From the NCBI GenBank assembly GCA_030428385.1, contig JAUIDY010000036.1:1-48227 (forward strand): a stretch of 48,227 nucleotides of DNA. Direction: 5' to 3'. Made by a program: the position numbers and the translations under genes. Under the pieces are notes generated by a model. The model had not been told where the DNA came from. It did not search any database and saw only the letters and a list, made by a program, of their open reading frames with translations. This document shows positions 1 to 48,227 of the stretch, one piece after another. Every line of letters starts with the position of its first letter. The stretch's first letter is position 1. Source of the stretch: Rhodothermia bacterium. Lineage in GTDB: Bacteria > Bacteroidota > Rhodothermia > Rhodothermales > JAAAOL01.

Positions 1-301
1 TGTACTCCATTAGGTGGCTGCGCTCCGGAATGGCCATGCGGAAGAACAGAAAAAAGTAGACGGCCACGATGCCCAGAAAAACGCCGATCTCCCGCCCCCC
101 AGGCCGCACCTTCAGTCCCTGGGTCAGGATGGTCGCCGCAATCAAGAACATACAGCCCAGAAACGCGGCCGCGCTCAGTGCCTGGTTGTACAACACCCCG
201 GCCAACACCGACGCCAGCCCCAGGGTGGCATAGATGGCTGCCACCACCGCCAGCGTCCACCACCAAAGGCGTCGTTCTCTATCGGATGAAAAAATCGACA
301 T
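1..301 (-). CDS. VanZ-like membrane protein (3' part outside window)
   Basis: The frame opens with ATG at 301 and runs off the left edge without a stop, giving about 100 residues. At least three hydrophobic stretches are visible: residues 13-33, 40-60 and 72-88. The last visible residues, PERSHLMEY, resemble the ERxHLxEY signature of VanZ-like proteins, a family of small integral membrane proteins of mostly unknown role (teicoplanin resistance in VanZ itself). The family assignment is inference from one short motif and the hydrophobic layout; the rest of the protein is outside the window. About 220 bases separate it from the next gene, also on the minus strand. Confidence 0.6.
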   Translation of the reverse strand, partial: MSIFSSDRERRLWWWTLAVVAAIYATLGLASVLAGVLYNQALSAAAFLGCMFLIAATILTQGLKVRPGGREIGVFLGIVAVYFFLFFRMAIPERSHLMEY

Positions 302-523
302 GACAACCCTCCGCATTTCGTCGGATAGCGACAGCGATGTTTCAAGAATTAACGACATGAGGTTGCGAAACGCCAACCCGTCTCGGTATATCTCCATGCC
401 GCTTGGCTGAGCCCTTCCGGCCCGGTTCCGCCGAACAGATAAGCACACCCGTGGGTGTGGAAACAAGCCGATGCTGCCCCGGCTCCGATGGGTCTGTTCA
501 GGAATAAAACAGAGGGCGAGGGG

Positions 524-991
524 TTATGCGTCTTTATGCAGCGGCCCCTTTTTGAATAATCCAACGCCTGCAAAGAAAAACCCCACGCCCAGCATTCCAA
601 GGGAAACCACATTGACCCACGGGGCAGCAAAGCCCACCACCCCGTCGGCGGCTGTACCCGCGCCCCAAGCCACCAAAAAGCCCAGCAACAGCCCCCCGAA
701 ACTCCACCTGTGGCGATTGAACAGGGCGCGCCAGATCACCAACAGAGCAACGAGGCAGAACGCGATGTTGAGCCCATTGGCAAACACGGCGATGGAATCC
801 ATCGTAGCCAGCACGTCGGGGCTCAATGCCTGTATGTTTGCTTCCGTGAGAAGTAGAAATAGTGCCGGAGTATGCCCACCCAGAAAAAGGGTGTCGATGA
901 CAACCTTGAGCGACGCGACGAGGTTCAGCGCAGCCCATGTCGTGAGTATCCAGCATCCAATTCTCAGCATAAAACGATCTTGGTTTATCAT
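524..991 (-). CDS. four-helix integral membrane protein of unknown function
   Basis: This 155-residue protein is hydrophobic throughout, with four probable membrane helices at about residues 10-35, 62-90, 97-117 and 122-146, and a short basic C-terminal tail (FKKGPLHKDA). I recognise no conserved motif. The competing frames at 349-630 and 534-956 have protein compositions typical of shadows, and this frame alone gives a coherent membrane topology. It starts with ATG and has no close partner: the gene to the right is on the opposite strand. Function unknown. Confidence 0.7.
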   Translation of the reverse strand: MINQDRFMLRIGCWILTTWAALNLVASLKVVIDTLFLGGHTPALFLLLTEANIQALSPDVLATMDSIAVFANGLNIAFCLVALLVIWRALFNRHRWSFGGLLLGFLVAWGAGTAADGVVGFAAPWVNVVSLGMLGVGFFFAGVGLFKKGPLHKDA

Positions 992-1177
992 AGAAGGCTA
1001 TTTTGCGAACTGCTCTACTGATCCCGGAAACTGCGTCGAGGCAATATACTTGCTGGTAGCGATCTACGAAATGTGCGACGATGCCACTCCCCCACCCCTT
1101 CCCTTGGGTAAATAAGCAGCCGTCCGTGGAATCATCGGCGGCGCTGGCCTTTTAAACAGGCGTTCTCGATTCTGAAC

Positions 1178-2107
1178 GTGCCTGTTGCTCGAACCCTGCG
1201 CCCCGCTCCTGTGGATTATCTGCCTTCGTATCTCTCGGTCGCCGACCTCGACATGCTCATCACCCGTGCCCTGGCCGAAGACATCGGGCCGGGCGACGCG
1301 ACCACCCAGGCCACCATTCCGCCCACCACTACCGCCGAGGCGCATTTTTTGGCGAAGGAAGACGGCGTCCTCGCGGGCTTGTACGTCGCCGAACAAGTCA
1401 TGCACGCCGTGAACCCCAAGCTGAACGTCGCATGGACACAGAGAGACGGCGCAGCGGTGACCAACGGCACCGTGTTTGGCACCGTAAAGGGCCACGCCCG
1501 TAGCCTGCTCATGGCGGAACGGCTGGCGCTCAACCTGTTGCAGCGCATGAGCGGCATCGCCACGGCCACGCGCGCGCTCGTGGAAGCCGCCCAACCCCAT
1601 GACACCCGTATCCTCGACACGCGCAAAACTGTGCCCGGCCTGCGGCTGCTGGACAAGTGGGCGGTGCGGCTCGGTGGCGGGCACAACCACCGCCTGGGGC
1701 TCTACGACCAGATCCTCATCAAGGACAACCACATCGCCGCGGCCGGCGGTATCCCTCAGGCCATCCAGGCCGCCCAGCGTTGGTGCCGCAGCCACCACCA
1801 CGACCTGTGGATCGAGATCGAGGCGCGAACGCTGGACGAAGTCGATGCCATCATCGCGACCGGCGGCGTGGATATCGTGTTGCTCGACAACATGGTCGTC
1901 CGCCATGACGACGGCATCGTGGACACCTCGATGCTGGCCGAAGCCGTGCAGCGCATCGGCACCCGCTTTCAGACCGAAGCCTCGGGCAACGTCACGCTCG
2001 AAACAGTTCCTGCCATCGCCGCTACGGGCGTAGACGCCCTTTCGTCCGGCGCACTGACGCATTCTGTTAAGGCTATGGATATTTCGCTGAAGATTCAGTT
2101 GCAGTGA
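1178..2107 (+). CDS. nadC: nicotinate-nucleotide pyrophosphorylase (carboxylating)
   Basis: NadC converts quinolinate and PRPP to nicotinate mononucleotide, CO2 and pyrophosphate, the last step of de novo pyridine synthesis. Family signatures are present: EDIGPGDAT near residue 35, ERLALNLLQRMSGIAT at 114-129, TRKTVPGLR at 148-156, GGGHNHR at 166-172 and IKDNHI at 181-186. These contribute to the quinolinate and PRPP binding sites. The length of 309 residues is slightly above the usual 280-300, because the GTG at 1178 may be too early; a GTG at 1211 gives a start closer to the family. No other nad genes are adjacent. It is followed by a hairpin and T-run. Confidence 0.95.
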   Translation: MPVARTLRPAPVDYLPSYLSVADLDMLITRALAEDIGPGDATTQATIPPTTTAEAHFLAKEDGVLAGLYVAEQVMHAVNPKLNVAWTQRDGAAVTNGTVFGTVKGHARSLLMAERLALNLLQRMSGIATATRALVEAAQPHDTRILDTRKTVPGLRLLDKWAVRLGGGHNHRLGLYDQILIKDNHIAAAGGIPQAIQAAQRWCRSHHHDLWIEIEARTLDEVDAIIATGGVDIVLLDNMVVRHDDGIVDTSMLAEAVQRIGTRFQTEASGNVTLETVPAIAATGVDALSSGALTHSVKAMDISLKIQLQ

Positions 2108-2149
2108 GGGATGGCCATTTGCATCCTCTGGATCCGTCATGTGTTGTCA

Positions 2150-2176
2150 TTTGCCCCTTCGGGGCTGTCATTTTTT
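2150..2176 (+). terminator. probable terminator after nadC
   Basis: A 5-bp GC stem (GCCCC at 2153-2157, GGGGC at 2161-2165) with a TTC loop is followed five bases later by six T residues. The gap before the T-run makes it a weak rho-independent terminator. Confidence 0.45.
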
Positions 2177-2278
2177 GCGATCTACCATCAACGCCTCAAA
2201 TCTATCTGACGCGGACGAAGTCCGCACTTGACGCAGGCACAGCCTGCCCATGACACGAAGTACATGACCGCGCAGCAC

Positions 2279-3424
2279 ATGACGCGAAGCCTTCCCACCC
2301 CCACCGTCTACCATCCCGACTACCGCACATACAATTTCGGGCCGGACCATCCGTTTACGCCCACGCGGCTGACGATGCTGTTTGAGTTGCTGGAGGCGCT
2401 GGGCGTGGCTCCTGAAACCGTACTCCCGGAAGTCGCCACGCGAGAAGAAATCCGCTGGATCCACACGGAGCCTTTTGTGCAACAAGTGGAAGCTGCCTCC
2501 GCAGGCACACCCAAGCCCAATGCACAGCAATACGGCCTCGGCACGGGCGATGTGCCCATCTTCGACGGCATGGACACCGCTGCCCGCACCATCGTGGGCG
2601 GCACACTGACGGCGGCGCGGCTGGTCATCAACGGCACGGCGAAACGCACCTTGCAGATGGGCGGCGGCCTGCACCACGCCCAGCACGCGCTGGCGACAGG
2701 CTTCTGCGTCTATAACGACCTCTCGGTGGCGATCCACGCGCTGCGCCAGGCCGGACGCCGTGTGGCCTACCTTGACATCGACGTGCATCATGGCGACGGC
2801 GTGCAGTGGTTTCATTATGACGATCCCGACGTGCTGACCATCAGCCTGCACGAGAGCGGGCAGTTTTTGTACCCCGGCACCGGCAGCATCGATGAACTGG
2901 GGCTGGGCGCGGCCCGTGGCACCAGCCTCAACGTGCCGCTGATGCCCTACACCGAAGACGCCAGCTACCTCGACGCCTTCGAGCGCGTGGTGCCCGAAGC
3001 CCTCGACCGCTTTAAACCCGACGTGCTGCTCGTGCAATGCGGGGCCGACGCCCACTTCCGCGACCCCCTCGCCGATCTCATGCTGACCACCTACGCCTAT
3101 GAAACCCTTTTCCGCCGCATCCTCGCTCTCGCTGACACCTGCGCGGGCGGCCATCTTGTCTGTGCCGCAGGCGGCGGCTACGACCTCGACGCCACCATCC
3201 GCGTGTGGGCGCTGCTGTACCATGTGATGCAAGACCTGGAACTGCCGGACGTGCTTCCAAACGACTGGCGGGCGCACTGGAGCAACCGCCTCGACGCCTC
3301 CCTCACGCCGACGCTGCACGACCCACCGATGACGTTCTCCATCCCCCGCCGCGCCCTCATCGAGCAGGAAAACCGCCAGACCGTCACAGCACTGATGGAG
3401 CAATGCGCCCCGCTCTGGTATTGA
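2279..3424 (+). CDS. histone deacetylase-family amidohydrolase (AcuC-like)
   Basis: This is a zinc-dependent deacetylase of the HDAC/AcuC/acetylpolyamine amidohydrolase superfamily, about 381 residues. The catalytic elements appear in order: GGGLHHAQ (paired His), DIDVHHGDG (zinc-binding Asp and His), SLHESGQFLYPGTG, QCGADAHFRDPL (second zinc Asp) and AAGGGYD. The N-terminal YHPDYRTYNFGPDHPFTPTR matches the AcuC-type opening. Three in-frame starts exist (TTG 2228, ATG 2264, ATG 2279); I prefer 2279 because homologous sequence begins just after it. The substrate cannot be told from sequence: acetyl-CoA synthetase deacetylation, as for AcuC, or small acetylated amines are both possible. No acs gene is next to it. 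Confidence 0.9.
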   Translation: MTRSLPTPTVYHPDYRTYNFGPDHPFTPTRLTMLFELLEALGVAPETVLPEVATREEIRWIHTEPFVQQVEAASAGTPKPNAQQYGLGTGDVPIFDGMDTAARTIVGGTLTAARLVINGTAKRTLQMGGGLHHAQHALATGFCVYNDLSVAIHALRQAGRRVAYLDIDVHHGDGVQWFHYDDPDVLTISLHESGQFLYPGTGSIDELGLGAARGTSLNVPLMPYTEDASYLDAFERVVPEALDRFKPDVLLVQCGADAHFRDPLADLMLTTYAYETLFRRILALADTCAGGHLVCAAGGGYDLDATIRVWALLYHVMQDLELPDVLPNDWRAHWSNRLDASLTPTLHDPPMTFSIPRRALIEQENRQTVTALMEQCAPLWY

Positions 3425-3587
3425 GTCGCTGCTTCGGTCCTCACAGGGGCTTTAAGGAAATGCCCCACAGCATCCGATACCGCAGAAAGCTATCTTACGC
3501 ATCCAGACACAACGCGGATAGATCTGCACCGTTGAGATAAGTCGTTGTGCCGGCTTCCTTTAGTAAAAATGCAACCTTCGGGGCAAT

Positions 3588-3601
3588 CCGCTAGTTAGCG
3601 G
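3588..3601. promoter_or_regulatory. short palindrome upstream of the acyl-CoA dehydrogenase gene
   Basis: CCGCTAGTTAGCGG is an inverted repeat with 6-bp arms and a 2-bp centre, 60 bases before the ATG of the acyl-CoA dehydrogenase gene. Size and position fit an operator for a dimeric repressor such as the TetR-type regulators common on fatty-acid genes. This is inference only. Confidence 0.3.
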
Positions 3602-3660
3602 GTGTTATTCGCCCCTCGTATACTGAAACCCCACCTATTTTTCCCATTTGGGTAGTTTGC

Positions 3661-5196
3661 ATGTCTGTGATCTCATCCTACTTGCCTGAAACGGTCCGCA
3701 CTATGGACTTTCGTGTGTTCATCGACGAGTACAAAGAGAAACTGCGCAACCTCTTTCACGTGCGGGCCAACGCCGACCAACTCGGCCTGAAGCGGGGCGT
3801 ACCGCCGTTCCTGATGCGCGAGATCCAGTCGAAGACACCGTTGGCAGTGTTTATCCCGAAGGAGTACGGCGGGCGCGGCGGTCATGTGCACGAGTGTCTT
3901 TCGATGTTGGAAGCCTCGTCGTACGAGTCGCTGGCGCTGTCCCTGACGATGGGCATCAACGGGGCGCTGTTCATCCAGCCGGTGACGAAATACGCCACCG
4001 ATGACGTCAAAGAGCGCGTCCTGCGGAGCTTCATCGAGAACAAACGCCTTGGCGGGCTGATGATCACCGAGCCCGATTTTGGCTCCGATGCCCTCAGCAT
4101 GCAAACGTCGTACGGCTACGCCGACGGCATGTATCACATCAAAGGCACGAAGCACTGGGCAGGGCTCACCGGCTGGGCCGACTACTGGCTGATGACGGCT
4201 CGCAAACGCGACGGCGACGGCAACCTCAGCCGCGACATCGACTTTTTTATTTGCGACAACACCGCGCCGGGCCAACAAATCCACGTAGAGGAATACTTCG
4301 AAAACCTGGGGCTGTACATGATCCCGTACGGACGCAACCGCGTGGACGTGCAACTCCCCGAAGACCAGAAGCTGCAACCCCAGTCGACGGGCATCAAGAT
4401 GATGCTCGACATCTTGCACCGCAGCCGCATCCAGTTCCCCGGCATGGGCATGGGCTTTCTGCGGCGGATGCTGGACGAAGCCGTGACGCACTGCCGCGAG
4501 CGCATGGTGGGTGGGGCGAGCCTGTTCAACTACGACCAGGTGAAAGAACGGCTCACGCGCATGCAGGCGTGGTTCACCGCGTGCTCGGCCATGTGCGCGT
4601 TTAGCTCCGAGACGGCAGGCGTCGAGAACGACCTCGCCAAGGAAAACATCTCGGCAAATGCGATCAAAACCGTCGTGACCGACATGATGCAGGAGGCCAG
4701 CCAGTCGCTGCTGCAACTCACCGGCGCGAAGGGTTATCGGCTCGACCATATCGCGGGCCGTGCCACCGTGGACAGCCGTCCGTTCCAGATCTTCGAGGGC
4801 GCAAACGACATTCTGTACCAGCAGATCTCCGAAGCCATCCTCAAGTCGATGCGGCGGATGAAGGAGGTGAACCTGTATGAATACCTGAAGGGCTTCAACC
4901 TCACCGAGCACGCCGCTGACTACTTCAAGGAAACGCTCAACTTCAGCATCGACCCGAAGATGCCACAGCGCAAGCTGGTCGACCTCGGGCAGGTGCTCGG
5001 ACGCGTTATCTCGATGGACTTCACCATCCGCCTCGGCGAGCGCGGCTTCCACGCCGACCTCATCGCCAACACGCTGAATGTGCTGAAGCAGGACGTGGAC
5101 ATGCTCATCACCCGCTTCCACACCAGCCTCGTCCCCGCCTACGTGGACGACTACCCCGAAGACAGCGCGTGGCTCTCGTTTGTGTCGGGGCGGTAA
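3661..5196 (+). CDS. acyl-CoA dehydrogenase family flavoprotein
   Basis: This 511-residue protein has the acyl-CoA dehydrogenase layout. An N-terminal helical domain contains IPKEYGGRGG. The FAD-contacting middle domain contains MITEPDFGSDALSMQT and KGTKHWAGLTGWADYW. The C-terminal helical domain contains the family's IFEGANDILYQQISEAIL segment near residue 380. It oxidises an acyl-CoA thioester to the enoyl-CoA, passing electrons to FAD. It is longer than the typical 380-residue enzyme because of a C-terminal extension of about 110 residues, as in some long-chain or atypical members, so the exact substrate is uncertain. It is isolated, with no beta-oxidation partners beside it. The ATG at 3661 is the only sensible start. 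Confidence 0.9.
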   Translation: MSVISSYLPETVRTMDFRVFIDEYKEKLRNLFHVRANADQLGLKRGVPPFLMREIQSKTPLAVFIPKEYGGRGGHVHECLSMLEASSYESLALSLTMGINGALFIQPVTKYATDDVKERVLRSFIENKRLGGLMITEPDFGSDALSMQTSYGYADGMYHIKGTKHWAGLTGWADYWLMTARKRDGDGNLSRDIDFFICDNTAPGQQIHVEEYFENLGLYMIPYGRNRVDVQLPEDQKLQPQSTGIKMMLDILHRSRIQFPGMGMGFLRRMLDEAVTHCRERMVGGASLFNYDQVKERLTRMQAWFTACSAMCAFSSETAGVENDLAKENISANAIKTVVTDMMQEASQSLLQLTGAKGYRLDHIAGRATVDSRPFQIFEGANDILYQQISEAILKSMRRMKEVNLYEYLKGFNLTEHAADYFKETLNFSIDPKMPQRKLVDLGQVLGRVISMDFTIRLGERGFHADLIANTLNVLKQDVDMLITRFHTSLVPAYVDDYPEDSAWLSFVSGR

Positions 5197-5222
5197 GTCA
5201 GCCCGATGACGGAACGGTAGAG

Positions 5223-5471
5223 ATGCGATTCATCCGAACGCGACTGGCAACGGACTGGCCGGAGCCGAGCAATAGCCTGTTCGCTAAGATTCTGCGGCGC
5301 GTGTCGGCCAACCCTGACTATGAGTCTCATTTCCATCAGGTCGCAGAGTGGCTGGTAGAATTCGACGACGAAGGGAATCCGGGACGCGAAGTTGGGTTGA
5401 ACGAAACGGGACCACCGGTACTCGCAGGTCCAGATGAGAAGAACTACCGCTTCTGGTTGGAACCAACATGA
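5223..5471 (+). CDS. small hypothetical protein, 82 aa
   Basis: An ATG at 5223 opens an 82-residue acidic frame (ending NYRFWLEPT) right after the acyl-CoA dehydrogenase gene. The sequence resembles soluble globular proteins such as small immunity-like proteins (regular hydrophobic spacing, LVEFDDEGNPGREVGLNE), but I recognise no family. Its stop overlaps the ATG of a second tiny frame by ATGA, the usual sign of translational coupling. Base composition is a little more AT-rich than its neighbours. It could be a real accessory gene or a remnant. Confidence 0.5.
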   Translation: MRFIRTRLATDWPEPSNSLFAKILRRVSANPDYESHFHQVAEWLVEFDDEGNPGREVGLNETGPPVLAGPDEKNYRFWLEPT

Positions 5472-5557
5472 AGCATGACAACTTCGAGGGCAAAAGTATC
5501 AGTCGGGAAACCTTTGAGGAAAAATGGAAGACATGGCACACCGAAAATGCCGAATAG
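5468..5557 (+). CDS. tiny coupled ORF, 29 aa
   Basis: The ATG at 5468 overlaps the stop of the preceding small gene as ATGA and opens a 29-codon frame ending at 5557. The peptide is charged and probably helical (SISRETFEEKWKTWHTE). No family is recognised. The overlap is the only positive evidence. It may be the 5' remnant of a truncated partner gene. Confidence 0.3.
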   Translation: MKHDNFEGKSISRETFEEKWKTWHTENAE

Positions 5558-5660
5558 CCTGCCACTCCATCGGGGCACGTCTGTTTTGCCAGTATCCATC
5601 ACCTGTGATGCCGTAGCTTCACGGATAAGATCTTATTTTGCCATTGACCGACGGGCCGAT

Positions 5661-5706
5661 TTCCCAACGTGGGAGATCTCTCCTCACGCTGTTCGTCGAG
5701 ATGACA
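5661..5706. repeat. degenerate dispersed repeat (GAGATnTCTC...GAGATGACA type)
   Basis: The segment contains GGGAGATCTCTCC followed by GTTCGTCGAGATGACA. It resembles the short intergenic repeats of many Bacteroidota genomes that combine a GAGATTTCTC half with a TCGAAATGACA half. A related GTCGTCGAGATGACCAG occurs near 33206. Family membership is from memory. Confidence 0.4.
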
Positions 5707-5738
5707 CTAAAGTACAACTCAGGTTTACAGAATAGCTC

Positions 5739-6317
5739 ATGCGCCCCCTCGTCTACTATATCGCCCTCACGCTCGACGGCTACATCGCGCACGAAGACGG
5801 CTCCTTTGAGGGCTTCCCGTGGGACGATGCGTTTGCCGCAGAGATCTTCGCGTCGTTCCCCGAAACCCTGCCCGCGCCCTTCCACCCGGAACCCCGCACC
5901 CGCGCCGACAACCAGCACTTCGACGCCGTGCTGATGGGTCGCAAGACGTATGACGTGGGCCTGCAAGGCGGCCTCACAAGTCCGTACCCCACGCTGGACC
6001 AATACGTCTTTTCGCGCTCGATGACGGAAAGCCCCGATCCGCAGGTCACGCTCGTCCGTGACAACGCGGTGGACGTGGTGCGCGACCTGAAGCAGCAGCC
6101 TGGCAAGGCCATCTGGCTATGCGGCGGCGGCGCACTAGCGGGGCAACTCTTCGAAGCTGGACTTATCGATCAACTTATCATCAAGCTGAATCCGGTGCTT
6201 TTTGGCAGCGGCATCCCGCTTTTCTCCGGCGGCATCCCGCTTACTGCGCTGCAACTCACCCAGCACAAAGCCATCGCCAGCGGGCACGTTATCTTGTATT
6301 ACGACGTGCAGCGATAA
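5739..6317 (+). CDS. RibD/DHFR-fold reductase (dihydrofolate reductase family protein)
   Basis: The 192-residue product has the RibD C-terminal/DHFR fold. It opens with the first strand and loop (YYIALTLDGYIA), has a cofactor-region motif MGRKTYDVG near residue 70, then IWLCGGGALAGQLFEAGLID (Rossmann-like GGG loop) and the terminal FGSGIPLF. Members are NAD(P)H-dependent reductases; most stand-alone copies like this one have no assigned substrate. True folA function is unlikely because the active-site sequence follows the RibD-like branch. No riboflavin genes are nearby. It ends six bases before a convergent gene. Confidence 0.85.
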   Translation: MRPLVYYIALTLDGYIAHEDGSFEGFPWDDAFAAEIFASFPETLPAPFHPEPRTRADNQHFDAVLMGRKTYDVGLQGGLTSPYPTLDQYVFSRSMTESPDPQVTLVRDNAVDVVRDLKQQPGKAIWLCGGGALAGQLFEAGLIDQLIIKLNPVLFGSGIPLFSGGIPLTALQLTQHKAIASGHVILYYDVQR

Positions 6318-6322
6318 TCCCT

Positions 6323-7282
6323 TCACTCCACGAGCGCAAAGGCCTGCCGCATGGTATTGTGGGTGGCTTTGAGTGCCGCTTCGGGTTCCATATCGCGCAG
6401 AGGCTGATTAAAGGGCTCAGCACGGACGGGGCCGTCGTAGCCAATGTCGACGAGCGCTTGCAAGAAGGTGCGCAAGTCGATAACGCCGGTGGCCGTCGGA
6501 AGCTCGCGGGTGTTGTCAATCTGGGCCTCGCGGCTGAGGTCGGCACGCGCGTCGTTGAGGTCACACGTAACGATGTCGCTGGGATGCAGCGCGCGAATAT
6601 CGTCTGCCGTGTCCTCGGCACAGAACCAGTGGAAGCTGTCGAGCACCAGCCCCACATTGGGTGCCCCAATGGCGGCAATGAGTTCACGGGCTTCCGCCAT
6701 GGTTCGGAGGAACGGATACCGATCGCGGGTGAGCATGGTCTTCGGTCCCACGTATTCCAGCCCCAGCCGGATGCCGTGATGACCCACGATGGTAGCACAG
6801 GCCCGCAGCCGCTCGGCATGCTGCGCAAAATTTTGGTGGTAGGTAAGATTCGGGTCCGAGGGCAAGATCCACGTATTCATTCGTGTAGCCCCTACCTGCT
6901 CCAACGCCTGCGCCGCCTTCGGCAACGCCGCCAGCCCGTCCTTGAACTGTTTTTCGTCTTGCCGAAACTCGATTGGCAGGTTGGCCGACCCCCAGGAGAT
7001 GCCATGCGCATCCATTTTGTCGAGAAACGCCGCCCGCTCCCCTTCAGAAAACGCCGCTAACCGCGCAGGCATGGCGATCATGGCCTCATAACCATGCCGA
7101 ATGGCCATATCCAGCAGCGTTTGCTGATCGGCTGACACGCCGATGCTACCCGGGTTCAGGCAGAGTTTAAACGCACGTTCGGCAGCAGCGGAGGCAAACA
7201 GATTGGGCAAAGGCGTCAGCAGTCCGCTAGCCGCGAACGCCGAGGTTGTTTTCAGAAAGTCGCGTCGATTAAAATGGGGCAT
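6323..7282 (-). CDS. Tat-exported sugar phosphate isomerase/epimerase-like TIM barrel protein
   Basis: The product has 319 residues. The ATG at 7282 places a twin-arginine signal at the N-terminus (NRRDFLKTTSAFAASGLL), so I chose it over an upstream frame extension of 47 residues with no signal. The body matches the xylose isomerase-like TIM barrel superfamily, with LGLEYVGPKT, VGLVLDSFHWF and a C-terminal YDGPVRAEPF segment; acidic and His residues at these places bind the divalent metal in this family. It probably isomerises or epimerises a sugar or sugar acid in the periplasm, but the substrate is unknown. It is the last gene of a leftward group with the ClpS-like and VOC genes. Confidence 0.85.
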   Translation of the reverse strand: MPHFNRRDFLKTTSAFAASGLLTPLPNLFASAAAERAFKLCLNPGSIGVSADQQTLLDMAIRHGYEAMIAMPARLAAFSEGERAAFLDKMDAHGISWGSANLPIEFRQDEKQFKDGLAALPKAAQALEQVGATRMNTWILPSDPNLTYHQNFAQHAERLRACATIVGHHGIRLGLEYVGPKTMLTRDRYPFLRTMAEARELIAAIGAPNVGLVLDSFHWFCAEDTADDIRALHPSDIVTCDLNDARADLSREAQIDNTRELPTATGVIDLRTFLQALVDIGYDGPVRAEPFNQPLRDMEPEAALKATHNTMRQAFALVE

Positions 7283-7403
7283 GAGAGTTCCTGGGTTGAG
7301 CTTTTGAACCAGCACAAAGCCAACATAAGCATCTCTTGCATGGCCCGCCTCCTCTTCTTCGCATCTCTCTTCTGAACCCACAGAGGGAGACTGCCCCGTT
7401 GGC

Positions 7404-7787
7404 CTACTCCACAGGCTCAACAATCGCCGACATCGAGCCTTTGCAATGCGGGATGCGCCAGTCGGCCCCGTAGGCGTGCACCTGATCGCGTTTTAACTCG
7501 GCGCGTTCCTTCGTAGTGGTGTCTACGATGACGCGTCCGGCGGCGTCCACTTCACACGCCATCAAGAAGGCACGGGCACGGCTGTGCCCGAACACTGCCC
7601 CCAGCATCTCGATGACATACGCATAGGTGTGGTCATCGTCGTCCAGCAGAATCACGTGGTACTGCGGGATGTGAATCGGCTGGGTTTCCTTGCGCGTGCG
7701 CTGCTTCTCGGTTTTTTTCGGCTTCGGCGGCGCTTCCACCGTGGCTCCTGCCACAGGACAAACAGACCGGTCATTTCTCACGCGCAT
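7404..7787 (-). CDS. clpS: ClpS-like adaptor protein
   Basis: The 127-residue product carries the ClpS core: YHVILLDDDDHTYAYVIEML, then VFGHSRARAFLMACEVDAAG and a TKERAELKRDQV segment. ClpS binds the ClpA/ClpC N-domain and delivers N-end rule substrates to the Clp protease. The acidic DDDD loop and the following helix are well conserved. The protein lacks close clp neighbours and has a basic N-terminal linker of about 35 residues (EAPPKPKKTEKQRTRKE). The C-terminal tail PHCKGSMSAIVEPVE is longer than in E. coli ClpS (106 residues). ATG 7787 is preferred over a GTG three codons earlier. Specialised ClpS2-like function is possible. Confidence 0.8.
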   Translation of the reverse strand: MRVRNDRSVCPVAGATVEAPPKPKKTEKQRTRKETQPIHIPQYHVILLDDDDHTYAYVIEMLGAVFGHSRARAFLMACEVDAAGRVIVDTTTKERAELKRDQVHAYGADWRIPHCKGSMSAIVEPVE

Positions 7788-7810
7788 AAACAACACAACG
7801 CCAGGGAATC

Positions 7811-8251
7811 TTACGATGCAGCGGGCGGAGGGGTGGGCTCGTATAGTTCAATCCGGTTGCCATCGGCATCGCGCACCCAGGCGAAGCGGGCATAGCCTTC
7901 GTCCTCCTCTTTCAGCACCTCAACGTTCTTCTGCCGAAGCTGATCCACCAGCGCCGTGAGGTCGTCCACCCGAAAGTTCACCATAAACGGCTGATCTCCA
8001 TACATCGACGCGGGTTCGTCCGCCGGGGTGCGGTTCGGAAAGTCCGCCTTGGCTTTGATGATGGAAAAGGTTGTATCCAGCTGCTGCGCCGTGTTGCGCG
8101 GGTCGAGGCCGTAAAACGTCTGGTAATAGGCCGACCCGCCGCCTTCAAACTGAAGGCCCAGGTGTTCGATATACCAATCCGCGAGGCGTTTTGGGTCGTT
8201 GGAAAACAAAAACGCACCGCCGATGCCGTTGACGAGGGAAGATTGTGACAT
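7811..8251 (-). CDS. VOC-family (glyoxalase/bleomycin resistance-like) protein
   Basis: The 146-residue product has one vicinal-oxygen-chelate repeat pair: GGAFLFSNDPKRLADWYIEHLGL at the start and, in the second half, FRVDDLTALVDQLRQKNVEV followed by FAWVRDADGNRIELYEP. The terminal DGNRIELYEP with its Glu ligand is the usual VOC signature. Members are small metal-dependent enzymes (lyases, dioxygenases, thiol transferases) or binding proteins; the substrate is not predictable. The start is preceded by a pyrimidine-rich tract instead of a Shine-Dalgarno site. It is upstream of clpS by 23 bases and probably co-transcribed. Confidence 0.85.
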   Translation of the reverse strand: MSQSSLVNGIGGAFLFSNDPKRLADWYIEHLGLQFEGGGSAYYQTFYGLDPRNTAQQLDTTFSIIKAKADFPNRTPADEPASMYGDQPFMVNFRVDDLTALVDQLRQKNVEVLKEEDEGYARFAWVRDADGNRIELYEPTPPPAAS

Positions 8252-8284
8252 GGGATAAGGGGTGTGGGTGTTTGGGAGTGTGGG

Positions 8285-8412
8285 GGTCTCAGGTCTATTG
8301 GGTCAGCATGTCACAGGTCTCTTTTGCTGCAATGTTGGAAGCAGAGTATGCCGCTGGTTGTGTTACAGACGTTTGGTAAAAAATGACCTGAGACCTGACA
8401 GACCAGCGGATG
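8285..8412. repeat. dispersed inverted-repeat element, copy A (GGTCTCAGGTC family)
   Basis: GGTCTCAGGTC at 8285-8295 is exactly complementary to GACCTGAGACC at 8385-8395. The intervening DNA has TCACAGGTCTCTTTTGCTGC, related to sequence at 15950-16000 and 44940-44965. It fills the gap between the VOC gene and ruvB. No gene is visible inside. Confidence 0.55.
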
Positions 8413-8424
8413 TGATAGACCAAC

Positions 8425-9450
8425 TCAGGTGAACAAATCGCCGACGCGGGGCGGGGGCGTGAGGCCGAAGTGCCCGTAGGCGCGGGGCGTAGCGACGCGG
8501 CCCCGGGCGGTGCGCTCGAGATACCCTTCCTGAATCAGGTACGGCTCATACACCTCCTCGATGGTGCCCGCGTCCTCGCCGACGGAAACGGCAAGGTTGG
8601 ACAAGCCGGTCGGGCCGCCGCCAAACTTTTCGATGAGCGTCATCAGGATCCGGGTGTCCATGTCATCCAGCCCTTCTTCGTCCACATCCAGCGCGTTCAG
8701 CGCCATGTCCGCGATATCGCGGGTGATGTGACCGTCACCTTTCACCTCGGCGAAGTCGCGCGTGCGTCGCAGCAGCCGGTTGGCGATACGCGGCGTGCCC
8801 CGGCTCCGGCGGGCGATCTCGAACGCACCGTCGTCCGTGATGGCCACGCCCAGGATGTCTGACGAGCGCTGGACGATCTGTTGAAGCAGGCGGGCCGTGT
8901 AGTAGTCGTACCGAAAGTCGATGCCAAACCGCGCCCGCATCGGAGCTGTTAGCAAACCCTTGCGCGTCGTCGCCCCGACGAGCGTAAACGGCGGCAGGTT
9001 CAGTTGCACGCTCCGCGCATTCGGCCCCTGGTCGATGACGATGTCGATGCGGTAGTCCTCCATCGCCGAGTACAGATACTCCTCCACTACGGGCGGCAGG
9101 CGATGGATTTCGTCGATGAACAGCACGTCGCCCTCGTTGAGGTTCGTCAACACGCCGGCGATCTGGGCCGGTTTGTCGAGCACCGGACCGCTGGTGGTGG
9201 TGATGCCCGCGCCCATCTCTTCCGCCACGATAAATGCCAAAGTCGTTTTCCCTAACCCCGGTGGACCTGAGAGCAGCACATGATCCAGCGTCTCTCCGCG
9301 CTGGAGGGCAGCGGTCATGAACACCTGCAGGTTGTCCTTGATCTTTTGCTGCCCGATAAAATCGTCGAGCCGACGCGGGCGCAGCAGGCGTTCATAGTCC
9401 TCCTCGGCACGCTGGGGACTGGGGGTGAGAGCAGGGCGACGGTGTTCCAT
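8425..9450 (-). CDS. ruvB: Holliday junction branch migration ATPase RuvB
   Basis: RuvB is the hexameric AAA+ motor that drives Holliday junction branch migration with RuvA. The 341-residue product has [19 protein letters not shown] at the start, Walker [10 protein letters not shown], Walker [10 protein letters not shown], the sensor region [18 protein letters not shown], and the C-terminal winged-helix with [18 protein letters not shown]. Length matches the family (about 336 in E. coli). ATG 9450 gives the normal N-terminus; the longer frame from 9498 adds 16 unmatched residues. ruvA and ruvC are not in the window. Confidence 0.97.
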
Positions 9451-9643
9451 ATACGCAGCGTAGATAGGGGCGTGATTAAGTGTTTGTGTAAAATACAAGC
9501 GTGAAGTGACAAGAGTATGTCAGCCACGAAGGATTAAAAATGCAGTCTTTCGTCCACTTTTCTGGTTTAATTCGGGCCTCGCTTCACAGAAAGTACAACA
9601 TGCTGTTGACAAACATCGTGCGCCTCCCTACGTTTCAGGCATT

Positions 9644-10246
9644 ATGTTTGTGGTTGACGACATCCTCATCTCTGATGCGCTGCTGGACGCACCCTTCACC
9701 TGCAACCTGGGGGCGTGCCTGGGCGGCTGTTGTGTACAGGGCGAGGCCGGGGCTCCGCTCGAACCCGAAGAGCGCGAAAGGCTAGAAGCCGCCCTGCCGC
9801 GTGTGCGTAAGTACCTGCGCCCCGAAGCGCTGGCTGTCATCGAAGAACGGGGGGTGTGGGAAGAAGACGAACCCGGCAAGTTCGCCACGCCCTGCATCGA
9901 CGGGGCCGAGTGTGTCTTTGTACGCTACGAAGGCCCCGTGGCCAAATGCGCCCTGCAAAAAGCGTATCACGAAGGCCGGATTGACTTTCCCAAACCCATC
10001 TCGTGCCACCTCTACCCAATCCGTATCGAACAACTCGGTGGCTTCGAGGCGCTGAACTACGAACAAATCGACCTGTGTGCCCCTGGGCGCGCGCTGGGCC
10101 AACGCAACGGCCTTCAACTGGTGGACTTCCTCCAGGAACCCCTTGAACGGAAATATGGCCCCGAGTGGTTCGCCACGTTCCGCGCCACCTGGCAGGCGCG
10201 CCGCACCACCATCTATCCAGCCCTGGCGGCTGAGGAGGGGATGTGA
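9644..10246 (+). CDS. DUF3109 family cysteine-rich protein
   Basis: Starting at ATG 9644, the 200-residue protein has an N-terminal cysteine cluster CxxxxCxxxCC (Cys20, 25, 29, 30) followed by TPCIDGAECVFV, a CALQKA segment and SCHLYPIRI. This spaced cysteine set is typical of DUF3109/YkgJ-type proteins thought to bind zinc or an iron-sulphur cluster. Function is unknown, but the family is widespread in Bacteroidota. An upstream extension to 9506 has no matching character. The stop TGA overlaps the ATG of rpoN by one base, so the two are translationally coupled. Confidence 0.85.
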   Translation: MFVVDDILISDALLDAPFTCNLGACLGGCCVQGEAGAPLEPEERERLEAALPRVRKYLRPEALAVIEERGVWEEDEPGKFATPCIDGAECVFVRYEGPVAKCALQKAYHEGRIDFPKPISCHLYPIRIEQLGGFEALNYEQIDLCAPGRALGQRNGLQLVDFLQEPLERKYGPEWFATFRATWQARRTTIYPALAAEEGM

Positions 10247-11766
10247 TGCTTAACCTACGCCAGACCCAAAAACTTACCCAGAAGCTCTCGCCGCAGCAGA
10301 TCCAGTATATCAAGCTGCTGCAACTGCCCACGCTGGCGCTGGAACAGCGGATCAAAGCGGAGATGGAAACCAACCCGCTGCTGGAAGAAGGACTGGAAGA
10401 AGACGACTTGATTCAGGACGAATCGGCGCTGGATGCCGACGGCCCCGATGACCAAGCCGAAGCCGAGGAAGTACGCGAAGCCGACCAGCGTGATACCGAA
10501 GGCAGCACCGAGGATGAATTCGACTGGGACGAACTGCTCAATAGCACCGAAGACCTGTATGGCTACAAGGCCCGCGTAGACCACAGCGAAGAGGAAGACC
10601 GCCGGGATCTCCCCATGCCCTCCCGTGAGACCATGGCGGAACACCTGCGTGACCAGTTGGCCTTCCTCGACCTGAACGAACTGGACACCCTCATCGCCGA
10701 GCAAATCATCGGCTCCATCGATGAAGATGGCTACCTGCGCCGCACGCTGGAGTCCATTGTTGATGACATCATGTTTAACTATGGCGAGATGCTCAATGAG
10801 TTTGACGTGGAGCGGGTGCTGAAGAAAGTACAGCGGCTGGAGCCCGTAGGCATCGCCTGCCGGGACCTCCGCGAGTGCCTGATTGTGCAGCTCGTAGCCA
10901 TGCCGAACGATGTGGATGCCCGCGAGCACGCCATTGATGTACTGGAGAAGACCTACAAAGCCTTCACCATGAAGCACTTCTCCACCATCCAGAAAAAACT
11001 TAATATCAGCCCGGAAGAACTCAAGGAAGCCTTCGACCTCATCCAGCGGCTCAACCCCAAACCCGGCGAAGGCGAGTTTACCGCGCAGCAGAATTACATC
11101 ACCCCCGACTTCACCGTCCAGTTTGTGGACGAGGAGTTTATCATCACCCTCAACGGCCGCAACGCCCCGCAACTGCGCATCTCGCGGGAATACCGCACGA
11201 TGCTGGAAAAACTATCGGCGGAGCGCAAGAAAAAAGCCCAGCAGCGCCGCAACGGCGTCGATACGGAGACACGTAACTTCCTCAAGACCAAGTTCGAGTC
11301 GGCCCGGTGGTTTATTAACTCCATCAACCAGCGGCGGCAGACGATGATGAAGGTGATGCACGCCATCGTGGAGTTGCAGGAAGACTTCTTCCGCTACGGC
11401 GAAGGCCACCTCCGCCCGATGATCCTCAAAGACATCGCGGACATCATCCACATGGACATCTCCACGGTCAGCCGCGTGGTGAATGGCAAATATGTGCAGA
11501 CCGACTTCGGCGTGTTTGAACTGAAATATTTCTTCTCCGAAGGACTGACGACCGACGACGGCGACGAAGTATCCAACAAAGAGGTAAAGGCGATTATCGA
11601 AGGCATCATTGCCAAAGAGGACAAACGGAAGCCGCTGTCTGACCAGAAAATCGCCAACCTGCTGGAAAAAGAAGGCTTCAACATCGCCCGGCGGACGGTG
11701 ACCAAATACCGCGAGCAACTCAACATCCCGGTTGCCCGCCTGCGCAAAGAGATTGTGCTGGCCTAG
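10246..11766 (+). CDS. rpoN: RNA polymerase sigma-54 factor
   Basis: RpoN directs polymerase to -24/-12 promoters that need an AAA+ activator. The 506-residue product has region I at the N-terminus (QTQKLTQKLSPQQIQYIKLL), an acidic linker at about residues 45-110, the core-binding domain, the helix-turn-helix IADIIHMDISTVSRVVNGKY and the RpoN box ARRTVTKYREQLNIP near the end. All are intact. The ATG lies in the TGATG overlap with the DUF3109 gene. The acidic region II is long and very rich in Glu and Asp. No bacterial enhancer-binding protein is present in this window. Confidence 0.97.
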   Translation: MLNLRQTQKLTQKLSPQQIQYIKLLQLPTLALEQRIKAEMETNPLLEEGLEEDDLIQDESALDADGPDDQAEAEEVREADQRDTEGSTEDEFDWDELLNSTEDLYGYKARVDHSEEEDRRDLPMPSRETMAEHLRDQLAFLDLNELDTLIAEQIIGSIDEDGYLRRTLESIVDDIMFNYGEMLNEFDVERVLKKVQRLEPVGIACRDLRECLIVQLVAMPNDVDAREHAIDVLEKTYKAFTMKHFSTIQKKLNISPEELKEAFDLIQRLNPKPGEGEFTAQQNYITPDFTVQFVDEEFIITLNGRNAPQLRISREYRTMLEKLSAERKKKAQQRRNGVDTETRNFLKTKFESARWFINSINQRRQTMMKVMHAIVELQEDFFRYGEGHLRPMILKDIADIIHMDISTVSRVVNGKYVQTDFGVFELKYFFSEGLTTDDGDEVSNKEVKAIIEGIIAKEDKRKPLSDQKIANLLEKEGFNIARRTVTKYREQLNIPVARLRKEIVLA

Positions 11767-11915
11767 CGCTGTACCCAGGCGTTTTCCGCCCCACTTCCTT
11801 ACGGACTGCGCCCTTTCAGTTCTACAAACCACATCACCAACCGGAAACACGCAACAAAGTCATCCGGTGCGTACCTTCCCTGCGCCGTCCTTGCTGACAC
11901 CAAACCAGTTCCTGC

Positions 11916-13295
11916 GTGCAAACCCTCGAAAACCTTATCGTCGCCGCTGCCAACTGGATCTGGGGGCTGCCGCTCCTGATTCTAGTGATGGGAAGCGGGC
12001 TTTATTTTCTGGTCCTGTCGCGCTTGCTGCCGTTTCGGTATTTGCGGCACGCCATCGAGGTGCTGCGCGGACGGCACGACGACCCCAACGACCCCGGCGA
12101 GATCAGCCACTATGAAGCACTCTCAACCGCGCTGGCGGCGACCGTGGGCATGGGCAACATCAGCGGCGTGGCGGTGGCGATTGCCGTCGGCGGCCCCGGG
12201 GCCATCTTCTGGATGTGGGTCAGCGCCATCGTGGGCATGGCGACGAAGTATTTCACCTGTACCCTCGCCATCCTGTATCGCGGGCGCGACTCACGCGGCG
12301 ACATTCAGGGCGGCCCGATGTATGTCATCACTGAAGGGCTCGGCCAGAAATGGAAACCGCTGGCGTCGTTTTTCTGCATCGCGGGACTCATCGGATGCCT
12401 GCCCATTTTTAACGTCAACCAGCTTACGCAGGCCGTCCGCGACATCCTGCTGGTGCCATCGGGCGTAGCCCCTAGTTTTGGTGTCAATCTCGTCGTTGGC
12501 ATCGTCATTGCCATTCTTGTCGCCACCGTCATCTTCGGAGGCTTGCACCGCATCAGCCGGGTGGCGGCGCGGCTGGTGCCGTTTATGGTGGTGGTCTATT
12601 TCGCCGCCGTTATCCTGATCATGGTGCTGAACGCCGACAAAATTCTGCCTTACCTCGGCCTCATCGTCAGCAACGCTTTTTCCGCTGAAAACTACAACGG
12701 CGATCCATTGCTGGGCGGAGCGCTGGGCGGCCTGATTGTCCTGGGCATGCGGCGGGCGGCATTCTCCAACGAAGCCGGCATTGGCACCGCCCCGATGGCG
12801 CACGGTGCGGCGAAGACCAAAGAGCCCGTACACGAGGGCCTCGTTGCCATGCTGGGTCCCGCCATCGACACGCTCGTGGTGTGTACCCTCACCGCCCTAG
12901 CTATCCTGATGACCGACGTGTGGCAAACCACCGAAGCCAACGGCGTCACGCTCACCGCCAATGCCTTCGACGCCGCACTGCCGGGTTGGGGCGGCTACGT
13001 GCTGCTCGTTTGCATCCTGTCGTTCAGTGTCAGTTCGCTGTTCTCGTATTCCTACTTCGGCACGAAATGCTTGTCGTTCCTGCTCGATGCCGAGCGTGCG
13101 TCGTATTACAATGTCGCGTATGTGCTCAGCATCCTCATCGGGGCGACCTCTTCGCTGGCGCTGATCCTGAACCTCATCGACCTCAGCTTCGCCCTCATGG
13201 CGATTCCGACGATTATCTCAGCGGTGTTGCTGGCTCCCAAGGTGGTGGCAGCGACGCGGGCGTATTTTGGTCGGAAGGTGGAAGAAGTTGGCTAA
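11916..13295 (+). CDS. alanine/glycine:cation symporter (AGCS family)
   Basis: The 459-residue integral membrane protein matches AGCS transporters that import alanine or glycine with Na+ or H+. Signatures are ALSTALAATVGMGNISGVAVAI near residue 75, GGPGAIFWMW, RRAAFSNEAGIGTAPMAH near residue 290 and about ten hydrophobic segments. The start is a GTG at 11916 that gives the correct N-terminus (MQTLENLIVAAANWIWG). It stands alone, 150 bases after rpoN. Downstream are a dispersed-repeat scrap and a strong terminator at 13493. Confidence 0.92.
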   Translation: MQTLENLIVAAANWIWGLPLLILVMGSGLYFLVLSRLLPFRYLRHAIEVLRGRHDDPNDPGEISHYEALSTALAATVGMGNISGVAVAIAVGGPGAIFWMWVSAIVGMATKYFTCTLAILYRGRDSRGDIQGGPMYVITEGLGQKWKPLASFFCIAGLIGCLPIFNVNQLTQAVRDILLVPSGVAPSFGVNLVVGIVIAILVATVIFGGLHRISRVAARLVPFMVVVYFAAVILIMVLNADKILPYLGLIVSNAFSAENYNGDPLLGGALGGLIVLGMRRAAFSNEAGIGTAPMAHGAAKTKEPVHEGLVAMLGPAIDTLVVCTLTALAILMTDVWQTTEANGVTLTANAFDAALPGWGGYVLLVCILSFSVSSLFSYSYFGTKCLSFLLDAERASYYNVAYVLSILIGATSSLALILNLIDLSFALMAIPTIISAVLLAPKVVAATRAYFGRKVEEVG

Positions 13296-13420
13296 TGGCT
13301 TGTTCACTACGCGTCCATGAAACGAACAGGGCACCAGGATCTCTTGGGATAGGGTGGTCCGTTGGTAGAACGCCTTTCTTTCGTTCAGAATAGCGCGAAT
13401 ATGGGGAGTGGGTCCCTCTG

Positions 13421-13486
13421 TCCCATCCCTGGCCTGTGCTGCCAGAAGAAGCCCATGCGTTGAATTGCGATCCACCTATCGGGTGT
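13421..13486. repeat. partial copy of the repeat found at 25169-25263
   Basis: The stretch matches 25169-25263: both contain GGCCTGTGCTGCC, then GAAGAAGCCC, then TTGAATTGCGA and GGGTnnnG. This copy lacks about 27 bases present in the other after the GTGCGTT/ATGCGTT point. With the rest of 13296-13492 it forms a gene-free stretch of about 200 bases before the terminator. Confidence 0.6.
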
Positions 13487-13492
13487 ACTGAC

Positions 13493-13523
13493 GCCTCCTG
13501 CCTTCGGGTAGGAGGCTTTTTTT
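13493..13523 (+). terminator. intrinsic terminator
   Basis: A 10-bp stem (GCCTCCTGCC at 13493-13502 with GGTAGGAGGC at 13507-13516, one G-T pair) closes a TTCG-type tetraloop and is followed by seven T residues. It is positioned to end transcription from the AGCS gene or from the dispersed repeat. Confidence 0.85.
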
Positions 13524-13657
13524 AGGGCCGCCTGTCGGGATCAGAGAACCGCTCGTCGGCGGCAACCGCCGCTCGTCGGCACCGCCTCCTGTTTCCACAC
13601 GGCAATTTCCATTTTGCAGCCATCCCCTGTAACCATTTGCAAAAGGAAGGCCTTGCC

Positions 13658-15928
13658 ATGAGATATATCGCGTTTCTTCTGTTCTTTATCCCCTTGACCG
13701 CTTCTGCCCAAACAGGCGCCGTCCGCGGCACCACTACTGATGCCAGCACCCAGGAAGCGTTGGTAGGCGTAAATGTGCTGGCGCAGGGCACCACCCAGGG
13801 CAGCGCCACCAGCCTCGATGGCTCTTTCCGCATCGACGGACTGGCAGCGGGCACCTATCGGCTAGAGTTTCGATACCTCGGCTATGAGGCGTTTGTGCAA
13901 ACCGATGTGGTCGTACGCACGGGGCGCACTACCGTGGTCAACGTGTCGCTGCGCGAGGCGGTGTTGCAGGGCGACGGCGTGACCGTGACGGCAGGCTACT
14001 ACCAGAAAAACGACACCGAACTGACGAGCGTCGCCTCGTTTTCGAGCGAAGAGATCCGCCGTGCCCCGGGCGCGGGGCAGGAGGTCACCCGCGTGCTGAT
14101 GGCGCTGCCCAGTGTAGCTTCGCGGGGCGAGGAAAGCCAGGACATGTTTGTGCGCGGCGGCAGCCCCATGGAAAACGCCTTTTACATCGACGGCGTCTTG
14201 ATCCCCAATGCGCAGCACTTTGCCACCAGCAACGGCTCGTCGTATGGCCCCATTGGTATGATCAACACGATGTTTATCGAAGACATCGACTTTTTTACGG
14301 GCGGGTTTTCGGCGGCCTATGGCGACCGCGCCTCGTCGGTGAGTAACATCCGCTACCGCGAGGGCAACCGCGACCGACGAGGTGGGATCGTGGGGCTCAA
14401 CATGTCGGGCGGGACGGCGGTGCTGGAAGGCCCGTGGGCCGGGCAACAGGGCGCGTGGTTTTTCTCCGCCCGCCGCAGCTACCTCGACCTCATCGCCAAC
14501 GCCATCAACGCAGGCGGGGCGCCTCGTTTTGGCGACGTGCAGGGCAAGGTGACGCTCGACCTGAACCCGCGCCACACGCTGTCGGTGCTTTCGCTCAACG
14601 GGTGGAGTTCGTTTGTGCAGGATGTGGAAGATGCCCGCGAAGAAGGCACCGATGAATATTTTGACATCAACAACCGCCAGCATACGGTGGGGCTGACGTG
14701 GCGGGCGCTGTGGCGAAACAACGGCTATTCAAACACCGCCGTCTCCTATTCGCAGCGTCACCGCGACCTCCTCTCGCGCCTCACCGAGTCCGACGCGCGG
14801 TTGCTCGACGAATCGCTGCAAAGCCGGTATGTGGCGTTGCGCAACGTCAACTTCTACCAGGCCCATGCCCGCTTGAAATTGGAATTTGGTGCCGAACTCG
14901 TGGCCGAGCATGGCTCTTTCGAGTATGCGCAAGACCCGTTTGTGCACCGCACCGGCTTTGAACAACCCGGATTCGCCCGCGATCTGAGCCTGCGTTCGGT
15001 TCGCACCAGCGCTTTTGCCAGCGCCATCACCCATCCGCTGCCGCGCCTGCACGTCACGCTGGGGCTGCGGGGCGACTTCGACTCGCTCAATGAAGACGCC
15101 TACCTCTCGCCCCGCCTCGCCGCGTCGTACCAACTGACGGAGCGGCTGTCGCTGAACGCATCGACGGGCATTTTCCGGCAAGCCGTGCCGCTGTATATCA
15201 CCTCGCAGGACCCGGATAACGAAAGCCTGCCGCATTTCCGTGCCCACCACTACATCGTCGGCCTCCACTATTTGCTCACGCCCGACACCCGCGTGACGCT
15301 GGAAGCCTACGCGAAGGAATACCGCAACATCCCGCAGTTGGTCGCCAACAACCCGCTGGCCGACCCCGGCTACCTGCTCGACAACCGGGGAGAGTATACC
15401 GGTGGCCTGGAAAGCGATGGCGAGGCCTATGCACGGGGCATGGAACTGATGCTTCAGAAAAAGTTGGCCGAAAAAATCTACGGCATGGCCAGCGCGTCGG
15501 TGTTTCGCTCGCGCTACGCCGATTATCAGGGCGTATGGCGCAACCGGGCCTTTGATACCCGCACCCAGTTCAGCGCCGTGGGTGGCTACAAACCCAACAA
15601 CACCTGGGAGCTTAGCATCCGGTGGAGCTACAGTGGCGGCCGCCCCTACACCCCCATCGACGTGGAGCAGTCGCTGGCCCGCAACACCGAAATCATCGCG
15701 TCGGATCGCTTCCACGAAGAACGGCTGCCCGCCTACCATTCGCTGTACCTCCGCGCCGACCGCCGGTTTATGTTCCGCCAGGCCAACGTGGTTACGTACC
15801 TGAGCCTGTGGAATGCCTACAACCGCAGCAATGTGGAAGACCGCTACTGGAACTTCAACCTCCAGCAGGTAGACGACGCGACGCTGTTTTCGCTGCTGCC
15901 CATCTTCGGGCTGGAGGTAGAGTTTTAG
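13658..15928 (+). CDS. TonB-dependent receptor with carboxypeptidase-regulatory-like N-terminal domain
   Basis: ATG 13658 follows a good AAGGAAGG ribosome site and opens with a signal peptide (MRYIAFLLFFIPLTASAQ). Residues 20-100 form a CarboxypepD_reg-like domain (GAVRGTTTDASTQEALVGVN). A plug domain follows (DMFVRGGSPMENAFYIDG, GFSAAYGDRASSVSN), and then a barrel ending in aromatic-rich strands and a terminal LEVEF. It imports a ligand across the outer membrane using TonB energy. The ligand is unknown: no SusD partner or TonB/ExbBD gene is adjacent, so it is more like a FecA/CirA-type receptor than a SusCD pair. The length of 756 residues is normal. Confidence 0.92.
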   Translation: MRYIAFLLFFIPLTASAQTGAVRGTTTDASTQEALVGVNVLAQGTTQGSATSLDGSFRIDGLAAGTYRLEFRYLGYEAFVQTDVVVRTGRTTVVNVSLREAVLQGDGVTVTAGYYQKNDTELTSVASFSSEEIRRAPGAGQEVTRVLMALPSVASRGEESQDMFVRGGSPMENAFYIDGVLIPNAQHFATSNGSSYGPIGMINTMFIEDIDFFTGGFSAAYGDRASSVSNIRYREGNRDRRGGIVGLNMSGGTAVLEGPWAGQQGAWFFSARRSYLDLIANAINAGGAPRFGDVQGKVTLDLNPRHTLSVLSLNGWSSFVQDVEDAREEGTDEYFDINNRQHTVGLTWRALWRNNGYSNTAVSYSQRHRDLLSRLTESDARLLDESLQSRYVALRNVNFYQAHARLKLEFGAELVAEHGSFEYAQDPFVHRTGFEQPGFARDLSLRSVRTSAFASAITHPLPRLHVTLGLRGDFDSLNEDAYLSPRLAASYQLTERLSLNASTGIFRQAVPLYITSQDPDNESLPHFRAHHYIVGLHYLLTPDTRVTLEAYAKEYRNIPQLVANNPLADPGYLLDNRGEYTGGLESDGEAYARGMELMLQKKLAEKIYGMASASVFRSRYADYQGVWRNRAFDTRTQFSAVGGYKPNNTWELSIRWSYSGGRPYTPIDVEQSLARNTEIIASDRFHEERLPAYHSLYLRADRRFMFRQANVVTYLSLWNAYNRSNVEDRYWNFNLQQVDDATLFSLLPIFGLEVEF

Positions 15929-15935
15929 GATTTAG

Positions 15936-16066
15936 TCGGCAGGTCGACTAGGTCTCTTTCTGCGATCCGTCTTGCAATGATAACCGCCGCGTTGTCTGCC
16001 TCTCGGCACGGCATTGTACCATGCGGACCTATGACTTGCTGACCTCAATGACTTGTCAGACCTCTT
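15936..16066. repeat. dispersed inverted-repeat element, copy B
   Basis: Between the TonB receptor and the cohesin-like gene lie AGGTCGACTAGGTCTCTTT at the left and GACTTGCTGACC and GTCAGACCT at the right, with GCAATG and CCGCCG words in between. Copy A (8285-8412) has the same word order. The match is partial and approximate. Confidence 0.45.
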
Positions 16067-16085
16067 AAACATTCCCCCCCTCGCT

Positions 16086-16646
16086 ATGCCTTTTCGTCTT
16101 CTTTTTTTCGTGCTCCTGCTATATGCTGCCGCGCCGTCTCACGCCGAAGCCCAACCGCTCATTTTCTACGTCCAGCCACAAGCCACCGAGGTGGTGGGCG
16201 GCGATGTGCTGACTGTGGATCTGGTGCTGGGCGATGAACGACACGGGATGGGCGACGTGCACGCCATCAAAAACCTGCTGGTGTTTTTTGATGCAGCGCG
16301 GTTTGCCGTGACCCACGTCCAGCCAGGTCCAGTTTTCCAGGCCAACGGCCCCGATACCGAGTTGGATTTTGCCATCGACAATCGCAACGGCGTCGTCGGT
16401 ATTTGGAACGCCACCCGCTCGGACACCAACACCTCATCTGGCTACGGCGCCGTATTTACCCTGAAGCTACACGTACGCGCCCAAGCCCCACGCGGCGACG
16501 GGCAGATTCGCCTCGGACACGCGGGTTCGCTGATGCCTCAAGATGTGCTCGGCAGCCATTTCCGGGAGACCCCCCTTACCACACGCTGGCGAGACATTCG
16601 CACCGCTTCCCTGTCTTCTCCGGAAGAAAAGATAGCGGGCGAATAA
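16086..16646 (+). CDS. secreted cohesin-fold protein
   Basis: From ATG 16086 the 186-residue product has a signal peptide (FRLLFFVLLLYAAAPSHAEA) and then a single cohesin-like beta-sandwich: GGDVLTVDLVLG, NLLVFFDAARFAVTHVQPG, GVVGIWNATR and GAVFTLKLHVRA. Cohesin folds occur in cellulosomal scaffolds but are common in Bacteroidota and Rhodothermota surface proteins without cellulose function. Unlike the other secreted proteins here it has no T9SS tail; the chain stops shortly after the domain. It follows the TonB receptor by 157 bases, most of it repeat. An earlier start at 16053 adds an unlikely N-terminus. Confidence 0.75.
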   Translation: MPFRLLFFVLLLYAAAPSHAEAQPLIFYVQPQATEVVGGDVLTVDLVLGDERHGMGDVHAIKNLLVFFDAARFAVTHVQPGPVFQANGPDTELDFAIDNRNGVVGIWNATRSDTNTSSGYGAVFTLKLHVRAQAPRGDGQIRLGHAGSLMPQDVLGSHFRETPLTTRWRDIRTASLSSPEEKIAGE

Positions 16647-17007
16647 CAACATAGGTATTCAAACGCTGGGCTTAGCTTCTGCGACCTGCGACCTGCTAAC
16701 CTGCCCGACCTGCGACCAAACCCGACTGGCTATTTCCTATCCCCTCTTCCCTCTTCCCCATGCCCCCACCACATTCTCACACAACCTCCACAACCTCCCG
16801 AAAAACGGATGGTAAAACGTGCAGCGCTGACGCTCGGAAGCCCGATGAACCATCCTCTGCTAACCACGCGCTGGTAAAAAATACACGCGGATGGATTTCG
16901 GGAGGACTGGTCCCTTGTTTCTGGCCTGCCTTTGGCGTAGGGTTGGACGTCGTCTTGCTTCCAGCGCAGCCTCTTGCTGTGTCTCCACGTTCCAACGCTG
17001 ATCCTAT
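16647..17007. other. gcvP upstream region with GACCTG hexamers and a pyrimidine tract
   Basis: No convincing gene is present. 16679-16720 is a run of GACCTG-type words related to the dispersed GGTC repeat, and 16738-16759 is a pyrimidine tract (CCCTCTTCCCTCTTCCCC) ending at an ATG. That ATG opens a 135-codon frame which overlaps gcvP, reads like noise after 40 residues and is not called. I could not recognise a glycine riboswitch. Confidence 0.5.
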
Positions 17008-19881
17008 ATGCCCATCGACCTGCGCCCCACGGACCGCTTTGTCGACCGCCACATCGGACCCTCCGACGCCGAAATCCGCGATATGCTCGACACGCTCGGG
17101 CTCGATAGCCTCGACGCACTCATTGCGCAAACCATTCCGGCGGCCATCCGCACGGCCCACCCGCTAAACCTGCCCCCGGCCCGCGCCGAAAGCGTCTTGC
17201 TGAATGAGTTGCAGGAGATCGCTGCACAAAATCAGGTGTACCGTTCGTTTATCGGCATGGGTTATCACGACACCGTGACGCCGCCCGTTATTCAGCGCAA
17301 CATCCTCGAAAACCCCAACTGGTACACCCAGTACACGCCCTATCAGGCCGAGATTTCGCAGGGCCGACTGGAAGCGCTTCTTAACTACCAAACGATGGTG
17401 ATCGACCTGACCGGCATGGAGATCGCCAACGCCTCGCTTCTCGACGAAGGCACTGCCGCCGCCGAGGCCATGATGATGCTGCAACGGACGACGAGGCGCA
17501 ACGACCGCACGACGTTTTTTGTCTCGGAAGACTGCCACCCGCAGACCATCGCCGTGGTGGAAGCCCGTGCCGAACCGATTGGCGTACGCGTGGTGGTGGG
17601 TGACCATCGCACCTTTGCTTTTAGCGACGATGTCTTTGGCGCGCTGGTGCAATATCCTGCCACGGACGGGGCCATCCACGGCTACGCCGCCTTCTGCGAC
17701 ATGGCGCACGCCAACGATGCCTACGTGGTCGTCGCCGCTGACCTGCTGGCACTGACGCTGCTCACCCCACCGGGCGAGTTTGGGGCCGACGTGGCGGTGG
17801 GCAACACCCAGCGCTTCGGGGTACCGCTGGGCTATGGCGGTCCGCACGCCGCCTATTTTGCCACCAAAGAAGCCTTCAAGCGGCAGGTGCCCGGTCGCAT
17901 CATCGGTGTAACGATAGATGCTGACGGCAATTCTGCCCTGCGCATGGCCCTGCAAACCCGCGAGCAGCACATCCGGCGCGACAAGGCCACCTCGAATATT
18001 TGCACCGCGCAGGTCCTGCTCGCTGTGATGGCGGGCGCCTACGCCGTCTATCACGGCCCCGATGGTCTCAAAGCCATCGCCGCGCGGGTGCATACCCTCA
18101 CCAAGCTCCTGGCAACAGGCCTCGCTGAACTCGGGCACACGATTCGCCACAAATACTATTTCGACACCCTGCGCGTCGACCTCCAGGGACTTGATGCCGA
18201 GGCAATCCACCGCACCGCCGACGAAAACCGCGTCAACCTGCGCTATTTTGAAGATGGCTCTATCGGCATTGCGCTGGATGAAACCACCAGCGCCGACGAC
18301 CTGGAAACGCTGCTTCGTATCTTCGGCGGCTCCAACGGGCGCAGCCTCGACCTGAACACACTCGCCGAGGCCGTCGAGCCGGGCTTCGTTCATCACCTCG
18401 CCCGCACGAGCGACTACCTGACGCACCCGGTCTTCCACCGCTATCGCTCTGAGACAGAGATGATGCGGTACCTGCAGGGGCTCGCCAGCCGCGACCTCTC
18501 GTTGACCACGAGCATGATTCCGCTCGGCTCGTGCACGATGAAACTCAACGCTGCCGCCGAACTCCTGCCGATCACTTGGGGCGGCTTCAACAAACTGCAC
18601 CCGTTTGTGCCTGCCACACAAGCAAAGGGCTACCAACGGATTGTGCACGACCTCGAAACGTGGCTCGCCGAAATCACCGGCTTCGATGCCTTCAGCCTGC
18701 AACCCAACAGCGGCGCGTCGGGCGAATACGCGGGACTGCTCGTCATCCGGGCCTACCACCGCAGCCGGGGCGACGACCACCGCACCGTCTGCCTCATCCC
18801 GCAGTCGGCACACGGCACCAACCCCGCCAGCGCCGTGATGGCGGGCATGACGGTGGTGCCCATCAAAACCGACGACCACGGCAACATCGACCTTGACGAC
18901 CTGACCGCCAAGGCAGAGAAAAACGCCGATAACCTCGCCGCGCTGATGGTGACGTATCCGTCTACCCACGGCGTCTTTGAGCCCCACATCCGCGACGTGT
19001 GCGACGTGGTGCATGCCCACGGCGGGCAGGTGTACATGGACGGCGCCAACATGAACGCGCAGGTGGGCCTGTGCCGCCCCGGCGACTTTGGGGCCGACGT
19101 GTGCCATCTGAACCTGCACAAGACCTTTGCCATCCCGCACGGCGGCGGCGGCCCCGGCATGGGCCCGATTGGCGCTGCTGCCCACCTCGCGCCATTCCTC
19201 CCCGGCCACCCGGTGGTAACAACAGGTGGCACCGAAGCGATTGGTCCGGTGGCAGCAGCTCCGTTTGGCAGCGCTAGTATCTTGCTCATCTCGTGGGCCT
19301 ACATTGCCATGCTCGGCCCCGATGGGCTGACCAAAGCCTCGCAGATCGCCATTCTCAACGCCAACTACATCGCCCGGCGGCTGCGGGCACACTACGACAT
19401 CGTCTACACCGGCAAAAACGACCGCGTGGCACACGAGTTTATCCTCGACCTGCGGGCGCTGCGCCGCGACACCAAGCTGACCGAAGTGGACGTGGCCAAG
19501 CGGCTGATGGACTACGGCTACCATGCCCCGACGATGAGTTGGCCCGTGGTGGGTACGATGATGATTGAGCCAACCGAGAGCGAAAGCAAAGCCGAACTCG
19601 ACCGCTTCATCGAGGCGATGACGCTGATCCGCGACGAGATCCGTGAGGTGGAGTTGGGCCTCGCCCACGCCGAAGACAACGTGCTGCACAACGCCCCACA
19701 CACCGCCCCGATGGTCGTCAACGATACCTGGGACCAGCCGTATTCCCGCTCAAAAGCTGCCTTCCCGGCACCGTGGCTTCAGGAACGCAAGTTCTGGCCC
19801 AGCGTCCGCCGCGTAGACGACGCCCACGGTGACCGCAACCTCGTTTGCGCCTGCCCGCCCATGGAAGCCTACGCCGTGTAG
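17008..19881 (+). CDS. gcvP: glycine dehydrogenase (decarboxylating), P protein
   Basis: GcvP is the PLP enzyme of the glycine cleavage system; it decarboxylates glycine and passes the aminomethyl group to lipoyl-GcvH. At 957 residues it is the single-chain form, not the split GcvPA/GcvPB. The start [17 protein letters not shown], the N-half [16 protein letters not shown] and the C-half [20 protein letters not shown] (PLP lysine at residue 705) are all intact. gcvT and gcvH are not adjacent. The last 25 codons are repeated 738 bases downstream, beyond hepT-mntA. Confidence 0.97.
19799..19874 (+). repeat. gcvP-tail direct repeat, left copy
   Basis: These 76 bases at the gcvP 3' end match 20537-20612 with two differences, both synonymous in the gcvP frame. 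They flank hepT-mntA as a direct repeat. Confidence 0.9.
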
Positions 19882-19908
19882 TCATCTCCCTCAAGCAAAG
19901 CCGTACCT

Positions 19909-20250
19909 ATGAAAACGGCCCCGTTTTACCTTGCCCATATTCACGATCAAGCTAGCTATCTGCTGGAGTCATCAAAGGGGTTAACCAAAGCGGAATTTCT
20001 GAGCAATCGGACACTTATCCTCGCCTTTGAACGTAGTCTGGAAATCATCGGCGAGGCTGTAGGAAAACTGGACGACGATTTTAAGGAAGCCCACCCACAT
20101 ATCCCCTGGGTTAAGATTCGTGGACTTCGGAATATTGTCGCTCATGTATATTGGGCCGTAGATTATGACATCATATGGAATGTCATAACCACTGAAATCC
20201 CTGTGTTCAAAGAGCAAATCGAGGCGCTTTTGCCTCCGGACAATGGATAA
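19909..20250 (+). CDS. hepT: HepT-like HEPN ribonuclease toxin
   Basis: The 113-residue protein is a HEPN-domain toxin of the HepT/MntA type II-like (type VII) toxin-antitoxin class. The catalytic RX4HXY motif is exact: Arg74, Asn75, His79 and Tyr81 in GLRNIVAHVYW. In studied systems this site cleaves RNA, and the tyrosine is AMPylated by the partner MntA to silence it. The N-terminal helix (YLAHIHDQASYLLE) and the RTLILAFERSLEIIGEAV helix are typical. Its 3' end overlaps mntA by eight bases. It is more AT-rich than gcvP, suggesting acquisition. Confidence 0.92.
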   Translation: MKTAPFYLAHIHDQASYLLESSKGLTKAEFLSNRTLILAFERSLEIIGEAVGKLDDDFKEAHPHIPWVKIRGLRNIVAHVYWAVDYDIIWNVITTEIPVFKEQIEALLPPDNG

Positions 20251-20554
20251 ACAATTCGTCATCACCCAAGTCCGTGCACAGGAAGCAGCGCTTCGCGCAT
20301 TGGGCGTGCGCACGTTGGCCTTGTTTGGTTCATGGGCTACCAATCAGCAGCAAGCCGGAAGTGACGTGGATTTGCTTTACGAGTTTGAAGAAGGCGAGGC
20401 TACCCTGGACCATTTCCTTGATCTTTCCGATTTACTCGAAAAGACGCTCCAGCGCCCGGTAGATCTGGTCCCTGCAAAATATGTCAGTCCCCACCTGACA
20501 AAGCATATAGAACAGCACCTGATGCCTATTCTGGATCCAGCGTCCGCCGCGTAG
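20243..20554 (+). CDS. mntA: MntA-like minimal nucleotidyltransferase antitoxin
   Basis: The 103-residue product has the nucleotidyltransferase GSX10DXD motif (Gly29, Ser30, Asp41, Asp43) and a third acidic residue in RPVDLV (Asp74). MntA antitoxins transfer AMP to the HepT tyrosine. ATG 20243 overlaps hepT, the usual tight coupling. The last codons (PASAA and stop TAG) are read from the duplicated gcvP tail in another frame, so the natural C-terminus may have been replaced or trimmed at the junction. The protein keeps all catalytic residues and should be active. Confidence 0.9.
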
Positions 20555-20622
20555 ACGACGCCCACGGTGACCGCAACCTCGTCTGCGCCTGCCCGCCTAT
20601 GGAAGCCTACGCTACGTCTTAG
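20537..20622 (+). pseudogene. duplicated gcvP C-terminal fragment
   Basis: In the gcvP frame these bases encode the last 25 or so residues of GcvP ([14 protein letters not shown] and onward) and end AYATS-stop instead of AYAV-stop. Differences from the intact copy are mostly third-position changes. This is either the original 3' end displaced by an insertion or an imported allele. It has no start and is not a functional gene. Confidence 0.85.
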
Positions 20623-20717
20623 CGGAAACGTCCTTGCCTTGGCACCTATTCCAGAAACTATCGACATCAATGTAGGTAATTCAGAACGCCTTTTGCTCAA
20701 AGAATGCATTCCTCGAG

Positions 20718-22205
20718 ATGTTTAGCCCACAACGAAGTTCTCGAAAGCATTTGCCCTCCCATACTGCTCTTTTCGTAAACCAGAGCATTGAATACTATGT
20801 AGTCACGGCCCTACTTGGCGTTTGTATTTCTACGGCTGTAGTCACTTCTTGCTTTAGTCAGTCTGTCGAAACGATTCTTTTCCCCTTGGATTGGGATACC
20901 CCAAGCGCCACAACAATCGATATCAGTAATCAAAGGGTCGCTGTTTATGCACCCACCGATTCCCTTAGAGGATTGTTGATATTTGAGAAAAACATGCATA
21001 GTTGGGTACAAACATCGAGCATTCCCAACTCGCAATGGGGGCAAATTAACGATGGTCGAATCGTCACACAATGGACAGAAGGCGATACAGCAGGTGTTTA
21101 TATCTATCAGTCGAATGGCGCAGATTGGTCAGAGGAAGCCCGATTTATCTCCGAGGAGTTCAATGATCCACCCTATGCCCTTTCCTTGGAGGGTAATCGT
21201 CTCGTAATCGGTGCCCCTCACGAGCACCTTGACGGGTTTTGGAGGGGAACAGTTCGAATTTTTGAGTTTGACGGAGAATCGTGGGTACAAACCACACAAC
21301 TCTTTCAAGAGCAGCCAGTGGATCAAGCATTCTTTGGATCAGGCGTTGCCCTCAACGGTGATCGCCTTGCTGTAGGTGCCCAGGGTGTTGAGAAAATTTA
21401 TTTATTTGAGCACAATGGGACGGAATGGATACACGTTTCAGAACTGGTTGGTCATGATGACACGAATGGATCTGGCTTTGGAGGCGGAATTGCTTTTGCA
21501 GGAGATTACCTTGTCGCCGGTGCTCCGGGACCAACTTCTCCCAAAAGAAATGGGGCCGCCTATGTTTTTGAACGAACCCCTACAGGCTGGCATGAAGCCG
21601 CAAAGCTGGTAGGCGATGATCTAGCTACTTCACTCTACTTTGGTTCGGACGTTTCGCTTAGTGGAGCGAGCCTTGCAATAGGGGCTAGAGGGCGAAGAGA
21701 ACACCCTCATGGTGCCGTTTATGTGTACTCCCGCCAAAGGGGTCATTGGGAGTTGACCGAGCGCGTGATACCGAGCGATGGAGCATATAATTTTGGCTCA
21801 TCTGTTGTTCTTGAAGATAATCTGTTGGGGGTTGTTGCATTTGCTACACTTGACTTATTGATGTCAGGAGTGACAGGGGCGGCGTACCTGTATGAGTTAG
21901 CTGAAATTTCCGTAGATACTGGATTACCTACTGAAAGCATTCCTGTCCCAATCCTTCATAACCCATACCCCAATCCTTCGTCGGGCAACACAGTCATTTC
22001 TTATCACCTTGCCGAGCCAGGACACATAAATCTTGAGATTTTTGATGTGTTGGGCCGACGCGTGAATACTCTCATTAATGAATTTCAATCTCTGGGTCTA
22101 CATCGGATAGAATGGAGAGGAGATAATTTGCCGCCAGGCATCTATTTCTGCCGCCTCAAAACACCAAATCAAACACTATCCCGAATAATTGTGCTGAGGA
22201 GATAG
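20718..22205 (+). CDS. secreted FG-GAP-like beta-propeller protein with T9SS sorting domain
   Basis: The 495-residue protein has an N-terminal signal or anchor region (YYVVTALLGVCISTAVV), then six or seven repeats of about 50 residues with the form GDRLAVGAQG, YLFEHNGTEW, GDYLVAGAPG and AYVFERTPTGW. Such FG-GAP/integrin-alpha-like repeats make beta-propellers. The last 85 residues (HNPYPNPSSGNTVISYHL to the end) are a T9SS type A sorting domain, so it is exported and surface-attached or released. It is unrelated in its tail to the YPNPFNPES group at 28-43 kb. Base composition is visibly more AT-rich than neighbours, consistent with horizontal origin. Confidence 0.85.
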   Translation: MFSPQRSSRKHLPSHTALFVNQSIEYYVVTALLGVCISTAVVTSCFSQSVETILFPLDWDTPSATTIDISNQRVAVYAPTDSLRGLLIFEKNMHSWVQTSSIPNSQWGQINDGRIVTQWTEGDTAGVYIYQSNGADWSEEARFISEEFNDPPYALSLEGNRLVIGAPHEHLDGFWRGTVRIFEFDGESWVQTTQLFQEQPVDQAFFGSGVALNGDRLAVGAQGVEKIYLFEHNGTEWIHVSELVGHDDTNGSGFGGGIAFAGDYLVAGAPGPTSPKRNGAAYVFERTPTGWHEAAKLVGDDLATSLYFGSDVSLSGASLAIGARGRREHPHGAVYVYSRQRGHWELTERVIPSDGAYNFGSSVVLEDNLLGVVAFATLDLLMSGVTGAAYLYELAEISVDTGLPTESIPVPILHNPYPNPSSGNTVISYHLAEPGHINLEIFDVLGRRVNTLINEFQSLGLHRIEWRGDNLPPGIYFCRLKTPNQTLSRIIVLRR

Positions 22206-22446
22206 ACAATTATGCTCTATCTCCTGCCATTCTCCAGTGGATGTCTACGCGACTTCGTCGCCTGCTTCTGAGACCAAAAACTTGGATGCTTGCCCCTGCA
22301 CTTTCCAGTGCCGCCGTGATGCTTCTCCTTTCACTTCTACCCAGGTCACTTTGCAAGTTTATCACATTCTTTGTTGCAACATTATTTGTTTAAACGAATA
22401 TATTATACACAACGTTATTCACCTCCTCACCAAGACCTCAACGACC

Positions 22447-22800
22447 ATGAGCTTGCAGCATAAACTGGACGAACTGAATCGCATGATCCTTCAAGGCGAT
22501 ATCCTGAATGCCTTTGAAAAATTTTACGCCGACGATGTGGTGATGACCGACATGGGTCAGGAGCCGCGTGTGGGCAAAGACGCCAACCGTGCGTTTGAAA
22601 CCGCCTTCGTCAATGGCCTCACCGAGTTTCGCGGAGCCGAGCTTATCAGCACGGTCGTGGATGAAGAACAGGGCCTCACCATGTCGGAGTGGTTCTTCGA
22701 TTACACCCACAAAGACTGGGGCGACCAGACCTACCAGCAAGTGGCCGTCCAGCGTTGGAAAGACGGACAGATCGTGGATGAACGGTTCTACCATCCGTAG
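22447..22800 (+). CDS. NTF2-like/SnoaL-like fold protein
   Basis: The 117-residue product from ATG 22447 has the cone-shaped NTF2-like layout: LQHKLDELNRMILQGDILNAFEKFYADDVVM, PRVGKDANRAFETAF and a C-terminal QQVAVQRWKDGQIVDERFYH strand pair. Members include isomerases, lyases and ligand-binding proteins; none can be assigned here. A longer frame from 22237 adds 70 residues without family character. The upstream 240 bases are AT-rich and may hold the promoter. Confidence 0.75.
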   Translation: MSLQHKLDELNRMILQGDILNAFEKFYADDVVMTDMGQEPRVGKDANRAFETAFVNGLTEFRGAELISTVVDEEQGLTMSEWFFDYTHKDWGDQTYQQVAVQRWKDGQIVDERFYHP

Positions 22801-22823
22801 GCCTCCACCTTCCTTATTCTGAG

Positions 22824-22860
22824 GGCTCCGTTTCGCTTCGGCGGGCGGGGCCTTCTTTAT
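22824..22860 (+). terminator. possible terminator
   Basis: GGCTCCG (22824-22830) can pair with CGGGGCC (22846-22852), with one G-T pair, followed by TTCTTTATTTTT. It lies just after the NTF2-like gene. The stem is imperfect. Confidence 0.45.
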
Positions 22861-22933
22861 TTTTATCCGCTTCGTGTGGTAACACAGCCCTGTGGATTAA
22901 CACCCACCACCGAATTTTATCATCATCGTGATC

Positions 22934-23275
22934 ATGTGGGAAACGATTCAAACGTGGTTTTTGGGCCTCGGCGCGGAATACGGCGTCAACCCCCTCATCT
23001 TTGGCTCCATCTATGTGGGCGCTATTCCGTTCTTTTCGGCCAGCGTGGCGTGGTTGATCCGCAACTACCGACGCGGAAAATCGATTGTGGCTCCGGCCTT
23101 GCTGGCTGGTTTTTTCTTTATTTCGGCGTATCTGTACCTGCTCGTGGCCGGGCAGAACATCCCGTGGTGGGTCTATGGCGTCGTGGTCCTGATGGTACTC
23201 TTCGGTATCTATTCCACCGTGCAGAAAATCCGCACCGGCATTGCGGCACCCTCCGAGGAAGCTCCGCCGTCCTGA
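22934..23275 (+). CDS. small membrane protein paired with flavoprotein gene
   Basis: The 113-residue protein has three membrane helices (about residues 21-42, 53-72 and 75-96) with a basic NYRRGK loop after the first. The form NPLIFGSIYVGAIPFFSASVAWLIRN recurs, in my memory of related genomes, next to mercuric-reductase-like genes. Its stop is 36 bases before the flavoprotein start, so the two probably form an operon. Function unknown; an electron-transfer or substrate-handling partner of the reductase is possible. Confidence 0.75.
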   Translation: MWETIQTWFLGLGAEYGVNPLIFGSIYVGAIPFFSASVAWLIRNYRRGKSIVAPALLAGFFFISAYLYLLVAGQNIPWWVYGVVVLMVLFGIYSTVQKIRTGIAAPSEEAPPS

Positions 23276-23311
23276 CCCTCTTCCCTCTTCCCACAAACCT
23301 CTTCCCTCCCC

Positions 23312-24784
23312 ATGGCTTACGACTTTGATATGATCGTCATCGGTGGTGGTGCGGCGGGGCTCACGGCCTCGGGCATCAGCGCCAGCTTCGGCGCAAAGAC
23401 GCTGATGATCGAGCGGCACAAGTTGGGCGGGGATTGTACCTGGACGGGCTGCGTGCCGAGCAAAACGCTGCTGAAAAGTGCCAAGGTGGTCCACCAAACC
23501 CGCACCGCCAGCCACTACGGCCTCTTCGACCAATCGCCCACGTTCGACTTCGGCGCGATGATGCGGTACCTTCGTCAGATCCGCGAAGACGTGTATGACG
23601 AGGCCGACGATCCGAAGATTTACGAGGACATGGGGATCACGGTGCGAACGGGCAGCGCGGCGTTTGTAGATGCCCACACCATCGAGCTTACCGATGGCAA
23701 GACCACTGAGCGGATCAGCGGACGGTTTTTTATGATCGGGGCGGGAGCGCGCGCCTTGGTGCCCCCCATCGCCGGGCTCGATCAGGTGCCCTACCTCACC
23801 AACGAAACGCTCTTTGAGCTAAACGAACAACCCCGCCGCCTCGCCATCATCGGCGCAGGCCCCATCGGCAGCGAAATGGCGCAGGCTTTTGCCCGCCTTG
23901 GCTCGCAGGTGACCGTCTTCGACCGAGGGGACGGGCTTTTGCAGCGAGACGACCCCGAACTCACCCAGATGCTGCAACAGGTCCTCGAACAGGAAGGCGT
24001 GCGCTACCACTTTAACGCCTCGGTCAAGGCTGTACGCCAAATCGATGGAGGCATCAGCATAGAAGCCGAGGTGACGGGACAACGGCTCTACATCGAAGCC
24101 GATGCCCTGCTCCTCGCTACGGGACGTACAGCGAACGTAGACACGCTCAACCTTGACGCGGCGTGCGTAGCCTACACGCCACGCGGCATAACGGTGAATG
24201 ACCGCTGCCGGACCAACGTGCGCCATATCTATGCAGCGGGCGACATCACGGGGCGGTATCAGTTTACCCACATGAGCGAGCACATGGCGAAGGTGGCCGT
24301 GACCAATGCGATCCTCAAACTGCCTATGAAGATCGACGCCAAGCATGTGCCCTGGGTGACGTTTACCGATCCGGAACTGGGGCATGTAGGCGCGACCGAG
24401 CAGCAACTCAAAGAAGCAGGCACCCGCTACGCCGTGTACCGCTTTCCCTACACCAAGGTGGACCGGGCCGTTACCGAAAGCGAAGCGACAGGCTTGATTA
24501 AGGTGTATGCCAAGGCGTGGAACGGCAAAATCCTGGGCGTCGACATCCTGGGCACGAGCGCAGGCGAGTTGATCAGCGAATACGCCCTGGCGATGCGCAA
24601 CGGCATCACCCTGCGCCAGATCGCCGACACCATCCATCCGTATCCGACCTATGGCCTCGCTGTGCGACGCGCCGCCGACCAGTGGTACGCCCGCAAGCAA
24701 TCCACCACCTTCACGCGGCTGCTACAGAAAGTGTTTGGCTACCGGGGGCCTGTGATTGCGCCCGACCGCGACCGGATTGTGTAG
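23312..24784 (+). CDS. mercuric reductase-like FAD/NAD(P)-disulfide oxidoreductase
   Basis: The 490-residue flavoprotein has an FAD-binding start (DMIVIGGGAAGLTASGIS), the redox-active disulfide GGDCTWTGCVPSK at about residue 45, an NAD(P) motif IIGAGPIGSEMAQAFARLG near 185, a second FAD motif YAAGDIT near 305, and the C-terminal dimer domain ending in HPYPTYGLA. It lacks the N-terminal metal-binding domain and the C-terminal vicinal cysteines of true MerA, so mercury reduction is unlikely. It may reduce a disulfide or quinone-like substrate. Its final 14 coding bases recur at 25507-25520. Confidence 0.9.
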   Translation: MAYDFDMIVIGGGAAGLTASGISASFGAKTLMIERHKLGGDCTWTGCVPSKTLLKSAKVVHQTRTASHYGLFDQSPTFDFGAMMRYLRQIREDVYDEADDPKIYEDMGITVRTGSAAFVDAHTIELTDGKTTERISGRFFMIGAGARALVPPIAGLDQVPYLTNETLFELNEQPRRLAIIGAGPIGSEMAQAFARLGSQVTVFDRGDGLLQRDDPELTQMLQQVLEQEGVRYHFNASVKAVRQIDGGISIEAEVTGQRLYIEADALLLATGRTANVDTLNLDAACVAYTPRGITVNDRCRTNVRHIYAAGDITGRYQFTHMSEHMAKVAVTNAILKLPMKIDAKHVPWVTFTDPELGHVGATEQQLKEAGTRYAVYRFPYTKVDRAVTESEATGLIKVYAKAWNGKILGVDILGTSAGELISEYALAMRNGITLRQIADTIHPYPTYGLAVRRAADQWYARKQSTTFTRLLQKVFGYRGPVIAPDRDRIV

Positions 24785-24894
24785 CTTGGCGGAATGCTCC
24801 GTTTTATGTTGCCCTTTTTTTTTCGTCATGCCAGACCTCATGGATGTGATCTGGGATTATGGCACTTCCTCAATGCCGTGCTGAGGCAACACCT

Positions 24895-24974
24895 TCAGCC
24901 AAAGGAGTTGTTTGTTCTTTCAGGGACGAAAGAACCAAAGTCCTGCCGCCTCCGAAACGCACGAACCCCGATCC
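24895..24974 (+). repeat. 80-bp internal direct repeat R (left)
   Basis: It aligns without gaps to 25426-25505. Shared words include AGCCAAAGGAG, GGACGAAAGA and CTGCCGCCTCCGA. It contains the first hairpin of the element. Confidence 0.8.
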
Positions 24975-25425
24975 AACCCCACCTACTCCGTACCCAATGG
25001 GCACAATAGCCCTAGCATCTTACACGCCCCGGTGCTTCCCATTGGCTAAACGCACCGGGGTTCCACCCACCGCGCCCATGCCACGAAGGCGGCACCGGTG
25101 CTCGATGTCACTGCTCCGCCAACCGACATGCCTTTGAATAGCAGCCTTGTCCGCACGTGGCACCAGCGTCCCATCCCCGGCCTGTGCTGCCGGAAGAAGC
25201 CCGTGCGTTTAGCCGGTGGGCGAGCAGCACCGCGGCTATTGAATTGCGACGCGTGTGCCGCCCAGCGGGTACGGATCGTGTGTTGGACGGGCTTCGTGGG
25301 ATTGGATGGGACAAGGCGTTTGGTCCTTTCCGCTGTGAAAGGACACAAAACCAGCAAGCCCGCCGGTGGCCAATGAGCTTCTTAACGAGCACCCACTTCC
25401 TGAAAAGAACGCTAGGGCAACGACC

Positions 25426-25505
25426 CAAGCCAAAGGAGATGTTGGTTCTTTGAAGGACGAAAGAGCCAACGTACTGCCGCCTCCGAGGCGCACGACCCCC
25501 GACCC
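25426..25505 (+). repeat. 80-bp internal direct repeat R' (right)
   Basis: Partner of 24895-24974 at a constant offset of 531 bases. It contains the third hairpin and ends at the element's right boundary. Confidence 0.8.
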
Positions 25506-25529
25506 GGACCGGATTGTGTAACGGCTATC

Positions 25530-26947
<1,418 letters not shown>

Positions 26948-26951
<4 letters not shown>

Positions 26952-27514
26952 GTGGCCTCGCCCGTCTCATGAGCCAACAGCCCGGTTTCATCGGGCGACG
27001 CGCCGCGCAGCACCGCTACCTGACGGATCAGCATCGCGAACCCTTGCAGCATCAGCAAGAGGAACGCAAGCGGGATGGCGGTTTTGATCGGATAGCGGGG
27101 CAGGCCGCCGGGGTCGGGCGACTGCTCAAGCAGTTCCCACGAATGCATCACAAAGGGCCAGGTGGCCCACAGCATCAGCGCACAAAATGGCAGCAGGAAA
27201 AGCACGGTGCCCAGCAGATTGATCCACGCCTGCCCCCGCGCCGAGAGCCGCCCGTAGAGCACATCCACCCGCACATGACGGTCGCGCTGCAACGTATAGG
27301 CCGCCCCTAACAAGAACACGAGGCTGAAGAGATACCACTGGAGTTCGAGGTACAGGTTGGAACTGAGCCCCAGGCCGGTGTAGCGGTCGAAGTACCGGGC
27401 GAGGGCGTTAAACGCGCCCAGCAGCACCATCGCCAGCGTCAGCCAACAGACGATGCGGCCCGTCCAAACACTCACGCGGTCGATACCCGATGCCAAACGA
27501 AGCCAACGATGCAT
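26948..27514 (-). CDS. dctQ: TRAP transporter small permease (DctQ)
   Basis: The 188-residue protein has four membrane helices and the DctQ signature of an early NALARYF and then LYLELQWYLFSLVFLLGAAYTLQRDRHVRVDVLY. DctQ forms a complex with DctM in the inner membrane. The gene precedes dctM and overlaps it by four bases. Its first 23 coding bases and three upstream bases are repeated at 28233-28258, beyond the DUF559 module, so the module probably separates dctQM from its native upstream region. Confidence 0.93.
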
Positions 27515-27517
27515 GGT
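27492..27517. repeat. 26-bp direct repeat, left copy (dctQ 5' end)
   Basis: GCCAAACGAAGCC followed by AACGATGCATGGT, identical to 28233-28258. The left copy includes the dctQ start codon on the minus strand. Confidence 0.9.
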
Positions 27518-27568
27518 AGCCGTTCAGGTAGATACTTCCATTGAGGGCAAAGCTGTTAAACTCACGTT

Positions 27569-27591
27569 CCCTCTCCCTTGATGGGAGAGGG
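27569..27591. repeat. REP palindrome, left end of DUF559 module
   Basis: CCCTCTCCC, five-base loop TTGAT, GGGAGAGGG; followed by CCAGGGTGAGGGTGAG. The orientation is opposite to the right-end copy at 28184. Confidence 0.85.
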
Positions 27592-27659
27592 CCAGGGTGA
27601 GGGTGAGATGTTCAACCGAGCCAGGCGCTGGCTTTGGCATATTTCCCCCCTCACGCTGA

Positions 27660-27680
27660 CTCTCTCCCGCCAGGAGAGAG
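27660..27680. repeat. REP-like palindrome inside DUF559 module
   Basis: CTCTCTCC, loop CGCCA, GGAGAGAG, preceded by CCCCTCACGCTGA. A variant of the same palindrome family, in the same orientation as the right-end copy. Confidence 0.75.
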
Positions 27681-27777
27681 CGCACCCATACTCGGGCAAA
27701 TGTCTCCAGAGACGAACACCTAGCGTTGGTATGAGGATGGGCAGTCATGACTACAGCGATAGCTTAAAGCATTTCTT

Positions 27778-28149
27778 CTACGCAAGCGAGGACGCTCCCC
27801 GATCAGCACACACGACGTAGATCTGTTCCAACACGGTCTCCATGTCTTCATAGCGTTCATGGTTCCAGAACCGCATGACCTGAAACCCGGCTTCTTCCAG
27901 TCGCGCATCACGTATGCCATCACCGGTTTTCCCCGATGTGCTGGCATGTTGGCTTCCATCCAGTTCAACAATCATCTTCACCCCAAAGCATACGAAATCC
28001 ACCACGTAGCCACACAATGGCACCTGTCGACGGAACTTGAAACCGGATCGCCGAGAGCGCAAGGTGCGCCAGAGGCGTTGCTCGGGCTCCGTAGCCCGCT
28101 TTCGAAGCGACCGGGCGGTGGAAGTAAGCGATGGTTTATGTGGGGTCAT
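27778..28149 (-). CDS. DUF559 (Vsr-like) endonuclease-domain protein
   Basis: The 123-residue product from ATG 28149 matches DUF559, a small PD-(D/E)XK-type domain related to very-short-patch repair nuclease Vsr. Visible features are EQRLWRTLRSRRSGFKFRRQ, then GYVVDFVCFG (Asp51), VELDGSQH (Glu62 and Asp64, probable metal ligands) and FQVMRFWNHE. The frame runs 38 residues further upstream into the REP palindrome, which I exclude. In other genomes such genes often neighbour the same palindrome type. It may nick or cut DNA; whether it mobilises the palindromes is unproven. The C-terminus is short but complete. Confidence 0.85.
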   Translation of the reverse strand: MTPHKPSLTSTARSLRKRATEPEQRLWRTLRSRRSGFKFRRQVPLCGYVVDFVCFGVKMIVELDGSQHASTSGKTGDGIRDARLEEAGFQVMRFWNHERYEDMETVLEQIYVVCADRGASSLA

Positions 28150-28183
28150 GGGAGCCGTTCTTTTGTTTGCCCCCTCACCCTGC

Positions 28184-28207
28184 CCCTCTCCCACGTGGGG
28201 GAGAGGG
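28184..28207. repeat. REP palindrome, right end of DUF559 module
   Basis: CCCTCTCCC, six-base spacer ACGTGG, GGGAGAGGG, preceded by CCCCTCACCCTGC. It is the reverse complement in layout of the 27569 copy. Confidence 0.85.
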
Positions 28208-28232
28208 AACGTCGCCCGTCGGCTGTTGCGGG

Positions 28233-28258
28233 GCCAAACGAAGCCAACGATGCATGGT
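28233..28258. repeat. 26-bp direct repeat, right copy
   Basis: Identical to 27492-27517 (dctQ 5' end). What lies to its right (28259-28694) has no gene and may include the former dctQM promoter region; I see no other certain signal in 28259-28500. Confidence 0.9.
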
Positions 28259-28506
28259 CTCATGGAGTCTGGAAGGAAGCCGTGCGAGGAGATGGTACAA
28301 AATTCCTCAAACAGATAGGTCCCTGGCCGTTTCTTCCCTTCTTCCCAGAGCGCGGGGACTCCCTGTATGAAGGAATGATGTAGAAAAGAAGCACCACGGC
28401 GTAGAACAACCCCGCTGTCCTGAACAACCCGGCTCTAACAAACGCTATTTTTTAGCCGAAATAGCCGATGGGCCGTAGCTTTTTACCCGTTCAATTAGTT
28501 AATTCC

Positions 28507-28533
28507 TTGCGAACTCATATTATGAGTTCGCAA
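28507..28533. promoter_or_regulatory. 27-bp palindrome (operator candidate)
   Basis: TTGCGAACTCAT, spacer ATT, ATGAGTTCGCAA: perfect 12-bp arms. It lies about 160 bases upstream of the VWA protein ATG and just upstream of a promoter-like sequence, in an AT-rich gene-free stretch. Such length and symmetry suggest a dimeric regulator site. Confidence 0.5.
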
Positions 28534-28563
28534 AACACCCGGCGTAGTCACCCACATACCCTT

Positions 28564-28596
28564 TTTGTTAAGTATTTTCTAGACAAACTACGGTTG
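28564..28596 (+). promoter_or_regulatory. Bacteroidota-type promoter candidate
   Basis: TTTG at 28564-28567 and TACGGTTG at 28589-28596 (one mismatch to TAnnTTTG) are separated by 21 bases, the known spacing of Bacteroidota primary-sigma promoters. It would give a leader of about 90 bases before the VWA gene. Confidence 0.45.
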
Positions 28597-28694
28597 CTCT
28601 TAAAACCAAGCGTTAACCCTAGGTAGTTTTTTCCTTTTGCCTCCTGTTCTCGTTTTCCTCAACCCAATGCGGAATCCCCTCCGCGGTTGTATCC

Positions 28695-30230
28695 ATGAAA
28701 CATACGCTACCGTTCTTCTTGGCGTTGGCATTCGTATGCCTTGCCCTTCCGTTGCAAACGGCTCACGCCCAAGAGGATCCTTTGGATGGAGTCGATAATC
28801 CTGATTTGGGAACCACCGATTGTAGAAACCTCGACATCATGATTATTCTGGATGCTTCGGGGTCTATATCATCGCAAGAAGACGAATTTATCGGCGATGA
28901 AACCACCGGCCTGAGCGGTTTTCTCCGTGAGATTTCAGGAAACACCGTCGGTACCCAGTTGGGAATCGATCCCAATAACGTAAACAATAACGTCGCGATT
29001 GTGGACTTTGGCACCACGGCAAACCTTCGCTTCGGGTATACCGAAGTTGTTACCGGCGATGAACTAGACGACTTTGTGTGCACGACCCCCAGTACCCCGA
29101 CTACCCCGCTCGATCTAGACTGCTACCACTCATACCCCGACGGCGGCGATTCCTTTGACGGGTTTAACTATGCCTACACCAACTGGGAAGATGGATTCCA
29201 GGTAGCGATTGATCACATCAACTCTTTTTCGCCTGCCCGCTGGCCTGACTGGCTCATCTGGTTCACCGATGGCGGCCCCAACACCTCCAATGAAGGAGCG
29301 GGCGGCGGCACGGTGATGGGAGAGAACTGTGATGATGATCCGCTCAACCCCCCGGAATCTTACCAAGCGAACCAAGGGTGTGCAAATGACGCCGTGGACG
29401 AGGCTGATGAATTTAAGACGGGCGGCTCTCATCTCTTTGCCCTGCTTACGCCTCACCTTCAGTTCCCGGAAGCCATTCCCAACTCCACAGTTTATGCGGT
29501 CTCGGAAATAACCGGAACGTCATCCACGGTTTGGGATGAAACCACGGCCATCAATCTGCTTGTAGATGACTATGTCGCATTTTCGGGCACAGGAGCCTCT
29601 GGAGACGCCGCCGACGCCCTGCTTGCCGTGGGCGACGCCTGCAGCCAGACCGAACTGCCGGTGGAACTGGCCCAGTTTGAAGGCACCGTAGACGGTCAGG
29701 ACGTGCTCCTGCGATGGGGCACCCTCTCCGAAACCAACAACGCCGGCTTCGAAGTCCAACACCGCAGCCTCGACACCGCCAACAAAGCCGACTGGCAAAC
29801 CCTACACTTCGTCGACGGCGTCGGCACCACCATCCAGCCCCAGGACTACACCTTCCGCGCCTCGGGCCTCGCCCCCGGCACCCATACCTTCCGCCTACGA
29901 CAGGTCGACTACGACGGCGCCTTCGAGTACAGCCCCACCGTTGAGGTCATCATTGACCTGGCCGAGACCTTTATGATCGAGGCCGCCTACCCCAACCCGT
30001 TCAACCCCGAGTCGACGATGCGTTTCGCGGTGCAGCAGGCGCAGCACGTCGAGGTGGCCTTGTTCAACACGCTCGGTCAGCAGGTGCAGACGCTCTTCAC
30101 GGGCATGGCCGAGGCGGGCCAGATGCAGCAGGTGACGATCGACGGCAGCGACCTGCCGAGCGGGTTGTACCTCGTGCGGGTCGTGGGCGAGCGTTTCGCC
30201 GAGACGCAGACGATCACGCTGCTGAAATAG
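28695..30230 (+). CDS. secreted VWA-domain protein with T9SS sorting domain
   Basis: The 511-residue protein has a signal peptide (LPFFLALAFVCLALPLQTAHA), a von Willebrand A domain from about residue 45 with a metal-site DASGS (Asp53, Ser55, Ser57) in DIMIILDASGSISS and a later WFTDGGPNTS loop, a linker rich in acidic residues, and a C-terminal cassette of about 190 residues. The cassette starts LPVELAQFEGTVDG and ends in the T9SS type A domain (YPNPFNPESTMRFAVQQ). It is probably surface-exposed and adhesive or ligand-binding. The ATG at 28695 begins MKHT, like the next T9SS gene, and the cassette and downstream 500 bases are duplicated there. Confidence 0.9.
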   Translation: MKHTLPFFLALAFVCLALPLQTAHAQEDPLDGVDNPDLGTTDCRNLDIMIILDASGSISSQEDEFIGDETTGLSGFLREISGNTVGTQLGIDPNNVNNNVAIVDFGTTANLRFGYTEVVTGDELDDFVCTTPSTPTTPLDLDCYHSYPDGGDSFDGFNYAYTNWEDGFQVAIDHINSFSPARWPDWLIWFTDGGPNTSNEGAGGGTVMGENCDDDPLNPPESYQANQGCANDAVDEADEFKTGGSHLFALLTPHLQFPEAIPNSTVYAVSEITGTSSTVWDETTAINLLVDDYVAFSGTGASGDAADALLAVGDACSQTELPVELAQFEGTVDGQDVLLRWGTLSETNNAGFEVQHRSLDTANKADWQTLHFVDGVGTTIQPQDYTFRASGLAPGTHTFRLRQVDYDGAFEYSPTVEVIIDLAETFMIEAAYPNPFNPESTMRFAVQQAQHVEVALFNTLGQQVQTLFTGMAEAGQMQQVTIDGSDLPSGLYLVRVVGERFAETQTITLLK

Positions 30231-30305
30231 CGCATTCGAAGAAGATCCTCGAAGATCCTCCCCCTCTCTGCGGTCTCCGTTAGGATGCTGGCAGAACAGG
30301 GACTT

Positions 30306-30341
30306 GAACGCCGACCGGGCACCGTGCCTCGGTCGGCGTTC
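30306..30341 (+). terminator. strong 3' UTR hairpin (copy 1)
   Basis: GAACGCCGACCG pairs perfectly with CGGTCGGCGTTC (12 bp), and the loop is itself self-complementary (GGCAC/GTGCC). It is followed only by CTGCTGTTT, so the T-run is weak. Probable terminator or RNA 3'-end stabiliser of the VWA gene; repeated at 32574. Confidence 0.6.
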
Positions 30342-30376
30342 TGCTGTTTGGGCGTGCAGCGACGGGGGCGTTATAC

Positions 30377-30415
30377 GGATTACGATCACGGATTACGATC
30401 ACGGATTACGATCAC
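30377..30415. repeat. 13-bp tandem repeat
   Basis: Three units of GGATTACGATCAC plus a partial fourth. A related set of three lies at 32645-32683. Confidence 0.85.
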
Positions 30416-30430
30416 GGATGTCTGGATACG

Positions 30431-30468
30431 TTCCCCTCACTCTGTCTCTCCCGCCAGAGTGAGGGGAA
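30431..30468. repeat. palindrome of REP type
   Basis: TTCCCCTCACTCT pairs with AGAGTGAGGGGAA across a 12-base spacer GTCTCTCCCGCC. Absent in this form from the second duplicate, where other sequence has replaced the left arm. Confidence 0.75.
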
Positions 30469-30519
30469 ATATGCCACCGAAAGCGCTCGGCTCGGTTTAA
30501 CGAGTCACCCTCACCCTGG

Positions 30520-30542
30520 CCCTCTCCCATCGAGGGAGAGGG
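30520..30542. repeat. REP palindrome
   Basis: CCCTCTCCC, loop ATCGA, GGGAGAGGG, preceded by CACCCTCACCCTGG. Same family as the DUF559-module ends. Confidence 0.85.
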
Positions 30543-30589
30543 AACGTGGGAAGGAGCACCTGCGCTATCACGACATCCACAAACGGAAT

Positions 30590-30649
30590 GGGTATGACAC
30601 GCATGGGTATGACACGCATGGGTATGACACGCATGGGTATGACACGCTC
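30590..30649. repeat. 15-bp tandem repeat, four units
   Basis: GGGTATGACACGCAT is repeated three times, with a fourth unit differing at the end. The second duplicate has only two units (32900-32929). Together with the rest of 30231-31358 this is a gene-free stretch; 30742-31358 is AT-rich and holds no recognised element. Confidence 0.9.
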
Positions 30650-31358
30650 CGTCCTCGCCGGTGGCACGGCCCCCTGCCTCAAAGGAGCGGTTGGGCGTAC
30701 ATCGTGATCGGCTGCGGTGCCTATCCGCGAGACCCCGGGGTTAGGGATTGATTCACGCACAGGCACGACACGAGGGCGCAGCCCGACAGATGCCATGCAT
30801 CCAGAGCAGCGTTTTTATGCTGGAACCCTGCCTTCGCGGAGATGCCTCCATTTTGAATTCACCGCCTTGCTAAAGATCAGGTGTCATTCGCCATCGGAAA
30901 ACGTATGGGAGAGGGCAACCTCCTAAAAAAAAGGCCCTTTGCTAGCGAGGCCCGGCCCGCCATCTGTCCCATACTCAGTCTCACAGAAATACAAAAGGGA
31001 GACTGCCACAATAAATGGGGCCTGTAAAAATGAAAACCGTATGGGAAAAAGAATCGTAATCTCATCTTATGAATAACCTACGTTTTGCTGAATAACCATG
31101 TCCTAAGTGGTGTTTTCTTCGCACTTTGGGCATCATAAGCAGTAGATTTTAATTTGCTTAACTTGTTAATTGCTTCATTAGATGCATAGACAAGTATTAT
31201 CTACCCGAGGAGTCTCGAAATGTAATTCGCAATCGCTTATTTTCGGCATACCTGTTGTACAACCGCAGGTTCAGGAGCCCTCATTTCCCCTCTCTTTGCT
31301 CCGACCTTTTCGCAACTCGTCTTTTTCCCTTCGTAACGCTTAGACAGCCAATTCCGTC

Positions 31359-32498
31359 ATGAAACATACGATACTTCTTCTCTTCGTTTTACTTTGCCTG
31401 AGTCCCATTGTGACTCAGGCGCAAACCTGTGACCTTCCAGTTGGAACCCAGCTTACCGTCTTGGCAACGCCTGCTCGCGAAGGTGCGGGCGGCGTAACTA
31501 TTTCTTGCGGTGGACCCAAGACCTTTAACCCCGATGGAGCGATCGGGATGTGCCTTGACTTTAACCTCGACATCCCCGCCAACGGCCAAACCTACGAGGT
31601 AACCACTGCGGCAGGGGCGGGCCTTACTGCTACCGAAGCAGCCCGTATTGAGCGGATGCACGAGGCCTATATCGACCCCACCCTCACGGGTACCTACAAT
31701 GTGGCCCGCATCCTGTACTCCTTGCAACATGCGGTGTGGACCATTACTAACCCTGGCTTTACTTCTAGTTGCTCAGGACAGGTAGACACCAACGTGCGTG
31801 ATATTATCCTCACCGAATCTGATACGGGCGGCAGTTATACCGAACAAAACGTGTTATACCTGTTGCCGATTGGGGACCAAGTTGGCGAAGATCAACCATT
31901 CATTATTCCCTGCACAGGTGAACTGCCGGTGGAATTGGGCCTGTTCGAAGGCACCGTTGATGGTACTGATGTGCTCCTGCGCTGGGGCACCCTCTCCGAA
32001 ACCAACAACGCCGGCTTCGAAGTCCAGCACCGCAGCCTCGACACCGCCAACAAAGCCGCCTGGCAAACCCTCCACTTCGTCGACGGCTTCGGCACCACCA
32101 TCCAACCCCAGGACTACACCTTCCGCGCCTCCGGCCTCGCTCCCGGTACGCACGTCTTCCGTCTCAAACAACTCGACTATGATGGCGCGTTCGACTTCAG
32201 TCCCGAGGTGGAAGTTATCATCGACCTTGCCGAGACCTACATGATCGAGGCCGCCTACCCCAACCCATTCAACCCCGAGTCGACGATGCGTTTTGCCGTG
32301 CAGCAGGCGCAGCACGTCGAGGTGGCGCTCTTCAACACGCTGGGCCAGCAGGTGCAGACGCTCTTCACCGGCATGGCCGAGGCGGGTCAGATGCAGCAGG
32401 TGACGATCGACGGCAGCGACCTGCCGAGCGGGATGTACCTCGTGCGCGTGGTGGGTGAGCGTTTCGCCGAGACGCAGACCGTCACGCTGCTGAAGTAG
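31359..32498 (+). CDS. secreted thioester-domain-like protein with T9SS sorting domain
   Basis: The 379-residue protein has a signal peptide (ILLLFVLLCLSPIVTQAQ), a domain of about 160 residues, and the same 190-residue T9SS cassette as the VWA protein. The N-domain has GMCLDFNLDIPANG with Cys65 and YSLQHAVWTITN with Gln123. In thioester adhesin domains (TEDs) a Cys in a C-x-D context and a Gln in a Q-x-A/V-W context form an internal thioester that binds host or environmental amines. The pattern here is suggestive, not certain. Four other cysteines are present. It starts at ATG 31359 within an AT-rich leader. Confidence 0.75.
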   Translation: MKHTILLLFVLLCLSPIVTQAQTCDLPVGTQLTVLATPAREGAGGVTISCGGPKTFNPDGAIGMCLDFNLDIPANGQTYEVTTAAGAGLTATEAARIERMHEAYIDPTLTGTYNVARILYSLQHAVWTITNPGFTSSCSGQVDTNVRDIILTESDTGGSYTEQNVLYLLPIGDQVGEDQPFIIPCTGELPVELGLFEGTVDGTDVLLRWGTLSETNNAGFEVQHRSLDTANKAAWQTLHFVDGFGTTIQPQDYTFRASGLAPGTHVFRLKQLDYDGAFDFSPEVEVIIDLAETYMIEAAYPNPFNPESTMRFAVQQAQHVEVALFNTLGQQVQTLFTGMAEAGQMQQVTIDGSDLPSGMYLVRVVGERFAETQTVTLLK

Positions 32499-32573
32499 CG
32501 CCTTCGAAGAAGATCCTCGAAGATCCTCCCCCTCTCTGCGGTCTCCTTCAGGAGGCTGGCAGAACAGGGACTT

Positions 32574-32609
32574 GAACGCCGACCGGGCACCGTGCCTCGG
32601 TCGGCGTTC
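32574..32609 (+). terminator. strong 3' UTR hairpin (copy 2)
   Basis: Same 12-bp stem and self-complementary loop as 30306-30341, 75 bases after the stop of the thioester-like gene. Confidence 0.6.
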
Positions 32610-32644
32610 TGCTGTTTGGGCGTGCAGCGACAGGGGCGTTATAC

Positions 32645-32683
32645 AGATTACGATCACGGATTACGATCACGGATTACGATCGT
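32645..32683. repeat. 13-bp tandem repeat (copy 2)
   Basis: Three units related to GGATTACGATCAC, the first with A and the last with GT at the end. Counterpart of 30377-30415. Confidence 0.8.
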
Positions 32684-32829
32684 TGATGTCTGGATACGTT
32701 CCTGCGAGAAGGGGTCCTTTCTGCCCTGGCAGGAGAGACACGAGCCGAAGGCGACGGAGGAGCGTAGCGCGCTAAACAGCGTGAGGGGAAGTCGTTGGAA
32801 AAGCCTCCTACCTTTCACCCTCACCCTGG

Positions 32830-32852
32830 CCCTCTCCCATCGAGGGAGAGGG
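32830..32852. repeat. REP palindrome
   Basis: CCCTCTCCC, loop ATCGA, GGGAGAGGG; identical to the 30520 copy and part of the duplicated 3' region. Confidence 0.85.
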
Positions 32853-32899
32853 AACGCGGGAAGGAGCACCTGCGCTATCGCGACAGCCACAAACGGAAT

Positions 32900-32929
32900 G
32901 GGTATGACATGCATGGGTATGACACGCTC
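32900..32929. repeat. 15-bp tandem repeat, two units
   Basis: Two units of GGGTATGACAyGCwy, counterpart of the four-unit array at 30590-30649. The rest of 32930-33339 has no gene or recognised signal. Confidence 0.8.
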
Positions 32930-33339
32930 CGTCCTCGCCTGTGGCACGGCCTCCTGCCTCAAGGGAGGGGTTGGGCGTAGGTCGTGATCGGCTGCGGTGC
33001 CTATCCGCGAGACCCCGGGGTCGGAGTCTTCGATGCACGCGCATTCCTCCTCGTTTCATTTCGTCTTTTCCCGCGCAAGCGCTCAGAAGGGTCGTATTCA
33101 TCATTCAACGCCCCATCATTCCGCTTGTCCATTCCTGCGTGAACCTTCGGTTTCGGTGCGGTCAGGCTGGGCCCTCGTGTCGCCTTGTGTCGCCTTCCGA
33201 CGGTCGTCGAGATGACCAGAAAGAACGTTTTGTCGTGTACGGCGCGTTTCTCCTAAGCACGGCCATCCATAGGATGGACCCGTGTTATCCCTGACGCGGG
33301 CACCGGCGTTGTTCCTTCCGGGGGATGTACCACAAAAAA

Positions 33340-33369
33340 GCGACCACCGGGACAGTACCCGGTGGCCGC
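33340..33369 (-). terminator. intrinsic terminator of the pilus/adhesin-like gene
   Basis: GCGACCACCGGG and CCCGGTGGCCGC pair over 12 positions with one mismatch; on the minus strand the stem is followed by six T residues. It ends the leftward gene at 33433. Confidence 0.8.
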
Positions 33370-33432
33370 TGGTTTATGCTATCCTGAAGCTCCCCTCTTT
33401 GAACAGCGCAACGCGCAAAAAAGGAATGGGGG

Positions 33433-34689
33433 TTACCATTCGCTGTGGGTGCGCCGTTCCAGGGTTACTTGCGTCTCCCCGCCCGAAAGGAAGGGGTTGG
33501 CGCCATAATAATTGATGGTAAAGTTGCCGCGCATTTCGGTGCTGGCCCCGGTGAGCAGGTTGCCGTCGCCATCTTCACACAGGGCGGTGATGTTGCCATT
33601 AATCACGGGCGTCCCGTTGCCGAGGTCGAAGTCGCCCACGGTAAAGAACTGTCCCCAGATCTCGGCATTTCCGTTTAGATGCACATCGCCATCGATGTAA
33701 AACGCCAGCGTGCTGAGGAATTCATCCTCCGGGTCGCCGTCGCTGGCATAATACCCACCGGTAATATGCACGTCTCCGGTGACCAGGAAAATGGTATAGG
33801 CGGGGAAGGTCCCCCCACTAACGTGCATGTCACCGTTGATGATGACAACAAGCGGGTTCTGGCGCGACGGGTTGAGGGCGTCAAAATCAATAGCGCCCAG
33901 GCTTGCCACCACGGTCACGCCATCGTAGTCATCTTCTTCACATCCCACACAAATATCGGCGTTGTCATAGTAGTCGGCACGCACCTGCATGACAGCATCG
34001 AACACCTCATCCGCCAACGGATCTACTTCCACCAGCACACCTGCCCCGAGGGCGTCGTAGGGATTCAGGTTGGTTTCTAAATAGCGGCGGTCGTTGTGAG
34101 GTAGTGAAACCATGTCATCGCTCATGTAGCCATAGCCGTGCACCGTCCAGCCATCGCCGGCAGCACTGAGCGCACCATTGGTTCGTACGCTCGCGTTGGA
34201 TCCATCGGGGCTGTCGATCCGCAGGCTGCCGCCCAGGTTGATGTCGCACTGGCTCGTTACGGCTTCTTGCAACGCTTCGGGAACTTCGCCTCCTCCGGGA
34301 GCCCCATCAAAAACAATTTCGTATTCACTCTGCACGTTGAAATCCACGTCTTTGCCCCGCCCCGTGGTGGCCGTCCCCGTACTGATCACCCGGACCTCCG
34401 TGGCCGACGGCGGATCCACGTCTGCAATGCTGGCTGTGTATTCGATGTTGTCATAGTTACCGCGGATGGTTGTCAGCGTGAAGGTGCCTCCTGTGCTGAT
34501 CACCTCATCGAACAAGACCTGCTCCATCCGATTCTGGCCCGCCAGGGCAGCATTGCGGGCCAGGATTTTGAAGTTATCCTCGGTCATCCGCGTCTCAGGT
34601 TCAACGAGGTTACTCCCTATCCCAAACGAAGTGATGATACCGGCAATAACGACCGCGGCAATAAGCAGAGATGTCCTTTTCCCAAACAT
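33433..34689 (-). CDS. membrane-anchored pilus/adhesin-like protein of unknown function
   Basis: The 418-residue protein starts with a basic stretch and one hydrophobic helix (KRTSLLIAAVVIAGIITSFGIG), then a helical segment with RMTEDNFKILARNAALAGQNRMEQ that recalls the N-region of PilX-like pilus-assembly proteins. The rest is beta-rich: repeated VIINGDMHVSGG, FLVTGDVHITGG and IDGDVHLNGNAEIWG turns that look like a right-handed beta-helix or bactofilin-like stack. No prepilin cleavage motif of the usual G-F-x4-E kind is present. Pilin and assembly genes are absent from the window. The call is tentative; the gene is complete with its own terminator. Confidence 0.6.
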   Translation of the reverse strand: MFGKRTSLLIAAVVIAGIITSFGIGSNLVEPETRMTEDNFKILARNAALAGQNRMEQVLFDEVISTGGTFTLTTIRGNYDNIEYTASIADVDPPSATEVRVISTGTATTGRGKDVDFNVQSEYEIVFDGAPGGGEVPEALQEAVTSQCDINLGGSLRIDSPDGSNASVRTNGALSAAGDGWTVHGYGYMSDDMVSLPHNDRRYLETNLNPYDALGAGVLVEVDPLADEVFDAVMQVRADYYDNADICVGCEEDDYDGVTVVASLGAIDFDALNPSRQNPLVVIINGDMHVSGGTFPAYTIFLVTGDVHITGGYYASDGDPEDEFLSTLAFYIDGDVHLNGNAEIWGQFFTVGDFDLGNGTPVINGNITALCEDGDGNLLTGASTEMRGNFTINYYGANPFLSGGETQVTLERRTHSEW

Positions 34690-35318
34690 AGCTACATCTC
34701 CATCATGGAGTCATTTTCATAAAGCTGGTCAGAAGAGCTACCGTTCCAAGATCAATACGTAGGTGGTTCAGTGGGAAAACAACACACCACGTTCTCCTCG
34801 GCGGTACTCCCATGCCATCAGAGGAAGAGCATCACGGCGTGGGCGCAAATCACAAGAGGCCATGGCCAATCTTTATGCCAAACCAACCTCTTTATTACAA
34901 ACATCTTAATTAAAAGCAGATGCTTCGTTAAGCAAAAAACAAACCTACATGACCTAGGAATTTTTTACCCTCCCATCCCCTGCTGCGTGCCTTCTCAGAA
35001 AGGCACGGCGGGCACGTGACTTTGTCAAAAAAAAACGCATGTTTTCCCCCGATACCGCGTCCTGCTTGCGGGGTCTGCCACCAGTTAACACATCACCTGA
35101 ACTTTACAAAATTACCGAAAGAACCTGGCCCACGTTCCGCATACGGCTCCTGATTCCCTTCCTTCTTAGAAATCGGCAATTCTCACCTTTTGTATCAGAT
35201 TTTGAGGTTCAATATTACCTGAGGACGGCAAAGAAGACTTCTTGCGCACTAGCACCCACGTTGTCTCCTCGTGCTTCTTCTCTCCATTAAGTTCACCGCC
35301 ACCTTCTGTAAAACGGAT
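34690..35318. other. gene-free AT-rich intergenic region
   Basis: No ORF of coding character is seen. The sequence is AT-rich around 34880-34960, where the leftward promoter of the gene at 33433 probably lies, but no box fits well enough to call. Confidence 0.5.
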
Positions 35319-35353
35319 GAAGCCGGTCGGAGCATGTGCCTCCGACCGGCTTC
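35319..35353 (-). terminator. terminator of trypsin-like protease gene 1
   Basis: A perfect 14-bp stem (GAAGCCGGTCGGAG with CTCCGACCGGCTTC), loop CATGTGC, lies 24 bases beyond the stop on the minus strand, followed by a short TTTT. Confidence 0.7.
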
Positions 35354-35376
35354 GTTGGTATGCACCCTGGGGTATA

Positions 35377-37698
35377 TTATTTCACCAGCGTCACCGTCTG
35401 GCGAACCTGCACACCTGCGCCGGTGGCCTGAATCAGGTAAACGCCACTGGGCAACCGGGCGGCGTCGAAGCGGAAACGATGGCTACCCGCAGACAGCGGC
35501 CCCTGATGCAACAGCGCCACCCGTTGTCCGAGCAGGTTGTACACCGCCACGTCCAGGGCCTGCGCCTGCGTCACCTCCACGGCAAACGTGGTGGTCGGGT
35601 TAAAGGGATTTGGGGCCGCCGGGGCCAGGTGGAGGCTTCCCGCCGCACGCATGGCGCTCTCCCCTGCTTCATCTGCCCACAGCACCGGCTCCGCTTCAAC
35701 GAGCGCAGCTTGCATCCCCATCGTTGTATTCGGCCCGCCGATGGTGGCCAGCAACAGGTTGGTCCCCAACGCCTCTTCCGCCGGAGGGGCCTCCTCCACA
35801 AACCCAAAGGTGGCGGCATTATTCTGGTCGGCTTCGGAACGTGTGGTACGGGTAGACAGGCATGCCGCATCCGTCGGCCCATATTGGTAGTCGGACACCT
35901 CAGCACCCGCCGCGTCACGCAAAACGAGAAGCCCTTGGGTGTCATCCAACACCCGCTTGCCACTCATGTACATATCCACGTTTTCATCCTGAACCCGGCT
36001 GCCTGCCACCACAAAAAAGCCCACGCCGGCGTTGTCGTCTTCAAAACCAACCGAAGGGAGCGCAATGGTTTTTTCTAGTGCAACACTCCCCTGCGCACAC
36101 GAATAAATATCCAGGTTCAGGTCCTCGAAGGTGGCCCCGGCTGTTCCGGCAAGTTCAACAAACTCTTTGCGCTTGGCTGCCACCGCGTTCACCTCGTTGA
36201 TCCAGATCTTTTCCTCTGCGGGCGGTGGTGGCGGTTCAATCGCCAAACCGTCCAGGCTTTCGGGATCGGTGTCCAGCGGGTCGAGGTAGTCGGCGATGGT
36301 GACCCCGCCGCCATCGGCATCCCAGAGGTAGGCCAGATGGCGGTTGGAAATGAATGCCTGGTTGTCATCGCCTCCGGGGCCGTCACATTGACTACTGAGC
36401 GAATACGCCGAACGGACAAACGCCGTGACCCGTCCGGTATCCCCATCAAACTGCGGCGACCCAGAGGACCCTCCTTCGATGCATCCAACATCGAACCGCG
36501 TACGCCAGTTGGCAATACCGCCTTCCGTAGACGGGGCATTTGAAAACGCAATTTTCTGGATATCACTGGCCGGGTGCCCAATGGCGACGCTGGTGGTGGG
36601 CGGCTCGGCGCTGCGCGTCCACCCGGCCCAATACACGTCGGCGTCATTGGAAATAGGCTCCATCAATTCCAGCAAGGCAAAATCGCTGTAATCGGAGGCC
36701 GCGCGTACGTGAACCCCGGTGCTGGTGTACGGAACGGGCATTTCGGCGGGGTCTTCGCACGAGGAACTGGCATAGTGAAAGCGAACCACCCAGTTTTCAT
36801 AGGTCTCTCCCACCACCGGATCGCCGCAGTGGTGTGCCGTGAGGATGTACGCCTTCCCGTCCTGCGCGGTGTTGTTGAGCAATACGCCCGAGCACGCGGC
36901 TCCGTTGGAGCGCACCACCATCACGGAGGCCCGCGCGGCGTCGGCCCACGGCGCAGCTTCCTCGCAGGCGGTGTTCACGCTGCACGGCAACGAGGTGGGG
37001 GTGTAGCTGGAGGTCGCATCGGTGGTTTTCCACGCATCGCTCCACGGATCGTGGGCGGCGGCCTGGGCGGTACCTCGAATCACTGTTTCGAGGTGGAGCC
37101 GCGCAGGCTGTCTCACTAAATCGGGCTGGAAATATTCCAGGATAAGCGTCTCGCCCGGCACATAGTCGATAGCAAAGCCGCCGTTGGGCTTGTTGTTTTC
37201 GTGCGTGAAGGCCCCGCGTACAAACCGGCGGGCTTCGTTGTATACAAAGAGTTGGGCACCGGGCGGCATCCAGAAATCATCGAAGACCAGATGCTGGGCC
37301 GTGGCCCCCGGGGCATCGAGGCGCAGCCGCGCTACGGCCCCGCCTTCCGGAAGCGGTGTCCAGGCGGCCTGCTGCAGCAGATCCATCGCCATCGGCACCG
37401 CCTCGCCAAGACGGTGCGGAAGGGGGATGCTGCCATCCGCGAACGGGCGGCGTTCTTCGTCCGCCATTTTCTGGGCGGCGGCCGGAACCGCGACGGTGGC
37501 ATCCACCTCCGCGAGCCCTGCGCGTACAGACGGCGGCATGGCGCGCTGGCTGACCTGGGCTACGGCAGCCCCGTGCACCAGGAAACACAACAACAGCCCG
37601 ACGCCTATCCAAAACAGGCGGGCTGGCTTTTCAGGTAGGGCGGGAGCGCATGTGGCTAAAAGACGGGAGGAGGGAGGAGGAGCGTCAAGACAGTACAT
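35377..37698 (-). CDS. secreted trypsin-like serine protease with lamin-tail-like domain and T9SS sorting domain
   Basis: From ATG 37698 the protein has 773 residues. A signal or anchor (FWIGVGLLLCFLVHGAAVA) is followed by an N-terminal beta domain and a trypsin/lysyl-endopeptidase-like catalytic domain with His290 (TAHHCG), Asp339 (SDFALLEL) and Ser412 (CIEGGSSGSP). An extra domain of about 100 residues (IWINEVNAVAAKRKEFVEL to VSDYQYGP) resembles a lamin-tail domain. The chain ends in a short T9SS tail (APNPFNPTTTF). An in-frame extension to 38022 adds 108 residues without signal character, so it is excluded. It is paralogous to the gene at 40900-43005. Confidence 0.88.
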   Translation of the reverse strand: MYCLDAPPPSSRLLATCAPALPEKPARLFWIGVGLLLCFLVHGAAVAQVSQRAMPPSVRAGLAEVDATVAVPAAAQKMADEERRPFADGSIPLPHRLGEAVPMAMDLLQQAAWTPLPEGGAVARLRLDAPGATAQHLVFDDFWMPPGAQLFVYNEARRFVRGAFTHENNKPNGGFAIDYVPGETLILEYFQPDLVRQPARLHLETVIRGTAQAAAHDPWSDAWKTTDATSSYTPTSLPCSVNTACEEAAPWADAARASVMVVRSNGAACSGVLLNNTAQDGKAYILTAHHCGDPVVGETYENWVVRFHYASSSCEDPAEMPVPYTSTGVHVRAASDYSDFALLELMEPISNDADVYWAGWTRSAEPPTTSVAIGHPASDIQKIAFSNAPSTEGGIANWRTRFDVGCIEGGSSGSPQFDGDTGRVTAFVRSAYSLSSQCDGPGGDDNQAFISNRHLAYLWDADGGGVTIADYLDPLDTDPESLDGLAIEPPPPPAEEKIWINEVNAVAAKRKEFVELAGTAGATFEDLNLDIYSCAQGSVALEKTIALPSVGFEDDNAGVGFFVVAGSRVQDENVDMYMSGKRVLDDTQGLLVLRDAAGAEVSDYQYGPTDAACLSTRTTRSEADQNNAATFGFVEEAPPAEEALGTNLLLATIGGPNTTMGMQAALVEAEPVLWADEAGESAMRAAGSLHLAPAAPNPFNPTTTFAVEVTQAQALDVAVYNLLGQRVALLHQGPLSAGSHRFRFDAARLPSGVYLIQATGAGVQVRQTVTLVK

Positions 37699-38570
37699 GG
37701 GTATGGCAAAAAGTGAGAGGATTACTTCGCGCCTTCCATCCGGGCTGGGCTGCCCTTTTGCAGGCGCCGTTGCCAGAATAATGGCATGCGTAGGGTGCCC
37801 CTTGTCATCCATCGGAAGATTCCTTGTCAGGACGACGGGCCGTTCCCGCGTAAGACGACCTGCAAATCGCAGTAAGCGTTGTCTTACACCACCTGTTCGG
37901 CTTCGCCAAACGGGCTCGATGGACACAGCGGCCTTGGCACCGGCAACAGAGGCCAAACACGCCTCCGTTGTCATCTGGGACCAATGTGCCCCAAACCGGT
38001 GATGCCACGTTGGCCAATCCATGTTCTTTTCGTGCCAACGCCTGATCTAAATCAGACGCGACTTATCCGAATTGGACATCGGCGGCCAAAACACGCGTGG
38101 GGTGCCTGGGAAGGAAGGCAAGGGCAACTGGGGCGTCGCCGCAGGGCCGTTAGCACGGTAGGGAGATGGGAGAAACTGCCCGAAGGCAGTGAGTTGGCGT
38201 GCCAACGTTTGTCCTAAAAACAAGCGCCGTACCAACCCTTGAATGGGTGCCATTTCCGGCTTTTTGTGTTGCAAAATGAAAGATATGCCGCCCGCAGCAG
38301 GTCCACCTTACAAAGGTACCCGCGACGGCGTGAACCTGTAATTACTTTATCAGCTGCGAACCTAAGCACCCTCATAACCAATGCGCTTTTGTACCAAATG
38401 CCCAACCTGATCGTACCATTTTTCCGATGCAGGCCGCAGGATGTGTGTGTCAGGAACGCGTGGGTCTTCTCCTTTCAGCACTTCTTCAACAATTCCCAAC
38501 CCAAACACAACAAAACCAAGACGTTGTCTGCAAGCTTGGTGTGGCGTTATGCAACAGCCGTGCGCGAAAA
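37699..38570. other. gene-free region upstream of protease gene 1
   Basis: Includes the excluded ORF extension (37699-38022) and several small hairpins, such as AACTGCCCGAAGGCAGT near 38172. A 9-base word GTGCCAACG occurs twice, 164 bases apart. I recognise no gene, riboswitch or promoter. Confidence 0.4.
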
Positions 38571-38574
38571 CGCC

Positions 38575-38747
38575 TCACTCTGTGGACGGCGCGTCGTCGT
38601 CTGCGTACCGCCGCACGCGCTTTTCGGGGCTTTCTTCAGCGTCGCGCCAGCGCAGGAGATCGAGGCGCTCGGCGATGCGTTTTCGTAGCCCATGTCGCGG
38701 GGCTGGTAGAAATAGAGCCCCTGCATGGCTTCGGGCAGGTACTGCTC
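38575..38747 (-). pseudogene. rarA 3'-end fragment
   Basis: 38603-38747 matches the 3' part of the intact rarA (43534-43679) almost base for base, with one T missing in a run (frameshift) and few substitutions, and ends in a different C-terminal tail (RVRRYADDDAPSTE against RVRRYADEEKQ). The differing tail means it is a different allele, not a recent copy. It is cut at 38747. Confidence 0.85.
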
Positions 38748-38782
38748 TCGTGCAGGGTCCGTCGCAACCGACGCATATTCTT

Positions 38783-38913
38783 GGCATAACGGAGGCGCGT
38801 CAGAGGCAGCAGGTGACGATAAACGGGGTGACGATTACCGGCAGCGACCTGCGGAGCGTGTGGGTGAAGACAACTGCTTCGGCAAGACTCAGGCCATGAC
38901 GTACTCAAGCTAG
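38783..38913 (+). pseudogene. decayed T9SS C-terminal domain fragment
   Basis: Read with gaps, the DNA matches the last 45 codons of the T9SS cassette: GAGGCGCGTCAGAGGCAGCA (cassette GAGGCGGGTCAGATGCAGCA), then GTGACGATTACCGGCAGCGA, then a tail encoding RVGEDNCFGKTQAMTYSS-stop against RVVGERFAETQTVTLLK-stop. Indels and substitutions destroy any function. It abuts the rarA fragment. Confidence 0.65.
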
Positions 38914-39269
38914 TCCTTCCTCATCGGGCCCGGTCAAGCCCGTCGAAGGCAGCACCTATGATCGGCTTATTTATTAGGCGTTTTGAAGACGTGGCCCGAA
39001 AACAGATAGGTAAAATCGCAACGTCGGGCAGGGAGAAAATACCTCTTTTTCTATAAATCCTCTTTTTTTGGCTTTTTTCAAAGGTGGAGGTGGGTAGATT
39101 TTTTATTCACGAAGCCGTTAATTATTTGTCCCTAAACCCATGCACGTCCCTGACGGGTTGCTTCCCTGGCTAGGACATGCCGTATGGCCGTCGGTGCAAA
39201 AAGGACCGACAGCCATCACCCTTGATCCTCCTCACTCCTCGCGCGGAATTCTGTCCGCCCTCTGAACCC

Positions 39270-40691
39270 ATGAGACATTTATTGCTCCTGGCTGTGGCCC
39301 TATGCACTTTTTCGACGGTGCAGGCCCAAGTCACTCCCCCTGTAGATTGTCCCCTCAACACTGTTCCCTTCCTGATCGAGTTTGAGCAGGGGATTCCTTC
39401 TGAAGTCCTTTCAGAAGGCGAAGTGGCCGGTACGGCCACAGGCCGAAATGACGTGTATACGAACATGGTCATCTACGCCAACAACCCCCATGAAGGCATT
39501 GATGTCGCGGTTGTCTTCGACGCCAACTGCGAAGACAACCCAGGCCCGATTACCGACGGCACCGATGACGACGGCTCCATTGCAACGGCCCACTGCACCG
39601 GCGGCGACACCGACCTCGGCACACCCAATGTTGCAAACGGCGGACCCGGCGTCGGCGCTGGCGGTGCTGCGACCAACACATTTCAGCTCGGCAACATCCT
39701 GATCGTCCAGAATATCTCTCAAAACAGCGCGACCATTACCAATGGCGATGGCGATACCATCTATACCACGCCGAACGATGAAAATGCCTGCAACGCGTCC
39801 AACCCGTGCCTGATTGCCTTCGACTTTATCGTCAGCGGCGTGGATCAGGATTTCCGCATTGATCAAGTGGGCACCATCGACGCCGATGGTGGCACCATCG
39901 AGGTGTTGCTCTTCGACGACAGCGAGGGCGACAACTCGTTCAGTTCGCAGACGCCCCTCGCCACGCGGACGGAGGCGAACCTCGGCGATAACTCGGTGGA
40001 CGTGCTCAACTTCACAAGTGGGGGCGGCACCAACACGGGCGTTTCCCGCATGGAGGTCCGCAACAGCGGCAGTGGCGGCCTGGGTTCGTTCTCGGGCTGT
40101 GCCCCCGGCGATCCGCTGCCGGTCGAACTGAGTCTGTTCGAATCCACGGTAGACGGAAAGGACGTGCTCTTGCGGTGGGCCACCGTCAGCGAAACCAACA
40201 ATGCGGGCTTCGAAGTCCAGCACCGCGACCTCACCGCTGCCCAGAAAGCCGACTGGCACGTGCTTGACTTCATCGATGGCATGGGCACCACCATCGAACC
40301 TCAGGCCTACCACTTCCGGGCCTCGGACCTCGCTCCCGGCACGCACCTGTTCCGCCTGCGTCAGGTCGACTTCGATGGAGCCTTCGAGTACAGCCCCACC
40401 GTCGAGGTAATCGTCGACCTCGCCGAAAGCTACCTGATCGAAGCGGCCTACCCGAACCCGTTTAACCCGGAATCGACGCTGCGCTTTGGCGTGCAGCAGG
40501 CGCAACACGTGGACGTAGGACTCTACAACACCCTCGGGCAACGGGTACAGACGCTCTTCACCGGCATGGCCGAGTCGGGACGGATCCAGCACGTGACGAT
40601 TAATGGATCGGACCTGCCGAGTGGGATGTACCTCGTGCGCGTCGTCGGTGAGCGGTTCGCCGAGACGCAGACTGTCACGCTGCTGAAATAA
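39270..40691 (+). CDS. secreted protein of unknown function with T9SS sorting domain
   Basis: The 473-residue product from ATG 39270 has a signal peptide (HLLLLAVALCTFSTVQAQ), an acidic Asp/Gly/Asn/Thr-rich domain of about 260 residues with possible calcium-binding turns (DDSEGDNSF), and the 190-residue cassette shared with the VWA, thioester-like and second protease proteins, ending in YPNPFNPESTLRFGVQQ. The N-domain is not recognised. An upstream start at 39177 adds a non-signal N-terminus. It faces convergently into protease gene 2, sharing a bidirectional terminator at 40734. Confidence 0.85.
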   Translation: MRHLLLLAVALCTFSTVQAQVTPPVDCPLNTVPFLIEFEQGIPSEVLSEGEVAGTATGRNDVYTNMVIYANNPHEGIDVAVVFDANCEDNPGPITDGTDDDGSIATAHCTGGDTDLGTPNVANGGPGVGAGGAATNTFQLGNILIVQNISQNSATITNGDGDTIYTTPNDENACNASNPCLIAFDFIVSGVDQDFRIDQVGTIDADGGTIEVLLFDDSEGDNSFSSQTPLATRTEANLGDNSVDVLNFTSGGGTNTGVSRMEVRNSGSGGLGSFSGCAPGDPLPVELSLFESTVDGKDVLLRWATVSETNNAGFEVQHRDLTAAQKADWHVLDFIDGMGTTIEPQAYHFRASDLAPGTHLFRLRQVDFDGAFEYSPTVEVIVDLAESYLIEAAYPNPFNPESTLRFGVQQAQHVDVGLYNTLGQRVQTLFTGMAESGRIQHVTINGSDLPSGMYLVRVVGERFAETQTVTLLK

Positions 40692-40733
40692 CCGCCTGCG
40701 GTCGGCAAGAAAACTGTGCTTCATCTGTGCACG

Positions 40734-40770
40734 AAAAAAAGCCAGACGGAGGAAAAACCCCCCGTCTGGC
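40734..40770 (-). terminator. bidirectional intrinsic terminator
   Basis: GCCAGACGG (40741-40749) pairs with CCGTCTGGC (40762-40770). On the minus strand seven T residues follow, ending the leftward protease gene; on the plus strand it lies 43 bases after the stop of the rightward T9SS gene with a weaker TACTTT. Confidence 0.8.
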
Positions 40771-40899
40771 TACTTTGCCAGCGGTGTTTCTTCACCTTTG
40801 TCACTGTAGACAAGCCGTCAGACCCTCCCCGACGGCTTGGTTCGGAGAGACACCGCTTGGCAAAGGGTTCGAAGCGAAGCTACCCCTGCGAGGGATTGA

Positions 40900-43005
40900 T
40901 TACTTCGCCAGCGTAACCGTTTGTACTTTTGTAAAACGTTTCCCACGTACACGGACCAGGTACACGCCGCTGGGCAAGCCAGACCCGTCGATGGTCACCG
41001 TCTGCATCTGGCCGGCCTCCGCCATGCCTTGATACAAGGTCCGCACCTGCTGCCCCAAGGTATTATACAGCGTCACTTCTACCTGCTGCGCCTGCTGCAC
41101 CGCAAAGCGCAGGGTAGACGCCGGATTGAAGGGATTGGGGTAAGCAGCCTCAATCACATACGTCTCGGCCAAGTCGATGATGACTTCTACCTCGGGACTA
41201 TATTCGAACGCACCATCATAGTCCACCTGGCGCAGGCGGAACGTATGAGATCCAGAGGCGAGGTCGGTAGCGCGGAACCCGTACTGTTGGGGCTGGATCG
41301 TCGTGCCTATGCCATCGATGAAGCCCAGCGTCTGCCAGGTGCCCCTGCGGGCCTCCAGGTCCGTGCGGTGTTGCACCTCAAAACCGGCGTTGTTGGTTTC
41401 CGAGGCAGTGGCCCAGCGTAGCAGCACGTCGGCACCATCTACGGTGGCGTCAAAGGCCGTGAGTTCCACGGGCAAGCTGCTAATTCCAGCCTCGGCCCCG
41501 CCCAGGCTTTCGGGATCCAGGCCCAATGGGTCGAGAAAGTCGGCGACGGACACGCCATCGACATCGACATCCCAAATCAAGCTGAAGGTGCCGTGCCAGA
41601 TATCGGCCTGGTTGTCATCACCTCCGGGGCCGTCACACACCTCGGACATGCCCGCCGCAACACGGACGTATCCAATCATGAGGCCATTGTCTCCATTAAA
41701 GAGTGGAGACCCCGACGAGCCCCCTTCGATGCATCCACGGTCGAATCTTGCCCGCCAGTAGGTATTGGAATACGCCTGGGGTGAGGCATCTTCAAACGTA
41801 ATCTTTTTCAGGTCTTGTGCCGGATGCCCGATGGTAGCGGCAGAAGCAGGAACCGCCATGCTCCGGGACCACCCGGACAAATGCACGTTGGCTTCGGCAG
41901 GGATCGCTTCCATGAGTTCGAGCAAGGCGAAGTCGCCAAACGTTGTAGCCACCCGCACATGCACACCCGTTGCTACGTGGAAACTGGGTAGGTCGGTCGG
42001 GTTTTCACAGGAAGGACTTTCGTAGTCGAACCGAACGATCCAGTCCTCGTAGGTGGCGCCCGTCGCTGGGGCCCCACAATGGTGGGCGGTGAGGATGAAG
42101 GCTTTTCCGTCCTCGGCGGTGTTATTCAGCAAGACGCCCGAGCAGGTCCCGCCGTCGGGCTGCACTACCATCACCGTGGCACGCGCTTGGTCGGCCCACG
42201 CCGAAGCTTCCACGCAGTCGGTGTTGATGCTGCACGGCAAAGCCGTGGGCGTATACGAGGTGGTCGCTTCCGCGCCGGTTGTTTTCCAGGCGTCGCGCCC
42301 GGCCTTTGCCGAAGCGGGCAACGGGCTGCGCACCACGCGTGCCAGGTGCAAACGTCCCGCAGCCCCTACCATACGCGGCACGTAATATTCCAAGATGAGC
42401 GTTTCGCCAGGCACAAAGTCGATGGCAAAGCCGCCGTTCGGCTTATTGTTTTGGTAGGTAAAGGCCCCCCGCACAAAGGACTGGTCTTCGTTATACACAA
42501 ACACCTGGGCCCCGGGCGGCAGCCAGAAGTCGTCGAAGACCAAGTACATGGACGCAGCACCGGGTGCCACTAGGCGCAGCCGGGCGACGGCAGCACCGTC
42601 GTCCAGCGTCGTCCATTCGGCCCGTTCCAGCACATCCAGCGAGACCGAAACGGGCGTGTTGCGGGTAGACGGTAGCAACGTGCCCTGCACATCGGGGGCC
42701 GCCAGAGATTTTGTTGGGAAGGCAGGGACTGCCTGTGGAATATCTACGGTGGCCTGAACGTCGGGTAGCGACCTCTGCGCCGTAGGGGGCAGGGTCTGCT
42801 GCCGTAACTGGGCCTGGGTTGGCACGGCCACGAAGCAGAAAAGGAGGAGCAGGGTTATGCTCAGGTATACGGCGGACCAATCGTCGCCAGGGGACAACCC
42901 GGCGGCGAAAAAGCGTCGAGCCGAAACGCGGGGAGGGCGTGCGTTCTTCACGAGCTTACGGAAAGAAAGTGGATGAGGATGGCGAGTAGGGGCAGGCAAC
43001 GTCAT
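40900..43005 (-). CDS. secreted trypsin-like serine protease with T9SS sorting domain
   Basis: From ATG 43005 the 701-residue protein has a hydrophobic signal (VYLSITLLLLFCFVAVPTQA) preceded by a basic stretch of about 40 residues, an N-terminal beta domain, and a catalytic domain with His309 (LTAHHCG), Asp358 (GDFALLEL) and Ser431 (GCIEGGSSGSP). It ends with the 190-residue cassette. It is paralogous to the gene at 35377 over the N-terminal and catalytic parts (FDDFW-PPGAQ, NNKPNGGFAID, GETLILEY), but lacks the lamin-tail-like insert and has the long cassette instead of the short tail. Cleavage preference cannot be read with confidence; lysyl endopeptidase-like is the nearest guess. Confidence 0.88.
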   Translation of the reverse strand: MTLPAPTRHPHPLSFRKLVKNARPPRVSARRFFAAGLSPGDDWSAVYLSITLLLLFCFVAVPTQAQLRQQTLPPTAQRSLPDVQATVDIPQAVPAFPTKSLAAPDVQGTLLPSTRNTPVSVSLDVLERAEWTTLDDGAAVARLRLVAPGAASMYLVFDDFWLPPGAQVFVYNEDQSFVRGAFTYQNNKPNGGFAIDFVPGETLILEYYVPRMVGAAGRLHLARVVRSPLPASAKAGRDAWKTTGAEATTSYTPTALPCSINTDCVEASAWADQARATVMVVQPDGGTCSGVLLNNTAEDGKAFILTAHHCGAPATGATYEDWIVRFDYESPSCENPTDLPSFHVATGVHVRVATTFGDFALLELMEAIPAEANVHLSGWSRSMAVPASAATIGHPAQDLKKITFEDASPQAYSNTYWRARFDRGCIEGGSSGSPLFNGDNGLMIGYVRVAAGMSEVCDGPGGDDNQADIWHGTFSLIWDVDVDGVSVADFLDPLGLDPESLGGAEAGISSLPVELTAFDATVDGADVLLRWATASETNNAGFEVQHRTDLEARRGTWQTLGFIDGIGTTIQPQQYGFRATDLASGSHTFRLRQVDYDGAFEYSPEVEVIIDLAETYVIEAAYPNPFNPASTLRFAVQQAQQVEVTLYNTLGQQVRTLYQGMAEAGQMQTVTIDGSGLPSGVYLVRVRGKRFTKVQTVTLAK

Positions 43006-43389
43006 TGTTGCTGCCTTCCCACACTTCGCGCCCAGCATACGGGGGCCCATGTGAGGCCCCGGCCACTCGGTTCTGCTGTTATTTCAAAACGTTAGGTCAC
43101 TAAAGCCGGATAGACACAGGAGGAAGCAGACTTCTCCGGTACGGCAGTCTATACACATCTCTGACTCACTGAAAAAGGCAGGCTGGTGGTGGAGCAAGGG
43201 CGAAAGCGGGACCTGACAACGGCCACGGAAACCGGAGCCTGCACGGAGGGAGGTGGGGAACCTGGGGAAGGATGAGAAGCGTGCTGTCTGGCCGCCGGAA
43301 GGGCAACGCCCATGCCAAACAGATCCACCGGGGCCAAGACGCCAAAAATGGAAATGAAACGCGATTCGTCAGATGAATCGATTTTTGAC

Positions 43390-43438
43390 GTTACGATATG
43401 TAACACCCAGGACGTTCCTTAATGTTACAAAAAGTAAC
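43390..43438. promoter_or_regulatory. pair of GTTAC-N5-GTAAC operator candidates
   Basis: Two inverted repeats of identical form lie 34 bases apart centre to centre: GTTACGATATGTAAC (43390-43404) and GTTACAAAAAGTAAC (43424-43438). They sit in the gene-free stretch between rarA and protease gene 2, about 390 bases upstream of the latter's ATG. Identical arms and regular spacing suggest tandem binding of one regulator. The rest of 43006-43514 has no recognised gene. Confidence 0.5.
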
Positions 43439-43514
43439 GCGATAGAGCGCCGCACGGGGACAAATAGCTTCCCCGTCACCTTTGTTTTTTATAAGGATGC
43501 GGGTGTGTATCGGT

Positions 43515-44888
43515 TTACTGTTTCTCCTCATCCGCGTACCGCCGCACGCGCTTTTCGAGGCTTTCTTCGGCGTCGCGCTGGCGCAGGAGATCGAGGCGCT
43601 CGGCGATGCGTTTTTCGTAGCCCATGTCGCGGGGCTGGTAGAAATAGAGCCCCTGCATGGCTTCGGGCAGGTACTGCTCGGGGACGTAGCCCTCGCGGTA
43701 GGCGTGCGGGTATTTGTAGCCCACGCCGTGGCCCAGCCCCGCTTTGTCGCGGCTGGCGTCTTTGAGGTGGTTCGGCACGTCGCCGGTTTGTTCGTCGCGT
43801 ACGTACTTCAGCGCATCGAAGTAGGCCAGCGTGCTGTTGCTTTTGGGTGCCGTGGCGAGGTACAGGCAACACTCGGCCAGCAAAAACTGACCTTCTGGCA
43901 TCCCCACATACTCAAAACCCGTGGCTGTGGCCTGCGCTACGCGGAGCGCGTTCGGGTCGGCCATGCCCACATCCTCGGCAGCAAAGATGAGCATCCGCCG
44001 CAGGATAAATCGCGGATCCTCCCCCGCATACACCATCCGCGCCATCCAGTAGAGCGCCGCATCGGGGTCAGAGCCGCGCAGGCTTTTGATGAAGGCGCTG
44101 ATGGTATCAAAGTGCGCATCGCCTTCTTTGTCGTACAACACCGCCCGCTGCTGGATGGAGTCCTCCGCCACGGCGAGGTCGATACGGATCATCCCCTCGG
44201 CGTCCGGCTCCGTGGTGACAACCGCCAGTTCGAGCGCGTTGAGCAAGGAACGGGCATCGCCGTTGCACACATCGACGAGGTGATCAAGGGCGTCGGGTGC
44301 CAGGTTCACGGTCTTCTTGCCATAGCCGCGTTCGGGGTGGCCGAGCGCCTGCCGCGCAATCTGACGCAGGTCGTCCAGCGTCAGCGTTCGCAGTTCAAAG
44401 ATGCGCGACCGCGAGACGAGCGCCTTGTTGACCTCGAAGTACGGGTTCTCGGTCGTTGCCCCGATAAACACCACCGTCCCGTTCTCCACATGCGGCAGCA
44501 GGGCGTCTTGCTGGGCCTTGTTGAACCGATGCACCTCGTCCACAAACAGGATCGTGCGCTGCTGGTGCAGTTCGAGCCGTCGCTGCGCGTCGTTGATGGC
44601 GGAGCGGATGTCCTTCACGCCCGAAAGCACCGCGTTCAGCGAGGCGAAGTGGCTGCGCGTCGTGTTGGCGATGATGCGGGCCAGGGTGGTTTTGCCCGTC
44701 CCCGGCGGCCCGAAAAAGATCAGCGATGTAACCCGGTCGGCCTCGATGGCGCGGCGCAGCAGCTTGCCTTTTCCCAGAATGTGCGGCTGCCCCACAAACT
44801 CATCCAGCGTCTGCGGTCGCATCCGGTCGGCGAGCGGGGCGTTGTGCGCCCGGTACTGCGCGGCGGCTTCTTGGAAGAGCGTGGACAT
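43515..44888 (-). CDS. rarA: replication-associated recombination protein A
   Basis: RarA (MgsA) is an AAA+ ATPase of the clamp-loader family that acts at stalled replication forks. The 457-residue product has the start LADRMRPQTLDEFVGQPHILG, Walker A GPPGTGKTTL, Walker B LFVDEVHRFNK, sensor GATTENPYFEVN, arginine finger region LVSRSRIFEL and a C-terminal oligomerisation domain. It is full length. The start is preceded by a pyrimidine-rich tract and not a Shine-Dalgarno site. A fragment of a second rarA allele lies at 38575. Confidence 0.96.
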   Translation of the reverse strand: MSTLFQEAAAQYRAHNAPLADRMRPQTLDEFVGQPHILGKGKLLRRAIEADRVTSLIFFGPPGTGKTTLARIIANTTRSHFASLNAVLSGVKDIRSAINDAQRRLELHQQRTILFVDEVHRFNKAQQDALLPHVENGTVVFIGATTENPYFEVNKALVSRSRIFELRTLTLDDLRQIARQALGHPERGYGKKTVNLAPDALDHLVDVCNGDARSLLNALELAVVTTEPDAEGMIRIDLAVAEDSIQQRAVLYDKEGDAHFDTISAFIKSLRGSDPDAALYWMARMVYAGEDPRFILRRMLIFAAEDVGMADPNALRVAQATATGFEYVGMPEGQFLLAECCLYLATAPKSNSTLAYFDALKYVRDEQTGDVPNHLKDASRDKAGLGHGVGYKYPHAYREGYVPEQYLPEAMQGLYFYQPRDMGYEKRIAERLDLLRQRDAEESLEKRVRRYADEEKQ

Positions 44889-44964
44889 TCGGGTGTGGGA
44901 GTTTCGGGGTATGGGAGAAAGGGTCAGGGGAGAGCGAGGTTGGTCAGCAGGTCACAGGTCTTTT
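44889..44964. repeat. purine-rich leader and GGTC repeat fragment (copy C)
   Basis: GGGTGTGGGAGTTTCGGGG, which reads as a pyrimidine tract on the rarA sense strand, is followed at 44938-44964 by GGTTGGTCAGCAGGTCACAG, related to copies A and B of the dispersed repeat. The same order (start codon, CCCA-type tract, GGTC element) occurs upstream of the VOC gene at 8252-8295. Confidence 0.5.
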
Positions 44965-44967
44965 AGG

Positions 44968-45016
44968 CTATCAGCTATCAGCTATCAGCTATTGGCTATC
45001 AGCTATTGGCTATCAG
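44968..45016. repeat. 7-bp tandem repeat (CTATCAG), seven units
   Basis: Seven consecutive 7-base units: five CTATCAG and two CTATTGG. It lies between rarA and the WYL regulator gene. A slippage-prone array. Confidence 0.9.
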
Positions 45017-45064
45017 CACTATATCCTCGTTTCTTCGTTTCAAGTTACACCCAAACACAACAAC

Positions 45065-46039
45065 TCAGGACAACAAACTCGGAGCGGTGGCGGCGTAGCG
45101 TTCGGCCATGCGTTCGGCTTCGTGGGCGAGACGACGTTGCAAGGAGGCGGGTTCGAGGACGTGGGCGTGGGCACCCCAGCTCAGCAGCCACGGCAGCACC
45201 TCGGTCTCGCGGTGGACGTGGAGGGTGACAAGCAAACCATCGGGGCGCGTTTCCATATCGACGATGAAGAACGAGGGCGCTTCGCGTACCCACCGTGCCA
45301 CCGTCGGGCTGAAATGGACCCGTACGGTCACGTCGCCCGTGTCCAGCGGAGGCGTGGTGGACGAAGCGGCGTAGCCTGCCGGACGCTCGTAGGTCTGGTC
45401 GGTCAAAGACAGGGTGTGCAGTTTGGTCAGCCGAAAATGCCGCACCCGTGCCTCTTCATGGTGCCAGCCCACCACATGCCAGCCGCTGCCCACATGCAGC
45501 AGTCCATAGGGGTCGAAGGTATGGGTTTCGGCGGCAGGCACGCCATCGCCGCTCGACCGGGGCGTGACGAAAAACTGCACCGACCGCTGCTGCTTCATCG
45601 CCCTTCGAAGCGTCTCCAGCGCCGCTTGTTCTTCGGGGCGATCGAAAGCATTGACGGGCACAAAACGCATCCGTGTCTGCAAGGCCGCCACTTCACTGCG
45701 GAGCCGGTCGGGCAGGACGGCTTCCAGCTTGGTGCGGGCTGCCTGGGCCGCCACCTGATAGTTCATCCCCAACCGCTCCGACACCGCATCCGCGCCGAGC
45801 AACAGCAGCATGGCTTCGTCGGTGGTAAACGTCACTGGAGGCAGGAAGAACCCTTCGTTGAGGCGGTATCCTTTGCCCGGAACGGCCACCACGGGCACGC
45901 CGGCCTTCATCAGCATCTCCATGTCGCGGTAGATGGTGCGGGAGCTCACCGCAAACATAGCGGCGAGGTCGTTCGCCGTCTGCCATTGGTGGGTTTGCAA
46001 CGCCAGCACAATAGCCAGCAATCGGTCAGAGCGGGACAT
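45065..46039 (-). CDS. YafY-type HTH/WYL-domain transcriptional regulator
   Basis: The 324-residue protein has an N-terminal helix-turn-helix of the HTH_11 type (RLLAIVLALQTHQWQTANDLAAMFAVSSRTIYRDMEML) and a C-terminal WYL domain (HTFDPYGLLHVGSGWHVVGW, VRHFRLTKL) plus a WCX extension ending in HVLEPASLQRRLAHEAERMA. WYL regulators sense ligands, often nucleic-acid related, and control DNA-damage or stress genes. Its target is not evident: its neighbours are rarA and a lipoprotein gene. ATG 46039 gives the canonical start. Confidence 0.9.
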   Translation of the reverse strand: MSRSDRLLAIVLALQTHQWQTANDLAAMFAVSSRTIYRDMEMLMKAGVPVVAVPGKGYRLNEGFFLPPVTFTTDEAMLLLLGADAVSERLGMNYQVAAQAARTKLEAVLPDRLRSEVAALQTRMRFVPVNAFDRPEEQAALETLRRAMKQQRSVQFFVTPRSSGDGVPAAETHTFDPYGLLHVGSGWHVVGWHHEEARVRHFRLTKLHTLSLTDQTYERPAGYAASSTTPPLDTGDVTVRVHFSPTVARWVREAPSFFIVDMETRPDGLLVTLHVHRETEVLPWLLSWGAHAHVLEPASLQRRLAHEAERMAERYAATAPSLLS

Positions 46040-46253
46040 GGAATCAGGTAAAAAGAGCAGGTGAGTCGGGGATCATTAATATGCCCGTTGCTGCCCAAAA
46101 AAGCACGCCGGATTTCAGGTATTTGAAACGTAAAACGTGAGGAGCTAGATGAGAATCACCATCCTCAACCGTCGATTCGGCCTGCCCTCGGTCTCTTCCT
46201 CCCAGGCAAACCAGAAGGATAGGTTTTGGTAAATATGCAGGGGCTCCCCCACT

Positions 46254-46359
46254 TGTCATCGCGAGGAGCCTATGGCGACGTGGCGATCTTACCCTGTTTG
46301 ACGTGCTCTTTCCTTTCGGGGTGCGATCACCACGGCTTCTTTGAAGCCTCGTGATGACC
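46254..46359. repeat. MITE-like palindromic repeat (TGTCATCGCGAGG family)
   Basis: It begins TGTCATCGCGAGGAGCC and ends AAGCCTCGTGATGACC, imperfect inverted ends, with GGCGACGTGGCGATCTT inside. This matches the widely dispersed TCATTGCGAGGAGC-type repeats of many bacterial genomes. No gene is present in 46040-46397 apart from this and an AAACGTAAAACGTGAGG word at 46129. Confidence 0.65.
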
Positions 46360-46397
46360 ATAAAAAGCCACGGTGCGGAAAGTCCAGTCCCATCCTG

Positions 46398-47516
46398 CTA
46401 CTGACCGCCCCACCGATACAGCCGCACCTGGGACTCCGGCTCCACGAGCGCCACGGCGAGGTGATAGCTGCCATCGGGTTGGCGTTGCACGTCCAGGTCC
46501 ACGGGATAGAATCGCTTTCCATATGCCGGAGCCTGTTCCACCAACGGCTGCTGCAACCGCCCGTCGCGCCCAAACACATCCACGCGCAGCCAGCCGGGCC
46601 GCATGTTGAGCACAAAATAGCGTCCGTCGGCCACGGCGGCCGACGCCGACAGGAGCGGCGCTTCGTGCGTTTCGCCCTGGACAAACGCCCGGCTTCGCGC
46701 CAGCATCGGCGAGTCGAAGCCAATAAGCATCAGGCTGTCGCGCTGCATGTTGGGCGTCACCACATCAAAGAGGGGCCGATAGCCGGAAAGGCTCAGCAGG
46801 GTGTCGCCCGCCGTCCGCAGCAACCCCGCAAAGCGCCACGACGACGCGGGAAGCGGTATTTCTGCAACCACGGCTCCGCTGTTGTCCAGCGCGAGAATGC
46901 GTCCTTCCACGCCTTCGCCCGTGTGTTTGACGAAAAGCAGACTATCGGTCGCTGCGCCATATTGCAGCGCTGTCTGGGGCAACTCGCCGGGCGTATCGAC
47001 CTGATGCACCACTGCACCATCCAGCACAAAGTCGAAGCGATGCAGGTCGGGCTGAAAAACCACAATGGTATCGCCCCGCTGGCCTGTGAGGTAAGGAAAC
47101 GTCCAGCCCTCGGGTTGGATTTCACGGATGGCCTCGCCCGCACGGCTCACGAGGAGCAGGCTGCTGCGCTCGGCGTCGGTCACCAGCACGTTGCCGTCGG
47201 GCGCAAAACGCACCGTGCGCGGATAGGCCAGCGGCTGCGCGTCGGTGCTCTCCAGCGTCCACACCTGCTCCAGCGTATCCGGTGTCATCTGTTCCGCAAG
47301 GCTGCGTGAGAGCGAATCGGCGGGAAACAGCGCCCGCGACTCCGTCCGCTGGCACCCCGACGGCAAACACCCCGCCAGCAACACACCACAAACCAACGCC
47401 AACCCCACACTCCGCCACGCTCCCCTTCTTACCCTCTCCCTCTCTCCCTCTCTCCCTTTCTCCCACTCACCCTTTCTCCCACACTCCCAAACTCCCATAC
47501 GCCCAAACGTCTTCAT
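46398..47516 (-). CDS. lipoprotein with six-bladed beta-propeller-like domain
   Basis: The product has about 372 residues if ATG 47516 is used. A lipobox (LVCGVLLAGC) anchors the protein to a membrane. The mature part has repeated YPRTVRFAPDGNVLVTDAERSSLLLVS, RGDTIVVFQPDLHRFDFVL and RILALDNSGAVVAEIPL blades, like BF3164/6-bladed propeller lipoproteins of Bacteroidota. The first 30 residues (KGEWEKGREGERERVRR) are coded by a CT-rich simple-sequence tract and may be untranslated, so the true start could be later, for example a GTG just before GLALVCG. The gene's start lies right next to the HtrA stop. Confidence 0.75.
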   Translation of the reverse strand: MKTFGRMGVWECGRKGEWEKGREGERERVRRGAWRSVGLALVCGVLLAGCLPSGCQRTESRALFPADSLSRSLAEQMTPDTLEQVWTLESTDAQPLAYPRTVRFAPDGNVLVTDAERSSLLLVSRAGEAIREIQPEGWTFPYLTGQRGDTIVVFQPDLHRFDFVLDGAVVHQVDTPGELPQTALQYGAATDSLLFVKHTGEGVEGRILALDNSGAVVAEIPLPASSWRFAGLLRTAGDTLLSLSGYRPLFDVVTPNMQRDSLMLIGFDSPMLARSRAFVQGETHEAPLLSASAAVADGRYFVLNMRPGWLRVDVFGRDGRLQQPLVEQAPAYGKRFYPVDLDVQRQPDGSYHLAVALVEPESQVRLYRWGGQ

Positions 47517-47518
47517 CC

Positions 47519-48227
47519 TCACTGCCCCGGTTGCCGCCCGATGACCAGCGCCAGCGTGCGCGGTTCGCCATCGCGGATGACCTGTAGTTCCACCTGATCG
47601 CCGGGGCGATAGTCGTAGAGCCTAGCCAGATAGTCGTTGGTGGTGCTCACGGGTTCATTTTGAAACGAGACGATCACGTCGTACGGCAAAAAGCCAGCAG
47701 CTTCGGCGGGCGAGTCGGGGTCGATGTTGCGTACAAAGATGCCACGGGCGTCATCCAATTCCAAGGCACGGGCAATACGTTCATCCACGTTTTGTCCATA
47801 CAGACCGGTGTAGTACGAACGATCTACCGTGCCCGTCTCGCGCAGTTCGTCGATGACACGCAGCACCTTCTCCGCAGGCACCGCAAAGCCAATCCCGATG
47901 GAGCCGCCCGACTCGCTGTAGATGGCGGTGTTCACACCGATGACTTCGCCGAGGGCGTTGACGAGCGGTCCGCCCGAGTTGCCTCGGTTGATGGCGGCGT
48001 CGGTCTGGATCATGTCGGTGTAGATGCGCCCGTCGCGGTTAACCGACAGGTTGCGGGCAATGGCACTCACCACCCCCACCGTTACGGTCGGATCAGCGGC
48101 CTCGAACAGGCCGAACGGGTTGCCCAGCGCAATCACCCACTCGCCCACAATGGGGCCTGCGTCGGTGGCAAAGTTGAGGTGGTGCAGGTCTTCTTCCGGC
48201 TCCACCTTCAGCAGCGCGAGGTCGGAA
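47519..48227 (-). CDS. HtrA/DegP-type serine protease with PDZ domain (5' part outside window)
   Basis: The stop is at 47519-47521 and the frame is open to the right edge, giving 236 codons. Visible are the catalytic Asp in SDLALLKV, VIALGNPFGL, the catalytic Ser in IQTDAAINRGNSGGPLVN, IGFAVPAEKV, and then one PDZ domain (GIFVRNIDPDSPAEAAGFLPYDVIVSF). The His of the triad is outside the window. These periplasmic proteases degrade or refold misfolded envelope proteins. It lies directly upstream of the lipoprotein gene and may be co-transcribed with it. Only one PDZ domain remains after the catalytic part, as in DegS-like or single-PDZ family members. Confidence 0.92.
   Translation of the reverse strand, partial: SDLALLKVEPEEDLHHLNFATDAGPIVGEWVIALGNPFGLFEAADPTVTVGVVSAIARNLSVNRDGRIYTDMIQTDAAINRGNSGGPLVNALGEVIGVNTAIYSESGGSIGIGFAVPAEKVLRVIDELRETGTVDRSYYTGLYGQNVDERIARALELDDARGIFVRNIDPDSPAEAAGFLPYDVIVSFQNEPVSTTNDYLARLYDYRPGDQVELQVIRDGEPRTLALVIGRQPGQ

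Follow-up and report, generated by a model that had tools for sequence, protein, structure and literature searches.

The window, that is, the whole stretch of 48,227 nt analyzed here, contains a block of 723 bp that adjoins a flavoprotein gene (pyridine nucleotide-disulphide oxidoreductase, ending at 24784) and a convergent gene encoding a DctM transporter. Several proteins encoded in the window (20718–22202, 28695–30227 and 31359–32495) carry C-terminal sorting domains of the Por secretion system, consistent with a Bacteroidota host. The initial annotation had placed no gene in the block, and this was borne out: open reading frames of 103–110 aa had no Pfam match, were frameshifted or stop-interrupted in most other copies of the sequence, and varied equally at the three codon positions (76/73/68), based on which a coding potential of the block was ruled out. 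Rfam searches (Rfam 15) of the window and 13 related loci revealed nothing relevant, with no score near a family threshold, and a literature search with sequence strings of the repeat returned merely primer-like chance matches.

Architecture of the repeat

The block had been regarded as one 723-bp element. A repeat is present; however, profile searches revealed that its unit is an inverted pair of half-elements, A and B (Table 1). In the window, the non-coding repeat occupies 24862–25393 (532 nt) and is followed by a truncated second copy (25394–25506). Each half-element spans ~240 nt and contains one hairpin; A and B have diverged and are inverted relative to each other. When A was compared with the reverse complement of B, about 190 positions were aligned with an E value of about 1e-12 in the profile search. 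The outermost ~45 nt of the two halves (A 1–46, B 194–234) showed no inverted match to each other. Two direct repeats, previously described as 80 bp long, exist, although they extend over 112 nt at 78% identity (24863–24974 versus 25394–25505), with 86% identity in the best 78 nt. In differing surroundings the copies have sharp ends, with A starting at GCACTTCC, B ending at TTAACGAGCAC and isolated B copies starting at GGCACCAGCG.

Table 1. Coordinates of the repeat and neighboring features, given in the window unless another contig or locus is named.
Feature	Position	Strand	Basis
DctM transporter gene	25530–26951	minus	
14-bp direct repeat GACCGGATTGTGTA, left copy, in the tail of the flavoprotein gene	24770–24783	+	flank-repeat search
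14-bp direct repeat GACCGGATTGTGTA, right copy	25507–25520	+	flank-repeat search
Single-copy stretch outside the repeat, with a weak terminator-like hairpin at 24788–24803	24784–24861 (78 nt)	+	no second genomic copy
Half-element A, start GCACTTCC, end GGTGCTCG	24862–25104 (~243 nt)	+	nhmmer/blastn against ~21 A copies of the same genome; sharp ends
Half A hairpin, GTTCTTTC-AGGGAC-GAAAGAAC	24914–24935	+	one deviating cell in the stem across 16 A copies
Candidate pseudoknot, loop GGGAC (24923–24927) with 3' flank GTCCT (24940–24944)	24923–24944	+	
Central long stem, 5' arm, conserved block CCCATTGGCTAAACGCACCGG	25038–25058	+	inverted repeat; window of 96–99% identity across A copies
Central spacer between A and B (~55 nt)	25105–25158	+	alignments
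Half-element B, ~62% identity to the reverse complement of A, end CTTCTTAACGAGCAC	25159–25393 (~235 nt)	+	
Central long stem, 3' arm, conserved block CCCGTGCGTTTAGCCGGTGGG	25200–25220	+	
Half B hairpin, GTCCTTTC-CGCTGT-GAAAGGAC	25323–25344	+	
Incomplete second copy of half A (A', ~112 nt, 78% identity to A), with a decayed hairpin at 25445–25466	25394–25506	+	
Isolated half B fragment (42 nt, 93% identity) in an intergenic stretch	13420–13461	+	
GTAG-tagged REP-like hairpin GTAGGGGCAACCCCCCGTGGTTGCCC	L063: 1395–1430 (G000 C203, about 57755–57780); G000 C141: 94140–94165		

Because A and B are inverted, one A–B strand forms a long, imperfect hairpin from which two further hairpins branch off. 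This strand folds better than its shuffles (z −4.6 as DNA; z −6.0 and −4.3 as RNA), a surplus that is mainly due to the inverted halves. Divergence along A and B is uneven, with conserved 20-nt windows at ≤1% versus 33% elsewhere, and its variance between windows lies far beyond permutation; the conserved windows also contain few singletons. These patterns suggest that the copies remain constrained after insertion, or are homogenized.

Hairpins and covariation within the genome

The hairpin pattern matched the window four times at ≤3 mismatches in comparison to 0.4 matches expected, and four matches were reached in 0 of 100 shuffles. Three hairpins had been proposed, and two of them are perfect (24914 and 25323), whereas two mismatches are present in the third (25445): one breaks a pair, and the other gives a T·G wobble. 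The reported change of both arms from TT to CC and AA to GG is in fact the replacement of one T-A pair in one hairpin by C-G in another; with one compensatory pair in the window, the argument from paired changes to selection on structure was overstated. Across 22 half-element copies, six of the eight stem pairs are invariant and one covaries; the covarying pair differs strictly by half, A against B, and therefore represents a single event. Covariation among the copies of this genome is essentially absent, the pairs of the structure being mostly invariant, because the conserved blocks hardly vary. The loop of half A is complementary to its 3' flank over five pairs (GGGAC/GTCCY), with one G·U in the window copy and GTCCC in five copies; the corresponding pairing of half B is weaker. 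This complementarity is no more than suggestive of a loop/3'-flank pseudoknot in the half A copies of this genome.

Copies in the genome

When the block was compared by blastn with its own 6.19-Mb genome (G000), 38–47 matches were obtained in ~28 clusters on 21 contigs, and as several of them end at contig ends, the copy count is a lower bound. The halves are arranged as A-B (the window, L032–L036 and L038), as B-A (L037, L039, L041 and L044), as B-A-B-A (L031) or as single halves, and internal deletions were found in copies L038, L049 and L051. Distances among A copies and among B copies were uncorrelated across loci (Mantel r −0.49), so that spread as an intact A-B unit was not demonstrated. 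All sites of the repeat are intergenic where the gene context could be judged, with gene overlap in none of the 25 clusters examined by a simple codon-score gene finder. Nine of the 21 clusters with both neighbors lie between convergent genes, versus 4 of the 33 neighboring gene pairs in the window.

The 14-bp direct repeats reported around the block are present as claimed, 14 bp being the longest flank repeat. Among the 21 sites compared they occur at the window site alone, with no comparable target-site duplication at the 20 other sites, and target-site duplication was ruled out as a trait of the family (0/20).

Relatives in other genomes

The genome samples of the class and of the phylum were drawn around G000. 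Searches by DNA similarity, in which a couple of candidates were scored per genome, revealed no copy among 244 further genomes of the class, and the exact hairpin pattern, found 35 times in G000, was absent from all 239 other genomes of the class sample. No copy of the repeat was found in plasmids and phages, and two element-specific patterns had no match in viral contigs. A covariance-model search yielded two weak matches in the class. One of these, L121, was dropped because it lies in sequence that looks coding and lacks the arrangement of two hairpins; the other, L122, led to a family in Bacteroidota. The hairpin signature derived from L122, TTGTTCTTT-N(8-24)-AAAGAACCAAA, corresponds to the half A hairpin and was detected in 28 of 394 Bacteroidota genomes from 17 genera, with 0 for the reversed control; G000 itself has 16 exact matches (8–24 nt between the arms).

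The inner stem pairs of the relatives lie outside the fixed letters of the signature. Inner pairs 1–3 were Watson-Crick in 26/31, 28/31 and 26/29, versus 20, 12 and 10 after shuffling, and this covariation was repeated when viral contigs were added. Convincing covariation is thus confined to the comparison between genera. Furthermore, the loop of the relatives shows complementarity to the nucleotides that directly follow the hairpin at its 3' end, with letters that covary between them (CCTTGAC/GTCAAGG, CTTGACC/GGTCAAG, TCTTGAA/TTCAAGA, GCCTTGAT/ATCAAGGC and others). None of 2000 shuffles reached this complementarity, either for the genomes or for an independent collection of viral contigs. The viral collection includes chance matches of no relation, and there an upstream control equaled the downstream flank in mean match length, although it gave fewer matches of ≥6 (4 versus 7). 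The sequence covariation between loop and 3' flank in the relatives suggests a pseudoknot. Of 27 relatives, 10 had TTAACG, a motif also found at the end of half B, downstream of the hairpin, and 1 had it upstream. Because the hairpin signature and TTAACG, and tentatively the loop/flank pairing, are shared, the halves of G000 and the shorter Bacteroidota relatives likely form a common family, the homology outside the hairpin being based on short motifs. The long GC-rich halves are special to G000. Of the genes flanking the hairpin of the relatives (L140–L169, 28 genomes), 46 were antisense and 24 sense to the TTGTTCTTT strand, a weak bias in orientation.

A scan of 85,000 species genomes revealed similar multi-copy hairpins in unrelated lineages, which are probably convergent. 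Hairpins of the type TTTGGTTCTTTC...GAAAGAAC recur within single genomes of Clostridia and Alistipes (loci L083–L114), as in Oscillospiraceae SIG614 (L087, L106 and L109) and Alistipes MI.5_1 (L083, L094 and L102), and their flanks are unlike those of the window family. A GC-rich hairpin whose flank resembles half B was observed in a contig of Patescibacteria UBA2023 (L108: 5228–5299, nhmmer E 2.6e-6), a match that possibly reflects chance or transfer.

Search for a mobilizing enzyme

The genome of the window encodes a RAYT fragment (NF047646, 41 bits) on contig C203; the contig stops within the gene, so that its 5' side lies beyond the contig end. The 3' side is followed by a canonical GTAG hairpin, GTAGGGGCAACCCCCCGTGGTTGCCC, which differs in type from the hairpins of the repeat and occurs twice in the genome. 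Genes for Y1 transposases were present in 25 of the 28 hairpin-bearing genomes versus 245 of the 366 others; in the hairpin-bearing genomes, none of the 60 Y1 loci (260 kb) had the hairpin within ~2 kb. Mobilization by a RAYT is unsupported, given the different GTAG hairpin at the RAYT of this genome and the absence of the hairpin from the 60 Y1 loci, and the RAYT fragment is probably not the enzyme that recombines the repeat. No linked transposase was found.

Comparison with known repeats and alternative explanations

The repeat resembles REPINs and BIMEs (REP doublets; PMC3116915) in being non-coding, intergenic and multi-copy, and in its inverted hairpin pairs, its alternating mosaics and the long hairpin formed by one strand. 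As a mosaic it is ~7 times larger, its half-units span ~240 nt against 20–40 nt, no RAYT adjoins it, and it is present in tens rather than hundreds of copies, its ~28 sites being below the typical number. The GTAG-type tag is absent, the feet of the hairpin being TTTG/CAAA. The TIR repeats of TIRYT transposases and the atypical structures of the Bacteroidetes Y1 subclass 2.6 lack GTAG and lie beside a Y1 gene (PMC3733652, PMC6006769); like them, our repeat is repeated, partly self-complementary and non-GTAG, and one of these groups belongs to Bacteroidetes, but the lack of the hairpin at the 60 Y1 loci sets it apart from their descriptions. In CGTC-tagged palindromic repeats, CGTC is placed at one end of a stem-loop with a loop of 4–5 nt (PMC3733652). 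These share with our repeat a stem of 8–9 bp, inverted dimers, the lack of an associated transposase and reports from Bacteroidetes (PMC3733652); in contrast, the loop of our repeat has 6 nt, and CGTC is not terminal and spans stem and loop on a single strand in half A only. MITEs are likewise non-autonomous, with inverted arms and internal deletions; however, our repeat is larger, its extreme ends lack terminal inverted repeats and target-site duplication is not consistent. The repeat works like a REPIN/BIME mosaic, yet lacks the defining features of REPs, MITEs and CGTC repeats.

The window copy together with its 14-bp repeats could be explained as the insertion of one 723-bp element with a target-site duplication, as the repeats border 24784–25506 and, if the insert were removed, the flavoprotein stop codon and the convergent DctM gene would be separated by ~10 bp. 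However, the genome has no second copy of the 78 nt on the left, the block terminates on the right in a truncated half A, and such duplications are absent from the 20 other sites compared; we consider this explanation improbable. Because the 14-bp repeat is confined to the window, the left stretch is single-copy and the right end is truncated, a local event, in which a broken site was repaired or the sequence captured, is more likely here, which suggests that the 14-bp repeats do not reflect the usual mode of the family. It is similarly improbable that the family consists of classical MITEs, deletion derivatives of an insertion sequence with terminal inverted repeats that are moved by a DDE transposase: its long inverted arms, non-coding nature and internally deleted copies would fit, whereas the outermost ends of A and B that are not mutually inverted, the B-A arrangements and the restriction of target-site duplication to the window argue against it.

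A strict REPIN/BIME explanation, in which the hairpins are REPs recognized and moved by the RAYT of the genome (TnpA-REP, a Y1 HUH transposase), draws on the inverted pairs, the mosaics, the preference for intergenic and convergent positions, the RAYT fragment on C203 and the more frequent Y1 genes of hairpin-bearing genomes, and the Bacteroidetes Y1 subclass 2.6 provides a precedent for non-GTAG structures (PMC6006769). We nevertheless regard it as quite unlikely, given a hairpin foot without a GTAG/GTGG tag, the different, canonical hairpin beside the RAYT fragment and the Y1 loci without the hairpin. Somewhat less doubtful, though still unlikely, is a structured RNA, namely an H-type pseudoknot transcribed in 3'-UTRs or intergenic regions for mRNA stability or termination, the copies of which spread by chance or duplication and were retained for their function. 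The loop/flank complementarity, an A-rich linker, the covariation, the strong constraint on parts of each copy, the intergenic and often convergent position and the antisense excess among genes flanking the relatives are in its favor; in contrast, the mutually inverted halves leave neither strand special in the copies of G000, the neighboring genes are unrelated, there is no Rfam match, and the lengths of S1, S2 and the linker are tight for a classical pseudoknot. The structure could function either as RNA or as single-strand DNA.

The block had been read as a protein-free mobile element or structured RNA family; it is indeed dispersed, protein-free and hairpin-bearing, although neither movement nor an empty site was observed and covariation in the window is weak. 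On balance, we consider it fairly likely that the block is a copy of a non-autonomous, structured, non-coding, mobile intergenic repeat of the REP/REPIN/BIME kind, and we infer that its copies spread as DNA. Spread may proceed via a folded single-stranded intermediate, as proposed for REPINs and BIMEs, with a factor supplied in trans that would recognize the hairpin with its loop/flank pairing and would treat the inverted pair of halves as one unit; selection or gene conversion may then preserve the structured blocks of inserted copies. More tentatively, and with more doubt than confidence, the repeats could represent a phylum-wide group of Bacteroidota mobile repeats with a loop/3'-flank pseudoknot (in single-stranded DNA or RNA) and inverted pairs, the mover of which would not be Y1/RAYT.

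Repeats of this sort shape the intergenic regions of bacteria, interrupt assemblies and are mistaken for short genes. A family that has neither a GTAG tag nor a linked Y1 transposase, and whose structure is nevertheless kept by compensatory change across genera, points to an undescribed system of mobilization or maintenance in a major phylum, for which the pairing of loop and flank offers a direct and testable handle.
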